Below, one piece after another: positions 1 to 64,000 of a DNA stretch of 64,000 nucleotides (position 1 is the first letter of the stretch; each line of letters starts with the position of its first letter). Below the pieces are notes generated by a model. The model was not told the DNA's origin. It was given only the letters and a program-made list of their open reading frames with translations, and did not search any database. The stretch is from Nesterenkonia lacusekhoensis (GTDB taxonomy: Bacteria > Actinomycetota > Actinomycetes > Actinomycetales > Micrococcaceae), in assembly GCF_017876395.1 (NCBI RefSeq), contig NZ_JAGINX010000001.1, forward strand, positions 124,001-188,000. The letters are read 5' to 3'. Position numbers and translations under genes: made by a program.

Positions 1-171
1 CTGGCCGAGGCTGCGGCCGCCGTCGTCGCTCACCCGGTGATGGAGGAGGCCTGGCGCACTGCCCAGGGCTGGGCGGCGAAGGCGAAGGCCGCCATCGCGC
101 CGCTGCCGGAGTCCACGGTGAAGACCGCGCTGAACTCCTTCGCCGACGCCGTCGTCGAACGCGACGGCTGA
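1..171 (+). CDS. Polyprenyl diphosphate synthase, C-terminal end (partial)
   Basis: The open frame enters from the left edge and stops with TGA at 169-171, leaving 56 residues. The end, with an Ala-rich helix followed by LPESTVKTALNSFADAVVER, resembles the C-terminus of trans-isoprenyl (hepta/octaprenyl) diphosphate synthases, where a similar 'LP....AL..L.D.VV.R' ending is common. Such enzymes make the menaquinone side chain. The catalytic aspartate-rich motifs would lie outside the window, so the assignment rests on the tail alone. The gene is convergent with the HIT gene, with only 13 bp between the two stop codons. Confidence 0.55.
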   Translation: MAEAAAAVVAHPVMEEAWRTAQGWAAKAKAAIAPLPESTVKTALNSFADAVVERDG

Positions 172-184
172 ACAGCGCCGCTGA

Positions 185-685
185 TCAGCGTCCTGACAGT
201 ACCTGCTTCAGCGCCGCGCTGAGCTCTTCGGCCTTCTGCGCGCGGACCTCCGCGTCCACCGGGTGGCGGATCTGCCGGTAGAGCATATCGTCGCGGTACC
301 GGGGGAAGATGTGCAGGTGGTAGTGCCAGACGTGCTGGTTGCCGGAGGGTTCGTTGTGCTGCCGCACAGAGGTGCCTTCCGGGTTCCAGGCCAGCTTCAT
401 CGCCAGGGCGACGTCGCGGGACATGGCCCCGATCCTGCCCAGCAGGTGGTCACTGAGGTCATAGAGCGCCTCATAGTGCTGGACCGGGACGATCATGGCA
501 TGGCCCTCATGGGGGCCGAATCCGTCGCAGGCCATGAAGACCAGCAGCTCGTCGTCCTGGTGCACCACATCGCTGAGCTCGCAGCGGTTTCCCGGATCGG
601 AGACGTCTCCGGCGGCCAGCCCGCAGAAGGGACAGACGTACCCCTCGGGGGCATGGGACTGCCAGAGCCGAGCGGGAAGGGTCAC
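185..685 (-). CDS. HIT family (histidine triad) protein
   Basis: A 166-residue protein of the histidine triad superfamily of nucleotide hydrolases and transferases. The signature is HVWHYHLHIFPRY, which contains the H-x-H-x-H active-site triad. A CPFC motif near the N-terminus may bind zinc, as in several HIT proteins. The GTG start at 685 is preferred because it overlaps the TGA of the upstream gene (GTGA), giving translational coupling. An ATG at 757 would add 24 Arg-rich residues lying inside the upstream gene. The substrate is not predictable; dinucleoside polyphosphates or adenosine phosphoramidates are usual for the family. Confidence 0.85.
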   Translation of the reverse strand: MTLPARLWQSHAPEGYVCPFCGLAAGDVSDPGNRCELSDVVHQDDELLVFMACDGFGPHEGHAMIVPVQHYEALYDLSDHLLGRIGAMSRDVALAMKLAWNPEGTSVRQHNEPSGNQHVWHYHLHIFPRYRDDMLYRQIRHPVDAEVRAQKAEELSAALKQVLSGR

Positions 686-1131
686 TGGTCCTCCTCGAAG
701 GAGAACTCCAGCAGGTCGAAGACGAACTCGCTGACGGTGGCGCCCTCTGCGGACCACTCGTCCTTGTCATTGTTCCGCCGGAAGATCAGCGGGTCGGGAA
801 CGTCCAGATCCGAGGCGTCCACGCCCCAGACCCAGCGCTCCTCCTCATCCTCGAGGAAGAGCAGATAGCCGTCCTCGATCACCAGCTCATCCGGGTCGAA
901 GAAGAAGTGATAGGCCTCCATGAGCTCTTCGCAGCGGCCCAGGGCGCGGTAGAACTCCTCGAGCACCAGCGGCAGCTCCATCGCGGCCGGAAGCTCGGAG
1001 TCGGCCAGCAGCTGCCGGAGCTCCTCAGCGCTGAGCCCCTCCTCAGGGGTCCACTGGTCGTCGAGGTACTTCGGCACCAGGGCCTTGAACTTCTCGAGGA
1101 ACATGTCCGTCTCTGCGCTCGTGGAAGCCAT
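682..1131 (-). CDS. Acidic hypothetical protein, possible SMI1/KNR4 (SUKH)-like
   Basis: A 149-residue, very acidic soluble protein. The central part (about residues 60-145) has a 'FYRALGRCEELMEAYHFFFD ... LLFLEDEE...W.WGVD...LDVPDPLIFRR' layout that resembles SUKH/SMI1-KNR4 domains. These are found in immunity proteins and in housekeeping proteins of unknown role; the similarity is judged by eye. It overlaps the downstream HIT gene by 4 nt, so the two are one operon. The start is supported by a TAGACT -10 box exactly 6 nt upstream (leaderless). There is no signal peptide or membrane segment. Confidence 0.65.
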   Translation of the reverse strand: MASTSAETDMFLEKFKALVPKYLDDQWTPEEGLSAEELRQLLADSELPAAMELPLVLEEFYRALGRCEELMEAYHFFFDPDELVIEDGYLLFLEDEEERWVWGVDASDLDVPDPLIFRRNNDKDEWSAEGATVSEFVFDLLEFSFEEDQ

Positions 1132-1137
1132 AGCGGC

Positions 1138-1143
1138 AGTCTA
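1138..1143 (-). promoter_or_regulatory. -10 box of leaderless promoter (gene at 682-1131)
   Basis: TAGACT read on the minus strand, separated by 6 nt (GCCGCT) from the ATG at 1131. No Shine-Dalgarno sequence is present, so transcription probably starts at or next to the A of ATG. Confidence 0.6.
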
Positions 1144-1257
1144 TCGGTCGGGGAGGGACATGGGGCCGGGAAGAACAGTCGGGCCGGGTGCGTTCCCTCC
1201 CATGCCGTGCGTTACGGCATACTGTTCTGAGGTAATCGAGCAGAAGGAACCCTCTCC

Positions 1258-2682
1258 GTGTCCAACCCGCAGAATCGCCCTGTCCGAGTCGCCGTCGTCG
1301 GTGCTGGCCCCGCCGGTGTCTACGCCTCGGACATCTTGGCCAAGGCGCAGAAGAAGAACGACGTCGAATTCAGCATCGACCTCTTCGACCGCTACCCCGC
1401 GCCCTTCGGGCTGATCCGCTACGGCGTCGCGCCGGATCACCCGCGCATCAAAGGCATCATCAAGGCTCTGCACAAGGTCATGGACCGCGGCGACATCCGC
1501 CTGCTGGGCAACGTGGACATCGGCACCGACCTCACGCTGGAGGATCTGCGCGCCCACTACGACGCCGTGATCTTCTCCACCGGCGCCATCAGGGATGCGG
1601 CGCTGAACATCCCCGGCGTCGAGCTCGAGGGATCCTACGGTGCCGCCGACTTCGTCTCCTGGTACGACGGCCACCCGGACTACCCGCGCGAGTGGCCCCT
1701 GGAGGCGGAGAAGGTCGCGGTCATCGGCAACGGCAACGTGGCCCTGGACGTGGCCCGGGTGCTCTCCAAGCATCCGGAAGACCTGCTGAGCACCGAGATC
1801 CCGGAGAACGTCTACGCCGAGCTGCAGAAGTCTCCGGTCTCGGATGTCCACATCTTCGGACGCCGTGGACCGGCTCAGGTGAAGTTCACCCCGCTGGAGC
1901 TGCGTGAGCTCTCACACAGCCGCGACGTCGACATCGTCCTCTATGAGGAGGACTTCGAGTTCGATGAGGCCTCCGACGAGGAGATCAGGAACAACAACCA
2001 GGTCAAGACCATGGTCAACACCTTGGCGAACTGGTTGGTGGAGCAGGAGGAGCGCACGGAGGAGGCCTCCCGAAAGTTCCACATGCACTTCCTCCACCAG
2101 CCGGTGGAGATCCTGGAGGGCCGCGACGCCGACGGCAACGGCACCGGCAAGGTGGCCGGCATCCGCTTCGAGCGCATGGAGCTCGACGGCACCGGCAACG
2201 CCTTGGGCACCGGCGAGTACGTGGACTACGAGGTCCAAGCCGTCTACCGGGCCATCGGCTACTTCGGCTCCGAGATCAGCGGGATCCCCTTCGACGAGAA
2301 GAAGGGCGTGATCGTCAACGAGGCCGGGCGTGTGCTGGACGACGCCGGCGAGCACATCCCCGGCACCTACGCCACCGGGTGGATCAAGCGTGGGCCCGTG
2401 GGACTGATCGGCCACACCAAGGGTGATGCCCTGGAGACCATCGGCTGCCTGCTGGAGGACGTCCACCAGCTGCCGGTGGCGGAGAATCCGGACGAGCAGG
2501 CGGTCATCGACCTGCTGGAGTCCCGCGGCGTCGAATACACCACCTGGGAGGGCTGGCTGAAGCTGGACGAGCATGAGGTCAGCCTGGGCGAGTCCTATGG
2601 CGAGCTGCCCGACGGCACAGTCCGCGAGCGGGTCAAAGTGGTCCCGCGTGAAGAGATGGTCCGCATCTCCCGCGAGTCCTGA
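1258..2682 (+). CDS. fprA: Ferredoxin/adrenodoxin-type NADP+ reductase
   Basis: A 474-residue FAD flavoprotein of the FprA/adrenodoxin-reductase family, which transfers electrons between NADPH and ferredoxins. An N-terminal FAD motif VAVVGAGPAGVYASDIL (about residues 10-27) is followed by the diagnostic YPAPFGLIRYGVAPDHPRIK stretch (about 45-65), an NADP motif VIGNGNVALDVARVL (about 155-170) and FGRRGPAQVKFTPLELREL. Near the C-terminus 'GTYATGWIKRGPVGLIGHTK' completes the FAD site. The start is GTG, with AGAAGG about 9 nt upstream. Monocistronic, convergent with htpX; a palindromic repeat separates the two stop codons. Length is normal for the family. Confidence 0.93.
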   Translation: MSNPQNRPVRVAVVGAGPAGVYASDILAKAQKKNDVEFSIDLFDRYPAPFGLIRYGVAPDHPRIKGIIKALHKVMDRGDIRLLGNVDIGTDLTLEDLRAHYDAVIFSTGAIRDAALNIPGVELEGSYGAADFVSWYDGHPDYPREWPLEAEKVAVIGNGNVALDVARVLSKHPEDLLSTEIPENVYAELQKSPVSDVHIFGRRGPAQVKFTPLELRELSHSRDVDIVLYEEDFEFDEASDEEIRNNNQVKTMVNTLANWLVEQEERTEEASRKFHMHFLHQPVEILEGRDADGNGTGKVAGIRFERMELDGTGNALGTGEYVDYEVQAVYRAIGYFGSEISGIPFDEKKGVIVNEAGRVLDDAGEHIPGTYATGWIKRGPVGLIGHTKGDALETIGCLLEDVHQLPVAENPDEQAVIDLLESRGVEYTTWEGWLKLDEHEVSLGESYGELPDGTVRERVKVVPREEMVRISRES

Positions 2683-2717
2683 GGCCGGACTTCCCCCGGG
2701 AAACCTGTGGAGGACCG

Positions 2718-2784
2718 GATCGCCCCGGGCTTCTCCTGAGAATCGCCGTTTTCGGCCGATCATCAGGAAAAGCCCGGGGCGATC
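2718..2784. repeat. Palindromic repeat, family A copy 1 (67 bp)
   Basis: An interrupted palindrome with two 22-bp arms (one mismatch) around a 23-bp core containing CCGTTTTCGG. It lies between the convergent fprA and htpX genes and could act as a bidirectional terminator. A second element of the same 67-bp length lies at 12271-12337 (48 of 67 positions identical), so it looks like a dispersed repeat and not only a terminator. Confidence 0.75.
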
Positions 2785-2830
2785 TCTCTCAGCCCAGTCT
2801 CTCAGCCTCAGAGAACCTCGACGTCGGCGC

Positions 2831-3721
2831 TCAGCGTTCGGCGTCGCCCCGGTAGCCTGCCATCTCCTCCAGGCGTGCGATGCGCTGGTCCATCGGCGGG
2901 TGGGTGGAGAACATCTGCTTGGCACGCGGCCCGAACGGGTTGGCGATCATCATGTGCGCATGCGCGTCATGCTTGGGGTCCTCCTTCATGGGGTACCGCG
3001 AGATGCCGCGGTCGAGCTTGTCCAGCGCGGAGGCCAGTGCGAGCGGATCGCCGCTGAGCTGGGCGCCGTCGGCGTCGGCGTCGAACTCACGGGTCCGGCT
3101 GATGGCCATCTGGATCAGGCTGGCCGCCACCGGCATCAGGAACACCGCCAGGATCGAGCCGATGAGCATCAGCGGGTTGCCGCCCTGCTGGTTGCCGCGC
3201 CCGCCGCCGAAGAGCAGGAAGAACTGAGCAATGGTGGTCAGGAAGCCGGCGACAGCGGCCGCCACCGACGAGATGAGGATGTCTCGGTTGTAGACGTGCA
3301 TCAGTTCGTGCCCGGTGACTCCGCGCAGCTCGCGTTCGGTCAGCAGGTTCAGGATGCCCTCGGTGAAGCAGACGACGCCGTTGTCCGGGTTGCGCCCGGT
3401 GGCGAAGGCGTTCGGTGTGGGGGAGGGGGCGATGTAGATGCGCGGCACCGGCTGCTGAGCTCGGTGAGCCAGCTCCTCGACCATCCGGTACAGCTGTGGT
3501 GCCTGCTCCTTGGAGACCGGTCGGGCCTTCATGGCCCGCAGAGCGATCTTGTCCGAGTTCCAGTAGGAGTAGGCGACGGAGACCAGTCCGATGCCGGCGA
3601 AGATGAACAGGAACGCAGGGGTTCCGGAGCTGTAGGCGACCACTGCTCCGACTGCCAGCAGCAGGGCGAAGAGGAAGGCCAGGAGCCCCGCGGTGCGCAG
3701 TCGTCCGTGGTGGTGATGCAT
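2831..3721 (-). CDS. htpX: HtpX-type M48 membrane zinc metalloprotease
   Basis: A 296-residue membrane peptidase of the M48B family, thought to degrade misfolded membrane proteins. Two hydrophobic segments span about residues 11-52. The zinc-binding HELMH motif is at about 138-142, and the REFDADADGA stretch (third zinc ligand Glu) is at about 210-218. Two further hydrophobic stretches lie between them. The start at 3721 is chosen because GGAGG lies 7 nt upstream; a longer frame to 3799 has no ribosome-binding site. The His-rich N-terminus (MHHHH) is natural sequence. The gene is divergent from the phosphate transporter gene. Confidence 0.92.
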   Translation of the reverse strand: MHHHHGRLRTAGLLAFLFALLLAVGAVVAYSSGTPAFLFIFAGIGLVSVAYSYWNSDKIALRAMKARPVSKEQAPQLYRMVEELAHRAQQPVPRIYIAPSPTPNAFATGRNPDNGVVCFTEGILNLLTERELRGVTGHELMHVYNRDILISSVAAAVAGFLTTIAQFFLLFGGGRGNQQGGNPLMLIGSILAVFLMPVAASLIQMAISRTREFDADADGAQLSGDPLALASALDKLDRGISRYPMKEDPKHDAHAHMMIANPFGPRAKQMFSTHPPMDQRIARLEEMAGYRGDAER

Positions 3722-3822
3722 AGGGAACCTCCGCTGATTCGGCGTTGAGAGACCTCGACAGTGATCAACACCATCGTATCTGCGGGACTTCCCAGCCACG
3801 CGTCGCCGCAGTGAGGCCTCAT

Positions 3823-3844
3823 GTTCACCTTTCGTTCACCTTCC
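3823..3844 (+). promoter_or_regulatory. PHO-box-like direct repeat
   Basis: Two consecutive 11-nt units, GTTCACCTTTC and GTTCACCTTCC, followed by a degenerate GGTGTCAC and another GTTCAC at 3854. The 11-nt spacing and the GTTCA core match PhoP-binding PHO boxes of actinobacteria. The site lies just before a Na/Pi cotransporter gene. It is unusually close to the start codon, so PhoP binding here could repress, or transcription could be leaderless. Confidence 0.6.
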
Positions 3845-3862
3845 GGTGTCACTGTTCACGAC

Positions 3863-5104
3863 ATGACCACATCGCCGCTGGCCGATGAGCGGAACAGCAT
3901 TTCCCGCCAAGATCACGCCCCCTCGGAAGAGGCGGCGCACCTCTCCAGTCCCTTCGAGCGGTTCGGGCTCTCCGGCCGTCCTCTGCAGATCCTCAACTGG
4001 CTGGCCGTCGTCGCCGCGGTCTACGTGCTGATCACCGCTGTCGGCGTCATCGGCTCAGGCTTCAAGATCGCCACCGGCGACCAGGCTGCGACGCTCTTCG
4101 AGTTCGCGACCAACCCGCTGGTCGGTCTGATGATCGGTGTGGTGGCCACCGCGCTGACCCAGTCCTCCTCCACCACCACCTCGGTGACGGTGGGCCTGGT
4201 GGCCGGCGGCCTGCCGCTGTCTGTGGCCATCCCGATCATCATGGGTGCCAACATCGGCACCACGCTGACCAACACCCTGGTCAGCCTGGGCATGGTCAAG
4301 GACAAGGACGCCTTCCGCCGCGGCTTCGCCGCAGCCACCGTCCACGACTTCTTCAACCTCATCGCGGTAGCCATCTTCCTGACCCTGGAGATGGCCTTCG
4401 GCGTCCTGGAGAGGCTCTCCACGGCTTTGGCCAGCGTCAGCTCCGGGACCGACGGCGGCATCGTCGCCAGCTTCTTCGGCGGCATCGGTACTGTGGTCGA
4501 GGCGATCACCAAGCCGCTGGCCGAGGCCATCGAGGCCGGCCTGGGCTGGGTGCCGGGCCTCTGGCAGGGCATCGTGATGATCGTCGTCGCCGTCGCGCTG
4601 ATCCTGATGGTCATCAACTTCATCGGTCGCCTGCTCAAAGTGCTGATGGTGGGGCGAGCCAAGCAGGTCCTCCACGCAGCCATCGGACGCGGCCCCGTCA
4701 CGGGCATCGCCTCCGGCACTGCTGTCACCGTGATGGTCCAGTCCTCCTCCACCTCCACCGCCCTGGCGGTGCCGCTGGCCGGCTCGGGGGCCTTCACGCT
4801 CAAGCAGATCTACCCCTACACCTTGGGCACCAACATCGGCACCACGGTCACCGCGCTGATCTCCGCCTTCGCCTTCACCGGGCCGGAGGCCACCATCGCC
4901 CTGACCGCGGCCTATGCGCACCTGCTGTTCAACGTCTTGGCGGTGGCGCTGATCTACGGGGTGCCGTTCCTGCGGGACCTGCCTCCGCGCGGGGCCACCT
5001 GGCTGGCTGGCCTCGCGGCGGAGAAGAAGATCTATGCCGCCGTCTGGGTGCTGGGAGTCTTCGTGGTGATCCCGCTCGCGCTGATCCTGGTGACATCTCT
5101 CTGA
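3863..5104 (+). CDS. Na+/Pi cotransporter family protein, paralogue 1
   Basis: A 413-residue polytopic membrane protein of the Na/Pi-cotransporter family (NptA/SLC34-like), which imports phosphate with sodium. It shows the family's internal repeat, with one QSSS motif in each half: TQSSSTTTSVTVG and VQSSSTSTALAVP. Each repeat also has an N-(I/L)-GTT motif (GANIGTTLTN and GTNIGTTVTA). There is no C-terminal PhoU domain. An ATG at 3821 in the same frame would place the PHO-like box inside the gene, so 3863 is preferred, although no clear ribosome-binding site is visible. A close paralogue follows 173 bp downstream. Confidence 0.85.
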   Translation: MTTSPLADERNSISRQDHAPSEEAAHLSSPFERFGLSGRPLQILNWLAVVAAVYVLITAVGVIGSGFKIATGDQAATLFEFATNPLVGLMIGVVATALTQSSSTTTSVTVGLVAGGLPLSVAIPIIMGANIGTTLTNTLVSLGMVKDKDAFRRGFAAATVHDFFNLIAVAIFLTLEMAFGVLERLSTALASVSSGTDGGIVASFFGGIGTVVEAITKPLAEAIEAGLGWVPGLWQGIVMIVVAVALILMVINFIGRLLKVLMVGRAKQVLHAAIGRGPVTGIASGTAVTVMVQSSSTSTALAVPLAGSGAFTLKQIYPYTLGTNIGTTVTALISAFAFTGPEATIALTAAYAHLLFNVLAVALIYGVPFLRDLPPRGATWLAGLAAEKKIYAAVWVLGVFVVIPLALILVTSL

Positions 5105-5168
5105 GGCAGACCGCTCCTGACCAGGAGTGATGGCGACCTCAGAAATCACTCCGCCACGTCCACGTGCC

Positions 5169-5190
5169 GTTAACCTTCGGTTTCCCTCTG
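5169..5190 (+). promoter_or_regulatory. Degenerate PHO-box-like repeat
   Basis: Units GTTAACCTTCG and GTTTCCCTCTG are spaced by 11 nt, 88 bp before the start of the second Na/Pi transporter gene. They are weaker than the copy at 3823 but have the same arrangement and gene context, and a more conventional distance from the start codon. Confidence 0.4.
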
Positions 5191-5277
5191 TGCCATCTGA
5201 CTTCCGCACACTGGGGCTGACCGTTGAGGAGGGCCCGGAGCAGGTGCCTGCCTCTGGCTGCCACGAGGGGAAGATTC

Positions 5278-6591
5278 ATGACTGTGGACCCGTCTGCTCG
5301 CAACCGTGCTGAGGACAGCACGGTGCTGCGCGACCGGCTCGAGGGCCAGCCTGATCCGGCGCCTCAGTCGGAGCATGCCTCTCAGCTCGCGGAAGAGGCC
5401 GCAGAGCCGGAGGCTCCGAAGCAGCTGATCAGCATCTTCGAGAACCTCGGTCTGCGCGGCCGGGCCCTGACTGTGGCCAACTGGCTCTCCGTGGTCGCCG
5501 GCGTCTGGGTGCTCATCACGGCAGTCGGAGTGATCGGCGACGGGTTCAGCCTCGCCGCCGGCGGTCAGGCCGAGACGCTGTTCGACTTCGCCTCGAACCC
5601 GCTGATCGCGCTGATGATCGGTCTGGGCGCCACTGCTTTCACCCAGTCCTCCTCCACCACGACCTCGATCACCGTGGGCATGGTCGCCGGCGGGCTCCCG
5701 TTGGACATCGCGGTCCCGATCCTCATGGGTGCCAACCTCGGCACTACGATGACCAACACTCTGGTCAGCCTGGGGATGGTCCGGGACAAGGATGCCTTCC
5801 GCCGTGGGTTCGCCGCAGCCACCGTCCACGACTTCTTCAACATCCTGGCCGTGCTCATCATCCTTCCTCTGGAGCTGATGACCGGCTTCCTGCAGCGGGC
5901 TTCTGAGGCGGTGACCGCACCGCTGGCCTCCGCCGACGGCAGCTGGTTGGCCTCCGGCTTCGAGGCCGTGGGCGACGGTGTCAGCATGGTCAAGGAGCCG
6001 GGTGCTGACCTGATCATCTTCGGTACCAGCTTCCTGCCTGAGCTGTGGCAGGGCATCCTGCTGATCGTGGTGGGGATCGGGCTGATCCTGCTGGTCATCA
6101 ACTTCATCGGCAAAATGCTCAAGGTTCTCATGGTGGGTCAGGCCCAGAAGGTCCTCCACGCCGCGATCGGCCGCGGCCCGGCCTCCGGTGTGGCCTCCGG
6201 GGCCATCATGACCGTGATGGTCCAGTCGTCCTCCACGACGACGGCGCTCACCGTGCCGCTGGCCGGTTCCGGGCACTTCGGGGTCAAGCAGCTCTACCCG
6301 TTCACCGTGGGCGCGAACATCGGCACCACGATGACCGCCCTGATCGCCGCCTTCGCCTTCAGCGGCGCTGAGGGTCAGCTGGCCCTGCAGGCCGCACTGA
6401 TCCATCTGTTCTTCAATCTGAGTGCGCTCGTCGTGGTCTTCTGCATCCCGGGGCTGCGCAACCTGCCGCCGCTGGCGGCCCAGACCTTGGCCAATCTCTC
6501 TGCTGAGCGGAAGCTCTATGCTGCCGTCTGGACGCTGGGCGTCTTCGTTGCCTTGCCGCTGAGCCTGATCTTTGTGAGCGTGATGCTGTGA
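5278..6591 (+). CDS. Na+/Pi cotransporter family protein, paralogue 2
   Basis: A 437-residue paralogue of the preceding transporter, with the same two QSSS motifs (TQSSSTTTSITVG, VQSSSTTTALTVP) and the same GAN(L/I)GTTMT elements. The N-terminal cytoplasmic segment of about 55 residues is hydrophilic and differs from paralogue 1. The ATG at 5278 is chosen because GAGGGGAAG lies 5 nt upstream; the frame is open to 5224 but without a ribosome-binding site. Its last codons overlap the start of a coiled-coil gene, so the two are translationally coupled. Tandem duplication suggests transporters with different affinities; this is inference. Confidence 0.88.
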   Translation: MTVDPSARNRAEDSTVLRDRLEGQPDPAPQSEHASQLAEEAAEPEAPKQLISIFENLGLRGRALTVANWLSVVAGVWVLITAVGVIGDGFSLAAGGQAETLFDFASNPLIALMIGLGATAFTQSSSTTTSITVGMVAGGLPLDIAVPILMGANLGTTMTNTLVSLGMVRDKDAFRRGFAAATVHDFFNILAVLIILPLELMTGFLQRASEAVTAPLASADGSWLASGFEAVGDGVSMVKEPGADLIIFGTSFLPELWQGILLIVVGIGLILLVINFIGKMLKVLMVGQAQKVLHAAIGRGPASGVASGAIMTVMVQSSSTTTALTVPLAGSGHFGVKQLYPFTVGANIGTTMTALIAAFAFSGAEGQLALQAALIHLFFNLSALVVVFCIPGLRNLPPLAAQTLANLSAERKLYAAVWTLGVFVALPLSLIFVSVML

Positions 6592-6953
6592 CTGCTGAAC
6601 GGAAGGACCAGGAAGAGCTCCGCGACATGGAGGTCGAGCTCGAGCTCATCCTCCAGGACGCTGAGGTCACCGTCGCCAAGATTCGTGAGGAGCTGGCCCA
6701 GCATCGCCAGCTGCGGCGTCAGCGCGAGCAGATCGAACGCCTGCCTGAGTATCTGGCCCAGACTGAGGTCCGCTGGCGCGATATGCGGATCCTGCTGGAC
6801 GAGGTCCGCGACGAGCTCACCGAGGGGAAGCGCGATGCGGCAGAGGCCGCCGATGCTGCTGACGGGCGGTCTGCTGAGGCTCCCGGCGCGGGGGAAGTCG
6901 ACGCCGGCTCTGCCGGGGACTCCGAGGGCGGGCCGGACCGCTCCGCCTCCTGA
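6588..6953 (+). CDS. Coiled-coil hypothetical protein coupled to Na/Pi transporter
   Basis: A 121-residue soluble protein that begins with a GTG overlapping the transporter stop codon (GTGA). Residues 5-80 are charged and heptad-like (Glu/Leu/Arg-rich), predicting a long coiled coil; the last 40 residues are Ala/Gly/Asp-rich and probably disordered. There is no membrane segment. I recognise no domain. The 4-nt overlap suggests it works with the transporter, for example as a regulator or a scaffold taking the place of the PhoU-like domain found on other NptA proteins. That role is speculative. Confidence 0.7.
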   Translation: MTAERKDQEELRDMEVELELILQDAEVTVAKIREELAQHRQLRRQREQIERLPEYLAQTEVRWRDMRILLDEVRDELTEGKRDAAEAADAADGRSAEAPGAGEVDAGSAGDSEGGPDRSAS

Positions 6954-7031
6954 GCCGTTGCCAGAACCTGCAGGCGGCCGGAGCTGAAAGCGGCCAGAAG
7001 AGGGGCGCCGCCAGAGGCTGACGGTTTCCAG

Positions 7032-7086
7032 AGAGTGACGAGGGGCCGGGGGACGGAAGCTTCCGTCTTCGGCCCCTCGTCACTCT
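7032..7086. terminator. Bidirectional terminator hairpin
   Basis: 17-bp perfect arms (AGAGTGACGAGGGGCCG and its complement) surround a 21-nt loop that itself contains ACGGAAGCTTCCGT. It sits between the convergent coiled-coil gene and yajQ. Confidence 0.75.
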
Positions 7087-7103
7087 GCGGCGTCTGAGAA
7101 GGG

Positions 7104-7592
7104 TCAGCGCATGTTCACGAACTGCAGCGCGGCGTCCTCGAAGTCTTTGAGCAGGGCCATGACCTCCTGCAGGTCGTCGCGGGACTTGGAGGTCACGCGC
7201 AGCTCGTCGCCCTGGATGGTGGCCTTCACCGACTTGGGGCCCTCGTCCCGGATCAGCTTGGAGATCTTCTTGGCAGTGGGCTGGTCGATGCCTTCCTTGA
7301 TGGAGCCTTCGATCCGGTGCTCCTTGCCGGAGGCGTAGGGCTCTCCGGTGTCGAAGGACTTCAGGGAGATGCCGCGCTTGACCAGCTTGGAGCCGAACAC
7401 GTCCTTGACCGCCTTGGCGCGCTCCTCGGAGTTCGCCCTGATCAGGATGTTCTCGCCGGAGAAGTCGATCTCTGCGCCGGTGCCGCGGAAGTCGTAACGC
7501 TGGGCGATCTCCTTCTGCGCCTGGTTCAGCGCGTTGGAGACCTCCTGCTTTTCCACTGTGGACACGATGTCGAAGCTTGATTCCTTAGCCAT
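7104..7592 (-). CDS. yajQ: YajQ family nucleotide-binding protein
   Basis: A 162-residue protein of the YajQ/DUF520 family, which binds nucleotides; some homologues bind cyclic di-GMP. It begins with the family's typical '[24 protein letters not shown]' pattern and carries the [13 protein letters not shown] and ISLKSFDTG segments seen in YajQ proteins, ending in [15 protein letters not shown]. Length matches the family (about 163). The start is supported by a TAGACT box 6 nt upstream, so the mRNA is probably leaderless. Monocistronic, and divergent from the MetE-like gene. Function in actinobacteria is not established. Confidence 0.92.
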
Positions 7593-7598
7593 GGGTTC

Positions 7599-7604
7599 AG
7601 TCTA
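7599..7604 (-). promoter_or_regulatory. -10 box of leaderless promoter (yajQ)
   Basis: TAGACT on the minus strand, then GAACCC (6 nt), then the ATG of yajQ. No ribosome-binding site. Confidence 0.6.
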
Positions 7605-7673
7605 AAGGTGTGGGGAGTTCACATACTGGATCCTCAGCCTGGCAGTTGAACATATCGACGCCGGTTACGTAGT

Positions 7674-7800
7674 CTCAGAGGCGCAGTGAGCATGCGAAGC
7701 CTCGCGCCTGTCATGGGCACCGCTGCGGACTCTGACCCTCCCTCCCTCGGTGGGGACTGTCCGCGGCCGGGAGGGGCGGCGTCGGCGTCGTCCCGCCGGG
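7674..7800 (+). promoter_or_regulatory. GC-rich structured leader of the MetE-like gene
   Basis: The 5' region of the MetE-like gene holds several complementary segments: GCGCAG near 7681 with CTGCG near 7723, and a C-rich CCCTCCCTCC followed by GGTGGGG and GGGAGGGG. The position and gene context suit a SAM- or methionine-responsive leader. The CCCTCC...GGTGGGG element faintly recalls SAM-IV RNAs, but I cannot fit it to a known riboswitch consensus by eye. Confidence 0.3.
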
Positions 7801-7845
7801 CTTCACGGATGATCTCCTCCGTGCACCTGAAAGGACACAGTGCGC

Positions 7846-9072
7846 ATGCCGCAGTCTCTGAACCCAGAGGAACAGATCCTCGTCAGCACCGCGGGGTCCC
7901 TTCCCCGGACGCCCGAGCTGATCGCCGCCAACGCGGCCCGCGAACTCGAGGATGACGGGTTCACCCTGAAACGGACCCCGGAGTTCGACGCACTGCTCAC
8001 CGACGCCGTGGTCGATCTGGTCCAGCGCCAGGCGGAGCTCGGTGTGACACTGCCGGGCGACGGCGAATTCGGCAAGGCGATGTCATCGGCCGTGGACTAC
8101 GGCGCCTGGTGGTCCTACATCTTCCAGAGGGTGGGCGGTCTGGAGGTGACCGGCGAGAACCTCTTCACCTGGCCCCACCAGGAGTCCTCCCCGGGGGACC
8201 TGAAGCTGACGAATATGCTCAACCGCCGCGACTGGGTGAGGTTCCGGGACTTCTACACCGGGGACTCGCCCACTGGCGAGCACGCCGTGCCGTTCCCGGC
8301 CACCACCGGTGAGCTGACCTGGCGCGGTCAGGACGCAGTGGAGACCGATATCGCCAACCTCAAGAAGGGCTTGGAGGCGGCCGGGGTCGAGCAGGGGTTC
8401 CTGACCTCCATCGCTCCCGGCTCCGGGGCACGTGTGCCCAATTCGCACTACGCCAGTGAGGAGGAGCATCTCTACGCCTGGGCCGAGGTGCTGCGCAACG
8501 AGTACAAGGCCATCACCGACGCCGGCCTGATCCTGCAGCTCGACGACCCCTGCCTGGCCGAGAACTGGGACCAGATCACCCCGGAGCCCTCGGTGGAGGA
8601 CTACCGGAGGTTCACCCAGCTGCGGATCGAGGCGCTGAACTACGCCCTGCGCGACATCGACCCCGAACTGGTCCGGCTCCACATCTGCTGGGGCTCCTGG
8701 CACGGGCCGCACACCACGGACCTGGAGTTCCGCCACATCGCAGACCTGTGCCTGGGTGCGGATGCGAAGTACTTCACCTTCGAGGCCGGCAACGTCCGCC
8801 ACGAGCACGAGTACACCGTCTGGGATGACCTGAAGCTTCCTGAAGGCAAGGTCATCGTTCCGGGAGTGGTCTCCCACGCCACCAACGTGGTGGAGCATCC
8901 GGAGCTGGTCGCCCAACGTCTGACTCGCTTCGCTGAGCGGGTGGGTGCGGAGAACGTCCAGGCCGGCACCGACTGCGGGCTGGGCGGGCGTCTCCACCCG
9001 GACATCGCCTTCGCCAAGCTGGAGTCCCTGGGCCAGGGCGCGGCCTTGGCCTCACAGCGTCTGCTGGGCTGA
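7846..9072 (+). CDS. Cobalamin-independent methionine synthase II (MetE C-terminal-like) family protein
   Basis: A 408-residue protein corresponding to the C-terminal catalytic half of MetE, the same fold as epoxyalkane:coenzyme M transferases. Zinc-ligand positions are visible: RLHICWGSWHG (His and Cys), a Glu in KYFTFEAGN, and Cys in QAGTDCGLGG. It lacks the N-terminal half of true MetE (about 750 residues), so the methyl donor and acceptor are uncertain. Methyl transfer to a thiol is likely. The ATG at 7846 is preferred over a GTG at 7840 because AAAGGAC ends 9 nt before it. It is convergent with the SAM-I-controlled small gene, which supports a role in methionine metabolism. Confidence 0.8.
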   Translation: MPQSLNPEEQILVSTAGSLPRTPELIAANAARELEDDGFTLKRTPEFDALLTDAVVDLVQRQAELGVTLPGDGEFGKAMSSAVDYGAWWSYIFQRVGGLEVTGENLFTWPHQESSPGDLKLTNMLNRRDWVRFRDFYTGDSPTGEHAVPFPATTGELTWRGQDAVETDIANLKKGLEAAGVEQGFLTSIAPGSGARVPNSHYASEEEHLYAWAEVLRNEYKAITDAGLILQLDDPCLAENWDQITPEPSVEDYRRFTQLRIEALNYALRDIDPELVRLHICWGSWHGPHTTDLEFRHIADLCLGADAKYFTFEAGNVRHEHEYTVWDDLKLPEGKVIVPGVVSHATNVVEHPELVAQRLTRFAERVGAENVQAGTDCGLGGRLHPDIAFAKLESLGQGAALASQRLLG

Positions 9073-9125
9073 GCGCGGCTCACGCGCACCCTGCTGCTGT
9101 CAGGTCACCAGTGGTCAGTCAGCTC

Positions 9126-9284
9126 TCATGCGGGGAGCATCCGACACTCCGGGTCCTGCGGGTCCTCGGCGGCACGGCGCTCCAGGCGTGCCCCGGGGAT
9201 CGGCGGCAGCGCAGAGGCCGCAAGCGCCAGGAAGGTGTCCGTCTCAGAGGAGATCTGGGAGAAGAGAGTGTCAGTCCGCGACAT
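9126..9284 (-). CDS. 52-residue protein under a SAM-I riboswitch, function unknown
   Basis: A small ORF starting MSRTDTLFSQISSETDTFLA and ending in DPQDPECRMLPA. Residues 1-22 can form an amphipathic helix; the middle is Ala/Pro-rich; there is a single Cys near the C-terminus. There is no signal peptide or membrane segment. GGAAAGGAC lies 5 nt before the ATG and directly follows the closing helix of a SAM-I riboswitch, so expression should fall when S-adenosylmethionine is abundant. It lies downstream of cysK on the same strand and faces the MetE-like gene. I do not recognise the family. It may encode a small sulfur-metabolism effector; a leader-peptide role is less likely because nothing follows it on that strand. 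Confidence 0.65.
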   Translation of the reverse strand: MSRTDTLFSQISSETDTFLALAASALPPIPGARLERRAAEDPQDPECRMLPA

Positions 9285-9296
9285 GATGAGTCCTTT

Positions 9297-9401
9297 CCAT
9301 CGTCGGATCCGTGAAGATCCCCTGGCGGTAGCACCCGGCAGAACAGAGTCCCCGGGTTGCTGCGGCGTCGTCGAGCCAGATCTCTCAGCCGCTCTGGATG
9401 G
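9297..9401 (-). promoter_or_regulatory. SAM-I (S-box) riboswitch
   Basis: Read on the minus strand, the region carries the S-box core: CCATC (P1), AGAGCGGCTGAGAGATCTGG, a CGACGACGCCGCAGCAACC block matching the usual GAUGAAACCCGGCAACC, CCGGGTGCTACCGCCAGGG matching GGUGCUAAUUCC, a GGATC/GATCC hairpin (P4) and GATGG closing P1. The GATGG strand is followed at once by AAAGGAC, the ribosome-binding site of the 52-aa ORF. There is no terminator, so control is probably at translation initiation. Confidence 0.85.
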
Positions 9402-9467
9402 GTGCATGCGCTGATCTCAGCGCCTCTCCAGGCTACCCCGCTGGGGCAGGCTGCGGAACCATCAGCG

Positions 9468-10430
9468 TCACACTGCTTCACCCGCGGTCGGGATCCTGCC
9501 GCTGTAGAGGCCGGTGGACAGGTAGCGCTCGCCGCTGTCGGCGAAGACGGTCACGATGGTCTTGCCCTCGTTCTCCGGGCGCACCGCCAGCTGACCGGCG
9601 GCATGCAGGGCCGCACCGGAGGAGATGCCCACCAGCAGCCCCATGGAGCCGGCGAGCTCCCGCGCTACGCGGTAGGCCTCGGCACCGGGGACGTCGAGGA
9701 TGTCGTCGGCCAGTTCCAGGTCCAGCACCGGCGGGACCCCGTTGCCGCCGATGATCCCCTGGATCAGGTGGGGGTTGAATCCCTCGCCGCCGTTGCGCAG
9801 CACCGGAGCCTCGGCCGGCTCGACGGCGACCACCTGCACGTCAGGGTTCTGGGACTTCAGGTATTCGCCGGCGCCGGTCAGCGTGCCGCCGGTTCCTGTG
9901 GTCGCCACGTAGAAGTCCAGCTGCCCGTCGGTGTCGCGCCAGATCTCCGGGCCGGTGGTCTCACGATGGACCTTCGGGTTGGCGGGATTGCCACCCTGCC
10001 CGGCCAAAAATGCTCCGGGAGTCTCCTCCACGATCTGTCCGGCCCTCTGGTTGGCTCCGGCCATCGCATCTCTGCCCGGGGTCAGCACCACGTCGGCGCC
10101 CAGGGCCTCGAGCAGCGAGCGGCGCTCCACTGACGCGTCATCAGGCATCGCGATGATCACCTTGTAGCCCAGCGCGGCGCCCACCCAGGCCAGGGCGATG
10201 CCGGTGTTGCCGCTGGAGGCCTCCACGATGGTGCCCCCGGGAGGCAGCTTCCCCTCAGCGGCCGCCGTCTGCACGATCGACAGCGCCGTGCGGTCCTTCA
10301 CGTTGGAGGCGGGGTTGTAGAACTCCAGCTTGGCCAGCACTGTGGCCCGGGCTCCCGGGACAGCAGCGGTGACATCCAGCAGCGGAGTGTTGCCGACCAG
10401 TTCGGTGGGGTTTGAGTATATGCGGGCCAT
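9468..10430 (-). CDS. cysK: Cysteine synthase (O-acetylserine sulfhydrylase)
   Basis: A 320-residue fold-type II PLP enzyme making cysteine from O-acetylserine and sulfide. The PLP lysine is in NPASNVKDR (about residue 45), the substrate loop is EASSGNTGIAL (about 72), the phosphate-binding loop is TTGTGGTLTGAG (about 180), and the C-terminal Ser is in GISSGAAL. Length is typical of CysK. AGGA and GGAGG elements precede the ATG. The SAM-I riboswitch and 52-aa ORF begin 66 bp downstream on the same strand and could be read from the same transcript. There is no adjacent cysE. Confidence 0.93.
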   Translation of the reverse strand: MARIYSNPTELVGNTPLLDVTAAVPGARATVLAKLEFYNPASNVKDRTALSIVQTAAAEGKLPPGGTIVEASSGNTGIALAWVGAALGYKVIIAMPDDASVERRSLLEALGADVVLTPGRDAMAGANQRAGQIVEETPGAFLAGQGGNPANPKVHRETTGPEIWRDTDGQLDFYVATTGTGGTLTGAGEYLKSQNPDVQVVAVEPAEAPVLRNGGEGFNPHLIQGIIGGNGVPPVLDLELADDILDVPGAEAYRVARELAGSMGLLVGISSGAALHAAGQLAVRPENEGKTIVTVFADSGERYLSTGLYSGRIPTAGEAV

Positions 10431-10602
10431 CCCTCCATCTTCCTACATCCGGGCAGGTCTTCCCAGACCGTCTCCGTCAGGGGCCGTGATGATGAACGCG
10501 TATGACGCGGCTCGTGAGTCGGGTCGCCGCTGACCTGCGGTGCAGCGGATCGCCCGCTTCCTGAGGGACAGAGGGTGAAGCTCCGCCCCCGAGGCCAGGC
10601 GT

Positions 10603-11946
10603 CTAGACCGGCGCGGTCCGCAGCGTCCCCTCGGCGGCCTGGGCGATGAGCTGAGCCAGCTCGTCGAGCTTTGCCGCGTCCTCAGGAAGCTGCGCGACGG
10701 AGAGCCGCAGCAGTCCCTTCGGCGGAGCCTCGGTGTAGGCGGCGGACCCGACGCCGACGATCACTCCCCGGCTGCTCAGGGCCAGTGCCGCCGTCTGCTC
10801 CTCGGGGACCTCCACCCAGAGGGACCAGCTGCCTGCGGCGCTGCGGGCGGTCAGCCCAGCCGCGGCGAAGCTGTCCAGAGCCAGCCGGCGTCGGAGGGTG
10901 TAGCGTTCGCGGGCCAGCTCCAAGCGCCGGGGGGTGCGGAAATCCTTCATCGCCGAGACGATGATCTGCTGGAGCAGGCGGCTGTCGGAGCCCAGCCCGC
11001 CGGTGCGGCTGAGCGCAGCCGCGTCCACCAGGTGTTTGGCGCCACCGATCACGGCAGTGCGCAGGTCCACGCCGAAGGCGCGGCAATAGGCGCTCACCCG
11101 CAGGGAGCGCTCCGGAAGCAGGGCAGCCAGCGACGCCGGGTCGGCGGCGGAGAGCGGGCCCAGCGGGTCATCTTCGATCACCGCCGCGGAGGAGTCGGCC
11201 AACACTGCGCGCAGCTGCTCGGCACGCTCTGCGGTGAGCGTATGGCGGTCGGCGAACGCGCCGTCGGGGCAATGCAGGAAGGCGCGGGCTCCAGCCTCGA
11301 GCGCGGTCTGCAGATCCGCAGGCAGCGGGCCGGACTCGTCGGTGCCCACGCCCAGCGGAGTCAGACCGGCGTCGCGGAGGATGTCCAGCACACCGGGGGC
11401 GGCGGGCACCTCCACAGCGACGGCCTCACCGGCAGGGACTGCGGCGCTGACCGCCATCCAGAGTCCTTCGGTGCCGCCGCCGGCCGCAGTCCACGCCTCG
11501 GGCTGGTAGGGCCATGCCTGCTGGGCGACCTTCTGCAGATCTGCTGTGATGTTCTCGCGGCTCCAGCGGTTGAAGTCCTGATGGTTCAGGGCTTTGGCCG
11601 CCGCGTCGGCCAGCGGAGGGAACAGTGCGGCGTCGGGGCTGTGCATGAGCAGATCCACCGAGGCCCAGCCGCCGAAGCTGCGCGCTCGTCGCTGCTCCGC
11701 GTCCAGGATCCGAGTCCCGCCGCGGCGGCGGGTCTCCACCACGTTCTCCTCACGGAGGATGCCCCAGGCCTGGGCGATGGTGCCCACGCTGACCCCGATC
11801 TCCTGGGCGACGTCGCGGACAGTGGGTAGGCGCATGCCTGCGCTGAGGTCGCCTGAAGCGACCATGCGGCGGATCTGCTCGGCGATCCCGGCAGGGGAGC
11901 GCTCGCTGAGCTGTTGGGCGAGTGCTTCGGCCTCGATATCAGCCAC
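10603..11946 (-). CDS. MocR-like regulator: GntR-type HTH fused to aminotransferase domain, PLP lysine replaced
   Basis: A 447-residue fusion: an N-terminal winged helix (about residues 10-80, LPTVRDVAQEIGVSVGTIAQAW) of the GntR type, a short linker, and an aminotransferase-fold domain. MocR proteins bind PLP through the Lys of an S-x-S-K-x-x-x-P-x-L-R motif. Here the aligned segment is SAYCRAFGVDLRTAVIGG, so the lysine position is Arg. It may bind ligand without a Schiff base or not bind PLP. Start GTG with GGAG 7 nt upstream. Divergent from tRNA-Tyr and upstream of cysK on the same strand; its target is unknown. Confidence 0.85.
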   Translation of the reverse strand: MADIEAEALAQQLSERSPAGIAEQIRRMVASGDLSAGMRLPTVRDVAQEIGVSVGTIAQAWGILREENVVETRRRGGTRILDAEQRRARSFGGWASVDLLMHSPDAALFPPLADAAAKALNHQDFNRWSRENITADLQKVAQQAWPYQPEAWTAAGGGTEGLWMAVSAAVPAGEAVAVEVPAAPGVLDILRDAGLTPLGVGTDESGPLPADLQTALEAGARAFLHCPDGAFADRHTLTAERAEQLRAVLADSSAAVIEDDPLGPLSAADPASLAALLPERSLRVSAYCRAFGVDLRTAVIGGAKHLVDAAALSRTGGLGSDSRLLQQIIVSAMKDFRTPRRLELARERYTLRRRLALDSFAAAGLTARSAAGSWSLWVEVPEEQTAALALSSRGVIVGVGSAAYTEAPPKGLLRLSVAQLPEDAAKLDELAQLIAQAAEGTLRTAPV

Positions 11947-12089
11947 GGGAGGACTCCAAATTCTGGGCGGGCGAAGACGGCAGTGGTGTCTGTCAGCCTA
12001 CTGCTTTGCGGCGCGGGCGCCGATTCGACGATCGTCCATGTCTTCGCTAAAGTTGTGGGGTGCCTCGCCGCGGTGGGGTGCTGGAACTC

Positions 12090-12171
12090 GGCGGATTACC
12101 CGAGCGGCCAAAGGGGGCTGACTGTAAATCAGCTGGCATTGCCTACGGGGGTTCGAATCCCTCATCCGCCA
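12090..12171 (+). tRNA. tRNA-Tyr (GTA)
   Basis: 82 nt. The acceptor stem GGCGGAT pairs with ATCCGCC, with discriminator A. The anticodon loop CTGTAAA gives GTA. The long variable arm expected of class II tRNAs is present, and the T-loop reads GGTTCGAATCC. CCA is not encoded. A hairpin terminator follows 9 nt downstream. Confidence 0.97.
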
Positions 12172-12180
12172 CCGAGACGA

Positions 12181-12212
12181 GAAGGGCGGCTCCGATATCG
12201 GGGCCGCCCTTC
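12181..12212 (+). terminator. Terminator of tRNA-Tyr
   Basis: Hairpin GAAGGGCGGC / GCCGCCCTTC with a 12-nt loop, followed by TTGCTGT. Confidence 0.75.
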
Positions 12213-12270
12213 TTGCTGTCTGGGCAGGCTGTCCGTCTGGGCGCTCTGCTTGTCGGTGCCCTCTGGCCCA

Positions 12271-12337
12271 GATCGCCCCGAGCTTTTCCCGAGATTCGCC
12301 GAAATCGGCCTGGTCAGCGGAAGAGGGCGGGGTGATC
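12271..12337. repeat. Palindromic repeat, family A copy 2 (67 bp)
   Basis: Same length as the element at 2718-2784 and identical to it at 48 of 67 positions, including the GATCGCCCCG end and the GATTCGCCGAAATCGGCC core. The outer arms still pair but with more mismatches than in copy 1. It sits in a 325-bp gap between the tRNA-Tyr terminator and the thioredoxin gene; the rest of that gap shows nothing else clear. Confidence 0.65.
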
Positions 12338-12483
12338 CGGCCCGGCAGTGCTCCGGTAACGGTCCGGTGGCGGCGCAGCGGCAACCCGCTGGCGCGGCCG
12401 GCGTCGGGCGCTGATCGCGCCGATCCAGGCTTTCGCCCGGGGCGTATTCGGGTTCTGTGAAGTGCGCTGACATCTCTCTGGCG

Positions 12484-12489
12484 TATCGT
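12484..12489 (+). promoter_or_regulatory. -10 box of leaderless promoter (thioredoxin)
   Basis: TATCGT, then GGCCGCC (7 nt), then ATG at 12497. This spacing favours the ATG at 12497 over an in-frame GTG at 12488, which would overlap the -10 box. Confidence 0.55.
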
Positions 12490-12496
12490 GGCCGCC

Positions 12497-12877
12497 ATGG
12501 CTACCAAAGACCTGACCACAGCAGAGTTCCAGCAGACGCTGGAGGACAACGACATTCTGCTCATCGACTTCTGGGCTGACTGGTGCGGACCCTGCAAGCA
12601 GTTCGCCCCCATCTACGAAGAGGTCTCGGAGCAGCACCCCGATGTGACCTTCGCCAAGGTGGACACGGAGGCCGAGCAGGAGCTGGCCGCGGCGGCGAAC
12701 ATCTCCTCCATCCCCACTCTGATGGCCTTCCGCGAGAAGGTGCTCGTCTTCTCCCAGCCCGGCGCGCTGAACGCCGATCAGCTCAACGAGGTCATCACCG
12801 CAGTGAAGGGCCTGGACATGGAAGAGGTCCATAAGCAGGTCGCTGAGCAGGGCGAGGGCGACGCTCAGGAGTCCTGA
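12497..12877 (+). CDS. trxA: Thioredoxin family protein
   Basis: A 126-residue thioredoxin with the classic active site FWADWCGPCKQF (about residues 26-37), the Asp in LLIDFWA, and the cis-Pro in SSIPTLMAF (about 75). The C-terminal 20 residues form an acidic tail. It reduces protein disulfides in the cytoplasm; no signal peptide is present. The start ATG lies 7 nt after a TATCGT box, so the message is probably leaderless. It is convergent with the glycosylase gene, with a long hairpin between them. No thioredoxin reductase gene is adjacent, so it may be an accessory thioredoxin. Confidence 0.9.
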   Translation: MATKDLTTAEFQQTLEDNDILLIDFWADWCGPCKQFAPIYEEVSEQHPDVTFAKVDTEAEQELAAAANISSIPTLMAFREKVLVFSQPGALNADQLNEVITAVKGLDMEEVHKQVAEQGEGDAQES

Positions 12878-12893
12878 GCGCTTCCCGCCCCTT

Positions 12894-12994
12894 CATCGGG
12901 GTCCCCTTTTCAGGGATATCTATTTTTCAGGGATATCTATGCCCGAAAACGGTCGCTGAGAGCCCCTGATGTCCCTGAAGCGGGGACGCCGATG
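12894..12994. repeat. Long inverted repeat with internal 17-bp tandem duplication
   Basis: 23-bp arms with three mismatches (CATCGGGGTCCCC... and its complement) close a 101-nt structure between convergent trxA and the glycosylase gene. Inside it, TTTTCAGGGATATCTAT is repeated twice, head to tail, at 12907-12923 and 12924-12940; the first copy extends the palindrome arm. The core CGAAAACGG is the complement of the CCGTTTTCG core of family A, suggesting a diverged relative. It may serve as a terminator for both genes. Confidence 0.65.
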
Positions 12995-13011
12995 CGGCAG
13001 CGCGCCTCGGT

Positions 13012-14031
13012 TCAGCGCCGCCGGTGGTCCGCGGGGGCCAGCATCGGCCCGAACCGCTGCTGCCGATAGCCGCTGACCCGCAGCAGCCGGATCACCCGGT
13101 GCCGGTGCGGACGGTAGGGCTCCAGCAGCCGCAGCATGCCGGCGTCGTCCGTTCTGCGCCCGGAGAGCGCCTCTCCCACCAGATGCGGCAGATGCCAGTC
13201 CCCGACGGCGGGCAGATCCGCTGCCCCGTGGGAGCGCTGCAGCGCCTCCGCGGCGGTCCATTCGCCGACCCCTGGGATCGAGGTCAGCTGAGCGGCCAAC
13301 CCGGCGACGGACTCCAGGTCCATCGGCGTCTCAGCGAGCCGGTGGATCGCCGCGGCGCGCCCGGCCACCCGCTGGATCGTCGCCGAGAGCGGCGGCTGCA
13401 CCCAGAGCTGGTGCCAGCTCCAGGACGGGACGCCGCGCAGCTCGCCCGCAGTCAGCGGCAGCCGCATCCACTCGGGGGCCTGGAGCTCAGCCGACGACGG
13501 CGGACGCTCCCCAAAGGTCTTCAGCAGGTTCCGCCAGCCGTGCCGCGCCTGATCATGAGTGACCTTCTGCTCCAGGATCACGGTGATGAGCTGGTCGAAG
13601 AGCTGACCCGTCGCCGGCAGCCGCAGGCCTGGATGGCGGCGACGCACCCGCGCCAGCGCCGCAGCGGAATCGTCTCCGAGCGTCTCCAGCAGAGCATCGA
13701 AGGCTGACCAGTCATCCTCAGCCCCCAGCAGTCGCGGGGCGCGCTCGATCGCGGCGGAGGCGGCCTCTTCCGTGCTGCCCAGCGCGCGGACACGGATCTC
13801 GCTGGCGCTGACCTGGTCCAGGCGCAGCGTGACAGAGCCCAGAGGCTCGGCGCGGCGAGAGATCCGGAAGCACATCCATGCCCCGGCGCCGGGGGTCCCG
13901 CCCGGGCCGCCCCGGTGCTCACCCGGGTCCACGCGTAGGGCCGGATCCCCATGGCCGCGCTGGACGATCCCGAGGCTGCGCGGCAGGTCATAGGCCGCGC
14001 CCAGGTCCACCACCGTCTGTGCCAGATGCAT
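13012..14031 (-). CDS. DNA-3-methyladenine glycosylase (AlkA-like, HhH-GPD)
   Basis: A 339-residue member of the helix-hairpin-helix base-excision glycosylases, which remove alkylated bases. The HhH motif is LTSIPGVGEWTAAEAL (about residues 252-267), followed by the catalytic Asp in LPAVGDWHLP (about 280). There are no iron-sulfur cysteines at the C-terminus. The N-terminal 150 residues are an AlkA-like substrate domain. The ATG at 14031 is preferred over a GTG at 14040 because a TAGGGT box lies 7 nt before it (leaderless). The C-terminus is Arg/His-rich. Monocistronic. Confidence 0.85.
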   Translation of the reverse strand: MHLAQTVVDLGAAYDLPRSLGIVQRGHGDPALRVDPGEHRGGPGGTPGAGAWMCFRISRRAEPLGSVTLRLDQVSASEIRVRALGSTEEAASAAIERAPRLLGAEDDWSAFDALLETLGDDSAAALARVRRRHPGLRLPATGQLFDQLITVILEQKVTHDQARHGWRNLLKTFGERPPSSAELQAPEWMRLPLTAGELRGVPSWSWHQLWVQPPLSATIQRVAGRAAAIHRLAETPMDLESVAGLAAQLTSIPGVGEWTAAEALQRSHGAADLPAVGDWHLPHLVGEALSGRRTDDAGMLRLLEPYRPHRHRVIRLLRVSGYRQQRFGPMLAPADHRRR

Positions 14032-14038
14032 CGCGCCC

Positions 14039-14044
14039 ACCCTA
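14039..14044 (-). promoter_or_regulatory. -10 box of leaderless promoter (glycosylase)
   Basis: TAGGGT on the minus strand, 7 nt (GGGCGCG) before the ATG at 14031. Confidence 0.5.
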
Positions 14045-14103
14045 CTCCGGTCCGCGATCGGTTCTGCTGTCGCTCAGCCGGAGCAGCGATGTGTGCTTTC
14101 AAG

Positions 14104-14146
14104 ACTGTGTCTCCACAACACTGTGTCTCCACAACACTGTGTCCCC
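14104..14146 (+). repeat. 16-bp tandem direct repeats upstream of cbs
   Basis: ACTGTGTCTCCACAAC occurs at 14104-14119 and 14120-14135, followed by a partial third copy (ACTGTGTCCCC) to 14146. The array ends 38 bp before the -10 box of cbs, the position expected of a transcription-factor binding array. Confidence 0.75.
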
Positions 14147-14184
14147 AGAAGACATCGGCGCTCGGCGGGGCCTGCGCCCGGCGG

Positions 14185-14190
14185 TAGCCT
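14185..14190 (+). promoter_or_regulatory. -10 box of leaderless promoter (cbs)
   Basis: TAGCCT, then GGGGGAC (7 nt), then ATG at 14198. The purine-rich spacer could also act as a weak ribosome-binding site. Confidence 0.5.
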
Positions 14191-14197
14191 GGGGGAC

Positions 14198-15772
14198 ATG
14201 AAATACGCCCACTCCGTCGTCGACCTGATCGGCCGCACTCCGCTGGTGAAGCTGAACCGGGTGACCGAAGGAATCGAAGCCACTGTCCTGGTCAAACTCG
14301 AGTATCTGAACCCGGGCGGCTCCATCAAGGACCGCATCGCGCTGAAGATGATCGAAGATGCGGAGAAGGCCGGTGAGCTCAAACCCGGAGGAGTGGTCGT
14401 CGAGCCCACCTCGGGCAACACCGGCGTGGGCCTGGCCCTGGTGGCCCAGCAGAAGGGCTACCGCAGCGTCTTCATCACCGTGCCCAAGGTCGCCCAGGAG
14501 AAGCGGGACGTGCTGCGCGCCTACGGCGCCGACGTCGTCGTGGGACCCACCGGTGTGTCCGCCGATTCCCCGCTGAGCTACTACGGGATCTCCGACCAGC
14601 TGGCCGAGGAGATCGAGGGCGGCTATAAGCCGGACCAGTTCTCCAACCCGGGCGCTCCCGCCTCCCACTACGAGACCACCGGTCCGGAGATCTGGGAGGA
14701 CACTGAGGGAAAGATCACCCATCTCGTGGTCGGTGCGGGCACCGGCGGCACCGTCTCCGGGACGGGCCACTACCTCAAAGAGGTCTCCGCCGACCGCGAG
14801 CTCGGCCCGGTCCGCGTGGTCGTGGCAGACCCGGACGGCTCCATCTATTCAGGAGGCGAAGGGCGCCCCTACTTCGTCGAAGGCGTGGGCGAGGACGTGT
14901 GGGTCAAGAACTATGACCCTTCGGTGCCCGATGATCACTACGCCATCACCGACGCCGAGTCCTTCGCCATGGCCCGCCGCCTGGCCACTGAGGAGGGTCT
15001 GCTGGTGGGCGGCTCCTCCGGCACGGCGGTGGCCGCGGCGCTGAAGGTCGCCGAAGGCCTGGGACCCGACGACGTCATCGTGGCCGTGCTGCCCGACTCC
15101 GGACGCGGCTATCTGGCCAAGATCTTCAACGACCAGTGGATGATCGACCACGGCTTCGGCGAGGTCGTCTCCACCTCCACCGGCACTGAGATCAGCGTCA
15201 GGACCACTGAAGAGGTCTCCGCGGCCGTGCGCGACGGCGTCATCGCAGCCGCGGCTGAGGCCCAGCCGCACGCTCCGGGGACCGGCCCGCAGAGCCCGGA
15301 GACCACGACGGCGGCCGATCTGCTCGGCGCCAAGAAAGACCTGTTCAGCGACTCCGAGTACGGCGCCGCGCTGCCCGAGGTCATCTCCATCCCGCGCACG
15401 ACCACTCTGCGTGAGGCGGTCTCCGTCATGAACCGCTACGGCATCGACATCGTCCCGGTGATCGACCAGCCCGGCCGGGTGGCGCGGATCGGGGAGGTCT
15501 ACGGGATCGTCGACGTCGAGGGTCTCTCCGATGCCATCATCGTGGGCAAGGCCCATCCGGAGGAGCAGGTGGCGGAGCATCTCAGCGCCGAGCTGCCGCT
15601 GGCCGGGATCACGGAGACGGTGCCGCAGATCCTCGAGAAGCTGCGGAAGAACCCCACGCTGCTGGTGGCCCGCGACGGCGACATCGTCGGGGTGCTGACC
15701 CGCAACGACCTGCTGGCCCACCTCTCCGGTGCTGAGACCAGCCTGAACGGCGCAGAGAAGGAAGAGAACTGA
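14198..15772 (+). CDS. cbs: Cystathionine beta-synthase
   Basis: A 524-residue PLP enzyme condensing serine (or O-acetylserine) with homocysteine to cystathionine. The catalytic domain has the PLP lysine in NPGGSIKDRIA (about residue 43), the substrate loop EPTSGNTGVGL (about 70) and the phosphate loop GAGTGGTVSGTG (about 182). Two CBS domains follow (about residues 395-515), probably regulatory and perhaps binding adenosyl ligands. No haem domain is present, as usual in bacteria. The ATG at 14198 follows a TAGCCT box by 7 nt. Its stop codon overlaps the metB start by one base (TGATG), so the two form a reverse-transsulfuration operon. Confidence 0.93.
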   Translation: MKYAHSVVDLIGRTPLVKLNRVTEGIEATVLVKLEYLNPGGSIKDRIALKMIEDAEKAGELKPGGVVVEPTSGNTGVGLALVAQQKGYRSVFITVPKVAQEKRDVLRAYGADVVVGPTGVSADSPLSYYGISDQLAEEIEGGYKPDQFSNPGAPASHYETTGPEIWEDTEGKITHLVVGAGTGGTVSGTGHYLKEVSADRELGPVRVVVADPDGSIYSGGEGRPYFVEGVGEDVWVKNYDPSVPDDHYAITDAESFAMARRLATEEGLLVGGSSGTAVAAALKVAEGLGPDDVIVAVLPDSGRGYLAKIFNDQWMIDHGFGEVVSTSTGTEISVRTTEEVSAAVRDGVIAAAAEAQPHAPGTGPQSPETTTAADLLGAKKDLFSDSEYGAALPEVISIPRTTTLREAVSVMNRYGIDIVPVIDQPGRVARIGEVYGIVDVEGLSDAIIVGKAHPEEQVAEHLSAELPLAGITETVPQILEKLRKNPTLLVARDGDIVGVLTRNDLLAHLSGAETSLNGAEKEEN

Positions 15773-16935
15773 TGTCCCAGAAGAACCCCGGTTTCTCCAC
15801 CCACGCCATCCACACCGGCCAGGACGTGGATGAGGTCTACGGTGCGGTGGTCCCGCCCCTGCACTTCTCCACCACCTACGCCCCTGACGGCATCGGCAAT
15901 CTGCGCAACGGCTATGACTACGGCCGGGCAGGCAACCCCACGCGCACTGCCCTGCAGGAGCAGCTGGCAGCGCTGGAGGGCGGCGCCCACGCCTTCAGCT
16001 TCGGCTCCGGCCTGGCGGCTGAGGATGCGGTGATCCGCGGGCTGATGCGACCGGGCCAGCGGATCGTGATGGGCAATGACGCCTACGGCGGCTCCTACCG
16101 GCTGATCTCCCGCATCCACGGGGACTGGGGGATCGCCAACACGCCGCTGAACCTCAACGACCTCGACCGTGTGGCCGCCGAGATGGAGGCCTCCGACGCC
16201 ACTCTGCTCTGGGTGGAGACACCGTCGAACCCGCTGATGGCTGTGACAGACATCGCCGCACTGGCAGAGATCGCCCACGCCAACGACGCTCTGCTGGTGG
16301 TCGACAACACCTTCGCCACCCCCTACCTGCAGCGTCCGCTTCAGTTGGGTGCCGACGTGGTGGTCCACTCCACCACCAAGTACATCGGCGGCCACTCCGA
16401 CGTCGTCGGCGGTGCCGTGGTCCTCGGGCAGGGTGCCCAGGAGCTGGCCGAGAAGGTCGCCTTCCAGCAGTTCGCCGTCGGGGCGGTCTCCGGGCCGTTG
16501 GATGCCTACCTGACCACTCGCGGGCTGAAGACCCTCGGGGTGCGGATGGACCGCCACTGCGAGAACGCGCAGAAGATCGCCGAGTACTTCGCCGATCATT
16601 CCGCCGTGGAGAAGGTCCTCTACCCGGGCCTTCCTGACCACCCCGGTCATGAGCTGGCCGCACGCCAGATGAGCGGGTTCGGCGGCATGGTCTCCATCCA
16701 GCTGGCCGGAGGTGAGGCCGCCGCGCGCAAGGTGGCCGAGGCCACCCAGCTGTTCATCCTGGCGGAGTCCCTGGGCGGCATCGAGTCACTGATGAACTAC
16801 CCGCACGAGATGACCCACGCCTCGGTGCGCGGCACGGAGCTCGCCGTGCCGGAGAACCTGCTGCGCCTCTCGGTGGGCATCGAGGACGTGGAGGACCTGA
16901 TCGATGACGTGGAGCAGGCGCTCGGAGCGATCTGA
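15772..16935 (+). CDS. metB: Cystathionine gamma-synthase / gamma-lyase
   Basis: A 387-residue Cys/Met-metabolism PLP enzyme. The family signature is VVVHSTTKYIGGHSDVVGGA, with the PLP lysine in TTKY (about residue 203). SFGSGLAAEDAV and the Arg-rich end NLLRLSVGIEDVEDLI are also typical. Sequence alone does not separate synthase from lyase. The overlap with cbs suggests a lyase role converting cystathionine to cysteine, while the usual actinobacterial annotation of this neighbour is MetB. It starts at the ATG overlapping the cbs stop and is followed by a MOSC gene with its own promoter. Confidence 0.9.
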   Translation: MSQKNPGFSTHAIHTGQDVDEVYGAVVPPLHFSTTYAPDGIGNLRNGYDYGRAGNPTRTALQEQLAALEGGAHAFSFGSGLAAEDAVIRGLMRPGQRIVMGNDAYGGSYRLISRIHGDWGIANTPLNLNDLDRVAAEMEASDATLLWVETPSNPLMAVTDIAALAEIAHANDALLVVDNTFATPYLQRPLQLGADVVVHSTTKYIGGHSDVVGGAVVLGQGAQELAEKVAFQQFAVGAVSGPLDAYLTTRGLKTLGVRMDRHCENAQKIAEYFADHSAVEKVLYPGLPDHPGHELAARQMSGFGGMVSIQLAGGEAAARKVAEATQLFILAESLGGIESLMNYPHEMTHASVRGTELAVPENLLRLSVGIEDVEDLIDDVEQALGAI

Positions 16936-16983
16936 GGCCAGGCCGAGTCGAGGAGTGACAGCGTTGAGGTGCGTGATCTCTCG

Positions 16984-16989
16984 TAGGGT
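16984..16989 (+). promoter_or_regulatory. -10 box of leaderless promoter (MOSC gene)
   Basis: TAGGGT, then GGACGC (6 nt), then ATG at 16996. Confidence 0.5.
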
Positions 16990-16995
16990 GGACGC

Positions 16996-17631
16996 ATGAC
17001 TGCTGACGCCTCGCCCACCTGCCTGGCCTCAGCCGCTCAGCGGCTGGGGATGCTCGGCGTGCTCGACGCCGTCTGTGTGGTCCACCAGCTGGTGGATGAT
17101 CCCGGCGCTGTCGGGGTGACGGCCATCGACAAGCGTCCCGTCGAGGGCCCGGTGAAGGTCCGCACTCTGGGGCTGCATGGGGACATTCAGGCTGACCGGA
17201 AGAATCACGGCGGGGAGGAGAAGGCGGTCTACGCCTACTGCGCCGACGACGCCGACTGGTGGGCTCAGCAGCTGGGGAGTGAGGTTCCACCAGGTCACTT
17301 CGGTGAGAACCTGCGGATCTCCGGGGCAGAGGAGCTCGGCTTCGACGTCGACGGTGCCGCGGCGGGGGAGCGGTGGCGCATCGGTGAGCGTGTGGTGCTC
17401 GAGGTGACCCGGCCGAGGATCCCCTGTGCGACCTTCGGGCGCTGGCTGGATCAGGACCGCTGGGTGAAGCGGTTCCTCCAGGGCGGGCGCCCCGGCACCT
17501 ACCTGCGGGTGGTGACCCCGGGTGAGATCCGCGCCGGAGACGCCGTGGAGGTCATCGCCGTCGGAGATGGGCCGACTATGCGGGATGTCGCGACGGCGAA
17601 GGGACCGGGCCTCGCCAGGCCCGAGGAGTGA
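16996..17631 (+). CDS. MOSC domain-containing protein (YiiM-like)
   Basis: A 211-residue single-domain MOSC protein. MOSC proteins carry a molybdenum-cofactor sulfurase C-terminal fold and include N-hydroxylated-compound reductases. Visible signatures are HGDIQADRKNHGGEEKAVYAY (about residues 60-80), GHFGENLRISG (about 97-107) and the Cys in TRPRIPCATFGRW (about 140), which in relatives coordinates molybdenum. A Cys-containing N-terminal extension precedes the domain. There is no reductase domain or partner gene beside it; a nitrate reductase using molybdopterin is encoded 5 kb downstream. Confidence 0.85.
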   Translation: MTADASPTCLASAAQRLGMLGVLDAVCVVHQLVDDPGAVGVTAIDKRPVEGPVKVRTLGLHGDIQADRKNHGGEEKAVYAYCADDADWWAQQLGSEVPPGHFGENLRISGAEELGFDVDGAAAGERWRIGERVVLEVTRPRIPCATFGRWLDQDRWVKRFLQGGRPGTYLRVVTPGEIRAGDAVEVIAVGDGPTMRDVATAKGPGLARPEE

Positions 17632-17670
17632 CCTTGGTCTCCTGATGTCCCGGATTCGCAGAACATGCCG

Positions 17671-17967
17671 TAGACTTGAACAGCATTCTCCGGATACTCC
17701 CGTTTATCCTCTTGCTGACTCCGAGCTGTGGCTCGTTGAGGTTTGTGTGTTTTCCACGGGTCGACTCCGGAGCCGAAAAGTGGCCGAGTCCCTGTGTCTG
17801 ATCTTGATCAGCGATATCACCTGATGCATCCTGCCGTGCCCATGCACCGGCGCCCTGAAAGGCGCGCGGTTCGAGCACCTGGTGGATGAGGCATCCTGCG
17901 CTGTCTGGGGTCTTTCACTGTGCTCGGCCCTGACCGCGGCCCTATCCGGCCGCAGAAGGAGTCACCT
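17671..17967 (+). promoter_or_regulatory. Promoter and long 5' leader of the DEAD-box helicase gene
   Basis: A TAGACT -10 box at 17671-17676 would give a 5' leader of about 285 nt. Within the 336-bp gap there is no gene. The leader contains GATGCATCCTGC (near 17823) and a near-repeat GATGAGGCATCCTGC (near 17887), plus GGCGCCCTGAAAGGCGC, which can form a hairpin. Long leaders are common in front of cold-inducible RNA helicase genes; the regulatory role here is inference. Confidence 0.45.
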
Positions 17968-19857
17968 GTGACTGCATCCACCACTGAGAACACTGCTGAT
18001 CAGAACGCCGCTGCCGCGGGCCCGACGTTCGACACCCTCGGTCTGGACCACCGCGTCCTCGCCGCTGTGGAGAAGATGGGGTACAAGACCCCCTCCGACA
18101 TCCAGGCGGAGACCATCCCGCTGCTGACCGAGGGTCGCGACGTCGTCGGGCTCGCTCAGACCGGCACCGGCAAGACCGCGGCCTTCGCCCTGCCGGCGCT
18201 GTCCCACATGGCCCGCTCCGCCGACGCCGGCGAGCTGGCCCGGGGCGGACAGAACACCGGCCCGCAGACCCTGGTGCTGGCTCCCACCCGTGAGCTGGCC
18301 ATCCAGGTCGCGGAGGCGTTCAGCACCTACGCCGAGCAGATCCCGGAGATCTCTGTGCTGCCGATCTACGGCGGCTCCCCCTACGGTCCCCAGTTGCACG
18401 GACTGCGCAAGGGTGCCAACGTCGTGGTGGGCACCCCCGGCCGCGTCATCGACCACATGGCCAAGGGCTCGCTGGACCTCTCCGGCATCAAGCACCTGGT
18501 CCTGGACGAGGCTGACGAGATGCTGCGCATGGGCTTCGCCGAGGAGGTCGACCGCATCCTGGCCGAGACCCCTCAGCAGAAGCAGGTCGCGCTGTTCTCG
18601 GCCACGATGCCCAGTGCGATCCGCCGCATCTCGGCCCAGTACCTGAACGATCCGGCTGAGGTCTCGGTGAAGACCAAGACCAGCACCGGCGACAACATCC
18701 GCCAGCGCTTCGTGCAGGTCAAGCACTCCGTGAAGCTGGAGGCGCTGACCCGCATCATGGAGACGGAGCCGCACGACGCCGCCATCGTCTTCGTGCGCAC
18801 CCGCTCGGCCACTGAGGAGGTCGCCACCCGGCTCACCCAGCAGGGTCTGCGTGCTGCGGCGATCAACGGTGACATCCCGCAGAACCTGCGTGAGAAGACC
18901 GTGGAGAACCTGCGCGAGGGCCGCATCGACGTGCTGGTGGCCACCGACGTGGCCGCCCGTGGTCTGGACGTGGAGCGGATCAGCCACGTCTACAACTACG
19001 ACATCCCCATGGACACCGAGTCCTACGTCCACCGCATCGGCCGCACCGGCCGTGCCGGGCGTTCGGGCGAGGCTGTTCTGTTCGTCACACCGCGTGAGAA
19101 CCGGATGCTGAAGAACATCGAGCGGGCCACCCGCCAGAAGGTCGAGAAGATGACCATGCCGAGCATCGAGCAGGTCAACCAGGCCCGTCTGGGCCGCTTC
19201 TCGGAGCGGATCAGCCGCACGCTGGCGGAGGAGGGCTCCGAAGGTCAGAAGCTGGGCCAGTACCGCGAGCTGATCGAGGAGTTCATCGGTCGGCACGAGG
19301 CCGGGCACCCCGGTGCGGATCCGGTGCAGGTGGCCGCCGCTCTGGTGGCCATGGTGCACGAGGGTCGCCCCCTGCTGCTGGAGGACAAGGGTGATGACCA
19401 GCTGGTCCGCGAGTCCCAGCGGGACTTCTCCAAGGATGACCGCGGAGACCGCGACGGCGGCCGCGGCGGCCGGGAGCGTGCTCCGCGCCAGGCCGGTGCG
19501 GGCAACGCGATGTACAAGATACAGGTGGGCCGCAAGGACGGCGTGAATCCGGGTCACATCGTCGGCGCCATCGCCAACGAGGCAGGCTTGTCCTCCCGTG
19601 AGATCGGCACCATCGACATCCGGCCGTCCTTCTCCCTGGTGGAGCTTCCTGAGAAGCTCTCCCGCGAGCAGTGGGACGCCCTGGGCAAGACCCACGTCGG
19701 CGGCCGTCCGATCCGTATCGAGCGCGACAACGGCGCACCCGGCGGCGGGGGATTCCGCGCCGGGGACCGCGGTAAGCGCAGCGGCGGATACGGCGGCGGC
19801 AAGCCCCAGCACAAGGGTGGCGGTTTCAAGAAGAAGTCCTTCGACGGCGGCCGCTGA
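17968..19857 (+). CDS. deaD: DEAD/DEAH-box ATP-dependent RNA helicase (DeaD/CsdA-like)
   Basis: A 629-residue RNA helicase likely involved in ribosome assembly and RNA decay at low temperature. Motifs in order: Q-motif FDTLGLDHRVLAAVEKMGY (about 15), Walker A AQTGTGKTAAF (about 65), PTRELAIQ, DEAD in LVLDEADEMLRMGF (about 172), SATMP, VATDVAARGLDVERI (about 325) and HRIGRTGRAGR (about 355). A DbpA-type RNA-binding domain follows (about 510-585), then a Gly/Lys-rich tail. Start GTG at 17968 with AGAAGGAG 6 nt upstream. Monocistronic after a long leader. Confidence 0.93.
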   Translation: MTASTTENTADQNAAAAGPTFDTLGLDHRVLAAVEKMGYKTPSDIQAETIPLLTEGRDVVGLAQTGTGKTAAFALPALSHMARSADAGELARGGQNTGPQTLVLAPTRELAIQVAEAFSTYAEQIPEISVLPIYGGSPYGPQLHGLRKGANVVVGTPGRVIDHMAKGSLDLSGIKHLVLDEADEMLRMGFAEEVDRILAETPQQKQVALFSATMPSAIRRISAQYLNDPAEVSVKTKTSTGDNIRQRFVQVKHSVKLEALTRIMETEPHDAAIVFVRTRSATEEVATRLTQQGLRAAAINGDIPQNLREKTVENLREGRIDVLVATDVAARGLDVERISHVYNYDIPMDTESYVHRIGRTGRAGRSGEAVLFVTPRENRMLKNIERATRQKVEKMTMPSIEQVNQARLGRFSERISRTLAEEGSEGQKLGQYRELIEEFIGRHEAGHPGADPVQVAAALVAMVHEGRPLLLEDKGDDQLVRESQRDFSKDDRGDRDGGRGGRERAPRQAGAGNAMYKIQVGRKDGVNPGHIVGAIANEAGLSSREIGTIDIRPSFSLVELPEKLSREQWDALGKTHVGGRPIRIERDNGAPGGGGFRAGDRGKRSGGYGGGKPQHKGGGFKKKSFDGGR

Positions 19858-19910
19858 GCGGTCTCTCGTCCCGTCATCCACACGGGTGACGAAGGCAGGC
19901 AGATGACGAT

Positions 19911-19940
19911 TTGAGCCTCGCTCTCAAAGGGTGCTAGAGT
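19911..19940 (+). promoter_or_regulatory. Promoter of tRNA-Thr
   Basis: TTGAGC (19911-19916), an 18-nt spacer and TAGAGT (19935-19940) lie 11 nt before the tRNA-Thr gene. Confidence 0.55.
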
Positions 19941-19951
19941 TATCTGCCGTT

Positions 19952-20023
19952 GCCCCAATAGCTCAGTGGTAGAGCGCAGTCTTGGTAAGACTGAGGTCGC
20001 GGGATCGATTCCCGCTTGGGGCT
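19952..20023 (+). tRNA. tRNA-Thr (GGT)
   Basis: 72 nt. The acceptor GCCCCAA pairs with TTGGGGC, discriminator T. The anticodon stem CAGTC/GACTG encloses TTGGTAA, giving GGT. CCA is not encoded. Confidence 0.96.
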
Positions 20024-20025
20024 CC

Positions 20026-20097
20026 GAATGAGAAGCCCGCGCAGCGCAGGCCTTCCGACGAGGAAGTTCCCCCGCGCGGCGCGGGCTGTTCTCATTC
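20026..20097 (+). terminator. Hairpin between tRNA-Thr and tRNA-Met
   Basis: GAATGAGAAGCCCGCGC pairs with the later GCGCGGGCT-TTCTCATTC segment (one bulge). It is probably the terminator of tRNA-Thr or a processing stem if both tRNAs are co-transcribed. Confidence 0.6.
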
Positions 20098-20112
20098 TGA
20101 CCGTCAGGTCGT

Positions 20113-20186
20113 GGCGGTGTAGCTCAGCTGGTTAGAGCGCACGACTCATAATCGTGAGGTCGCGGGATCGAGCCCCGCCACCGCTA
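20113..20186 (+). tRNA. tRNA-Met (CAT), elongator-type
   Basis: 74 nt. The acceptor GGCGGTG pairs with CACCGCT (first pair G-U), discriminator A. The anticodon loop CTCATAA gives CAT. The paired end of the acceptor (initiator tRNAs have a 1-72 mismatch) favours an elongator. A tRNA-Ile with lysidine cannot be excluded from sequence alone. Confidence 0.9.
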
Positions 20187-20987
20187 CAGATTCGAAGAAG
20201 ACCCCCGGGCCCCAGGCCTGGGGGTCTTCTGCGTCATGGGCGTCCGCGGACCGTCGCCGGCGTTCCATGAGCGGCCGCCGCGGACCCAGGGCCAGGTCAT
20301 CAGCGCCCAGACCGCACCCACCAGCAGGACCAGCCAGATCAGATAGGTCGGCCAGGGGCCCAACAGGTCGATCAGCGAGGCGCCGTCGGGCGGTTCGTTC
20401 ACAAAGCCGTAGTTGGTCCCCAGAGCGGCGTTGAGCGGGACGAGCACTGCCGCCCAGGCCAGAGCCGTTCCGTAGGCCACACCGAACCCGCGCCAGTCCA
20501 CGCGGTGCCCGCAGCCCCAGATCAGTCCCACAGCGGCCAGCAGCACCGCGATATGCAGCACCCAGTAGAAGACCGTGATCACTGAGGCGTGATCCAGCAT
20601 GGTGTGGTGCGGAGTCACCATGGCCTGGACATTGAGGGTCAGGCCCCAGAGATAGGCGATGGCCACGGCCCACCATCGCCGAGTGATCAGCGCGACGCCG
20701 GTGAGGAAGCGCAGGATGTCGGAATAGTGCAGCGGCAGCGACTCCGAGAGGACCCACCGCTCCGGCGTCGTGTACCAGACCACGTAGAACGCGGAAGCCG
20801 CCAGCAGCGTCCAGCCGGCCAGCTGCAGCGTCAGAGTCTCAGCACGGGTTCCACGTATCCTCCGCAGCCCCCACACCACGGCGACGCCGAGCACGCCGGT
20901 CAGTCCCAGGAGGAGCAGATGGGTGCCGCCGAACGGCCCCGAGGCCTCGAGCAGTCCGAGGTGCGCCAGGGTGAATGCTGAGCCCAT
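20184..20987 (-). CDS. YwaF-like (TIGR02206 family) integral membrane protein
   Basis: A 267-residue protein with about seven membrane segments. The segment LPLHYSDILRFLTGVALITR (about residues 82-101) and GLTLNVQAMVTPHH (about 113-126) are typical of YwaF/TIGR02206 proteins of unknown function. The ATG at 20987 has GGGGAGG just upstream and a TAGACT box 8 nt before it. The last 15 codons run antisense through the terminator of tRNA-Met, and the stop codon overlaps the 3' end of that tRNA. The C-terminal tail is therefore probably non-conserved. Divergent from narK. Confidence 0.85.
   Translation of the reverse strand: MGSAFTLAHLGLLEASGPFGGTHLLLLGLTGVLGVAVVWGLRRIRGTRAETLTLQLAGWTLLAASAFYVVWYTTPERWVLSESLPLHYSDILRFLTGVALITRRWWAVAIAYLWGLTLNVQAMVTPHHTMLDHASVITVFYWVLHIAVLLAAVGLIWGCGHRVDWRGFGVAYGTALAWAAVLVPLNAALGTNYGFVNEPPDGASLIDLLGPWPTYLIWLVLLVGAVWALMTWPWVRGGRSWNAGDGPRTPMTQKTPRPGARGSSSNL
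20196..20230 (+). terminator. Terminator of tRNA-Met
   Basis: AGAAGACCCCC pairs with GGGGGTCTTCT around a 13-nt loop. It lies inside the 3' end of the opposing YwaF-like gene. Confidence 0.75.
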
Positions 20988-20995
20988 ACCTCCCC

Positions 20996-21001
20996 AGTCT
21001 A
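20996..21001 (-). promoter_or_regulatory. -10 box of YwaF-like gene
   Basis: TAGACT on the minus strand, 8 nt (GGGGAGGT) before the ATG at 20987. The spacer also offers a ribosome-binding site. Confidence 0.45.
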
Positions 21002-21055
21002 GGTGTCCGGTCAGTACATCTAGGGAGCCCGGTGGCCGGACTCAGGCGCGGATCA

Positions 21056-21126
21056 GTTGTTTGGGCGGAGAGTTGCCGTCTCAGCGCTGAAACCGCTCCC
21101 AGACGGCAACTCTCCGCCCAAGCAAC
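21056..21126. repeat. Palindromic repeat, family B copy 1 (71 bp)
   Basis: 26-bp arms with one mismatch (left arm begins GTTGTTTGGGCGGAGAG) around a 19-nt loop. It lies in the divergent gap between the YwaF-like gene and narK, where a terminator would not be expected. A second copy of the same length ends the nas operon at 26715-26785. Confidence 0.8.
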
Positions 21127-21187
21127 TCGTGTGCAGACGGCGGATCACAGGGGTGTGCAGGCCGGATGAGACTCGTTTTTCACAGAC

Positions 21188-21214
21188 GAAACACCACTAC
21201 GTCGTGGTGGAAAC
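21188..21214 (+). promoter_or_regulatory. Possible GlnR site and dyad upstream of narK
   Basis: Two GAAAC half-sites (21188-21192 and 21210-21214) start 22 bp apart, the spacing of the two b-sites of a GlnR box; the two gTnAc a-sites are not well conserved. Between them lies an 18-bp dyad, CACCAC-TACGTC-GTGGTG. The narK start codon follows 22 bp downstream. Confidence 0.4.
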
Positions 21215-21236
21215 ATGGCGTTGGCACCGTGGAGCC

Positions 21237-22646
21237 ATGCAGACACAGGTACGGCAGACAGAGGCAGAGCACCCAGATCTCCGGCACGTCGAGGCGCCCA
21301 CCGACCGGCTGGTGGTGGAGAAGGGCCGGTGGATCACCAACTGGCAGCCCGAGAACCCCGAGTTCTGGGAAGGACCGGGACGCCCGACGGCGCGCACCAA
21401 CCTCATCTGGTCGGTGTTCTGCGAGTTCCTCGGCTTCGCCGTCTGGCAGGTCTGGTCGGTGACCGTGGTCTTCCTGCCGGCGGCCGGGTTCGATCTGACC
21501 ACGTCTCAGCAGTTCTGGCTGGTCTCCCTGCCGCCTCTGGTCGGGGCGACGATGCGCATCCCGTACAGCTTCACCGTGGCGATGTTCGGCGGCAGAAACT
21601 GGACTGTGGTCTCAGCCCTGCTGCTGCTGATCCCCACCATCGCGATGACCGTGGCCCTCTCGTCCTCGCAGACCCCGATCTGGGTGCTGTTCCTGATCGC
21701 TGCGGCCGCCGGGTTCGGCGGAGGAAACTTCGCCTCCTCGATGGCGAACATCACCTTCTTCTACCCGGCCCGCGAGAAGGGCGCGGCCCTGGGCATCAAC
21801 GCCGCCGGAGGCAACCTCGGCGTCGCGGTCGCGCAGTTCACCGTACCGATCGCCATCACCGCTCTTGCCTTCGGACAGTTCGGCCCCAACCTCCCTGCGG
21901 CCGGGCTGATGTGGGTTCCGCTGATCCTGCTGGCCTCGTGGGGCGCCTGGAAGAACATGCACAACCTCTCCCACGCCAAGAACGACGTGAAGGGCTCGCT
22001 CTCGGCGCTGAAGGAGAAGCACCTCTGGATCATCGCCCTGATCTACATCGGCACCTTCGGCTCCTTCATGGGGTTCGGATCCGTCTTCCCCACGCTGATC
22101 AGTCGCGAGTTCCCTGAGTTCTCCGAGTTCCAGGTCCTGGGCGCCGCCCTGTCTCTGGCCTTCATGGGTCCGCTGGTCGGTTCCCTGGCCCGTCCCTACG
22201 GAGGCAAGCTGGCCGACCGCGGCGGCGGAGCCAGGATCACAGTGATCAGCTTCCTGGCCATGGCCGGGGTGACCGCCGCCGTCGTGCTGACCCTGCCGCT
22301 GGGCAGCTTCTGGCTCTATCTGCTGCTGTTCCTGGCGCTGTTCACCCTCACCGGGGTGGCCAACGGCTCCAGCTACCGCATGATCCCGCTGGTCTTCCGG
22401 CTCTCGGTCCCCGCAGACTGCCGGGTCGGTCATGAGCGCAAGGCCTCGGCCGCACTGGGCTTCATCGGAGCGATCGGCGGCTTCGGCGGCTTCGCCATCC
22501 CACAGGTGCTCAGCGCCTCCAACGAGGCCACCGGCAGCTTCGACACCGCGTTCTGGTGCTTCGCCGCGGTCTACGTGGGCCTGGCGCTGCTGACCTGGGC
22601 GGTCTACCGGCGCCCGGGAACGGTCTTCGCCCGCGAGCAGGTCTGA
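21237..22646 (+). CDS. narK: Nitrate/nitrite transporter (NarK/NasA family, MFS)
   Basis: A 469-residue major-facilitator protein with about 12 membrane segments. It carries the NarK-family signatures GFGGGNFASSMANITFFYP (first nitrate signature, about residues 157-176) and GFIGAIGGFGGFAIPQ (second, about 407-422). It would import nitrate for assimilation or exchange nitrite. The ATG at 21237 is chosen because the protein begins there with a hydrophilic N-terminus; the ribosome-binding site (GGAG) is close. It heads the narK-nasA-nasB operon, with 9 bp to the next gene. Confidence 0.92.
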   Translation: MQTQVRQTEAEHPDLRHVEAPTDRLVVEKGRWITNWQPENPEFWEGPGRPTARTNLIWSVFCEFLGFAVWQVWSVTVVFLPAAGFDLTTSQQFWLVSLPPLVGATMRIPYSFTVAMFGGRNWTVVSALLLLIPTIAMTVALSSSQTPIWVLFLIAAAAGFGGGNFASSMANITFFYPAREKGAALGINAAGGNLGVAVAQFTVPIAITALAFGQFGPNLPAAGLMWVPLILLASWGAWKNMHNLSHAKNDVKGSLSALKEKHLWIIALIYIGTFGSFMGFGSVFPTLISREFPEFSEFQVLGAALSLAFMGPLVGSLARPYGGKLADRGGGARITVISFLAMAGVTAAVVLTLPLGSFWLYLLLFLALFTLTGVANGSSYRMIPLVFRLSVPADCRVGHERKASAALGFIGAIGGFGGFAIPQVLSASNEATGSFDTAFWCFAAVYVGLALLTWAVYRRPGTVFAREQV

Positions 22647-22655
22647 GGAGGATCC

Positions 22656-25022
22656 GTGGGCACGACGCCGACCGCTGAGCACACAGCCCAGCAGCAGAGC
22701 AGCAGGACCGTCACCACCCACTGCCCCTACTGTGCGCTGCAGTGCGCGATGAATCTGACGGTACGGCAGCGCCCCGGGGAGGCTGCGGCCTTCGAGGTCG
22801 AGGGCGCCTCCTTCCCCACCAACCGTGGACGGCTGTGCCGCAAGGGCAACACCGCCGCCGAGCTGCTGGTCAACCGTGGGGATCGCATCACCGCCCCGCT
22901 GATCCGCAGCCGCGACGCCGCCGGCCGGCGCACCGGTGCACTGCAGGAGACCACGTGGTCCCATGCGCTGGACCATATCGTCGACCAGGTCCGCCAGATC
23001 CAAGAGCAGCGCGGCGCCGACGCTGTCGGCGTCTTCGGCTCCGGCGGGCTGACCAATGAGAAGACCTATGCCATCGGCAAATTCGCCCGTGCGGCGCTGG
23101 GCACCTCCCAGATCGACTACAACGGCCGGTTCTGCATGTCCTCGGCTTCGAAGGCCTCCACGCAGGTCTTCGGACTGGACCGAGGGATGCCCTTCCCGCT
23201 GACCGACCTGGACGAGGCCTGCACCATCCTGCTGTTGGGCTCCAATGTGGCCGATACGATGCCGCCCTTCGTCCAGCACCTCGAAGGTGCCCGAGAGAAG
23301 GGCGGGCTGATCGTGGTGGATCCGCGGCGGTCGAACACTGCTGAGCTGACGGCCGACGGCGCCGGACTGCACGTGGCCCCAGCCCCCGGTGGGGACCTGG
23401 TGCTGCTGTTGGCCCTGGCTCAGGTGGTGTTCGAGGAAGGGTTCGCGGACCAGACCTATCTCGCCGAACGGGTGAGCGGCGTGGCCGAGTTCCGCCGCTC
23501 GGTCTCCCACTGGTGGCCCGAGCGGGCCCAGGCCGCCACCGGCGTCGGGGCGGACCAGATCCGCAGCGTGGCTCGGAGGCTGGGGCACGCGGCCCACGCC
23601 GCACGGCACGGTGGGGATCCGGTCTACATTCTGACCGGACGCGGCGTGGAGCAGCACCGTGACGGCACCGACACGGCCCGAGCGGCGATCAGCCTGGCCC
23701 TGCTGCTGGGGCTGCCGGGAGTCGGCTCCGGAGGAGGGCGCCCGCGCGGCGGCTACGGCACGCTCACCGGTCAGGGAAACGGCCAGGGCGGCCGAGAGAT
23801 GGGGCAGAAATCGGACCAGCTGCCGGGCATGCGCAGAATCGATGACCCGCAGGATCGGGCGCATATCGCTCAGGTCTGGGGCGTGGAGGAGTCTTCGATC
23901 CCCGGCCCGGGCACACCGGCGACCGAGCTGCTCCACACGATGGGCACCGTGGATGGACAGGGCGCTCCCAAGGGCGTGAGCGCCCTGTTCGTCCACGGCT
24001 CGAACGTCGCGATCTCCGCTCCCGATGCCGACCGTGTCCTGGAGAACCTGCGCGCTCTGGACCTGCTGGTGGTCGCCGACTTCTTCCTCTCTGAGACTGC
24101 GGAGGAGGCCGACGTCGTCCTGCCGGTGCTGCAGTGGGCGGAGGAGGACGGGACCATGACCAACCTGGAGGGCAGGGTGCTCCGGCGTCGGAAGGTCGTG
24201 GAGCCGCCGTCAGGGCCCGCCCGGGATGAGGCCGAGGCTGAGGGTGACGGCGAGGAGACCGGGCCGCGCTCAGAGCTGTGGATCTGGTCAGAGCTGGCCC
24301 GCCGCCTGGGCAGCCCTGCGCAGTTCCCGGCGGATCCCCGCGAAGTCTTCGAGGAGATCCGCGAAGCCACCCGAGGGGCGACCGCGGACTATTCGGGCTT
24401 GGACTGGGGGCTCATCGACGCCGGCCACGCCCCGTACTGGCCCGTTCCCTCCTCCACGCTCTCCGGCGAGGCGTCGATGACCGGTGAGCCGGTGGTGGGC
24501 ACCTCGCGGATGTTTCAGGAGCGCTTCGCCCATGCCGACGGGAAGGCCCGGCTGGGCGCGATCCGTCCGCGCCGGCAGGTCGCCCCTCAGGCCGGGGAGC
24601 TGACCTTCACCACCGGCCGGGTCATGGAGCACTACCAGTCGGGGACCCAGACCCGACGGGTTCGGGCCCTGCGGCAGGCCCACCCCGAGGCGGTGCTGAC
24701 CATGCATCCGGCGGTTGCGGCCCAACATGGGCTCGAAGAGGGCGGCCGCGCTGTCGTGGAGAGCGCCCAGGGTTCGATGGTCGGCGTCGTGGAGCTCGAC
24801 GACGGCATCCGGACGGACACGATCTTCGCGCCGTTCCACTTCCCGGGCAGCGGTGCGGCGAACCGGCTCACCCGTGGGCTGACCGACCCGCACAGCGCGA
24901 TGCCCGAGTTCAAGAACACCCCGGCTGTGATCCGTCCGGCGCGCGAGGGCGAGGCCGCGGCTGCACCAGCTGCTGTCGCTCCGAGGGCGCATCGGGCGCA
25001 GAAGGAAGGAGCGCAGGAGTGA
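22656..25022 (+). CDS. nasA: Assimilatory nitrate reductase, molybdopterin catalytic subunit
   Basis: A 788-residue molybdopterin oxidoreductase reducing nitrate to nitrite in the cytoplasm. The N-terminal [4Fe-4S] site is HCPYCALQC plus GRLCRKG (Cys 23, 26, 30, 61). NGRFCMSSASKAS (about 150) carries the Cys expected to ligate molybdenum. The C-terminal molybdopterin dinucleotide-binding domain includes FTTGRVMEHYQSGTQTRR. There is no Tat signal, consistent with an assimilatory enzyme. Start GTG at 22656 with GAGGAGG 6 nt upstream. It overlaps nasB by 4 nt (GTGA). Confidence 0.9.
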   Translation: MGTTPTAEHTAQQQSSRTVTTHCPYCALQCAMNLTVRQRPGEAAAFEVEGASFPTNRGRLCRKGNTAAELLVNRGDRITAPLIRSRDAAGRRTGALQETTWSHALDHIVDQVRQIQEQRGADAVGVFGSGGLTNEKTYAIGKFARAALGTSQIDYNGRFCMSSASKASTQVFGLDRGMPFPLTDLDEACTILLLGSNVADTMPPFVQHLEGAREKGGLIVVDPRRSNTAELTADGAGLHVAPAPGGDLVLLLALAQVVFEEGFADQTYLAERVSGVAEFRRSVSHWWPERAQAATGVGADQIRSVARRLGHAAHAARHGGDPVYILTGRGVEQHRDGTDTARAAISLALLLGLPGVGSGGGRPRGGYGTLTGQGNGQGGREMGQKSDQLPGMRRIDDPQDRAHIAQVWGVEESSIPGPGTPATELLHTMGTVDGQGAPKGVSALFVHGSNVAISAPDADRVLENLRALDLLVVADFFLSETAEEADVVLPVLQWAEEDGTMTNLEGRVLRRRKVVEPPSGPARDEAEAEGDGEETGPRSELWIWSELARRLGSPAQFPADPREVFEEIREATRGATADYSGLDWGLIDAGHAPYWPVPSSTLSGEASMTGEPVVGTSRMFQERFAHADGKARLGAIRPRRQVAPQAGELTFTTGRVMEHYQSGTQTRRVRALRQAHPEAVLTMHPAVAAQHGLEEGGRAVVESAQGSMVGVVELDDGIRTDTIFAPFHFPGSGAANRLTRGLTDPHSAMPEFKNTPAVIRPAREGEAAAAPAAVAPRAHRAQKEGAQE

Positions 25023-26719
25023 GTCAGAGTGTGAGCCTCCGAGAGGGCCAGGCCGCGCAGGCCCACGGCGGGACCCCGCACGTGGTGATCATCGGCTTCG
25101 GCCCGGTGGCCTCCCGGCTGGCAGAGGAGCTGCTGCCGGAGGTCCGTTCTGGGGCGCTGCGGTTGACGATCATCGGCCGGGAGGATCGGGCGGCCTACCA
25201 GCGCATCCGCATCGGGGACGTCTCGGTGGGAAGGGTCGAACCCGAAGACCTGGTCATGAACGACATCGCTTCCCTGCAGGCCAAAGGCGCCGAGATCCTG
25301 CTCGGAGTGGAGGTCACCGCCCTCGACGCTGCGGCCCATACCCTCGTGCTGACCGATCGTGTGCTGAGCTACACCAAGCTGGTGCTGGCCACCGGGGCTG
25401 AACCGATCCTGCCGCGGATGTCGGTGGAGCTGCGCCGCGGTGGACGCATCGACTCGGAGCTGCGGCCCACGGGATACCCAGAGGGTGTCATCGCGCTGCG
25501 AGACATGGAGGACGCACTGCGCATCCGCCGCGCGCTGGAGAGGCGGGAGCCCGTTGTGGTGCTCGGCGGCGGCGTCCTGGGCGTGGAGGCCGCGCTCGCC
25601 GTCGCGGAGGTGGGTCTGCCGGTGACCTTGCTGCACCGCGGCAACGTGCCCATGGGGCGCCAGATCGACGCCGAGGCCGGGATGCTGCTGCGCCGTGAGC
25701 TCATGCGGGCCGGAGTGGATGTGCGCTCGGCCTGTGACGTGACGACGGTGATCTCTGAGGACGGAGAGCTCACGGCGGTGCGCACGTCGCTGGGGGAGAA
25801 GCTGCCGGCGTCGCTGCTGGTGACCTGCACCGGGGTCAGGCCTCGCGACGAGCTGGCCTCGGCGGCAGGGCTTCCGGTGAAGTGGGGGATCGTCACCGGA
25901 GGCGACGCCCGCAGCACCGGAACCAGGGAAGGCCACGCGGATGTATTCGCCGTCGGGGACTGCGCGGCGGTGGACGGGCGAGACCCCTCCGGGCTGATCG
26001 CACCGGGCTGGCTGCAGGCTGAGGCGGCGGCCGCCTCACTGCGCCAGGACCTGGGGCTGGTGCCGCCGCCGGAGCGGGACGCCTCCGGAGCACTGGTGGA
26101 GTTCGGCACCGGCACCGGCACCGCCGTCGACGCCGCCGCCTCAGCCGACGCCTGCGGCGGAGCCGCAGAGTCGGCTGAGTCGGCGGAGGCGCAGTCCTGC
26201 GGCCTGGACGTGGTGCTGATGAAGTCGAAGACGCTCAACGTCGCCTGCGCCGGCGACACCTCTCAGGACCCGTGGAGCATCGACCCCTGGGACTCAACCG
26301 CCCCGACGGTCTCCACCTGGTCGGATCCCAAGCACGGGCAGTATCTGCGGATCGTGACTGAACCGGCCAGCTCCGGGGACGCCTCGGCGGGGGAGCGGCT
26401 GGTGGGTTTCGTCTCCGTGGGGATGCCGCGATCGGCCGCCGAACTGGCCATGCACGCCTCCCGGGGGACCCTCCCCGCGGCGGACAGGACAGCGCTGCTG
26501 GCGGCCGAACACGCCACTCAAGAGGCTGAGCTGGGGCCGGAGGATGTGCTGTGCCGCTGCGCCGGGACGACCGCCGGCATGGTGCAGGAGGCCGCCGAGA
26601 CCTGCTGCCGGACGGTGGAGCAGGTCAGCGCGGAGACCCGTGCTGGAACCGGCTGCGGCACCTGTCACAAGAGCATCGAGAAGATCCTCGCCACCACAGG
26701 AGTCACCGCCGCCAGTTGA
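25019..26719 (+). CDS. nasB: FAD-dependent oxidoreductase with C-terminal BFD [2Fe-2S] domain, nitrate reductase electron-transfer subunit
   Basis: A 566-residue flavoprotein resembling the N-terminal half of NirB. The FAD motif is VVIIGFGPVASRLAEELL (about residues 22-39), the NAD(P)H motif VVVLGGGVLGVEAALAVA (about 180), and FAVGDCAAVDG (about 310). Its C-terminal BFD-like [2Fe-2S] domain has the CRC and GTGCGTCHKS cysteine pairs (about 515-552). A low-complexity Ala/Glu/Ser insertion lies at about 360-395. There is no siroheme domain, so it is not a nitrite reductase. It probably passes NAD(P)H electrons to NasA. GTG start overlaps the nasA stop; its own stop lies inside a family B repeat. 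Confidence 0.82.
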   Translation: MSQSVSLREGQAAQAHGGTPHVVIIGFGPVASRLAEELLPEVRSGALRLTIIGREDRAAYQRIRIGDVSVGRVEPEDLVMNDIASLQAKGAEILLGVEVTALDAAAHTLVLTDRVLSYTKLVLATGAEPILPRMSVELRRGGRIDSELRPTGYPEGVIALRDMEDALRIRRALERREPVVVLGGGVLGVEAALAVAEVGLPVTLLHRGNVPMGRQIDAEAGMLLRRELMRAGVDVRSACDVTTVISEDGELTAVRTSLGEKLPASLLVTCTGVRPRDELASAAGLPVKWGIVTGGDARSTGTREGHADVFAVGDCAAVDGRDPSGLIAPGWLQAEAAAASLRQDLGLVPPPERDASGALVEFGTGTGTAVDAAASADACGGAAESAESAEAQSCGLDVVLMKSKTLNVACAGDTSQDPWSIDPWDSTAPTVSTWSDPKHGQYLRIVTEPASSGDASAGERLVGFVSVGMPRSAAELAMHASRGTLPAADRTALLAAEHATQEAELGPEDVLCRCAGTTAGMVQEAAETCCRTVEQVSAETRAGTGCGTCHKSIEKILATTGVTAAS

Positions 26720-26785
26720 TTGGGCGAAGAGTTGCCGTCTCAGCACGAAAAACCCGCTCAGACGACAAACCATCGCCCAAACAAC
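26715..26785. repeat. Palindromic repeat, family B copy 2 (71 bp)
   Basis: Same length and layout as 21056-21126 (26-nt arms, 19-nt loop), with 56 of 71 positions identical and 24 of 26 in the left arm. The arms here pair at 21 of 26 positions. It contains the nasB stop codon and separates nasB from the convergent glpK1. Confidence 0.75.
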
Positions 26786-26801
26786 CAGAGAGAGCCTCCG
26801 C

Positions 26802-28346
26802 TCAGCTCTCGTCGACCCAGTCGAAGGACTTCTCCACGGCTTTGGACCACTGATGCAGCAGCCGCCGGCGTTCGGCATCATCGATCTGAGGAGTCCACCG
26901 GACGTCCTCAGCCCAGTTGGCTGCGACCTCCTCAGTGGACTCCCAGTACCCCACAGCCAGCCCGGCGGCATAGGCCGCGCCCAGAGCAGTGGTCTCGATG
27001 ATCTTCGGCCGGACCACCTCGACGCCGAGCACATCCGCTTGGAACTGCATCAGCGTCTCGTTGACCACCATGCCGCCGTCGACCTTGAGCTCGGTGAGCT
27101 CATCAGAGGCGTCTGACGTCATGGCGTGGACCACCTCGGCGGACTGATACGCCACCGACTCCAGCGCCGCCCGACAGAGGTGGTTCTGGTTCACATACCG
27201 GGTCAGGCCCACGATCACGCCACGAGCATCAGGACGCCAATACGGGGCGAAGAGGCCGGAGAAGGCCGGGACGATGTAGGCACCACCGTTGTCCTCGACC
27301 TTCTTGGCCTTGGTCTCAGATTCGGCGGCATCACGGATCAGCCCCAGATTGTCGCGCAGCCACTGGATCAGCGACCCTGTCACCGCGATGGAGCCCTCCA
27401 GCGCGTAGATCGGCTTCTGGCCGGAGAGCTGATAGGCGACTGTGGTCAGCAGCCCGTTCTCTGAGCGGACGATGTCCTCGCCGGTGTTCATCAGCATGAA
27501 GTTGCCCGTGCCGTAGGTGTTCTTGCCCTGGCCGGGCTCGAAGCAGGCCTGCCCGAACGTGGCCGCATGCTGGTCTCCCAACATGCCGGCGATGGGCGTG
27601 TCGATCAGCAGGGACTCCCGACTGCCGTAGCCATAGATCTCCGAGGAGGTCCGGATCTCGGGGAGCATGCTCGTCGGCACCCCGATCTCTGCGCAGATCT
27701 CTTCGTTCCAGTCCAGGGTGTCGATGTTCATCAGCAGTGTGCGGGAGGCGTTGGTGACATCGGTGACGTGGACGCCGCCGTCGGTCCCTCCGGTCAGGTT
27801 CCATACCACCCAGGTGTCCATGGTCCCGAAGAGCAGGTCCCCGTTCTCCGCACGCTCCCGGGCGCCCTCGACGTTGTCGAGGATCCACCGGATCTTCGGG
27901 CCGGCGAAGTAGGTGGCCAGCGGCAGCCCAGTGCGGTCCTTGAACCGCTCGGCACCGGCGTCGCCGGCGAGCTCATCACAGATCGCCTGGGTACGCGTGT
28001 CCTGCCAGACGACAGCGTTGTAGACGGGCACGCCGGTATGGCGATCCCAGACCACTGTGGTCTCACGCTGGTTGGTGATGCCCACCCCGACCAGGGAATG
28101 CCTGTTCACCGAGGCGTCGGAGAGCGCCAGGCTGATCATGTCGCGGGTGTTGCGCCAGATCTCCATCGCGTCATGCTCCACCCACCCGGCCTGCGGGAAG
28201 ATCTGCTCGTGCTCCCGCTGGGCAGAGCCCACGGGCGTGCCGGAGTGGTCGAAGATCACCGCGCGGGTCGAGGTGGTCCCCTGGTCGATGGCCATCACGT
28301 ACTGCTTCTCAGTGGGACGTTTGGTGTCCGGGGTGGGGTGTGTCAT
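26802..28346 (-). CDS. glpK: Glycerol kinase, copy 1
   Basis: A 514-residue FGGY-family kinase making sn-glycerol 3-phosphate. The N-terminal phosphate loop is [19 protein letters not shown] (about residue 18), with [13 protein letters not shown], and the second FGGY signature is in the [19 protein letters not shown] region (about 425). GAGGAG lies 5 nt before the ATG. It is the last gene of an fdhA-glpF-glpK operon. A paralogue at 40484-42061 is very similar in protein sequence but clearly diverged in DNA, so the duplication is not recent. Functional separation of the two is unknown. Confidence 0.94.
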
Positions 28347-28359
28347 CAGGCTCCTCAGG

Positions 28360-29091
28360 TCAGCTCACAAGTGGGAAGGTCAGAGTGGTCAGGCCGGCCA
28401 GCGCGCCGCCGGCCAGCGGCCCCACGATCGGTACCCAGGAGTAGGACCAGTCGCCCTCTCCCTTGTTCCGGATGGGCAGCAGGGCGTGGGCCAGCCGGGG
28501 GCCGAGGTCGCGGGCCGGGTTGATCGCGTAACCGGTGGGTCCGCCCAGGCTGGCGCCGATGCCGACCACCAGCATGGCCACGGCCAGCGGACCCAGCTCG
28601 GCCGGGGTCTCACCGAGCATGAGCACCACCAGCACCAGCACGTAGGTGCCGATGATCTCGGTGACGGTGTTCCAGCCGTAGCTGCGGCGCTCCGGGCCGG
28701 TGGAGAAGGTGCCGAGGATCGCGGCGGGCTCCTCAGCCTCGTCGTAGTGCTTCTTATAGGCGACCCAGGCCAGCACCGCGCCGAGGAAGGCACCGATCAT
28801 CTGGGCTGCGACATAGGTGAGCGTATTGGGCAGATTCACCGCGATGCCCGGTGCATACTCCTCGGTGCCGGAGGCCAGCAGCCCCATGGTGACTGCGGGG
28901 TTGATGTGGGCCCCGGAGCCCCAGGCGACATACACGCCGGCGAAGACGCCCAGGCCCCAGCCGAAGTTGATCAGCAGCCAGCCGCCCCCGTGTCCCTTGG
29001 TCCCGGGAAGCAGGGCGTTGGCCACCACTCCGACGCCGAGCAGCACCAGGGTGGCGGTGCCCATGATCTCGAAAAGCAGAATCGTCTCCAC
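28360..29091 (-). CDS. glpF: Glycerol facilitator (aquaglyceroporin), copy 1
   Basis: A 243-residue MIP-family channel with six membrane segments and the two half-helix motifs: [13 protein letters not shown] (about residues 60-72) and [13 protein letters not shown] (about 187-199). The Asp after the second NPA (NPARD) is typical of glycerol-conducting GlpF proteins. GTG start. Only 3 bp separate it from the fdhA stop and 13 bp from glpK1, so the three are one transcription unit. A paralogue with the same partner is at 39688-40416 on the other strand. Confidence 0.92.
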
Positions 29092-29094
29092 AGC

Positions 29095-30309
29095 TCAGGC
29101 CTCCACCATCCCGTGCGGGTCGATCACGAACTTCTGCGCCACCCCGCTGTCGAACTGCTGATAGCCCTGCGGGGCCTCGTCCAGACTGATCGTCGTCGCG
29201 CTGACTGCCTTCGCGATCTGTGCCTTGTCGTGCAGGATCAGGTTCATCAGCTTGCGGTTGTACTGCTTCACCGGGCACTGACCGGTCATGAAGCGGTGCG
29301 ACTTCGCCCATCCCAGGCCCAGCCGTACCCCGAGGGTCCCTTCCTTCGCGGCGTCGTCCACCGCTCCCGGGTCCCCGGTCACATACAGCCCCGGGATCCC
29401 GATGCCGGCTCCGGCACGGGCCACGCCCATGCAGTCGTTGAGCACGGTGGCGGGAGCCTCACCGGCGTCGGCCCCGTGCCCGCGGGCCTCGAAGCCGACG
29501 GCGTCGACTGCGGCGTCCACCTCGGGTTCGCCGATGACCTCGGCGATCTTCTCCTCCAGCGTCCCGTCGGTGGTCAGATCGATGCCCACACAGCCGAAGC
29601 TCTCTGCCTGGCGGAGTCTGTCGGCGTTCATATCGCCGACCATCACCACCGAAGCCCCGAGCAGCTGGGCCGAGTGTGCGGCCGCCAGGCCCACCGGCCC
29701 GGCGCCGGCCACATAGACCGTGGAACCGGTGGTCACCCCGGCCGTGTAGGCCCCGTGGTAACCGGTGGGGAAGATGTCCGAGAGCATCGTCAGGTCCAGG
29801 ATCTTCTCCAGGGCCTGGTCGCGGTCCGGGAACTTCAGCAGGTTGAAGTCGGCGTAGGGGACCATTACGTACTCGGCCTGTCCGCCGATCCAGCCGCCCA
29901 TGTCCACGTAGCCGTAGGCCGCACCGGCGCGGGCCGGGTTCACGTTCAGGCAGATGCCGGTCTTGCCCTCTTCGCACATCCGGCAGCGGCCGCAGGCGAT
30001 GTTGAAGGGCACCGAGCAGATGTCGCCCTCGCGGACGAACAGCACATCCTCACCGGTCTCGACGACTTCGCCGGTGATCTCGTGGCCCAGCGTCTGGCCC
30101 ACCGGTGCCGTGGTGCGGCCGCGGACCATGTGTTGGTCGGAGCCGCAGATGTTGGTGGTGGTCACCTTCAGGATGGCGGCATGGGGAGCCTTCTGTGTGA
30201 TCCCGAAGTGGTCGGCCACCTCCCGAGGGACTTCCAGACGGGGATAGTCGATGCTCTCGACCTCCACCTCACCGGGGCTCTTATAGACGACGACGCGATT
30301 GCTGCTCAT
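29095..30309 (-). CDS. fdhA: Glutathione-independent formaldehyde dehydrogenase-like zinc alcohol dehydrogenase
   Basis: A 404-residue medium-chain zinc dehydrogenase closest in pattern to Pseudomonas-type FdhA, which carries tightly bound NAD and oxidises formaldehyde without added thiol. Catalytic-zinc elements are TTNICGSDQHMVRGR (about 50-64) and GHEITGEV (about 75-82); the structural-zinc cysteines are in CGRCRMCEEGKTGIC (about 105-119). The nucleotide loop is VAGAGPVGLAAA (about 188). AAGGAG lies 6 nt before the ATG. It leads an operon with glpF and glpK, which suggests an aldehyde arising in glycerol metabolism; that link is inference. The producer of mycothiol would be expected to use a mycothiol-dependent enzyme instead. 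Confidence 0.87.
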   Translation of the reverse strand: MSSNRVVVYKSPGEVEVESIDYPRLEVPREVADHFGITQKAPHAAILKVTTTNICGSDQHMVRGRTTAPVGQTLGHEITGEVVETGEDVLFVREGDICSVPFNIACGRCRMCEEGKTGICLNVNPARAGAAYGYVDMGGWIGGQAEYVMVPYADFNLLKFPDRDQALEKILDLTMLSDIFPTGYHGAYTAGVTTGSTVYVAGAGPVGLAAAHSAQLLGASVVMVGDMNADRLRQAESFGCVGIDLTTDGTLEEKIAEVIGEPEVDAAVDAVGFEARGHGADAGEAPATVLNDCMGVARAGAGIGIPGLYVTGDPGAVDDAAKEGTLGVRLGLGWAKSHRFMTGQCPVKQYNRKLMNLILHDKAQIAKAVSATTISLDEAPQGYQQFDSGVAQKFVIDPHGMVEA

Positions 30310-30329
30310 GTCTGACTCCTTGGTCGGTG

Positions 30330-30367
30330 GTGAATGTCAGGTGGTAGGTGACCTGTCTCACATTCAC
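30330..30367. promoter_or_regulatory. 38-bp dyad upstream of fdhA
   Basis: GTGAATGTCAG and CTCACATTCAC form the ends of a dyad (one mismatch in 11), with an inner CAGGT/ACCTG pair. It lies 20 bp upstream of the fdhA start, where a repressor would cover the promoter. Confidence 0.55.
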
Positions 30368-30614
30368 TTGCTGACCTTACAGGAGCGGCGGTGTTGGGGG
30401 AAGGTTGGCGTTGAGGGCGTACCGGGTGTTCGGAGGAAGGCGTTCCGCCCTTAGCTCGCGAAGCGCGCCACGCTGCCGCGTGTCGCGAAACCCTTCGCTC
30501 ACACAAGGGATCCTGGAACGACTTCCCCCGCACACTCTGGTGGTTCTCCTGGCGCCGCTCCATGAGTGTCTGGAGCAGATGTTCGTCTTCCGCCGGGCGT
30601 CTTCCACCGAAAGC
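30368..30614. other. Intergenic stretch between fdhA and cbiX
   Basis: The last part of a 305-bp gap. Open frames here are Arg/Pro/Ser-rich on both strands, with no ribosome-binding site and no recognisable product. I see no clear RNA or repeat; it presumably holds upstream promoter sequence of fdhA. Confidence 0.4.
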
Positions 30615-31367
30615 TCAGGAGGCGAGGCCGTAGCGGTCCAGGACGATGCGGGGCAGCTCGTCGGGGACCTGGGGTGTGTCCTCGTGGAGGTGGAGGAGGG
30701 GTTGGGTGATGACGGCGGCTCCGGCCTTCGAGGCCCGTGCCTCCAGCAGGTCCTGGAAGTAGCCGGGGGCCAGCAGGTAGCTCACCACGGCGACTCGGCC
30801 GGAGGGGTTCTCCTCGACGGCGGCGCGCACAGCCTCGGGGACGGAGGGCTCGGCGAAGGACAGATAGGCGTCCTGGACGCGGGCGCCCAGACGTCCGCTG
30901 AGCAGCCGGGCGGTCTCACCGACGTCGCGCACGGCGGAGGCGTCGGAGGACCCGGCCGCCGCGAGGATGACGGTGTCTCGGCCGAGATCCGCCCCGGCCT
31001 CATCCAAGCGACGCTGCAGAACGGCTGCCAAGCGCTCATCTGGGCCCAGCGCACCGGCGATGACGGCGGGCCGGCCGGCCGCATCCACCGCCTCCTTCAT
31101 ATCCACATTCACGTGGAACCCCGCCGACAGCAGCAGGGGGACCAGCACGGCCGACTCACCCTCGGCCAGTGAGTCCAGGGTGGTGGCGACATCCGGCTGC
31201 TGGACATCCACATGCCCCAGCACCACAGTGCCCACCGGGTGCCCCTCGGCCTCCTCGGAGACGGCCAGGTGCCGCACCTGATCGGCGAGCGCCCGGACCA
31301 CCGCCTGGCCGGCGGGGGAGGAGGTGCCGTGGGAGATGGCGGCCAGCGCGGGCGGCGTCGGGGGCAT
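30615..31367 (-). CDS. Sirohydrochlorin chelatase, CbiX/SirB family
   Basis: A 250-residue chelatase that inserts iron into sirohydrochlorin to finish siroheme, the nitrite reductase cofactor. Two CbiX-type repeats are visible: ALAAISHGTSSPAG at the N-terminus (metal-binding His) and a degenerate second half with TVILAAAGSSD (about 115). LLSAGFHVNVDM carries another His of the active site, and LLAPGYFQDLL marks the second half. Its ATG overlaps the nirD stop codon (TGATG), so it is translated with nirD. Context favours ferrochelation for siroheme over cobalt chelation. Confidence 0.88.
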   Translation of the reverse strand: MPPTPPALAAISHGTSSPAGQAVVRALADQVRHLAVSEEAEGHPVGTVVLGHVDVQQPDVATTLDSLAEGESAVLVPLLLSAGFHVNVDMKEAVDAAGRPAVIAGALGPDERLAAVLQRRLDEAGADLGRDTVILAAAGSSDASAVRDVGETARLLSGRLGARVQDAYLSFAEPSVPEAVRAAVEENPSGRVAVVSYLLAPGYFQDLLEARASKAGAAVITQPLLHLHEDTPQVPDELPRIVLDRYGLAS

Positions 31368-31714
31368 CAGGCCTTCACCTCGAGGTGACCGTCCTGCACG
31401 CGGACTTCGAAGGTGCCCAGCGCCGGACCGTCCTCAGAGAGGCACTCGCCGGTCTGCAGGCTGTAGACCTGTTTATGGATCGGGGAGGCCAGCGTGGGGG
31501 TTCCGCCCTTGGACCCGACGATCCCGCGTGCCATGACGTTGGCCTGGGCCACCGGGTCCCAATGGTCGACGGCGAAGATCCGTTCATCGGGCAGCCGGAC
31601 CAGAGCGATCTGGGTGCCGTCGAGCAGTGCGGCCTCGCCCCACATCGGTTCCAGCTCCTCGACCGGGCAGATGCGGTGCCAGAGTGCAGTCTCAGTCGCG
31701 TGTTCTGTGCTCAC
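31367..31714 (-). CDS. nirD: Nitrite reductase small subunit
   Basis: A 115-residue NirD with a Rieske-type fold. The line 'WHRICPVEELEP..G.AAL..G.QIALVRL...RIFAVDHWDP' and SPIHKQVYSLQTGECL match the family. The Cys/His ligands of true Rieske clusters are absent, as is normal for NirD. Start GTG at 31714: a TAGAGT box lies 7 nt upstream and no strong ribosome-binding site is needed. Unlike the usual nirBD order, it is transcribed away from nirB across a shared 160-bp control region. It overlaps cbiX. Confidence 0.9.
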   Translation of the reverse strand: MSTEHATETALWHRICPVEELEPMWGEAALLDGTQIALVRLPDERIFAVDHWDPVAQANVMARGIVGSKGGTPTLASPIHKQVYSLQTGECLSEDGPALGTFEVRVQDGHLEVKA

Positions 31715-31721
31715 GGTCCCC

Positions 31722-31727
31722 ACTCTA
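31722..31727 (-). promoter_or_regulatory. -10 box of leaderless promoter (nirD)
   Basis: TAGAGT on the minus strand, then GGGGACC (7 nt), then the GTG start at 31714. Confidence 0.55.
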
Positions 31728-31814
31728 GGACAGGGCCGTTTCAGCCGCCCGGCAGGGGTGTGAAGCCGACATGAAACACCTCTCAGGCAGGCCGCGGAGA
31801 CGGCTGAGGACCAT

Positions 31815-31852
31815 GTCACACTCGCTTTACAGGTGGGATACGCCGGGGAAAC
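31815..31852 (+). promoter_or_regulatory. GlnR-binding box between nirD and nirB
   Basis: GTCAC-N6-TTTAC-N6-GATAC-N6-GAAAC: four half-sites, all at exact 11-bp spacing, matching the actinobacterial GlnR consensus gTnAc-N6-GaAAc repeated twice. The box ends 22 bp before the nirB ATG and about 88 bp from the nirD -10 box, so it could serve both genes. The glnR gene is in this window at 53551-54258. Confidence 0.75.
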
Positions 31853-31874
31853 GGCGTCTTCGTAGCGTGAGGTC

Positions 31875-34661
31875 ATGTCTCCTATCCAGACCTGTGATGC
31901 CACTGCCCCTGCAGGGGTCCGCCATATCGCCGTCGTCGGCGGAGGACCCGCTGCGCACCGGCTGGTCGAGGCGCTGATCTCGCGCGAACCGGCGGAGACC
32001 CGCATCAGCCTCTTCACCGAAGAGGCCCTGCCTCCCTACGACCGAGTGGGCCTGTCCCGGCGCTTCGAGGACCCGGAGGACGATCTGCTGCTGGGCGACT
32101 CCGCCCTCTGGGAGAACCCACAGGTCAGACTGCACACCGGCACCGTGGTGACCGCTCTGGATCCCGCGGCGAAGACCATCACGACGACGCCGGCCGCGGG
32201 CTCCGACGGCCTCGGTGAGTCCGAGGTGGTCGGCTTCGACGAGGTCGTGCTCGCCACCGGCTCCACCGCCCCGGCACCGCCCATCCGCGGCAGTGAGGAG
32301 ATCGCGGTCTACCGCACCCTCGAGGACGTGGACTGGCTGACTCGGCGTGTGGAGCAGCTGCGCGAAGAGCTCGGCCGGACCCCGCACTGTGCGGTCATCG
32401 GCGGAGGCCTGCTCGGCCTGGAGGCCGCCGGCGGTCTCAAGGGCCGCGGCGCCACAGTGACCATCGTCCATTCCCGGGACTACCTGATGAACGCCCAGCT
32501 GGACGAGGGCGGCGGCCGCACGCTGAACCGGCTGTTGGCCAAGGAGGGCTATGACCTCCACATGGGTGAGCGGCCGGCTGCGCTGACCATCAACGGCGCC
32601 GGCTCCTTCCGCTTCACCCTGAACTTCGCGGAGACCTCCGATGTCTCGGCGGACCTGGTGGTCGCCGCCGTCGGGATCACCGCCCGTGATGAGCTGGGCC
32701 GCGATGCCGGCCTGGAGACCAATCCGCGCGGCGGCATCGTCATCGACCAGACCTGTGCGACCTCCGCGCCCCATGTCTGGGCCATCGGCGAGGTGGCCAA
32801 CTATGAGGGCCTCTGCATGGGCCTGGTGGCGCCGGCCAACGCGATGGCCGAGGTTGTGGCCGACCGACTCCTCGGCGGTGAGGCCAGCTTCGACGGCTTC
32901 GACACGGCCGCGAAGCTGAAGCTGGCCGGGATGGACGTGGCCAGCTTCGGCGACACCTTCGCAGAGACTGAGGGAGCTCTGGAGGTGGTCTACGCCGACT
33001 CCGTCGCAGGGGTCTACCAGAAGCTCGTGGTCACCGATGACGCCTCCACACTGCTGGGCGGCGTCTTCGTCGGAGATGCGACTCCATACTCCTCGCTGCG
33101 CCCGCTGTTGGGGCGTGAGCTGCCCGCTGAGCCCGGAGCCTTCCTCTCAGCCTCCGGAGGAGACGTGGACATGGACCTGCCCGACGACGCCGAGGTCTGC
33201 TCCTGCAAAGCCGTCTGCGCAGGGCACATCCGTCAGGCCGTCGCCGGGGAGACCACCGGTGAACCGGTCACCGAGATGGGGGCCCTGAAGAGCTGCACGG
33301 CTGTGGGCACCCAGTGCGGCTCCTGCGTCCCGCTGGCCAAGAAGACCATGGAGAAGGCGATGCTCGCTCAGGGGATGGAGGTCTCCACGGCGATGTGTGA
33401 GCACTTCGGCTATGCCCGCGCCGAGCTCTTCGAAGTGGTCCGGGCGACCCAGCTGACCTCCTTCACCGAGATCGTGGACCGGTTCGGCTCGCCTGCGGAC
33501 TCCAGCATCAACTTCGGCTGTGACATCTGTAAGCCGGCTGTGGCCTCCATGCTGGCCGCCCTGCACGACGGCTACATCCTGGAGGGCGGCCGTGGCGGTC
33601 TCCAGGACACCAATGACCGTGCGCTGGCCAATATGCAGCGCAACGGCACCTACTCCGTGATGCCGCGCATACCCGCCGGAGAGATCACCCCGGACAAGCT
33701 GGCCGTCATCGCGGAGGTCGCCAAGGAGTTCGGGCTCTACACCAAGATCTCCGCAGCCCAGCGCATCGATCTGTTCGGTGCTCGGCTGGAGCAGCTGCCC
33801 AAGATCTGGATGCGTTTGGTGGACGCCGGGTTCGAATCCGGACAGGCCTACGGCAAGGCTCTGCGCAACGTGAAATCTTGCGTGGGCACCACCTGGTGCC
33901 GCTACGGTCTGCAGGATTCGGTGGCGATGGGCGTCCGCCTGGAGAACAGATACAAGGGCCTGCGCTCGCCGCATAAGATGAAGTTCGGTGTCTCCGGCTG
34001 CGCCCGCGAATGCGCTGAGGCCCGCGGCAAGGACGCCGGCATCATCGCCACCCCGGAGGGATGGAACCTCTATGTCGGCGGCAACGGCGGTGCGACCCCG
34101 GTCCACGCCCAGCTGTTGGCCAAGGACCTCGATGATCAGACGCTCATCCGGTACATGGACCGCTACATCATGTACTACGTCCGCACGGCTGACCGGATGC
34201 AGCGCACAGCCCGGTGGATCGAGGAGCTGCCCGGGGGCATCGACCATGTCTACGACGTGGTCGTCAGGGACTCCTTGGGCATCGCCGAAGATCTCGAGGT
34301 GGCGATGGCTGAGCATGTGGAACGCTATGAGGACGAGTGGGCGGCCACGCTGAAGGATCCGGAGAAGCTGCGCCGCTTCCGTTCCTTCATCAATGCACCG
34401 GAGGCCCCGGACACCGATCTGAAGTATGTTCTCGAGCGAGATCAGTTCCGTCCTGCCTTCGAAGAGGAGAAGCAGGCCGCGGCCGCCGGGGAAGGGCCGG
34501 TGCTGCTCGGCCCGGTCATCCCGGTCCGCTCGGATGCGGTGACTGCCTCCCCTCTGGATGGCACAGTCCGCTCGCCGGATGCTGACGGCGAGCCCATGAT
34601 CGAGGAGGACCTCGAGCTGGTGGGAGCCCCTGCCTCGGGACGGAAGGTCGGTGCCTCATGA
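31875..34661 (+). CDS. nirB: NAD(P)H-dependent assimilatory nitrite reductase, large subunit
   Basis: A 928-residue enzyme reducing nitrite to ammonium with six electrons. Domains in order: FAD/NAD(P)H oxidoreductase (HIAVVGGGPAAHRLVEAL at about 17; CAVIGGGLLGLEAAGGL at about 172), a BFD [2Fe-2S] domain with CSCKAVC and GTQCGSC (about 438-480), a second BFD-like stretch ending FGCDICKPAVASML (about 550), then the siroheme/[4Fe-4S] domain with CVGTTWC and SGCARECAE (about 672-716). Full length. It starts 22 bp after the GlnR box and overlaps cobA by 4 nt (ATGA). Needs NirD, encoded divergently. Confidence 0.95.
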   Translation: MSPIQTCDATAPAGVRHIAVVGGGPAAHRLVEALISREPAETRISLFTEEALPPYDRVGLSRRFEDPEDDLLLGDSALWENPQVRLHTGTVVTALDPAAKTITTTPAAGSDGLGESEVVGFDEVVLATGSTAPAPPIRGSEEIAVYRTLEDVDWLTRRVEQLREELGRTPHCAVIGGGLLGLEAAGGLKGRGATVTIVHSRDYLMNAQLDEGGGRTLNRLLAKEGYDLHMGERPAALTINGAGSFRFTLNFAETSDVSADLVVAAVGITARDELGRDAGLETNPRGGIVIDQTCATSAPHVWAIGEVANYEGLCMGLVAPANAMAEVVADRLLGGEASFDGFDTAAKLKLAGMDVASFGDTFAETEGALEVVYADSVAGVYQKLVVTDDASTLLGGVFVGDATPYSSLRPLLGRELPAEPGAFLSASGGDVDMDLPDDAEVCSCKAVCAGHIRQAVAGETTGEPVTEMGALKSCTAVGTQCGSCVPLAKKTMEKAMLAQGMEVSTAMCEHFGYARAELFEVVRATQLTSFTEIVDRFGSPADSSINFGCDICKPAVASMLAALHDGYILEGGRGGLQDTNDRALANMQRNGTYSVMPRIPAGEITPDKLAVIAEVAKEFGLYTKISAAQRIDLFGARLEQLPKIWMRLVDAGFESGQAYGKALRNVKSCVGTTWCRYGLQDSVAMGVRLENRYKGLRSPHKMKFGVSGCARECAEARGKDAGIIATPEGWNLYVGGNGGATPVHAQLLAKDLDDQTLIRYMDRYIMYYVRTADRMQRTARWIEELPGGIDHVYDVVVRDSLGIAEDLEVAMAEHVERYEDEWAATLKDPEKLRRFRSFINAPEAPDTDLKYVLERDQFRPAFEEEKQAAAAGEGPVLLGPVIPVRSDAVTASPLDGTVRSPDADGEPMIEEDLELVGAPASGRKVGAS

Positions 34662-35524
34662 GCTGGGACCACCAGAACAGCGAGGGCCAGGACCGGAGCC
34701 CGACGCCGGCTGCCCAGCACCCAGCCGCCGGTCGGGTCACTCTCGTGGGAGGAGGACCGGGTGCTGCGGATCTGATGACCGTCCGCGCCCGAGACGCTCT
34801 GGCCGCCGCCGACGTCGTGCTCTACGACCGGCTGGCCCCCACCGACGATCTGCGGACCTGGGCCCCGCAGGCCCAGCTGTTCGATGTGGGCAAGCGCCCC
34901 GGGCATCACCGGGTCACCCAGGAGAACATCCACTCGATGATGCTCGACGCCGCGCGCCGCGGCCATCATGTGGTCCGGCTCAAAGGTGGGGACCCCTATG
35001 TCTTCGGCCGCGGCTGCGAGGAGGTGGCGGCCTGCCGCGAGGCCGGGATACCGGTCACCACAGTGCCGGGCCTGACCTCTGCAGTGGCCGTGCCTGCCGC
35101 CGCCGGCATCCCGGTGACAGCCCGCGGCATCAATCGGGCCTTCACCGTCATCTCAGGACATGACCCGCTCACCGAGCAGGAGCTGGCCGGGCTGACCAGC
35201 CTGGGCGGTACAGTGGTGGTCCTGATGGGCATCGGAACGTTGGGTCATACTGTGGAGGGACTGCGCCGCCACGGCCTGGGCGAGGACACTCCGGTCGGAG
35301 TGGTGGAGCATGGCCTGACCTCACAGCAGCGGGTCTGCCTGGCGCCGCTGGACGGAATCCTGGCAGCTGTGGCCGCCCAGCGCATCGGATCGCCGGCCGT
35401 GCTGGTGATCGGCGAGGTGGTCCGACTGGCCGCCGACGGGCCCGGCAGGGGAGAGGCCGGCACCGCGGAGGAGGCGGCCGGCGTCGTGCGTGCCGCCGCG
35501 CTGCAGGCGGGGGCTCTGGCATGA
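34658..35524 (+). CDS. cobA: Uroporphyrinogen-III C-methyltransferase
   Basis: A 288-residue SUMT that adds two methyl groups from S-adenosylmethionine to uroporphyrinogen III, giving precorrin-2 for siroheme. The family motifs are VTLVGGGPGAADLMTVRARD (about residues 27-46), VVLYDRLAP, RLKGGDPYVFGRGCEE (about 107-122) and a GIPVTARGINRAFTVISGHD segment. The first 25 residues and the last 30 (Ala/Glu-rich) are extra. There is no CysG-type dehydrogenase domain, so that step must be elsewhere. It overlaps nirB upstream and hemD downstream, each by 4 nt. Confidence 0.93.
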   Translation: MSWDHQNSEGQDRSPTPAAQHPAAGRVTLVGGGPGAADLMTVRARDALAAADVVLYDRLAPTDDLRTWAPQAQLFDVGKRPGHHRVTQENIHSMMLDAARRGHHVVRLKGGDPYVFGRGCEEVAACREAGIPVTTVPGLTSAVAVPAAAGIPVTARGINRAFTVISGHDPLTEQELAGLTSLGGTVVVLMGIGTLGHTVEGLRRHGLGEDTPVGVVEHGLTSQQRVCLAPLDGILAAVAAQRIGSPAVLVIGEVVRLAADGPGRGEAGTAEEAAGVVRAAALQAGALA

Positions 35525-36696
35525 CGGCTGCTGGGCAGTCCACCTCCGCCGTCGCCCCCAGTGCCTCCACTCCGGACCTCGGGGCTGTGCCCGCCCTGCC
35601 GCAGACGCTGGCCGGATTCAGGATCGGAGTGACCTCGGACCGGCGCAGTGAGGAGCTCATCTCCGCCTTCGAGCGCCGCGGAGCCGAGGTGATGCATGCT
35701 CCCGCGCTGCGGATCGCCCCGCTGACCGAGTCGATCACCCTGCAGCGGGACACCGACGAGGTCATCGCGGCCCAGCCGGACTTCGCGATCATCACCACCG
35801 CCTACGGGATGCGCCGCTGGGCGGAGGCCGCCGAGACCTATGGGGTCTGGACAGAGCTCTATGAGGTCCTGGAGAAGGCGGCCATCCTGGTGCGCGGCCC
35901 CAAAGCCAGAGGTGCGGTGCGCGCCTGCGGGCTCGACGACGACGGCGCCGCCGAGGACGAACGCACCGACACCGTCCTGGACATGCTCCTGGAACGTGAC
36001 CTCAGCGGAAAGACTGTCGCGTTCCAGCTGCATGGGCTGCTGAACCACGAGCAGATCCGCCGACTGGAGGACGCCGGGGCGCGGGTGCTCACCGTCATGC
36101 CCTACACCTGGGCCAAGCCGGTCGAGGACAATGAGCTGCTGCGCATGATCGACGCCGTCATCGAGCGCCAGCTGGACATCGTCACCTTCACCGCCGCCCC
36201 GGCCGTGGACGCGTTCCTGGGAGTCGCCCAGCAGTACGGGCGGCGCGACGAGCTGCTCGAGGCGCTGAAGACCGACGTCATCTCCGCCGCAGTGGGAGGG
36301 GTCGCCGCCGGTCCGCTGATCGAGGCCGGCATCGAGCCGGTGATCCCCGAACGGTGGCGCTTGGGCGCGATGATCAAGAAGGTCTGCGACCACCTGGAGC
36401 GTCACCACACCATCCGTCTGGACACCCAGCATGGGCCGGCCGAGCTGCGCGGTGCCGAGCTTCGCCTGTGCGAGGTCAGCGCGGAGCCGGTCCGGCTGGC
36501 CCCCGGGCCGCTGGCGCTGCTGCGCGCGCTGATGGAGGCCGAAGGTGCGGTGCTCTCCCGGGAGGATCTGCTGGAGCAGGTCCGCTGCTGCGACTCAGGA
36601 CATGCTCTGGAGATGTGGGTCTCCCGCCTGCGCAGAGCGCTGCCGGTGGACCTGGTCCAGACGGTCGTCAAGCGCGGCTATCGCATCAGAGTCTGA
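35521..36696 (+). CDS. hemD: Uroporphyrinogen-III synthase fused to a winged-helix DNA-binding domain
   Basis: A 391-residue two-domain protein. Residues about 30-290 match the HemD fold (GFRIGVTSDRRSEELISAFE; VTFTAAPAVDAFLGVA). Residues about 300-391 form an OmpR/PhoB-type winged helix (LSREDLLEQVRCCDS... AVEMWVSRLR-like region ending VDLVQTVVKRGYRIRV). Similar fusions are known in nitrite reductase loci of mycobacteria and streptomycetes. It could both make uroporphyrinogen III and regulate the locus, perhaps sensing tetrapyrrole; regulation is inferred. ATG overlaps the cobA stop. It is the last gene of the nirB-cobA-hemD operon and convergent with the SorC-type regulator. Confidence 0.88.
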   Translation: MTAAGQSTSAVAPSASTPDLGAVPALPQTLAGFRIGVTSDRRSEELISAFERRGAEVMHAPALRIAPLTESITLQRDTDEVIAAQPDFAIITTAYGMRRWAEAAETYGVWTELYEVLEKAAILVRGPKARGAVRACGLDDDGAAEDERTDTVLDMLLERDLSGKTVAFQLHGLLNHEQIRRLEDAGARVLTVMPYTWAKPVEDNELLRMIDAVIERQLDIVTFTAAPAVDAFLGVAQQYGRRDELLEALKTDVISAAVGGVAAGPLIEAGIEPVIPERWRLGAMIKKVCDHLERHHTIRLDTQHGPAELRGAELRLCEVSAEPVRLAPGPLALLRALMEAEGAVLSREDLLEQVRCCDSGHALEMWVSRLRRALPVDLVQTVVKRGYRIRV

Positions 36697-36705
36697 GGCG
36701 GCGGC

Positions 36706-37671
36706 TCAGTCGCCGTGGGCCAGCAGGTTCGCTGAGGCCTGGTCGAGCACCAGGTCGGTGACCAGCCCGGCGGCGAGCACTCCGCGCAGGGCCGCGACCT
36801 TATGCGGGCCGTTGACCACGCAGACCCGGCGCGGGATGCGGATGAGTTCGTCCGGTCGCATCCCGGAGCATCGGCTGTTCAGCTCGATGGTGCGCCAGGA
36901 GCCGTCGCCGCGAAGGAAGACGGTGCAGACATCGCCCACCACCTGCTCCTCCGCGAGCTGGTTGAGGTCATCACGGCTGAGATAGCCGTCGGCATAGACC
37001 TGGGAGGGCCGGCCGTCGGCGAATGCGCCCACTCCGAACACCGCCAGAGAGGTGCGACGCTGCAGGTTGAGCACGCGGGAGGTGGAGCGCTCGCGCCAGA
37101 GCAGCTGCTTGGTCTGCTCGTAGTCGAAGATGGCCGGGGCGGCGAAGAGGTGCGGGCGTCCTCCATAGGCCTCAGCGAAGCGTTCCACCACCCCCATGCC
37201 CAGACCGGTCCCGGTCGCGTCGGCGGCCACCGGCTGCGAGTTCACCGAGCCGTTGAGCTGGACCACCTGGACTCCCGGGACGCTGCGTTCGGGCAGCCGT
37301 TCGGCCACGGCGGTCATCGTGGCGCCCCAGGCCGCCCCGATGACGGTGTCTGGTTCCACCAGCGCGTCGATCACCCCGGCGCCGAGCCGGGCGACGGCGT
37401 CCTGGGGCGGGGTCCTGCGCTCACCGGTATGAGCCACATGGGCGGTGACCCCGTACTGCTCAGCGATGCGGTGCTCGAGCGCACTGGGGCGGTCGGTGGG
37501 CGGATGCAGGCTGATCCGCACGATCCCCTGCTCCCGGGCGTCGGTCAGCAGGCGGGAGACGGTGGAGCGGGAGATCTCCAGCTCGTGAGCGATGTGCTGC
37601 ATCGTGCGGTTCTCGCTGTAGTACATCTGTGCAGCGATGTACTCGAGCTTCTCCCGATAGGAACCTCTCAT
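36706..37671 (-). CDS. SorC/DeoR-type sugar-binding transcriptional regulator
   Basis: A 321-residue regulator. An N-terminal HTH (MQHIAHELEISRSTVSRLLT, about residues 22-41) is followed by a SorC-type effector domain with DTVIGAAWGATMTAVAERLP (about 110) and ending VTDLVLDQASANLL. Such domains bind phosphorylated sugars or polyols. It is divergent from glpD, with a dyad TGCACA-CA-TGTGCA between the genes, so it probably controls glycerol metabolism in response to a phosphorylated intermediate. The ATG at 37671 is chosen to put the start just before the HTH; a longer frame to 37761 would cover the dyad. Confidence 0.87.
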   Translation of the reverse strand: MRGSYREKLEYIAAQMYYSENRTMQHIAHELEISRSTVSRLLTDAREQGIVRISLHPPTDRPSALEHRIAEQYGVTAHVAHTGERRTPPQDAVARLGAGVIDALVEPDTVIGAAWGATMTAVAERLPERSVPGVQVVQLNGSVNSQPVAADATGTGLGMGVVERFAEAYGGRPHLFAAPAIFDYEQTKQLLWRERSTSRVLNLQRRTSLAVFGVGAFADGRPSQVYADGYLSRDDLNQLAEEQVVGDVCTVFLRGDGSWRTIELNSRCSGMRPDELIRIPRRVCVVNGPHKVAALRGVLAAGLVTDLVLDQASANLLAHGD

Positions 37672-37693
37672 AGTGGCCAGTCTGCCGCACGAT

Positions 37694-37707
37694 TGCACAC
37701 ATGTGCA
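37694..37707. promoter_or_regulatory. Candidate operator of the SorC-type regulator
   Basis: TGCACACATGTGCA: 6-bp arms TGCACA/TGTGCA around CA. It lies 23 bp upstream of the regulator start and 77 bp before glpD, suited to control both. Confidence 0.55.
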
Positions 37708-37783
37708 CTCCCTTTGAGAAAAAGACCGCGCTGATATGTCATGGGGATCACACAGCCACACTCTCGAATGTCAGGACGGCGCC

Positions 37784-39586
37784 ATGCACCCTTTGCCGAT
37801 GAATTCCACCACCCGTCAGCAGGCCCTCGACGCCATGGCTGGGACGACGCCGGAGAACCCTCTGGACGTCCTGGTGGTCGGAGGAGGCGTGGTCGGTGCG
37901 GCCGCCGCGTTCGATGCTTCCACCCGTGGACTGCAGGTGGGTCTGGTCGAGGCCCGAGACCTGGCCCAGGGGACGTCCTCGCGCTCCTCCAAGCTGGTCC
38001 ACGGAGGCCTGCGGTACCTGCAGATGCTGGACTTCAAGCTGGTGGCCGAGGCGCTGCGCGAGCGCAATCTGCTGATGACCCGCACGGCCCCGCACCTGGT
38101 CAAGGGTCTGCCCTTCGTCTTCCCCTTCGAGCATCGGCTCGCCGACCGGGCGTTCATCGGCTCCGGGGTCACGCTCTATGACGGCCTCTCCACGGCCGCC
38201 TCGGCCCTGGGCAACGGGCTGAAGTCGGTCTTCAGCGGCGCCGGCCGCGCCCCGCTGCACCGCCATATGAGCCGCAAGGGTCTGCAGAAGCGGTTCGCCG
38301 GACTCGACCATGACAAGTTCATCGGCGCCCTCGAGTACTTCGACGCGCAGGTCGACGACGCACGTCTGGTGATGACGCTGGCCCGCTCGGCCGCGAGCCT
38401 GGGCGCCCATGTGGCAGTCCGTACGGAGGTCACCGAATATCTCAGGAGCGATCGCGACGGCGAGGAGATCGTCGGTGTGGTGGTCCGGGATCGGGAGACC
38501 GGTGCGGAGCACAGGGTCTACGCCCGCGAGACCATCATGGCCGCCGGCGTCTGGACCGGGGATCAGGAGAAGCTGGCCCACGCGGAGGCGCAGGACGGCA
38601 CCGGCCCGGCCCTGAAGGTGCTGGCCTCCAAGGGCATCCACATCACCGTTCCCAAGGACCGCATCCCGGCCCAGGGTCATGTCGGGGTGATCACCCAGAC
38701 GGACAAGTCCGTGCTGTTCATCATCCCGATGGGGGAGTACTGGTCGGTGGGAACCACCGACACGGCCTGGCACGAGGCGGTCGATGTGCCGGCTCCGAAC
38801 GCGTCGGACATCGACTATGTGCTCGAGCACGCCAACGCGGTGCTGGAGACTGACCTGACCCACGACGACGTCATCGGCACCTGGGCCGGGCTGCGGCCGC
38901 TGCTGCAGCCGGTCGATGCCGATGAGGCCAGCAGCTCGAAGGTCTCCCGGGAGCACACGGTGATGCGGATGGCTCCGGGCCTCTCCGCAGTGGCCGGCGG
39001 CAAGCTCACCACCTACCGCTCGATGGCTCAGGATGCGGTGGACTTCGCCATCGCTGAGCGCCACCGGGACCGTTCCTCGCTCACCGAGCACCTGCCCCTG
39101 CTGGGCGCTCAGGGCTATGGCGAGTGGGCCGAACGCGCCGATGACATCGCCGCGGGCTACAACCTCGCTCCGAAGACGGTTCAGCGTCTGCTGGGCCGCT
39201 ACGGAAGTCTGCTGAGCGAGGTGCTGGAGCTGATCGATCAGCGGCCCGAGCTCGGCGAACCGGTTCCCGGCGCAGCCGGCTACCTGGGGGCGGAATACGT
39301 CTATGCCGCCCGCTGCGAAGGCGCGGTCCACCTGGAGGATCTGCTGGAGCGCCGCACCCGCCTGTTCCATGAGGTCCGGGACCGGGGCCTGGAGGCATCG
39401 GAGCATGTGGCCGCCCTGGTCGCTGCAGAGATCGGCTGGGACGAGGCGCAGACCGAGTATGAGCTGCGCGCCTACGCCAGCTATGTCGAGGCCCACCGGG
39501 CGGCCGAGCGCGCCGCCACGGATGCCGAGGCGGCTGAGCTGATGCGGGCCGTGCTGCCTGCCCAGCAGGTCCTCGAGACCTCCTGA
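37784..39586 (+). CDS. glpD: Aerobic glycerol-3-phosphate dehydrogenase
   Basis: A 600-residue FAD enzyme oxidising glycerol 3-phosphate to dihydroxyacetone phosphate and passing electrons to menaquinone. The FAD motif LDVLVVGGGVVGAAAAFDAS is at about residues 24-43; SSRSSKLVHGGLRYLQ (about 67-82) is the family signature; the DAO domain is followed by a C-terminal helical domain (from about 430). The ATG at 37784 has AGGA 8 nt upstream; an in-frame ATG at 37736 has none. It leads glpD-glpF2-glpK2, with gaps of 101 and 67 bp. Confidence 0.93.
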   Translation: MHPLPMNSTTRQQALDAMAGTTPENPLDVLVVGGGVVGAAAAFDASTRGLQVGLVEARDLAQGTSSRSSKLVHGGLRYLQMLDFKLVAEALRERNLLMTRTAPHLVKGLPFVFPFEHRLADRAFIGSGVTLYDGLSTAASALGNGLKSVFSGAGRAPLHRHMSRKGLQKRFAGLDHDKFIGALEYFDAQVDDARLVMTLARSAASLGAHVAVRTEVTEYLRSDRDGEEIVGVVVRDRETGAEHRVYARETIMAAGVWTGDQEKLAHAEAQDGTGPALKVLASKGIHITVPKDRIPAQGHVGVITQTDKSVLFIIPMGEYWSVGTTDTAWHEAVDVPAPNASDIDYVLEHANAVLETDLTHDDVIGTWAGLRPLLQPVDADEASSSKVSREHTVMRMAPGLSAVAGGKLTTYRSMAQDAVDFAIAERHRDRSSLTEHLPLLGAQGYGEWAERADDIAAGYNLAPKTVQRLLGRYGSLLSEVLELIDQRPELGEPVPGAAGYLGAEYVYAARCEGAVHLEDLLERRTRLFHEVRDRGLEASEHVAALVAAEIGWDEAQTEYELRAYASYVEAHRAAERAATDAEAAELMRAVLPAQQVLETS

Positions 39587-39687
39587 CCCCCTCGGGGACA
39601 AGGAACCTCCGCGCGGGCAGCCGCTCCGCGGGGCATACGGCACTGCACTCTGCTCACACCTGAGCATCATGACGAAGGAGTCATCTG

Positions 39688-40416
39688 GTGGAGACCATCT
39701 TCCTGTTCGAGATCATGGGAACGGCCACGCTGGTGCTGCTGGGCACCGGCGTCGTCGCCAACGCCCTGCTGCCCGGAGCGAAGGGAAACGGCGGCGGGCC
39801 GCTGATGATCCACTGGGGATGGGGTCTGGCAGTCTTCGCAGGTGTCTATGTCGGATGGGCTTCCGGAGCACATCTGAACCCCGCGGTGACTGTAGGACTC
39901 TTCGTCTCCGGGGAGAACGAGTTCGCCCCGGGCATCGCCGCCGATGTGCCGGCCATGCTCGCCTATTTCACCGCTCAGCTGATCGGGGCGTTCCTCGGCG
40001 CGCTGGTCGCCTGGCTGGTCTATAAGAAGCAGTACGACGGCGCCGAGGACGCCGCGGTCATCAGATCCACCTTCTGCACCGACCCCGCTGAGCGCAGCTA
40101 CGGCTGGAACTGGGTCACCGAGACCGTCGCGACCTATATCTTCGTACTGGTGGTGCTGCTCTTCGGCGCGACGCCGACGGAGCTGGGTCCGTTGGAGGTG
40201 GGCCTGCTGGTGGTCGCCATCGGCGCGTGCCTGGGCGGCCCCACGGGGTACGCCATCAACCCGGTCAGGGACCTCGGCCCCCGCCTCGCCCACGCCCTGC
40301 TGCCCATCCGCCACAAGGGCGGAAGCGACTGGGCCTACGCCTGGGTCCCCATCGTGGGCCCGGTGACCGGCGGGCTGGCCGCGGGGCTGACCGCACCTGT
40401 CATGCTGGCCGGCTGA
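39688..40416 (+). CDS. glpF: Glycerol facilitator (aquaglyceroporin), copy 2
   Basis: A 242-residue MIP channel paralogous to the one at 28360-29091. The two NPA-type motifs are [13 protein letters not shown] (about 63-75) and [13 protein letters not shown] (about 187-199). The second is NPV, not the usual NPA, in this copy. GTG start with AAGGAG 7 nt upstream. It is followed by glpK2, as in copy 1. The N-terminal helix [19 protein letters not shown] is nearly the same in both copies. Confidence 0.92.
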
Positions 40417-40483
40417 CCCCCGGCCACACCCTCGGCTCTCACCAGCGGACACGCCCCGGCAAACACTTCTGAAAGGCAGACTC

Positions 40484-42061
40484 ATGACACAGGCCCCGCA
40501 CACCAAGCGCCCCACCGATGATCAGTACGTCCTGGCCATCGACCAGGGCACCACCTCCACCCGCGCCGTGGTCTTCGACCACGCAGGTCAGGTCGTCTCC
40601 TCGGGCCAGCGCGAGCACCAGCAGATCTTCCCGCAGCCCGGCTGGGTGGAGCACGACGCTATGGAGATCTGGCGCAACACCCGCGAAGTCATCGGCCTGG
40701 CCCTGGCCGATGCTGATGTGAACCGCCATTCCCTGGCCGGAGTGGGCATCACCAACCAGCGTGAGACCACCGTGGTCTGGGACCGACACACCGGGGTGCC
40801 GATCTACCACGCGATCGTCTGGCAGGACACCCGCACTCAGGCCATCTGCGATGAGCTGGAGGCCTCGCACGGCAGCGCCGCCTTCCGGGATGCCGCCGGG
40901 CTGCCGCTGGCCACCTACTTCGCCGGACCGAAGATCCGGTGGATCCTCGACAACGTGGAGGGCGCCCGGGAGCGCGCCGAGAACGGGGACCTGCTCTTCG
41001 GGACCATGGACACCTGGCTGATCTGGAACCTCACCGGCGGAGTGGGCTCCGGCGAGGGAGAGCGTCAGGGAGTCCACGTCACCGATGTCACCAACGCCTC
41101 CCGCACGCTGCTGATGAACATCGACACCCTGGACTGGAACGAGGAGCTGGCTGAGGCCATCGGCGTTCCGGTGAGCATGCTCCCGGAGATCCGGACCTCC
41201 TCAGAGGTCTACGGCTACGGCCGCCGGGAGTCCCTGCTGATCGACACTCCGATCTCCGGAGTGCTCGGAGATCAGCATGCGGCCACGTTCGGTCAGGCCT
41301 GCTTCGAGCCCGGCCAGGGGAAGAACACCTATGGCACCGGCAACTTCATGCTGATGAACACCGGCGAGGACATCGTCCGCTCAGAGAACGGGCTGCTGAC
41401 CACTGTGGCCTATCAGCTCTCCGGCCAGAAGCCGGTGTATGCCCTGGAGGGCTCCATCGCGGTGACCGGATCGCTGATCCAATGGCTGCGCGACAACCTC
41501 GGCCTGATCTCCTCGGCCCAGGAGGTCGAATCCAAGGCGAAGAAGGTCGAGAACAACGGTGGTGCCTACATCGTCCCGGCCTTCTCCGGGCTCTTCGCCC
41601 CGCACTGGCGTGCCGACGCGCGAGGCGTGATCGTGGGTCTGACCCGATATGTGAACCAGAACCACCTCTGCCGGGCGGCGCTGGAGTCGGTGGCCTACCA
41701 ATCGGCCGAAGTGGTCGAGGCGATGGGTGCTGACGCCTCCGATGAGCTCACCGAGCTCAAAGTCGACGGCGGCATGGTGGTCAACGAGACGCTGATGCAG
41801 TTCCAGGCCGACGTCCTCGGCGTCGATGTGGTCCGCCCGAAGATCATCGAGACCACTGCTCTGGGCGCGGCCTACGCCGCCGGTCTCGCAGTCGGCTTCT
41901 GGGAGTCCACCGAGGAGGTCGCAGCGAACTGGGCCGAGGACGTCCGGTGGTCTCCGCAGATCGACGACGCCGAACGCCAGCGTCTCATGCGCCAGTGGTC
42001 CAAGGCCGTGGAGAAGACCTTCGACTGGGTCGATCAGGACGTCGCCCAGCCTGGCCGGTAA
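40484..42061 (+). CDS. glpK: Glycerol kinase, copy 2
   Basis: A 525-residue FGGY-family glycerol kinase, strongly similar to the copy at 26802-28346 over its whole length. It differs by a short GEGERQG insertion near residue 190 and an extra C-terminal DVAQPGR. The phosphate loop is [25 protein letters not shown] precedes the ATG weakly; the upstream gap to glpF2 is 67 bp. Its genomic neighbours (glpD, SorC-type regulator) suggest this is the main catabolic copy. Its stop codon TAA is also part of the -10 box of the next gene. Confidence 0.94.
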
Positions 42062-42064
42062 TAT
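42059..42064 (+). promoter_or_regulatory. -10 box of leaderless promoter (gene at 42073)
   Basis: TAATAT overlaps the glpK2 stop codon and is followed by 8 nt and an ATG. It would give the hypothetical-hadA-hadB-murB operon its own promoter. Confidence 0.5.
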
Positions 42065-42072
42065 GACCAGCG

Positions 42073-42399
42073 ATGAACACTGCGCCCAGCCCACCGCCGC
42101 GGTTCGACCCGTGGACCAACGGCACACCGGCCTATCGCCGCACGCTGGTGACCGGTATGGTCTGCACCTTCGGCGGTGTGGTGCTGCTGGTGATCGCTGC
42201 GCTCAGCGGCGGCTCGGCGGGGGGCACGGTGCGGACCTTCGGCCTTCTGCTGGTGGGAGCGGGGATCCTCAGCCACCTCATCTCCATCCTGCTGCGCCGT
42301 CGTCAGGCCAAGGAGATCATCCAGGCCCACCGTGACCGCCAGCAGACCCAGCGGGCCGAGGGCACGGGCGCGAACAGATCCAAGAAGAAGGGCTCCTGA
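42073..42399 (+). CDS. Small hypothetical membrane protein (two TM segments)
   Basis: A 108-residue protein with two hydrophobic segments, TLVTGMVCTFGGVVLLVIAA (about 24-43) and a second at about 53-72, then a basic Arg/Gln/Lys-rich tail. The Pro-rich N-terminus is short. No domain is recognised. It lies 2 bp before hadA and has its own TAATAT box, so it appears to be the first gene of the hadA-hadB-murB operon. A role in cell envelope synthesis would fit the context but is a guess. Confidence 0.75.
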   Translation: MNTAPSPPPRFDPWTNGTPAYRRTLVTGMVCTFGGVVLLVIAALSGGSAGGTVRTFGLLLVGAGILSHLISILLRRRQAKEIIQAHRDRQQTQRAEGTGANRSKKKGS

Positions 42400-42401
42400 G
42401 T

Positions 42402-42899
42402 ATGAGCGTGAACACCGCACGAGAGGGTCACCAGTACCCGCCCGCCGAGCCGTACCAGGTCAGCCGCGAAGCTGTCCGTGAGTTCGCTGCCGCCGTCAAG
42501 GCTGAACACCGGGCTCACTATGAGGTCGACGCCGCTGAGCTCCTCGGCCACGCCGATCTGGTGGCTCCACCGAGCTTCGCCGTCGTCGTCGCCCAGCGGG
42601 CCGAGGCCGCGGCCATCGAGGACCCCGAGCTGGGAGTGGACTTCAGCCGTGTGGTCCACGCCGACGAGCGCTTCACTCACCACAGCCCCATCCTGGCCGG
42701 CGACACTCTGCACGCCCAGGTCACCGTGGATCGCATCCGGGTGATGGGCGCAGGCGCCATGGTGACCACCAAGGTGGAGATCACGACGCCGGAGGGCGAG
42801 CTGCGCTCCACCGTCACCTCCAGCCTGCTGGTCCGCGCCGATGAGGAGAACGCCGCTGAGGAGAATGCCGCTGGACAGAACGAGGAGGCCGCCGCGTGA
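42402..42899 (+). CDS. MaoC-like dehydratase, FAS1-type N-terminal domain (HadA/HadC-like)
   Basis: A 165-residue hot-dog-fold subunit. It shows PAEPYQVSREAVREFAAAV and APPSFAVVVAQRAE, the hallmark of the 'MaoC dehydratase N-terminal' family, which pairs with a catalytic HadB. In mycobacteria HadAB is a beta-hydroxyacyl-ACP dehydratase of fatty-acid elongation; the lipid made here is unknown. The C-terminal 20 residues are Glu/Ala-rich. The next gene overlaps by 4 nt (GTGA), a strong sign of complex formation. Confidence 0.85.
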   Translation: MSVNTAREGHQYPPAEPYQVSREAVREFAAAVKAEHRAHYEVDAAELLGHADLVAPPSFAVVVAQRAEAAAIEDPELGVDFSRVVHADERFTHHSPILAGDTLHAQVTVDRIRVMGAGAMVTTKVEITTPEGELRSTVTSSLLVRADEENAAEENAAGQNEEAAA

Positions 42900-43399
42900 G
42901 CGACCAGAGCCGCACCCCTGACATCACGACCCTGGAGAAGGGTCAGGAGATCGGCTCCCGCGAGATCACCTTCTCGCGCGCGGACCTCATCGCCTACGCC
43001 GCTGCCTCCGGAGACCACAATCCGATCCACTGGAACGAGCGCTTCGCCCGCGAAGTGGGCCTGGACGGTGTCATCGCCCACGGCATGCTCACCATGGGCT
43101 CGGCGGTGGACCTGGTCAGCGGCTGGGCAGGAGATCCCGGCGCTGTGGTGGACTACCAGGCCCGCTTCACCAAGCCGGTTCCGGTTCCCGACGCCGATTC
43201 CGGCGGACCGGACACCCCCACCGCCACGCTCCGGATCAGCGGAAAGATCGGCGCTGCCGACGTCGAGGCCGGCACTGCTCGGGTGGATCTGAGCGTGGAG
43301 CTGCTGCCGCAGGACGCTGAGGGACAGGACGCTGAGGGACAGAGCGCCAAGCCCCAGAAGGTGCTCGCCAAGTCTCAGGCCGTGGTGAAGCTCGTCTGA
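42896..43399 (+). CDS. MaoC-like dehydratase, catalytic hot-dog subunit (HadB-like)
   Basis: A 167-residue MaoC protein carrying the hydratase motif: ITFSRADLIAYAAASGDHNPIHWN (about residues 22-45), with the Asp and His of the D-x-N-P-I-H catalytic pair, and VIAHGMLTMGSAVDLV. The partner subunit is encoded just upstream with a 4-nt overlap. A DAEGQDAEGQ duplication near the C-terminus is low complexity. The murB start overlaps its stop by one base (TGATG). GTG start. Confidence 0.88.
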   Translation: MSDQSRTPDITTLEKGQEIGSREITFSRADLIAYAAASGDHNPIHWNERFAREVGLDGVIAHGMLTMGSAVDLVSGWAGDPGAVVDYQARFTKPVPVPDADSGGPDTPTATLRISGKIGAADVEAGTARVDLSVELLPQDAEGQDAEGQSAKPQKVLAKSQAVVKLV

Positions 43400-44505
43400 T
43401 GACACGTTTCGCCGAGAACACCACAGCACGGGTCGGTGGGCCCGCGGGGGAGTGGGTCATCGCCCACGCCGAACAGGAGGCGCTGACCGTCCTGCAGCAG
43501 CATCCGCTGCCCGCGCAGGAGGACCGTGCCGCCGCACGGGACACTCTGCTGGTGCTCGGCGGGGGGTCCAACCTCCTGGTCTCCGACGCCGGCTTCGAGG
43601 GCACTGTTCTGCAGCTGGCCTTCACCGGCATCTCGGCGGAGGCCTCGGAGGGCACAGCCGTGGTGACGGTGGCCGCCGGGGCCGACTGGGATGAGACGGT
43701 GGACTGGACGGTCCGGCGCGGATACTCCGGGCTGGAGGCGCTCTCGGGGATCCCTGGGTCCGCCGGAGCCACGCCGGTGCAGAACGTGGGCGCCTATGGG
43801 GCTGATGTCTCTCAGACACTGCTGGACGTCCGCGCATGGGACCGTGCTGTCGGTGAGCTGGTCACCCTGGAGGCTGAGCAGCTGGAGTTCGGCTATCGGG
43901 ATTCGCTGCTCAAACGCACCACCGTCAGCGGCTCGCCGCGCTATGTGGTCCTCTCGGTCCGCTTCGCCCTGGACCATCGAGGTGACGAGACGCTCTCGGC
44001 GCCGGTCCGCTACGGTGAGCTGGCCCGCTCCTTGGGGATGGAGGCCAACGCGGTGGAGGATGAGCGCCGCGCCCCGCTGCAGGATGTCCGGGACAAGGTC
44101 CTGGCGCTGCGCGCGGGCAAAGGCATGGTCCTCGACGACGCCGACCCGGACACCTACTCCACCGGCTCCTTCTTCACCAACCCGATCGTGCCGGCCTCGG
44201 CGGCCGCCGGGCTGCCGGAGGGAGCGCCGCGCTTCCCGGCCGGGCAGAGTGAGTCCGGAGAGGACCTGGTGAAGCTCTCGGCCGCGTGGCTGATCGACCA
44301 GGCCGGCTGCGGCAAGGGATTCGGCGCTGATCTCACCGAGGGCAGGGCCTCGCTGTCCACCAAGCACACCCTGGCGGTCACCAACCGTGGGACGGCCTCG
44401 GCGGAGGACCTGCTGACAGTGGCCCGCGCCGCGCGGGACGCGGTGAGGCAGCGATTCGGCGTCGAGCTGCACCCGGAGCCGGTGCTGCTCGGCTGCTCTC
44501 TCTAG
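43399..44505 (+). CDS. murB: UDP-N-acetylenolpyruvoylglucosamine reductase
   Basis: A 368-residue FAD enzyme of peptidoglycan precursor synthesis, reducing enolpyruvyl-UDP-GlcNAc to UDP-MurNAc. Motifs: NTTARVGGPAGEW (about 7), VLGGGSNLLVSDAGF (about 50), GIPGSAGATPVQNVGAYG (about 116), the catalytic Ser in YSTGSFFTNPIV (about 255) and the Glu in ELHPEPVLLG at the end. Layout is that of type I MurB. The hadA-hadB-murB order recurs in Actinobacteria. Overlaps hadB by one base. Confidence 0.94.
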   Translation: MTRFAENTTARVGGPAGEWVIAHAEQEALTVLQQHPLPAQEDRAAARDTLLVLGGGSNLLVSDAGFEGTVLQLAFTGISAEASEGTAVVTVAAGADWDETVDWTVRRGYSGLEALSGIPGSAGATPVQNVGAYGADVSQTLLDVRAWDRAVGELVTLEAEQLEFGYRDSLLKRTTVSGSPRYVVLSVRFALDHRGDETLSAPVRYGELARSLGMEANAVEDERRAPLQDVRDKVLALRAGKGMVLDDADPDTYSTGSFFTNPIVPASAAAGLPEGAPRFPAGQSESGEDLVKLSAAWLIDQAGCGKGFGADLTEGRASLSTKHTLAVTNRGTASAEDLLTVARAARDAVRQRFGVELHPEPVLLGCSL

Positions 44506-44564
44506 CTGAGCTGCTCCGGTTACACCCTATGACGACGACGCAACGATCTCGGAAGGACTGTCCC

Positions 44565-45602
44565 ATGCCTGTCGCGGATGTCCGCCTCGGCACCGGCGAG
44601 CACGCTCTGAATGTGACCTCCATCGGCTATGGCGCGATGTCCATCGCCGGCGCCTACGGCCGCATCGCGGAGGACGCCGCCCTCGACCTGCTCCACCACG
44701 TGGAGGAGCGCGGTGTGAACTTCATCGACACGGCGAACATCTACGGCGACGGCGTCAGTGAGCAGGTGGTCGGCACCTTTCTGCGCGATCGCCGCCACGA
44801 ATTCGTCCTGGCCACCAAAGTCGGTATCGAGAAGGGCGGCGGCGTCGGACAGCGACGGGCCCGCGGGGACGCCGCCTATATCCGCGAACAGGTCGATCTG
44901 AGCCTGCAGCGGCTGGGGACCGACTATGTGGACCTCTACTATCTGCACCGCGTGGACCCCGAAGTGCCCGTCGAGGAGAGTGCGGGAGCTCTCGGCGAAC
45001 TGGTGGAGGCGGGCAAAGTCCGCGCCATCGGGCTCTCCGAGGCCACGGGCGAGGAGATCCGCCGCGCCCACGCAGAGCATCCAGTGACCGCCGTACAGTC
45101 CGAGTGGAGCATCTTCGCTCGGGACGTGGAGACCTATGTGCTGCCGACCTGCGCGGAGCTGGGGATCGGTTTTGTGCCGTATTCGCCGGTGGGGCGTGGG
45201 CTGATCACCGATCACTTCACCCCGGACGCTTTGGGCGAGGGCGACGGGCGGCATAACTTCCCGTGGTTCCAGGGGGAGAACCTGGCCGTCAATCAGAACC
45301 TGGCCGAGCAGGTGCGTGCCGAGGCGGCCGCCGTGGGGGTCCCCGCGGCGGGGCTGGCTCTGGCCTGGCTCTTCGCCAAGGCCGCCGAACTGGGTGCGGT
45401 GATCGCGCCGATCCCAGGAACCCGCTATGCCCAGCACTGGGACGAGCTGCAGGCCGGGCTGGGTCAGGACGGGGCCGGCGTCGGGCTTCCTGCCGGGACC
45501 ATGGCTCGGCTGGACGCCCTGGCGGAGCAGGTCCGCGGCGAACGCAGCTTCTCCCCGGACTGGGTCTCCGGCGGCCGCGAGGGGCTCATCCCACGCCCCT
45601 GA
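44565..45602 (+). CDS. Aldo/keto reductase
   Basis: A 345-residue NADPH-dependent oxidoreductase of the AKR superfamily with the TIM-barrel pattern. The catalytic tetrad is visible: Asp and Tyr in FIDTANIYGDG (about residues 46-56), Lys in LATKVG (about 84) and His in YYLHRVD (about 127). The late GFVPYSPVGRGLI and IPGTRYAQHWDE segments contact the cofactor. The ATG at 44565 has GGAAGGA upstream; an ATG at 44529 is less well placed. Substrate unknown. Monocistronic, convergent with the AhpD-like gene, with 13 bp between the stops. Confidence 0.9.
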   Translation: MPVADVRLGTGEHALNVTSIGYGAMSIAGAYGRIAEDAALDLLHHVEERGVNFIDTANIYGDGVSEQVVGTFLRDRRHEFVLATKVGIEKGGGVGQRRARGDAAYIREQVDLSLQRLGTDYVDLYYLHRVDPEVPVEESAGALGELVEAGKVRAIGLSEATGEEIRRAHAEHPVTAVQSEWSIFARDVETYVLPTCAELGIGFVPYSPVGRGLITDHFTPDALGEGDGRHNFPWFQGENLAVNQNLAEQVRAEAAAVGVPAAGLALAWLFAKAAELGAVIAPIPGTRYAQHWDELQAGLGQDGAGVGLPAGTMARLDALAEQVRGERSFSPDWVSGGREGLIPRP

Positions 45603-45615
45603 CCGCCGCCTCGCC

Positions 45616-45948
45616 TCAGTGGGTGTGTCGGTGCTCCTCGGCGTTTTTGAAGGCCAAGCGGCCGTGGGTGAACGCGCCGCCGGCACGCAGGGCCGCCGCC
45701 ACCCAGGAGGCCTCGGCGAGTTCGGCGTCGGTGGCCCCGGCCTCCACGGCCCGGGCAGTGTGGGACTCGATGCAGTACTCGCACTGGGTCGTCATGGCCA
45801 CGCCGATGGCGATGAGCTCCAGGTACTTCACCGGGACCTCACGCTCCTCGGAGAAGACGGCGCTGTTGAACTCTCCCCAGGTCTTCATGATGTCGGGCGT
45901 GTGCTTCTTATAGACACGTCCGTAGGCGCTGATGTCCTTCTCCGTCAT
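45616..45948 (-). CDS. Carboxymuconolactone decarboxylase (AhpD-like) family protein
   Basis: A 110-residue protein with the AhpD-type redox motif TQCEYCIESH (Cys-x-x-Cys-x-x-x-His, about residues 57-66). Single-domain members act as alkylhydroperoxidase-like or disulfide-exchange proteins. YGRVYKKHTPDIMKTWGEF is typical of the short CMD proteins. The ATG at 45948 follows AAGGAG by 6 nt; a longer frame to 46047 has no such site. Partner and substrate are unknown. Confidence 0.88.
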   Translation of the reverse strand: MTEKDISAYGRVYKKHTPDIMKTWGEFNSAVFSEEREVPVKYLELIAIGVAMTTQCEYCIESHTARAVEAGATDAELAEASWVAAALRAGGAFTHGRLAFKNAEEHRHTH

Positions 45949-46033
45949 GGTGCTCTCCTTCAGCCGGCGGCCGCTCGGGTGGGGTGGTGTTTCTGACGAC
46001 ACCCCGTCGCAGCTGAAGTCTACGCCGCAGACG

Positions 46034-46071
46034 TGAGGCCCCGGCACCCCTGAAGCGGGGCCGGGGCCTCA
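46034..46071. terminator. Terminator hairpin
   Basis: TGAGGCCCCGGC pairs with GCCGGGGCCTCA, and CCCC/GGGG extends the stem around a short loop. It lies 30 bp after the stop of the transporter small-subunit gene (minus strand). Confidence 0.7.
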
Positions 46072-46100
46072 TATCTGCGAAGTGCACCGGATCAGGTGTG

Positions 46101-46232
46101 TCAGAGCAGCGTGCGCCCCTCACGCCGGGCTTCGCGCCAGTCGGCGACGAAACCCTTGACGAGCAGCGCCATCACGGCCAGCACGATGACCGGCCACACC
46201 AGCACATAGAGCGTCAGCAGAGCGGTCTCCAT
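46101..46232 (-). CDS. Small membrane subunit of the sodium:solute symporter
   Basis: A 43-residue protein consisting of one membrane helix (ALLTLYVLVWPVIVLAVMAL, residues 4-23) and a basic tail DWREARREGRTLL. Small proteins of this kind follow SSS-family symporter genes in many actinobacteria and are annotated as putative transporter small subunits. GGAAGGAG precedes the ATG, which is 5 bp after the symporter stop codon. Short, but the start signal, spacing and composition support it. Followed by a terminator. Confidence 0.8.
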   Translation of the reverse strand: METALLTLYVLVWPVIVLAVMALLVKGFVADWREARREGRTLL

Positions 46233-46237
46233 GGTCT

Positions 46238-47947
46238 TCAGCTCCTTCCTGCGGTCTCACGGTCGATGGCGTCGGCTTCCCCGGGGTCAGCCGGCTCCCT
46301 GTCAGCCGGGCGGGCGTCGAAGTCTCCCACCCGTCGGCTGATCGAGGAGAAGTCGAAGGTGGCGCCGCTGCGCGCTGACATGCCGATGCAGACCAGCGTG
46401 CTCACGGCGTAAGCCACCAGCGATGCGCTCAGGACGGTGTATTCGTGCATCCAGCCGAAGGTCAGCGGCAGGCTGATCACGGTGGCCAGCACCCCGGTGA
46501 CCTGGCCGGCCCGGAGGCCGAAGAAGCCGAAGGCCATGAGGCCCAGGATCACTCCGATCCCCACGGCGTTGAGCAGATCGACCAGCACCGCGAAGAAGGC
46601 GCTCTCCATCGGCAGCCAGTCGAAGCGCACCGGGAGGAAGATCGCCAAGGCGCTCAGCACCGCCGTGACGAAGGCGCGGTTGGTGACCTTCTGCCAGTAG
46701 AAGCTGGCGATCACCGGGAACACCAGAGCACCCCAGAGGGCGCCGACGAGGACCAGCATGTCCAGGATGTCCAGCTGCAGCCCGGCGACGATCACCGCTG
46801 TGGCAGTGGCCAGCACCATGGTGATGCGCCCGACGAACAGCATGGTCTTGGGATCGGCTCGACCGCGCTCAGCGATGTTCTGACCGTAGATGTCAGCCAT
46901 CACGATCGAGGACAGGGCGGAGAGATCGGAGTCCGCGGTCGAGGAGAGCGCCCCGATGATGATGATCAGGAACAGTGCGATCAGCGCTGTGGGCAGGAAC
47001 TCGGCCGCCATCTGCGGCACCAAGTTGTTGGTGTCCCCACCTGCCGGCTCCATCCCGAGGTACAGGGCGAGCACTCCGAGCATGCCGACGCCGATGACCA
47101 TCGCCCCGTAGCCCACCGTTGCGGTGACGAAGGTCTTCTTGATCAGGTCCTCCCGCACCGCGAAGAGCCGCTGGGCGATGGTCTGATTGCCGATCGCGTA
47201 GGCCAGGACTGCGGCGATGTAGGGCGCCCCCTGGTTGAGGAACGCCTCGGAGGAGAAGAAGTTCCCCTGCTCCGGGGTCAGATTGGTCGACCCGGTCTCG
47301 AAGGCCTCAGGGAAGCCGGCGGCGAAGAAGACGATGGGGATGATGATGCCCACCAGCAGCAGCATCGCCAGGACCTGCATGAAGTCGGTCAGCGCTGAGG
47401 CGCGGAATCCCGACCAGAACGTGTACAGAAGGACACCTGCCGCCACAGCGATGACGCCCTGGACGAAGCTCAGCGGTGAGAACAGGGCGATCAGAGCGCC
47501 GCCGGCGACGAAGTTCGTCATCAGGCTCATAATGCTGCCGACGACGTTGGAACCGGCCAGCAGCAGCTGGCTGGAGCTGCCGTGGCGGGCGCGCATGATC
47601 TCTGCCAGCGTGTGGGCCCGCGGCGCGATCTGGCGGATGCGTCGGCCGAACGGATAGATGAACAGGATCATCAGGGCGCCCCAGAGGCCGTAGTGGATGG
47701 GGCCTGAGATGCCGTAGTTGTACCCGGAGGTCGCTGAGGCGTACAGCGACGAGGCCCAGATCCATGTGGCGGTCATGCTCGCGGCGGCTACTCCGAAGCC
47801 GACTCTGTTGCCGGCTGTCATGTAGGCGTCCGCGTTCTCCTTCTTCCGACGGATCCTCAGCGCGACATAGAGCGTGAGTCCGTAGAAGAGGATCAGCAGC
47901 ACGACGACAGTCGCCGTGCTCAGGATGGGTGAACCAGAGTCCTCCAT
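46238..47947 (-). CDS. Sodium:solute symporter, DUR3-like (possible urea transporter)
   Basis: A 569-residue SSS-family transporter with about 14 membrane segments. The stretch TATWIWASSLYASATSGYNY (about residues 58-77) followed by GISGPIHYGLWGALMILF, and the APRAHTLAEIMRARHG segment (about 108-123), resemble DUR3 urea/polyamine symporters of fungi and plants. IGALSSTADSDLSALSS (about 333) holds the sodium-site serines. The C-terminal 50 residues are hydrophilic. AAGGAAGG precedes the ATG. Co-transcribed with a 43-aa membrane protein. Urea as substrate is inferred by similarity only; no urease genes are in the window. Confidence 0.82.
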   Translation of the reverse strand: MEDSGSPILSTATVVVLLILFYGLTLYVALRIRRKKENADAYMTAGNRVGFGVAAASMTATWIWASSLYASATSGYNYGISGPIHYGLWGALMILFIYPFGRRIRQIAPRAHTLAEIMRARHGSSSQLLLAGSNVVGSIMSLMTNFVAGGALIALFSPLSFVQGVIAVAAGVLLYTFWSGFRASALTDFMQVLAMLLLVGIIIPIVFFAAGFPEAFETGSTNLTPEQGNFFSSEAFLNQGAPYIAAVLAYAIGNQTIAQRLFAVREDLIKKTFVTATVGYGAMVIGVGMLGVLALYLGMEPAGGDTNNLVPQMAAEFLPTALIALFLIIIIGALSSTADSDLSALSSIVMADIYGQNIAERGRADPKTMLFVGRITMVLATATAVIVAGLQLDILDMLVLVGALWGALVFPVIASFYWQKVTNRAFVTAVLSALAIFLPVRFDWLPMESAFFAVLVDLLNAVGIGVILGLMAFGFFGLRAGQVTGVLATVISLPLTFGWMHEYTVLSASLVAYAVSTLVCIGMSARSGATFDFSSISRRVGDFDARPADREPADPGEADAIDRETAGRS

Positions 47948-48151
47948 ACCTTCCTTTCGTCATACCCTGCGGTGTGTGGTGAACCAGATCGATCAGTGTG
48001 TATCCAGCCAGTTCTGGCGAAATCGTCAGGTTTGGGCTGTTCTGCATCATAGGGTCTGGCTCTGTGCAGGGCGGACGTGCTCCAGGTGCTCCAGGCCATC
48101 TCTGGAGGGGCTGTCGATGATCCTCCAGCTCAGGCGCCCCAAGGCATGCAG

Positions 48152-48187
48152 AAGGCCCCGGTGCTCCGCAGGGAGCGCCGGGGCCTT
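48152..48187. terminator. Terminator downstream of asd
   Basis: AAGGCCCCGGTGCTCC pairs with GGAGCGCCGGGGCCTT (one mismatch) around GCAG. It is 58 bp after the asd stop on the minus strand. The rest of the 298-bp gap to the symporter start holds no recognisable gene. Confidence 0.75.
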
Positions 48188-48245
48188 CAGTATGGCTGTG
48201 GCATATGCCACAGGAATTCTCGGTCGATTGGGCTGAGGAGAGGCC

Positions 48246-49409
48246 TCAGAGCTTGCCGACGGCGATCAGCAGCATGCGGCGCAGCGGCTCGGCCGCACCC
48301 CAGAGCAGCTGGTCGCCCACAGTGAACGCGGAGATGTACTCCGGGCCCATCTCGAGCTTGCGGATGCGCCCCACCGGGATGTCCAGCGAGCCCGTGGCGG
48401 CCACCGGAGTCAGCCGCTCCATCGTCGCCTCCTTCTCATTGGGCACCACCTGGGCCCAGTCAGTGCCGCCGGCGACGATGTCCTCGATCTCGCTGACCGG
48501 GATGTCCTCGCGCAGCTTCAGAGTCAACGCCTGGGAGTGCGAGCGCAGGGCGCCTACGCGCACGCAGAGCGAGTCGAAGGGAACAGCATCTCCCCGGCGG
48601 TCCACTCCGGGGGCGAGATTCTCGCCGCGGCCGAGGATCTTATTGGTCTCGACGCCGGCCTTCCACTCCTCCTTGGCCACGCCGTTGCCGAGGTCGGCGT
48701 CGATCCAGGGGATCAGCGAGCCGGCCAGAGGCACGCCGAACTGTGCGGCGTCGAGGCCCTCGCGCTGGGTCTGGAGGACCTTGTGATCGATGTCCAGGAT
48801 GGCCGAGGCCGGGTCGGCCAGCTCGGTGCCGACGGCGGAGTGGAGATCGCCGAACTGGTTGAGCAGCTCGCGCATGTGCTTGGCGCCGCCGCCCGAGGCC
48901 GCCTGATAGGTCATGGCGGTTCCCCACTCGACCAGATTCTGCTTGAACAGTCCGCCCAGGCCCATGAGCATGCAGGAGACGGTGCAGTTGCCGCCCACGA
49001 ACTCCTTGACCCCGGCGGCCAGGCCAGCGTCGATGACATCGCGATTGATGGGGTCCAGCGTGATGATGGAGGAGGCCTCCATGCGCAGCGTGGAGGCCGC
49101 GTCGATCCAGATCCCGTCCCAGCCGGCCTCGCGCAGCCTGGGGTAGACGGCCTTGGTGTAGTCCCCGCCCTGAGCGGTGACGATGATCGGGAGCTTCTTC
49201 AGCGTCTCGATGTCATAGGCGTCCTGGAGGCTGGTCTCCTCGGCCTCGACGCCGTCGAAGGTCGGGGCCGGGCCGCCGGCGTTGGAGGTGGAGAAGAACA
49301 CCGGATTGATGTGGGCGAAGTCGCCCTCATCGAGCATGCGCCGGACCAGCACGGAGCCGACCATGCCGCGCCAGCCGATGAGGCCTACGGAAGAAACGGT
49401 GGAAGTCAT
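48246..49409 (-). CDS. asd: Aspartate-semialdehyde dehydrogenase, E. coli-type
   Basis: A 387-residue enzyme reducing aspartyl phosphate to the semialdehyde for lysine, threonine, methionine and diaminopimelate. It begins [20 protein letters not shown], and the catalytic Cys is in [19 protein letters not shown] (about residue 135), followed by [17 protein letters not shown]. This is the E. coli/proteobacterial type of Asd, not the shorter type usually found beside lysC in actinobacteria. No aspartokinase is adjacent. TACGCT lies 7 nt before the ATG (spacer GGAGGGC, which may also act as ribosome-binding site). Confidence 0.93.
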
Positions 49410-49416
49410 GCCCTCC

Positions 49417-49422
49417 AGCGTA
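49417..49422 (-). promoter_or_regulatory. -10 box of asd
   Basis: TACGCT on the minus strand, then GGAGGGC (7 nt), then ATG at 49409. Confidence 0.5.
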
Positions 49423-49505
49423 CCGAAAAGTATGCCCTCCCGTTCTGCGGGGGCTCCGACCGGGTCGGCTCATCCCCATCCTGGGGCAGGGTTCTCAGAG
49501 ACGGG

Positions 49506-49796
49506 TCAGGATTCGCGCTCCTCGCGCGTCTGCCGCTCCACGACGCGGGCGGCGCGCTCGAGGATCTTCCTCCGGCGCAGATGGGTCCACACTCCGGCGA
49601 TCACCCAGGCCTGCAGGATCACGATCAGGAAGATCATCCCTGGCACCAGGCGGTCGTTGAGGATGAGGACCAGGCCCATCACCGCGGTGATCAGTGCGAG
49701 CACCGGGAAGACCACGTAGGCGGCCAGGCCCAGCACCACGGCGTTGGTGAAGCCCGTCTGGGCGGCGGACTGCTGAAGTTCCGGCTTCTGCGTCAT
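49506..49796 (-). CDS. Small hypothetical membrane protein after dfrA
   Basis: A 96-residue protein with two membrane segments (about residues 17-40 and 47-69) and a basic tail VWTHLRRRKILERAARVVER. No domain is recognised. Its ATG overlaps the dfrA stop (ATGA), so it is the third gene of a thyA-dfrA-orf operon. A link to folate metabolism is not evident; it may simply share the transcript. Confidence 0.75.
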   Translation of the reverse strand: MTQKPELQQSAAQTGFTNAVVLGLAAYVVFPVLALITAVMGLVLILNDRLVPGMIFLIVILQAWVIAGVWTHLRRRKILERAARVVERQTREERES

Positions 49797-50338
49797 GGTC
49801 GTCCCTCTCTGCGGTAGGTCTCGAACCGATAGCGCGTCCCGTTCTCCGCCGTATTCCAGCCCCGGTCCGGAACCTTCCCGACGCCGGTCCAGCCCGCACC
49901 CAGCTCGGGCGCGTAGGTGTCGCCCGGGGTCTGCAGGTCGATCCGGGTGATGGAGATCAGATCAGTCAGATCCTTCTCCATGGCCTCCGCATAGAGACGC
50001 CCGCCGCCCATGATCCAGGCGATATGGGCCTTGGGGTCCTTCTGGCCGGCCAGGCTGATGGCCTCCTTCAGTGAGGAGGCGGTCAGCGCACCCTCGGAGC
50101 GTACAGAGGCGGCCCGTCCGGCGTCGGAGGTGATGACCACATTGGTGCGCTTGGGCAGCGGCCGGAACCGTTCCGGCAGCGACTCCCAGGTGCGCCGTCC
50201 CATGATCACCGGGCAGTCCGCGGTCATCTTCTTGAAGTAGGTGAGGTCCTCGGGCAGGTGCCAGGGCATGCCGCCCTCATGGCCGATGACTCCCTCGGCG
50301 GCCTCGGCCCAGATCATTCCGACCAGCTGGGTCTTCAC
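49793..50338 (-). CDS. dfrA: Dihydrofolate reductase
   Basis: A 181-residue NADPH-dependent enzyme regenerating tetrahydrofolate. Family landmarks: VGMIWAEAAEGVIGHEGGMP (about residues 6-25), WHLPEDLTYFKKMT (with the catalytic acidic residue), VIMGRRTWESLPERFRPLP (about 45-63) and AHIAWIMGGGRLYAEAM (about 105-121). Placed 47 bp after thyA on the same strand, as in many bacteria, because ThyA produces the dihydrofolate it uses. Confidence 0.94.
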   Translation of the reverse strand: MKTQLVGMIWAEAAEGVIGHEGGMPWHLPEDLTYFKKMTADCPVIMGRRTWESLPERFRPLPKRTNVVITSDAGRAASVRSEGALTASSLKEAISLAGQKDPKAHIAWIMGGGRLYAEAMEKDLTDLISITRIDLQTPGDTYAPELGAGWTGVGKVPDRGWNTAENGTRYRFETYRREGRP

Positions 50339-50385
50339 AGTGCTCCTTCCCTCGTGCTCCTTCCCGCGGCGTGCGGGAGGCTGCC

Positions 50386-51201
50386 TCAGACGGCGACGGG
50401 GGCCTTGATGGTGGGGTGGTGCTGATAGTCCAGGACCTCGAAGTCCTCCAGCTCATAGTCGAAGATCGAGTCCGGGGTCCGGACCAGCTTCAGCTGCGGA
50501 GCGGGGTAGGCCTGGCGGCTGAGCTGCTCTTGGACCTGCTCCACGTGGTTGTCGTAGATGTGGCAGTCGCCGCCGGACCAGATGAACTCTCCGGGCTCCA
50601 GGCCGACCTGCTGGGCGACCATGAGGGTCAGCAGCGAGTAGCTGGCGATGTTGAACGGAACGCCCAGGAACATGTCTGCGCTGCGCTGATAGAGCTGGCA
50701 GGAGAGCCGGCCGTCGGCCACGTAGAACTGGAAGAGGATGTGACACGGCGGCAGGGCCATGTCCTCGATCTGTCCCGGGTTCCAGGCCGAGACGACGTGG
50801 CGGCGGGAGTCGGGGCTGGTCTTCAGCTGGTCGATGACCTGGCTGATCTGGTCCAGGGAGCCGCCGTCGGGGGTCGGCCAGCTGCGCCACTGCACACCGT
50901 AGATCGGGCCGAGCTCGCCGTCCTCGTCGGCCCATTCGTTCCAGATGCGCACTCCGCGCTCCTGCAACCAGGTGGCGTTGGAGTCTCCGCGCAGGAACCA
51001 CAGCAGCTCCAGGGCCACCGAGCGGAAGTGGACCCGCTTGGTGGTGATCAGAGGAAAGGACTCGGCCAGGTCGAAGCGGATCTGGCGGCCGAAGACGCTG
51101 CGCGTGCCGGTGCCGGTGCGGTCCGCCTTATGGGCGCCGTGGGCCATGACGTCGGCCAGTAGGTCCTCATAGGGCGTGGGGATTGCGGTAGCTGAGCTCA
51201 C
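50386..51201 (-). CDS. thyA: Thymidylate synthase
   Basis: A 271-residue ThyA converting dUMP to dTMP with methylene-tetrahydrofolate. It shows [19 protein letters not shown] (about residues 27-45), the catalytic Cys in [12 protein letters not shown] (about 150), [19 protein letters not shown] (about 166-184) and [10 protein letters not shown] (about 212). The GTG start follows TAGACT by 6 nt, and no ribosome-binding site is seen, so the message is probably leaderless. First gene of thyA-dfrA-orf. Confidence 0.95.
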
Positions 51202-51207
51202 GCGGCC

Positions 51208-51213
51208 AGTCTA
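51208..51213 (-). promoter_or_regulatory. -10 box of leaderless promoter (thyA)
   Basis: TAGACT on the minus strand, then GGCCGC (6 nt), then the GTG at 51201. Confidence 0.6.
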
Positions 51214-51312
51214 CCGTCCGGCCGGCGCCGCGGATCGTGTGCCGGATGGGGCGGAATGAGGCGATCGGGTACCCGATTCTCGACAATGGCGTACGCGATC
51301 CCGGGTGGGGCT

Positions 51313-52350
51313 TCAGTCGTCGAAGGGCTCGTAGACCTCCACCGAGACGATCTCCCCGCCGCGGTCGGTGGCCTGCTGGGCGACGATCACTGCTCCGGGC
51401 GCGAGGTACGGATCCTCAGTGGGCAGGGCCTCCAGGACGGTCTGGTCCTTGACCCAGCGGCGCAGCTCCTCGAGCACCAGGGGGAGCACCGGCCGATGGG
51501 TGCACAGGCAGCTGGGCTGCAGCATCTCCAGGGACTTATGGGTCCGGTTCTGCGGCTTCTTGGGGTTCTCCCTGGCCCGCTTCTCGGTCAGCGACTTCCG
51601 GTACTTGATCTTGTGCCGGTGCTGCTTCACATAGGGGGCGACCGTCTCCACGCAGCGCCTCCACGGGCTGGACTCCAGGTGGCGGGGCCGCCAGGCGGTG
51701 AGCAGGCGCTCCACGGCTCTGGCCTGCCGTTTGCCGGTGGCGGCCAGCGGGCGCTCACCTTCGGCGCGGGACCAGGAGGAGCGGGGTTTGGCCTTGGCGT
51801 GGCGCAGCACCACGAACGGCGTGGTGCGCAGGCGGTGTTCCTCATGCAGACGCTCCAAGGCATCCAGCGGGACGATGTCGCCCTTCTGGGTGAGCATCTG
51901 CCGGGCGGCCTCGATGGTCACCCAGCGGACCTCGTCGGTCTCCTCGGCGTCGGGACGCGGAGTGCCCTCTTTGACCTCGGCGGCCCAGTACCAGACCTCT
52001 TTGCTGCGCCGACGGTCCGCACGCGGGTTTCCGGCGGAGTCGTTGCGGCGGGGCTTGACCACGTCGTACCGGGTGACCGGCAGCGGGATGCCCAGCCGGA
52101 TCTTCAGCCCGATCTCCTCGGCGACTTCGCGCACGGCACATTCGGGCAGGGTCTCATCATCGTCGAGCTTCCCCTTGGGGAAGGACCAGTCGTCGTAGCG
52201 CGGACGGTGGATCAGCAGAACTTCGAGCTCACCGCGATGCAGCCGCCAGCACAGAGCTCCCGCGGCCAGGATCTGCGCATCAGCGCCGTCGTCGGCGAAA
52301 TCAGCAGTGCGACGGCGGGGGACCTGATGCAGACGTGCTCCGGTGCTCAC
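51313..52350 (-). CDS. mutT1: MutT1-like: Nudix hydrolase fused to histidine phosphatase
   Basis: A 345-residue two-domain protein as in mycobacterial MutT1. The N-terminal Nudix domain (about residues 25-160) has FPKGKLDDDETLPECAVREV and the box core REVAEEIG. The C-terminal histidine-phosphatase domain (from about 168) begins FVVLRHAKA, the RH motif carrying the catalytic His. Such enzymes cleave 8-oxo-dGTP and diadenosine polyphosphates. GTG start with TATCTT 6 nt upstream. Monocistronic. Confidence 0.88.
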   Translation of the reverse strand: MSTGARLHQVPRRRTADFADDGADAQILAAGALCWRLHRGELEVLLIHRPRYDDWSFPKGKLDDDETLPECAVREVAEEIGLKIRLGIPLPVTRYDVVKPRRNDSAGNPRADRRRSKEVWYWAAEVKEGTPRPDAEETDEVRWVTIEAARQMLTQKGDIVPLDALERLHEEHRLRTTPFVVLRHAKAKPRSSWSRAEGERPLAATGKRQARAVERLLTAWRPRHLESSPWRRCVETVAPYVKQHRHKIKYRKSLTEKRARENPKKPQNRTHKSLEMLQPSCLCTHRPVLPLVLEELRRWVKDQTVLEALPTEDPYLAPGAVIVAQQATDRGGEIVSVEVYEPFDD

Positions 52351-52356
52351 AATGGA

Positions 52357-52362
52357 AAGATA
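52357..52362 (-). promoter_or_regulatory. -10 box of leaderless promoter (mutT1-like)
   Basis: TATCTT on the minus strand, 6 nt before the GTG at 52350. Confidence 0.4.
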
Positions 52363-52411
52363 TCAGTCCGGTGACCCGGCCAGCGTCACGCGCAGACTCA
52401 CACGTTCGGGC

Positions 52412-53494
52412 CTACTGGTACGAGGGTGCGAACTGGGTGTCCACATCCCAGCGTGTGAAGCCCAGCGCCCGATAGAGCCCCACCGCGGGGGCGTTGTCCG
52501 CGTCCACGTAGAGCATGATGGCGCTGAGCCCCTGACGGTGCAGATGCTCGATGCCGGCCAGGGTGAGTGAGCGTCCCAGGCCGCGGCCCTGGGCCTCGGG
52601 CGCGACGCCGACCACGTAGACCTCGCCGACGGACTCGTGGTCCGCGGCGCCCTCCTCGGGGCGGTGGACCTTGGTCCAGTGGAAGCCCAGCAGCGTCTCT
52701 CCGCCCTCGGCGTCGGTCTCCCAGGCCAGCAGGAAGCCGGACGGGTCGAACCAGTCCTCTGCCATCCGTGCCTGCAGATCCTCCAGGGTGAGTCGTCCCT
52801 GCTCAGGGTGGTCGGCGAAGGCTGCGGCGTTGGTCCGCAGCCAGGCCTGTTCGTCCTGGCCCGGGCGGAACGGGCGGATCTCCACGCCTTCGGGCAGGTG
52901 GGCGCTGGGCAGGTCTTCTGCGTCCATCTCATCGACGGCGGAGAGCCGCATCCGCCAGAGCTCGCGGACCGGGCTCCAGCTGAAGCGGGAGGCCAGACGC
53001 TGGGCCGCGGCGTGCTCGCCGTGGGCCCAGGCCCGCTGCAGGCGACCCGAGGTGGGGGAGAGCGTGCCCTGGGACAGCGCAGCGGCGAGCATCCCGCCGA
53101 TGCCCTGATTGCGGCAGTCGGGGCGCACCACCATCTCCAGCACGTCCGGGCTCTCCTCACCCTCCTGAGGATCACCCAGGACGACGACGCCGGCCCCGGC
53201 CAGCAGGCCGCGCTCGGCCGAATCGGCGTCCTCCTCGGTCCTGCCGGAACCTCCGGTGCCTGAACCTCCGGCCGAGGCCCAGGCGTAGGCGATGGTCAGC
53301 GGGGCCTCGCCGGCGTCGTGCTCCAGGGCTTTGGTGAGCTCGATGAGCGTCTGTTCGGAGAAGGGAGGGTTGCCGTCGGCCTCCTCGGCCGCACGGGCGA
53401 GCTCGTGCAGGGCCTCCACGCGCTCAGGGCTGGGTGCCTCGCGCAGCGTCTCCACGGTGATGTCTTGGGGCTGGCTCTGAGCCTCGGTGCTCAT
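52412..53494 (-). CDS. mshD: Mycothiol synthase
   Basis: A 360-residue protein with two GNAT domains, the last enzyme of mycothiol synthesis (acetyl transfer to Cys-GlcN-Ins). The first domain has VLEMVVRPDCRNQGIGGMLA and the second VYVVGVAPEAQGRGLGRSLT, each with the acetyl-CoA loop. The C-terminus ALGFTRWDVDTQFAPSY is characteristic of MshD. The ATG at 53494 is preferred over a GTG at 53503, which is too close to GGAG. It lies next to glnR, as Rv0819/Rv0818 do in M. tuberculosis. Confidence 0.93.
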   Translation of the reverse strand: MSTEAQSQPQDITVETLREAPSPERVEALHELARAAEEADGNPPFSEQTLIELTKALEHDAGEAPLTIAYAWASAGGSGTGGSGRTEEDADSAERGLLAGAGVVVLGDPQEGEESPDVLEMVVRPDCRNQGIGGMLAAALSQGTLSPTSGRLQRAWAHGEHAAAQRLASRFSWSPVRELWRMRLSAVDEMDAEDLPSAHLPEGVEIRPFRPGQDEQAWLRTNAAAFADHPEQGRLTLEDLQARMAEDWFDPSGFLLAWETDAEGGETLLGFHWTKVHRPEEGAADHESVGEVYVVGVAPEAQGRGLGRSLTLAGIEHLHRQGLSAIMLYVDADNAPAVGLYRALGFTRWDVDTQFAPSYQ

Positions 53495-53550
53495 GGATCT
53501 CACACTCCTGCGCCGCTGCCCGCTCCGCGGAGGGGCATTGTGTCTTGGAG

Positions 53551-54258
53551 TTACACCGTATCGGAGGAGAGGGCATCGGCGGCAGAGACGGCGCCGTTGT
53601 CATCGGCTCCGGAGACCACCAGGCGGTAGCCGACGTTGCGGACCGTGCCGATCAGCGTCTCGTGCTCGGAACCGAGCTTGGCGCGCAGACGTCGGATGTG
53701 CACGTCCACCGTGCGGGTGCCGCCGAAGTAGTCATAGCCCCAGACGTCATGGAGGAGGCGGTCGCGGGTGAAGACCTGGCCCGGGTGCAGGGCCAGATGC
53801 TTCAGCAGCTCGAACTCCTTATACGTCAGGTTGAGCAGCCGGCCGTTGATCGTGGCCATATAGGTGGTCTCATCGATGGTGATGCCGCCGGCGCGGATCT
53901 CTCCGCTGGGGACCTCGTCCTCCACCTCCACGGCGGCCAGGCGGATGCGTGCGTCGATCTCGCCGGGGCTGGAGTCGGTGAGCAGGAAGTCGTCGGTCTG
54001 CCAGGACTCGTTGAGCGTGGGCAGGCCGGTCTCGGAGACGATGACCATCACCGGAGAGAGCATGGAGGACTTCACCAGCTGGCACAGCGAGCGTGCGTGA
54101 GCCAGGTTCTTCCGCGCGTCGATCAGCGTGATGTCCACATTCGGCGCACGGACGATGCTCGCGGCCTCAGAGGGGAAGGAGCGCACCCGGTGGTTGAGCA
54201 GCTCCAACGAGGGCAGAGCGTCATCGGGGGCGTCAGAGAGCAGCAGCACCTGTGCCAT
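53551..54258 (-). CDS. glnR: Orphan OmpR-family nitrogen regulator GlnR
   Basis: A 235-residue response-regulator-like protein. The N-terminal receiver-like domain (about 1-115) has DITLIDARKNLAHARSLCQL, typical of GlnR, where phosphorylation is not required. The C-terminal winged helix contains LTYKEFELLKHLALHPGQVF and GGTRTVDVHIRRLRAKLG, ending IGTVRNVGYRLV. The match to actinobacterial GlnR and the mshD neighbour agree. GGAGG precedes the ATG at 54258. It should regulate nitrogen genes, including the nir and nas genes of this window. Two GTTAC half-sites lie upstream. Confidence 0.92.
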   Translation of the reverse strand: MAQVLLLSDAPDDALPSLELLNHRVRSFPSEAASIVRAPNVDITLIDARKNLAHARSLCQLVKSSMLSPVMVIVSETGLPTLNESWQTDDFLLTDSSPGEIDARIRLAAVEVEDEVPSGEIRAGGITIDETTYMATINGRLLNLTYKEFELLKHLALHPGQVFTRDRLLHDVWGYDYFGGTRTVDVHIRRLRAKLGSEHETLIGTVRNVGYRLVVSGADDNGAVSAADALSSDTV

Positions 54259-54416
54259 CCGTCGTCCTCCCTCTCGACTGCTTGTCACCAGTGTGGCGGT
54301 CCGGCCCCGGTTCCCTGGCGGCCTAGAGCGGCGAGTCCTCTCACGGAGGGGTCAGAGTCTGACTCCTCGGAACACCGAGCACCGGTGATGTCGGGTCCGA
54401 GTAAACCAGTCCTGTT

Positions 54417-54432
54417 GTTACAGCACAGTTAC
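54417..54432. promoter_or_regulatory. Possible GlnR half-sites upstream of glnR
   Basis: GTTAC-N6-GTTAC with 11-bp spacing lies in the 269-bp gap between divergent glnR and a membrane-protein gene. Only two half-sites are evident. The rest of the gap shows no gene. Confidence 0.3.
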
Positions 54433-54527
54433 AGGGCTCCAACGCATCGAGGCACGCTGCGGGCCTGATCAAGGAGTATAGCCGAGGGGCATGGCCTGCC
54501 CAGGACCCTCTGGCAGGATGGTCTCCT

Positions 54528-55373
54528 GTGAAGTATCTACCAGTGGCCGCCTCCGCCCTGATCTCCGCAGCGGCGCTCGCGCTGACCTCCTGGCTCGGCA
54601 CCGCCGCCCTGACCGTGGTGGTGTGCCTGATCTGTGCCGTCGTCGCACTGGGCTGGCCCCAGCTGATGGGCGTGACTGCGCGGGGCTCCCTCTCGGCAGT
54701 GATCGGCGCAGCCGGCATCGTCGCCGCCGTCGGGGCGTCCATCGCCGCCGAGGTCGACACCCTGTTCTTCTGGTCCTCCGTGGCCCTGGCCTTCGGGATC
54801 ATCGCGGTGTTCGTGATCCAGGTGCTGCGCGGCACCGGGCGGCCCCACCGGCTGGAGTCCACGCTGGGCGCCTGCGCCGGTGTGGTGGTCACCACCACTG
54901 CCGCGGGCTGGGTGGCCGGCCTGCGCTACCCGGCCAGCCTGGCCGAGGGCGGTGAGGATTCCGAGGTCATGGGGTTCCTCAGCGTGCGCGGCCTGATGCC
55001 GTATGAGGAATGGGGCATGTTGGGTGTCACCGGTCCCGGCGGGGAGCTCAGCGTGGCGGGCCTGGCCGCAGCGACGCTGTTCGTCGGCGCTCTGCTGGCG
55101 TGTCTGCCGTGGCGTGATGCGCTCACCCTGCCGCTGGTGGTCCTCGGCAGTGCGGCCGCAGCTGTGGGGATGACCGTGTTCTGGGGCGAGCTGACGCTGC
55201 TCTTCGCCGGAGTGATCGGACTCAGCGCCGGTGCGCTGCTGGTGTGCTTCCGCCGCTTCCTGATCCAGCAGGGGACGCCGTCGGGCCTGTTCTCCGGGAT
55301 GGCCGTGGGTGCTGCGCCGATCGCCGCCACAGGCGTGCTGATCTACTTCACGGAGCGCGTCCTGCTGGTGTGA
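54528..55373 (+). CDS. Hypothetical multi-pass membrane protein
   Basis: A 281-residue protein with about eight hydrophobic segments, in two groups separated by a soluble loop around residues 120-165 (ASLAEGGEDSEVMGFLSVRG). The N-terminus MKYLPVAASALISAAALALT is a membrane anchor or signal-like helix without a cleavage site. No family is recognised. GTG start; SD-like GGTCTCCT is poor. It is divergent from glnR and followed by a 44-residue membrane peptide that has its own -10 box. Confidence 0.8.
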   Translation: MKYLPVAASALISAAALALTSWLGTAALTVVVCLICAVVALGWPQLMGVTARGSLSAVIGAAGIVAAVGASIAAEVDTLFFWSSVALAFGIIAVFVIQVLRGTGRPHRLESTLGACAGVVVTTTAAGWVAGLRYPASLAEGGEDSEVMGFLSVRGLMPYEEWGMLGVTGPGGELSVAGLAAATLFVGALLACLPWRDALTLPLVVLGSAAAAVGMTVFWGELTLLFAGVIGLSAGALLVCFRRFLIQQGTPSGLFSGMAVGAAPIAATGVLIYFTERVLLV

Positions 55374-55378
55374 CCAGC

Positions 55379-55384
55379 TACACT
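55379..55384 (+). promoter_or_regulatory. -10 box of leaderless promoter (44-aa gene)
   Basis: TACACT, then GCTGGGT (7 nt), then ATG at 55392. Confidence 0.5.
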
Positions 55385-55391
55385 GCTGGGT

Positions 55392-55526
55392 ATGAACTTC
55401 GCACTGCAGAATGTCTCGCTTCTGGCTATGGAGATCTTCTTCATCGGCCTGCTGGTGCTGTGCACCCTGATCATCGCCGGGATCTCCTGGACCGTCATCT
55501 CCCGCCTGTACAAGGGTCAGCGCTGA
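55392..55526 (+). CDS. 44-residue single-span membrane peptide
   Basis: Encodes MNFALQNVSLLAMEIFFIGL followed by a second half of the same long hydrophobic helix and a basic end, RLYKGQR. One transmembrane segment (about residues 10-36). The TACACT box 7 nt before the ATG suggests a leaderless transcript. It ends 6 bp before the nitrobindin-like gene. Function unknown; it could be a small membrane regulator. Support is composition, promoter spacing and tight packing between neighbours. Confidence 0.65.
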   Translation: MNFALQNVSLLAMEIFFIGLLVLCTLIIAGISWTVISRLYKGQR

Positions 55527-55532
55527 CCTTCT

Positions 55533-56129
55533 ATGGCACCTATGGAGCTGCCCACTGATCTGACTCCTGAGCTCGCGCCGCTGTACTGGCTGTTGGGCGA
55601 ATGGGAAGGCCAGGGACGGCTGGGCGAAGGGGAGGAGTCTGACCCCACCTTCACCCAGAAGGTCACCTTCCGCGACTCAGGGCTTGAATTCGTCGAATAC
55701 CGTGCCGAGTCCTGGCTGACCGAGCAGGACGGGACGCGGCTGCGCCCGCTCAGCGTGGAGACCGGCTTCTGGGCCCTGGATCGGAAGCGCACCGACGCCG
55801 ACGTCGGGCCCGGTCTGGATCCCGCCGATGTGGTCCCGGCCTATAAGAGCGCCTCGGAGGTGGAGGAGCTGGCCAACGAGGACGGCTCCTACCCGATCAC
55901 TGCGACGATCTCGCATCCCGGCAGCATCACTGAGCTCTACTACGGACGCGTCAAGGGGCCGCAGCTGCAGATCGTCACCGACGCCGTCATGCGCGGCGAG
56001 CAGGCGGCGGAATACCCCGGGGGCACGCGCATGTTCGGACTGGTGAACGACCAGCTGTTCTGGCGCTGGGATGTGCAGGACGGTGACGAGCTCAAGCCTC
56101 ACGCCTCCGCCATCCTCGAACGCGTCTGA
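55533..56129 (+). CDS. Nitrobindin-like (FABP/THAP4-type) heme-binding beta-barrel protein
   Basis: A 198-residue protein with the nitrobindin signature APLYWLLGEWEGQGRLGEGE (about residues 14-33), the G-x-W-x-G-x-G motif, and TITATISHPG-type strands followed by a C-terminal segment with His (LKPHASAILERV). Actinobacterial homologues such as Rv2717c bind ferric haem and react with peroxynitrite or NO. The axial His is not certain here. Start may be the ATG at 55533 or 55542. It precedes ygfZ, a common actinobacterial pairing. Confidence 0.85.
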   Translation: MAPMELPTDLTPELAPLYWLLGEWEGQGRLGEGEESDPTFTQKVTFRDSGLEFVEYRAESWLTEQDGTRLRPLSVETGFWALDRKRTDADVGPGLDPADVVPAYKSASEVEELANEDGSYPITATISHPGSITELYYGRVKGPQLQIVTDAVMRGEQAAEYPGGTRMFGLVNDQLFWRWDVQDGDELKPHASAILERV

Positions 56130-56167
56130 GGACCGGCTGGTCTCCCAGACCTTCAAGGAGCCGTTCT

Positions 56168-57373
56168 GTGACCGAGTATTCCTCCCCTCTGCTGCAGCGT
56201 CCCGGTGCCGTGGCCGACTCCGGCGACGACGCCGGCCTGGCCGCACACTACGGAGACCCCACCAAGGAGCAGCGGGCCCTGGACCGAGGCCGCGGCCTGG
56301 TGGACCTCTCGAACCGTTCGGTGGTCACCGTGACCGGCCCGGATCGGCTGAGCTGGCTGACCACGCTGTCCTCGCAGAAGGTCGACGGCCTGAGGCCGGG
56401 GGAGTCCTCTGAGCTGCTGCTGCTGGACATCTCCGGGCGCATCGAGCACGAGGCCTCCATCACCGATGACGGCGAGACTGCGTGGCTCATCACCGAGAAC
56501 ACCCACGGCGGCGTCCTGGCTGACTGGCTGGACTCGATGAAGTTCATGCTGCGGGTGGAGATCACCGATCGCACAGCCGACTTCGCCGTGCTCGGCTCGG
56601 CCCAGCCGCTCCCTGATCAGCTCCCCGACGCCGTCGCCGCTGCCGCCCGCTGGGAGGACCCGTGGCCCCAGCTGGGTCCGGGAGCCGCCAGCTATGCCGC
56701 GGTGGAGGAGTCAGGGCATCCCGGTGCCGACTGGTCCTGGCACCTGACCGTGATCCCGCGGGAGAGCCTGAGCAGCGTGGCGGAGGGCCTGGGGGCCCAG
56801 GACTGGACGCTGGCCGGGACCTTCGCCGCCGAGGCGCTGCGTGTGGCCGCCTGGCGTCCGCGTCTGGCTCGGGAAGTCGACGACAAGGCCATTCCGCACG
56901 AGCTGGACCTCATCCGTACGGCCGTCCACCTCTCCAAGGGCTGCTATAAGGGCCAGGAGACGGTCGCCCGGGTGCATAACCTGGGACATCCGCCGCGCCG
57001 GCTGGTCTTCCTGCACCTGGACGGATCCGAGCACACGCTTCCTGCCGTCGGTGCCGAGGTGCTCGCCCCCCAGGAGCCCACCGCCGAGGCTGAGGCGCTG
57101 GCCGCCGAGCGCGCCGTCGGAGTGGTGACCTCTGCGGCCCGGCACCATGAGATGGGACCGATCGCCCTGGCGCTGGTGAAGCGCCGGGTGGATCCGGACG
57201 CCCCACTGGTGGTCCGCGACGCCGTCGCGAGCTCCGCTGAGCCGCAGGAGGGCGCTGAGGAGGCGCCCGCGCCCACCTTCTATGCCGCGGCTCAGGAGCT
57301 GATCGTGCGGCCCGACGCCGGCAAGACGGTCGGCCGCCCCCGGGGCGGCTTCGTGCGGGCCCCGCGCCGCTGA
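56168..57373 (+). CDS. ygfZ: Folate-binding YgfZ/GcvT family protein
   Basis: A 401-residue tetrahydrofolate-binding protein needed for maintenance of some iron-sulfur enzymes. The YgfZ signature is HLSKGCYKGQETVARVHNLG (about residues 256-275), with the redox Cys. The N-terminal domain shows LVDLSNRSVVTVTGPDRLSW (about 42-61) as in GcvT. The C-terminal 30 residues are Arg/Gly-rich. GTG start. 38 bp after the nitrobindin-like gene, so probably co-transcribed. A strong hairpin follows, convergent with pfkA. Confidence 0.9.
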   Translation: MTEYSSPLLQRPGAVADSGDDAGLAAHYGDPTKEQRALDRGRGLVDLSNRSVVTVTGPDRLSWLTTLSSQKVDGLRPGESSELLLLDISGRIEHEASITDDGETAWLITENTHGGVLADWLDSMKFMLRVEITDRTADFAVLGSAQPLPDQLPDAVAAAARWEDPWPQLGPGAASYAAVEESGHPGADWSWHLTVIPRESLSSVAEGLGAQDWTLAGTFAAEALRVAAWRPRLAREVDDKAIPHELDLIRTAVHLSKGCYKGQETVARVHNLGHPPRRLVFLHLDGSEHTLPAVGAEVLAPQEPTAEAEALAAERAVGVVTSAARHHEMGPIALALVKRRVDPDAPLVVRDAVASSAEPQEGAEEAPAPTFYAAAQELIVRPDAGKTVGRPRGGFVRAPRR

Positions 57374-57422
57374 GTCTCTGGTTCTGAAGTGCCGAAGGCC
57401 GGCAGAGAGCCTTCCTCCCTCA

Positions 57423-57479
57423 GATACGACGACGCCGACGGCCTCTCCTACTGCGAGAGGCCGCCGGCGTCGTCGTATC
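57423..57479. terminator. Bidirectional terminator between ygfZ and pfkA
   Basis: 25-bp arms with one mismatch (GATACGACGACGCCG... GGCGTCGTCGTATC), extended by GGCCTCTC/GAGAGGCC around a 7-nt loop. Confidence 0.8.
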
Positions 57480-57491
57480 AGTGAGTCAGGA

Positions 57492-58535
57492 TCACCGCCC
57501 GAAGAGGATCTTGGCCTCTTCGTAACGCTCCACCGGGACGCCCTTGAGGCCGTCCAGCGCGCTGGCCAGGTCCTCCTGGACGATCTCGGTGCCGCGCAGC
57601 GAGGCCATGTGTCCCCAGGCCTGATCGTGGACCAGGTCCAGGGCCTTCATGCCGAAGCGTGTGGCCAGGACGCGGTCATAGCCGGTGGGGTTCCCCCCGC
57701 GCTGGATATGGCCCAGCGTGGTGTTGCGGGTCTCGATGCCGGTGCGCTCCTCGATGCGCGCAGTCAGCCATTCGCCGATGCCGCCCAGGCGGGGGCGTCC
57801 ATCGGCCTCATGGCCCTTGCCGGCCAGTGCCTCGTCGTCGCCCTCAGGGATGAATCCCTCAGCGACCACCACCAGCGGTGAGCGGCCGCGGGAGTGGACC
57901 TGCTCCACCCATTCGCAGACCTGGTCGAGGTCGACCTTCTGCTCGGGGATGAGGATGGCGTGGGCACCGGCGGCCATGCCCGAGTGCAGGGCGATCCAGC
58001 CGACGTGGCGGCCCATGACCTCGGCCACCATGCAGCGGTGGTGGGACTCACCGGTGGTGCGCAGACGGTCCATGGCGTCGGTGGCGATCGAGATGGCGGT
58101 GTCGAAGCCGAAGGTGTAGTCGGTGGCCTTCAGATCGTTGTCGATGGTCTTGGGCACTCCGACCACGGGGATGCCGTCGTCGGCCAGGCGCTTGGCCCCC
58201 GCGAGCGTCCCTTCGCCGCCGATGGCGATGACGGCGTCGATGTCGTGACGCTTCATCTGCTTGGCGATGTTCTCCGGACCACCCTTGGGGTGGTTATAGG
58301 GGTGGGTGCGGGAGGTGCCCAGGATGGTGCCGCCTTCGCGGGCGAGTCCGCGAACGTCGTGGCGGGTGATCTCGGTGTAGTCACCCTCGATCAGGCCGCG
58401 CCAGCCGCCTTTGAAGCCGACGAACTCGTCGCCGTAGCTCTTGATGCCGTGCAGGACGGCGGAGCGGATCACGGCGTTGAGGCCGGGGCAGTCCCCGCCT
58501 GAGGTCAGCAGTCCGATGCGCATACTTGTGCTCAT
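57492..58535 (-). CDS. pfkA: 6-phosphofructokinase
   Basis: A 347-residue phosphofructokinase phosphorylating fructose 6-phosphate in glycolysis. Motifs: IGLLTSGGDCPGLNAVIRS (about 7-25), AIGGEGTLAGAKRLADDG (about 103-120; Glu where E. coli has Asp), PKTIDNDLKATDYTFGFDTA (about 128-147; catalytic TIDND) and MGRHVGWIALHSGMAAGAHA (about 174). It belongs to the actinobacterial group whose phosphoryl donor (ATP or PPi) cannot be told by eye; ATP is usual. AAGGG precedes the ATG. Confidence 0.92.
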   Translation of the reverse strand: MSTSMRIGLLTSGGDCPGLNAVIRSAVLHGIKSYGDEFVGFKGGWRGLIEGDYTEITRHDVRGLAREGGTILGTSRTHPYNHPKGGPENIAKQMKRHDIDAVIAIGGEGTLAGAKRLADDGIPVVGVPKTIDNDLKATDYTFGFDTAISIATDAMDRLRTTGESHHRCMVAEVMGRHVGWIALHSGMAAGAHAILIPEQKVDLDQVCEWVEQVHSRGRSPLVVVAEGFIPEGDDEALAGKGHEADGRPRLGGIGEWLTARIEERTGIETRNTTLGHIQRGGNPTGYDRVLATRFGMKALDLVHDQAWGHMASLRGTEIVQEDLASALDGLKGVPVERYEEAKILFGR

Positions 58536-58610
58536 CCCTTCAACAGATGACGAATGGTCCTGGCGACGTCGGCAGGCTGGAGATTTCTTCGGGATTCAGT
58601 CTAATCCCCG

Positions 58611-59843
58611 TCAGCTTCCTGCGATCAGTGCGCGGATGCGTTCGATGCCGCGCGCGAGATCCTCATCGCCCAGCGCGTAGGACAGTCGGAGGAACCCGCT
58701 GGGGCCGAAGGCCTCGCCCGGGACCACGGCGACTTTGGCCTCCTCGAGGATGAGCTCGGCCAGCTCGGCGGAGGTGTTCGGCGTCCTGCCTGCGATTCCG
58801 GCGGCGGAGCCCTGCTCGCCGAGCGCGCCACGGACATCCACGTAGGCGTAGAAGGCGCCCTCAGGGGTGGGGCAGTCAAAGCCGGGGATGGCGTTGAGGC
58901 CCTCGACGATGGCGCGACGACGGCGGTCGAAGGCTCGCTTCATCTCCTCCACCGCATCCAGGGGCCCGGTCACCGCGGTCAGCGCGGCCACCTGAGACAC
59001 GTTGGCCACGTTGGAGGTGGCGTGGGACTGCAGGTTGGAGGCCGCCTTGATGACATCGACGGGACCGGCCATCCAGCCGACGCGCCAGCCGGTCATGGCG
59101 TAGGTCTTGGCCACGCCGTTGAGCACGACCACCTGGTCGGCCAGTTCGGGGAGCGAGGCGATGGAGGTGAAGACGGCGTCGTCGTAGGTCAGATGCTCAT
59201 AGATCTCATCGGTGACCGCCCACAGGCCCTTCGAGGCCGCCCAGCGGCCGATCTCCTCCACGGCATCGGGTGAGTAGACCGCACCGGTGGGGTTGGAGGG
59301 GGAGACGAAGAGCAGCACCTTGGTGCGTTCTGTGACGGCTGCCTCCAGCTGGTCCACGGTGACGCGGTAGCCCTGCTCGGGTCCGGCGAAGACGTCCACG
59401 GGCACGCCGCCGGCCAGCTTGATGGCCTCGGGATAGGTGGTCCAGTACGGGGTGGGGACGATGACTTCGTCGCCGGGGTTCAGCAGAGTGGCGAAGGTGT
59501 TGTACACCGCCTGCTTGCCGCCGTTGGTGACCAGGATGTTGGCGGCGGCCAAGGGCTTGCCGTCGATCCGGTACCCGGAGTCACGCGTGGTCTTCTCCGC
59601 CAGGGCCTCGCGCAGCTCAGGCAGGCCGGCAGCGGGGGAGTAGCGGTGGTAGCGCGGGTTGTGAGTGGCTTCGGCCGCGGCCTCGACGATATAGTCCGGG
59701 GTCGGGAAGTCCGGCTCTCCGGCACCGAATCCGATGACGTCCTCGCCGGCGGCCTTCATGGCCTTGGCCTTGGCATCGACGGCGAGCGTCGCTGATTCGG
59801 CGATGGCGCCGATGCGGTCGGAGATGCGGGAGGCAGCAGGCAT
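58611..59843 (-). CDS. aspC: Pyridoxal-phosphate aspartate/aromatic aminotransferase
   Basis: A 410-residue class I aminotransferase. Motifs: [17 protein letters not shown] (about 36), [20 protein letters not shown] (about 100), [12 protein letters not shown] (about 170) and the PLP lysine in [21 protein letters not shown] (about 240). It probably makes aspartate and oxoglutarate from oxaloacetate and glutamate. The ATG at 59843 follows GAAGGAACCACC; an in-frame ATG 42 bp upstream has a weaker signal. Divergent from tRNA-Trp and secE, the usual actinobacterial order. Confidence 0.92.
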
Positions 59844-60041
59844 GGTGGTTCCTTCGTCGTTCAAAGAGGCGTCGTTCGAGGAGGTCATCATCGACCACCC
59901 TACCGGCAGAGGCAGAGCCGCGTCAGGATCGTGGTTTGTCGTTCTGGACAGCTTCAGCGTAGACTGATTCACCGGTGTCTTGAACACCTCTACTGATCGT
60001 GCCTGCTGAGGTAGGCTCGTGACGCTGGAGCAGGACCCCGA

Positions 60042-60114
60042 AGGGCAGTGGCGCAATTGGTAGCGCAACGGTCTCCAAAACCGTAGGTTGCAGGTTCGAG
60101 TCCTGTCTGCCCTG
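60042..60114 (+). tRNA. tRNA-Trp (CCA)
   Basis: 73 nt. The acceptor AGGGCAG pairs with CTGCCCT, discriminator G. The anticodon stem ACGGT/ACCGT encloses CTCCAAA, giving CCA. It lies upstream of secE, its usual place. The 3' CCA is not encoded. Confidence 0.97.
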
Positions 60115-60175
60115 CGCTGAGTCTCGTGTCTCGGCGGAAACACCCACCCGATCCGTTCTGACAGATGGAGCCTTC

Positions 60176-60601
60176 GTGTCGCAGACGCCTTCGACAGATG
60201 AGCAGGGTTCCCCTGCCGGAGGCGAACCCAAGGGCCCGTTCGGCAAGGTGTGGCTGTTCCTCCGCCAGGTGATCGATGAGCTCAAGAAGGTCGTTGTTCC
60301 GACCCGCAGGGAGCTGACCAACTACACGTTGGTCGTCCTGGTGTTCGTGATCATCGTCATCCTGATCGTCTCCGGCCTGGACCGCGTGTTCAGCACCGGC
60401 GCTGATTGGGTCTTCGGCGGGGGCGGTCCGGTCGAGGAGGGAGCGGATCCCGCTCCTGCCCCGGGCCCGGAGCAGGGTCCCGGCGGGGAGCTGGCCCCGG
60501 AGGACCTCGAGGACCTGAACCTCGACGATCTGGACATCGAAGGCGGCGAGGATGGCGAGCAGCCGGAGCCGGAAGGACCCGAGGGCGACGACGCCGAGTG
60601 A
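60176..60601 (+). CDS. secE: Preprotein translocase subunit SecE with acidic C-terminal extension
   Basis: A 141-residue SecE. The conserved amphipathic helix [20 protein letters not shown] (about residues 28-47) precedes the single membrane span [19 protein letters not shown] (about 51-69). Bacterial SecE normally ends soon after this helix. Here about 60 further residues follow (81-141), rich in Gly, Pro, Glu and Asp and strongly acidic. GTG start with GGAG upstream. It is followed after 48 bp by nusG. Confidence 0.93.
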
Positions 60602-60649
60602 TGCAGCAGATCGCTGCGTCAGCTGAGCATCACGGAAAGCAGGAGAGAA

Positions 60650-61360
60650 GTGTCTGAGCAGGATCTTTCGCAGGAGACTCCCGAGCAGGAGGCGACTCCC
60701 GAGGAGGAGAAGTCCTACGAGGAGCGCGCCCAGGAGCTCAGGGCTAAGCTGCGCCGTCAGCTCGGCGACTGGTACGTCGTCCACACCTACGCCGGCTACG
60801 AGAAGCGCGTGAAGTCCAATCTGGAGACCCGCATCCAGACCCAGGACATGGAGGACTACATCTTCGAGATCGAAGTCCCCATGGAAGAGGTCGTGGAGAT
60901 CAAGGGGACCCAGCGCAAGGTCGTCAACCGGGTGCGCATCCCCGGCTACGTGGTGGTCCGCATGGAGCTCACCGACGCCTCCTGGGGCGTGGTGCGCCAC
61001 ACTCCGGGTGTGACCGGATTCGTGGGCAATGCCCATGACCCGCATCCGCTGAGCACCGACGAGGTCTTCGACATGCTGGCCGAGCACCTGCTGGGCAAGC
61101 CGGATGCTCCGCGCAAGGCCGTCGTCGACGGCGAGGAGACGGTGGAGGGCGAAGGTGCCGCCGCCGCACCGGCATCGGACGTGAAGGTCGACTTCGAGAT
61201 CGGCGAGTCCGTGACCGTCACCGATGGTCCCTTCGCAACCCTGCCGGCCACGATCTCCGAGATCCACCCGGATTCCCGCCAGCTGGTGGTCCTCGTCTCG
61301 ATCTTCGAGCGCGAGACCCCGGTGACCCTGAACTTCAACCAGGTCGAGAAGATCTACTGA
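60650..61360 (+). CDS. nusG: Transcription termination/antitermination protein NusG
   Basis: A 236-residue NusG coupling RNA polymerase to Rho or ribosomes. An acidic N-terminal extension of about 35 residues is followed by the NGN domain ([20 protein letters not shown], about 41-60; [16 protein letters not shown]), a linker of about 25 Ala/Glu/Gly residues, and the KOW domain ([20 protein letters not shown], about 184-203). It ends [12 protein letters not shown] start, with AGGAGAGAA before it. Confidence 0.95.
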
Positions 61361-61406
61361 GCCGATCCTCTCGGCTGGGCCGGAGTCCAGCACAACTACA
61401 GATGTC

Positions 61407-61440
61407 CGACGTCGCAGGTTCGCTTTGGCCTGCGGCGTCG
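61407..61440 (+). promoter_or_regulatory. Hairpin in the rplK leader
   Basis: CGACGTCGCAGG pairs with CCTGCGGCGTCG (one mismatch) around a 10-nt loop, in the 161-bp gap between nusG and rplK. It may be a terminator of nusG, or part of the leader where L1 represses its own operon. Confidence 0.4.
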
Positions 61441-61521
61441 AGCTGGTCGCTGCGCCACAGCGACCGACCCCTCCGCCCTCGCTCCTGAGGCCGGAGGAAG
61501 CACGGAAAGTAAGGACAGATT

Positions 61522-61953
61522 ATGGCCCCCAAGAAGAAGGTCGCCGGTCTGATCAAGCTGCAGATCGAGGCAGGTGCCGCGAACCCGGCTCCGCCCATCG
61601 GTCCCGCACTGGGTCAGCACGGCGTCAACATCATGGAGTTCTGCAAGGCTTACAACGCGGCGACTGAGTCCCAGCGCGGCAATGTGATCCCTGTGGAGAT
61701 CACGGTCTACGAGGACCGCTCCTTCACCTTCATCACCAAGACCCCGCCGGCTGCTGAGCTGATCAAGAAGGCCGCAGGCGTGCAGAAGGGCTCCGGTGTT
61801 CCGCACACCGAGAAGGTCGGCAAGCTGACCCAGGCCCAGGTCGAGGAGATCGCCCAGACCAAGATGGAAGACCTCAACGCGAACGACATGGCCGCCGCCT
61901 CCAAGATCGTGGCCGGCACTGCTCGTTCCATGGGCATCACCGTCGACGGCTGA
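61522..61953 (+). CDS. rplK: 50S ribosomal protein L11
   Basis: A 143-residue L11, part of the GTPase-associated centre. It shows the typical [20 protein letters not shown] start, [20 protein letters not shown] (about residues 22-41) and the C-terminal [20 protein letters not shown] (rRNA-binding). TAAGGAC lies upstream of the ATG. Full length and in its canonical place before rplA. Confidence 0.97.
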
Positions 61954-62052
61954 ACAGCCGTACCAGACATATAGGAAGGCCCGACGACGTCGGGCCGGTG
62001 GGAAGGGCCGAGCGCGGTCCGCGTACCACAACTGCTAAGGAGAACATCGCAG

Positions 62053-62757
62053 ATGGCAAAGCGCAGCAAAGCATACAAGGCGGCACTCGAGAAGATCGGC
62101 GAGGACGCTGTCTACTCTCCGGCTGAGGCCGTCGCCCTGGCCAAGGAGACCAACCCCTCCAAGACCGACGCCACCGTCGAGGTCGCCCTGCGCCTCTCGG
62201 TCGACCCCCGCAAGGCCGACCAGATGGTGCGCGGCACCGTGAACCTGCCGCACGGCACCGGTAAGACTGCCCGCGTGGTCGTCTTCACCCAGGGTGACAA
62301 CGTGGCCAAGGCAGAGGAGGCCGGAGCTGACTTCGTGGGCGGCGACGAGCTGATCGCCAAGGTCGCAGACGGTTGGACCGACTTCGACGCCGCCGTGGCC
62401 TCCCCGGACATGATGGGCAAGGTCGGCCGCCTCGGTAAGGTGCTGGGTCCCCGCAACCTGATGCCGAACCCGAAGACCGGCACGGTGACCCCCGACGTCG
62501 CCAAGGCTGTCGGCGACATCAAGGGAGGCAAGATCGACTTCCGCGTCGACAAGCACTCCAACCTCCACTTCATCGTCGGCAAGACCAGCTTCGAGCCCCA
62601 GCAGCTGGCGGAGAACTACGCCGCAGCCCTGGACGAGATCCTGCGCCTGAAGCCCAGCGCTTCCAAGGGTCGCTACATCCAGCGGGCCACGGTCTCCACC
62701 ACGTTCGGCCCCGGCATCGCCGTGGACCCGAACGTGACCAAGGTGATCTCCGAGTGA
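62053..62757 (+). CDS. rplA: 50S ribosomal protein L1
   Basis: A 234-residue L1 of the L1 stalk. Landmarks are [20 protein letters not shown] (about 5), [20 protein letters not shown] (about 51) and [20 protein letters not shown] (about 130). AAGGAG precedes the ATG. L1 typically also represses translation of the rplKA message. A hairpin terminator follows. Confidence 0.97.
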
Positions 62758-62789
62758 GTCGCTAGGACCTTCTGATCGAGGGTCCGTGC

Positions 62790-62827
62790 ACAGAGGCCTC
62801 GTTCCCATCTGGGAGCGGGGCCTCTGT
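62790..62827 (+). terminator. Terminator after rplA
   Basis: ACAGAGGCC...CCC pairs with GGG...GGCCTCTGT (two internal mismatches), followed by CGTCTCC. It ends the rplKA transcript. Confidence 0.7.
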
Positions 62828-62869
62828 CGTCTCCGGTGCCTGTCGCACACATAGAGGCAGGGTCCTCGA

Positions 62870-62899
62870 TTAGGAGGACCCCGCATCTGCGTGTATAGT
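62870..62899 (+). promoter_or_regulatory. Promoter of rplJL
   Basis: TTAGGA (62870-62875), an 18-nt spacer and TATAGT (62894-62899). The -35 lies inside the palindrome GGTCCTC-GATTA-GAGGACC-like sequence (62861-62880), so it may also be an operator. Confidence 0.5.
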
Positions 62900-62905
62900 G
62901 ATACC

Positions 62906-63171
62906 CGACCAAAGACCGCCGGTCGTTGTCGTCGTGTGCAGATCAGTGGCACTGAGAGGCACGGTCATCTGGCACCGCCAGAGTTGCGACGCAACTGTAA
63001 AGACCCTTGTGGGCGACCTGCGCAGGTGCGATGAAAGCCATTGGATCTCTTCGCGGAGCACTGTGTGTTCTGTGGCAGAGATGAGATGAGCCCCATGCGC
63101 CTGCGCATCGGGGCATTTTTTATGCCCTGCGCCCGGCAGGATCGACCGGCCCACTGACCGGAAGGAGTGCC
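62906..63171 (+). promoter_or_regulatory. L10 leader RNA of rplJL
   Basis: The 266-nt leader has the features of the ribosomal L10 leader: CTGGCACCGCCAG, AGTTGCGACGCAACT and other stems near 62970-63000, a conserved-looking AAAGACC and GATGAAAGCC, and a terminator hairpin before rplJ. The whole 414-bp gap from rplA to rplJ is filled by a terminator, a promoter and this leader; no gene is present. Confidence 0.6.
63090..63121 (+). terminator. Attenuator hairpin before rplJ
   Basis: GCCCCATGCGC-CT-GCGCATCGGGGC followed by A and six T residues: a textbook intrinsic terminator 51 nt before the rplJ start. An upstream ATCTCT...AGAGAT pair (63046-63084) may compete. It suggests control by premature termination. 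Confidence 0.8.
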
Positions 63172-63693
63172 ATGGCGAATCCTGAGAAGGCTGCCGCCGT
63201 CGACGAGCTGAAGGAACTGTTCAGCAACTCGACCGCCGCAGTGCTCACGGAATACCGCGGCCTCTCCGTGGACAAGCTGCAGACCCTGCGGCGGTCCGTG
63301 CGGGAGAACGCACAGTACGCCGTGGTGAAGAACACGCTCACCGAGATCGCGGCCAAGGAATCCGGCATCGAGGCCTTCGACGGCAAGATGACCGGCCCGT
63401 CCGCCATCGCTTTCGTGCACGGCGACGTCATCGACGTAGCCAAGGCACTGCGTGACTTCGCCAAGGACAACCCCCAACTCATCGTCAAGGGCGGCTACAT
63501 GGATGGCGCCGTCCTCGATGAAGAGGGAGTGAAGAAGCTCGCGGATCTTGAATCCCGTGAGGTTCTGCTGAGCAAGATGGCTGGCGCTCTCATCGGCGCC
63601 CAGTCCAAGGCTGCCGCTGTCTTCCAGGCACCGCTGTCCAAGGCCGTTCGTACGGCTGAGGCGCTGCGTGCCAAGCAGGAAGAAGCAGCCTGA
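63172..63693 (+). CDS. rplJ: 50S ribosomal protein L10
   Basis: A 173-residue L10 of the ribosomal stalk, anchoring L7/L12 dimers. It begins MANPEKAAAVDELKELFSNS and contains VLTEYRGLSVDKLQTLRRSV (about residues 24-43), KNTLTEIAAKESG and the Ala-rich C-terminus that binds L7/L12. AAGGAG lies 6 nt before the ATG. Confidence 0.97.
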   Translation: MANPEKAAAVDELKELFSNSTAAVLTEYRGLSVDKLQTLRRSVRENAQYAVVKNTLTEIAAKESGIEAFDGKMTGPSAIAFVHGDVIDVAKALRDFAKDNPQLIVKGGYMDGAVLDEEGVKKLADLESREVLLSKMAGALIGAQSKAAAVFQAPLSKAVRTAEALRAKQEEAA

Positions 63694-63751
63694 GCTTTCA
63701 GCGCATCAACATCGCAAGATCCGCATCTAGCAACATTAAGGAGCCACTCTC

Positions 63752-64000
63752 ATGGCTAAGCTGAGCAACGAAGAACTGATCGAGCAGTTCAAGGAGATGA
63801 CCCTGATCGAGCTCTCCGAGTTCGTCAAGCAGTTCGAAGAGGTCTTCGACGTGACCGCAGCAGCTCCGGCTGCTGTCGCTGCCGCTCCGGCAGCAGGCGG
63901 CGAGGCAGAGGCTGCTGAGGAGCAGTCCGAGTTCGACGTCATCCTCGAGGACGCAGGCGACAAGAAGATCGGCGTCATCAAGGAGGTGCGCGGTCTGACC
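63752..64000 (+). CDS. rplL: 50S ribosomal protein L7/L12 (partial, cut by window edge)
   Basis: The first 83 residues are present: [20 protein letters not shown] dimerisation domain, an Ala-rich hinge ([15 protein letters not shown]) and the start of the C-terminal domain, [27 protein letters not shown] precedes the ATG. The usual length is about 125 residues, so the last third lies beyond base 64000. Confidence 0.97.

Follow-up and report, generated by a model that had tools for sequence, protein, structure and literature searches.

A SAM-I riboswitch precedes, and probably controls, a small lineage-restricted open reading frame in Nesterenkonia lacusekhoensis

SAM-I (S-box) riboswitches strongly predict genes for methionine and sulfur metabolism, so an orphan open reading frame (ORF) immediately after such an element deserves attention as a possible small protein connected with SAM shortage. 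Such a locus lies in the 64,000-nucleotide stretch of Nesterenkonia lacusekhoensis DNA that we analysed (hereafter, the window; positions 124,001 to 188,000 of contig NZ_JAGINX010000001.1). A preliminary description had placed there, on the minus strand at 9126-9401, a SAM-I riboswitch and a 52-codon ORF (ORF52). What does this riboswitch control? In our reading, a canonical SAM-I riboswitch probably controls ORF52, a small lineage-restricted ORF, and would do so most likely at translation. The features discussed below are as follows, with positions in the window.

7840..9072, plus strand: MetE-like protein of 410 aa with a Meth_synt_2 domain, convergent to ORF52 (PF01717, 28.8 bits, cut-off 21)
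9126..9284, minus strand: ORF52, an orphan small ORF of 52 aa, from ATG at 9284-9282 to TGA at 9128-9126, conserved in N. cremea
9291..9296, minus strand: Shine-Dalgarno site AAAGGA, with no gap after the P1 strand GATGG (sequence reading)
9294..9404, minus strand: full-length SAM-I (S-box) riboswitch aptamer, RF00162, 111 nt (covariance model; first 83 bases identical in N. cremea)
9297..9301, minus strand: 3' strand of P1, GATGG (sequence reading)
9305..9320, minus strand: P4 hairpin GGATCTTCACGGATCC (GGATCT-TCAC-GGATCC), the variable part of the aptamer (sequence reading and fold)
9397..9401, minus strand: 5' strand of P1, CCATC (sequence reading and model fit)
9408..9423, minus strand: perfect 16-base palindrome GCGCTGAGATCAGCGC, a putative 5' hairpin or operator just 5' of the aptamer, identical in N. 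cremea
9430..9435, minus strand: TAGCCT, a -10-like hexamer of the form TANNNT, candidate promoter (sequence reading)
9468..10430, minus strand: cysK-type cysteine synthase, ending 63 bases before the aptamer (TIGR01139, 360.6 bits, cut-off 350.95)

To characterize the aptamer, we searched the whole window with cmscan. The sole SAM-I match, at 9294-9404 of the minus strand, scored 62.2 bits against a gathering score of 44.4 (window E-value 4.9e-12) and covered the full RF00162 model (1-108); among the four SAM-I matches of the organism's own genome, it had the top score. This above-cut-off match on the minus strand bears out the S-box core, the P1 strands CCATC/GATGG and the P4 hairpin that had been read there by eye. 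The range first given placed ORF and element correctly but omitted the first three bases of the match. A ribosome-binding site directly after the 3' strand of P1, then an ATG, had also been described, with the 52-codon ORF as the sense-strand output of the riboswitch; indeed, AAAGGA (9296-9291) adjoins P1, the ATG (9284-9282) comes after it, and the frame runs 9284-9126. By its sequence, the element is a genuine, ordinary SAM-I riboswitch of known class, which adds nothing new by itself.

The same arrangement is found in Nesterenkonia cremea, where the cysK, SAM-I, ORF52 and MetE-like locus is syntenic with that of the window. Protein identities were 96% for CysK, 77% for ORF52, 94% for the MetE-like protein and 85% for a MocR-like protein; the gene flanking the MetE-like gene, which we take to be yajQ-like, is also in synteny. 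Conservation was uneven along the leader. The aptamer before P4 showed 0 differences in 83 positions, whereas 7 of 22 positions differed in P4 and after it (9321-9300); the N. cremea hairpin was nonetheless retained in a fold with P1 enforced. The stretch around the ribosome-binding site (9299-9285) differed at 1 of 15 positions.

Length alone says little here, as 39% of random sequences with the local composition stay open for 51 codons; the evidence for ORF52 is therefore its conservation and not its length. The preliminary description had expected a real gene to keep its start, stop and synonymous bias in relatives with the same riboswitch, and in the one relative found, N. cremea, start, stop, frame and synonymous bias are all kept, with zero indels. 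The two versions differ at 26 of 159 nucleotides (9, 5 and 12 at the three codon positions), and these differences cause 12 amino-acid changes where 17.2 were expected (P 0.009; 20,000 permutations of substitutions). The corresponding dN was 0.140 and dS 0.336 (dN/dS 0.42). The other two frames of the strand contain stops in N. cremea. After the ORF52 stop, 25 of 46 positions differ, so conservation ends near the end of ORF52. GC content at the three codon positions was 68/58/81%, the same order as in cysK and the metE-like gene. Constraint on ORF52 is weaker than on its neighbours, for which dN/dS was 0.060 (cysK), 0.070 (metE-like) and 0.226 (yajQ-like). Because a single relative was found, the coding signal rests on 26 substitutions in one species pair. 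Judged from this comparison, ORF52 is probably a translated, fast-evolving gene under moderate purifying selection.

A gene truncated in a common ancestor could look like ORF52, and the strongest rival explanation starts from there: the original SAM-regulated gene would have been truncated or lost in the ancestor of both species, leaving an orphaned riboswitch with a leftover 5' end or a fortuitous frame behind it. The faster evolution of ORF52 relative to its neighbours and its unremarkable length both fit such a history, and the genus offers a precedent. At G006:C68:15012 (L052, minus strand), a SAM-I element precedes an ORF of 57 aa. The beginning of this ORF shares 14 of 18 residues with a luciferase-like monooxygenase of G026 (PF00296) that is itself under SAM-I control, and the similarity is lost thereafter; this locus is, by sequence comparison, a stranded riboswitch with a gene remnant. 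Against the same origin for ORF52, its frame, start and stop have been kept across the 26 substitutions with amino-acid changes below expectation, and the border of conservation falls near its stop codon. Nor did it resemble the N-terminal ends of the genus's SAM-I-controlled frames more than shuffled sequences did (P 0.72 for the window version, 0.985 for that of N. cremea); comparison with whole proteins gave P 0.11 and 0.22, respectively, and ORF52 was rejected as the start of another SAM-I-controlled gene. We therefore regard a remnant as unlikely, while still the alternative to be taken most seriously.

We then asked how widely ORF52 occurs. That it belongs to no recognised family, as had been proposed, held up: there was no match in Pfam, NCBIfam, PHROGs or PDB sequences. 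Protein searches found relatives in 2 of 58 genomes, N. lacusekhoensis itself and N. cremea; 30 of the 58 belong to the genus, which makes 2 of 30 there. Scanning a genome contig collection with the single sequence returned no relative and missed N. cremea too, so the sensitivity of that scan was limited; an alignment of the two sequences matched in Nesterenkonia cremea CGMCC 1.15388 only. A plasmid tblastn search with ORF52 gave no match. A three-row profile, whose third row is a small ORF of genome G003 that is probably unrelated to ORF52, matched in 36 of 149 family genomes (E <= 0.1), and none of the 20 loci checked among its 29 new ones had an Rfam match at gathering score. The two-row profile matched in 5 of 396 order genomes, our own and four others. 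Five weak matches were judged to be chance: two (L201, L202) fall within much longer frames, of 990 and 483 aa, and three (L203, L204, L205) overlap annotated-size frames on the opposite strand.

The G003 ORF just mentioned lies at G003:C8:80417 (L033/L098, plus strand), where a SAM-I element precedes a 32-aa ORF; an ATGA overlap joins this ORF to a membrane-like one of 64 aa, and a PF03601 (Cons_hypoth698) protein comes next. The 32-aa ORF was rejected as a relative of ORF52; BLASTP gave no alignment, and the two aptamers are not specially close. Beyond N. cremea, the genomes searched thus held no convincing relative, and ORF52 appears, on present sequence comparisons, to be a gene of two Nesterenkonia species. 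Literature searches found no report on riboswitches in Nesterenkonia and none on a SAM riboswitch with a small ORF in actinobacteria, and the part of PMC3766115 available to us holds nothing on the cysK / SAM-I / ORF52 locus.

To place the locus among other SAM-I elements, we surveyed the genus. RF00162 matched in all 30 genomes (120 matches, two below cut-off), and the downstream frames were read for all 120; by this reading, ORF52 is present at the orthologous pair only. Ten targets, chosen by hand and typed with Pfam, comprised two ABC transporter ATPases, three luciferase-like monooxygenases, two acyl-CoA-dehydrogenase-like proteins, a flavin reductase, a sulfite/nitrite reductase and an OsmC-like protein. 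We infer that the SAM-I regulon of the genus looks like one of methionine and sulfur supply. At G016:C1:821325, a SAM-I element stands ahead of an apparently broken transporter frame. Among 68 other SAM-I loci of the family, five (L173, L174, L175, L180 and L186) have GATGGAAAGGA with a start codon 8-14 bases past the aptamer end, and their genes encode 363-449 aa. By contrast, 37 of the 68 have no Shine-Dalgarno-preceded start of a frame of at least 100 aa close to the aptamer, so a Shine-Dalgarno site next to the aptamer is not the family rule. At two loci of another genus of the family (L176 and L195), SAM-I is followed by frames of 55 and 51 aa, respectively, and then by larger genes.

The neighbouring enzymes had been suggested as partners of the small protein. 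The MetE-like protein, which does not reach the cut-off of any of the six NCBIfam families listed, is present in 18 of 30 genus genomes, CysK (E <= 1e-100) in 4 of 30 and ORF52 in 2 of 30; ORF52 is thus not a general partner of either enzyme. These counts make the MetE partnership unlikely. The two congeners that carry cysK but lack ORF52 have different genes downstream of cysK, and its 1.5 kb flanks there gave no match to an Rfam riboswitch. Separately, the MetE-like gene of G016 (62% complete) is apparently split in two frames (L073/L074; G016:C1:2597253 and 2596799); a sequencing error is possible there because the transporter frame after the SAM-I element at 821325 looks broken too.

The convergent MetE-like gene, whose stop codon is separated from that of ORF52 by 53 bases, raises a further explanation, in which transcription from the riboswitch side at low SAM would enter the MetE-like gene and repress it. 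An S-box of Clostridium acetobutylicum sets a precedent (PMC9943018, accessible portion), and the element lies opposite to, and within 500 nt of, the MetE-like gene, which is the distance given for antisense riboswitches in that portion of the paper. In the window, we found no terminator-like site between ORF52 and the MetE-like gene, and the intervening sequence is no more stably folded than its shuffled versions (z 1.13). In N. cremea, however, a strong hairpin occupies the intergenic space (-71 kcal/mol for the 126-nt fold, z -5.74), which weakens the case and makes antisense control less likely; having no T run, this hairpin is no terminator by the consensus scan. An intact ribosome-binding site and a coding-like ORF would be unnecessary for such a role, and by coordinates the MetE-like gene lacks a neighbouring SAM-I match in all 16 other genus genomes that carry it. 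We consider antisense control very unlikely.

Upstream of the aptamer, the positions 9433-9405, which include the palindrome, show 0 of 29 differences from N. cremea, whereas 9 of 38 differ between cysK and TAGCCT (four bases are shared by the two regions). A scan listed inverted repeats of at least 6 bp upstream of 11 of the 120 genus SAM-I elements, and GCGCTGAGATCAGCGC among them only at the ORF52 pair. This palindrome could cap a stable small RNA, and the RNA is more strongly conserved than ORF52; both would suit a product that is the RNA itself, a terminated or processed SAM-I RNA acting in trans on other mRNAs with ORF52 incidental. SreA and SreB of Listeria are SAM-I RNAs that act in this way. 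Strong conservation is, however, also expected of cis-acting aptamers, and the ribosome-binding site together with conservation that ends near the ORF52 stop points to translation, so we hold a trans-acting RNA to be highly improbable here. A 93-codon frame also runs through the aptamer in frame with ORF52 (9407-9126, minus strand), with its ATG right after the palindrome; it has no internal stop in either species, probably a chance effect of the aptamer's conservation as an RNA.

The source of the transcript may be a weak local promoter at TAGCCT or read-through from cysK, with which ORF52 is possibly co-transcribed. Within 8900-9700, we found neither a sigma-70 consensus site nor a terminator-like site, including between cysK and ORF52. 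The distance from the start of TAGCCT to the aptamer is 31 bases, whereas it is 11-18 bases for 99 of the 144 TANNNT matches counted 7-40 bases upstream in the 120 genus SAM-I leaders. Two further motifs recur within 100 bases upstream of genus SAM-I elements, namely TGAACAT/ATGTTCA boxes, present in 27 of 120 leaders against a shuffle mean of 1.6 (maximum 6), and GTCTC..TGnGA boxes, present in 18 against a shuffle mean of 0.2 (maximum 2); related genomes among the 120 inflate both counts. They suggest a transcription factor acting alongside the riboswitches; the ORF52 leader has neither box.

Taking these observations together, we return to control of ORF52 by the riboswitch. With SAM plentiful, the aptamer and the P1 helix would be stable, and because the stabilised P1 abuts the Shine-Dalgarno site, we propose that the 30S subunit would be hindered and ORF52 not made; with SAM low, P1 would open and ORF52 would be translated, from a transcript beginning at TAGCCT or reading through from cysK. 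That control is exerted at translation is argued from anatomy, namely the Shine-Dalgarno site abutting P1, the lack of a terminator-like site and the similar layout at the five family loci. In RNA folds, the Shine-Dalgarno site was not clearly hidden in a SAM-dependent way; it was unpaired in the free fold of the window sequence, half paired in that of N. cremea and partly paired with P1 enforced. The output would be a protein of 52 aa, for which a helix is predicted at the N terminus. A single-sequence AlphaFold model placed helices at residues 3-25 and 45-48 with low confidence (mean pLDDT 69.6, pTM 0.33), too weak for a fold search.

As for function, our guess is that ORF52 adjusts sulfur amino acid metabolism when SAM is scarce, perhaps by acting on the enzyme product of a neighbouring gene, for example CysK. 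A more specific version, which we think unlikely, casts ORF52 as a novel small regulatory protein that is produced exclusively at low SAM, came about recently within a single Nesterenkonia lineage by falling under the control of a SAM-I riboswitch downstream of cysK, and binds and tunes CysK or another enzyme of sulfur amino acids; if true, a young gene would already be wired to a metabolite sensor. What the comparisons indicate is a standard riboswitch with an orphan, real-looking target that is restricted to two species among the genomes searched. The locus is also a case, amenable to testing, of an old metabolite sensor placed ahead of a lineage-restricted gene.

Known systems resemble this locus in part. 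Actinobacterial cys operons have leader peptides (PMC1262725, as far as its accessible text goes), which likewise are small ORFs tied to actinobacterial genes for sulfur amino acids. By contrast, ORF52 has no run of Met or Cys codons (2 Met and 1 Cys, scattered) and no same-strand gene to attenuate, the next gene being the convergent MetE-like one; both points speak against an attenuator leader peptide. The antisense-acting S-box of the Clostridium acetobutylicum ubiG-mccBA operon is, in the portion of PMC9943018 available, also a SAM-I element convergent to a gene related to methionine metabolism; here, however, the element is followed by an ORF that has a ribosome-binding site of its own, and N. 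cremea has the strong intergenic hairpin. The SAM-I element of the Xanthomonas campestris met operon acts mainly on translation, as we propose for ORF52, and has features of its own in that it controls methionine synthesis genes and senses uncharged initiator tRNA (PMC7270179, from the excerpt available). With the RF00162 class as a whole, the element shares the full-length model match, the core, P1, P4 and a sense-strand position upstream of a ribosome-binding site; it differs in its target, which is here an orphan 52-aa ORF, whereas the ten typed genus targets are transporter ATPases, oxidoreductases and an OsmC-like protein.
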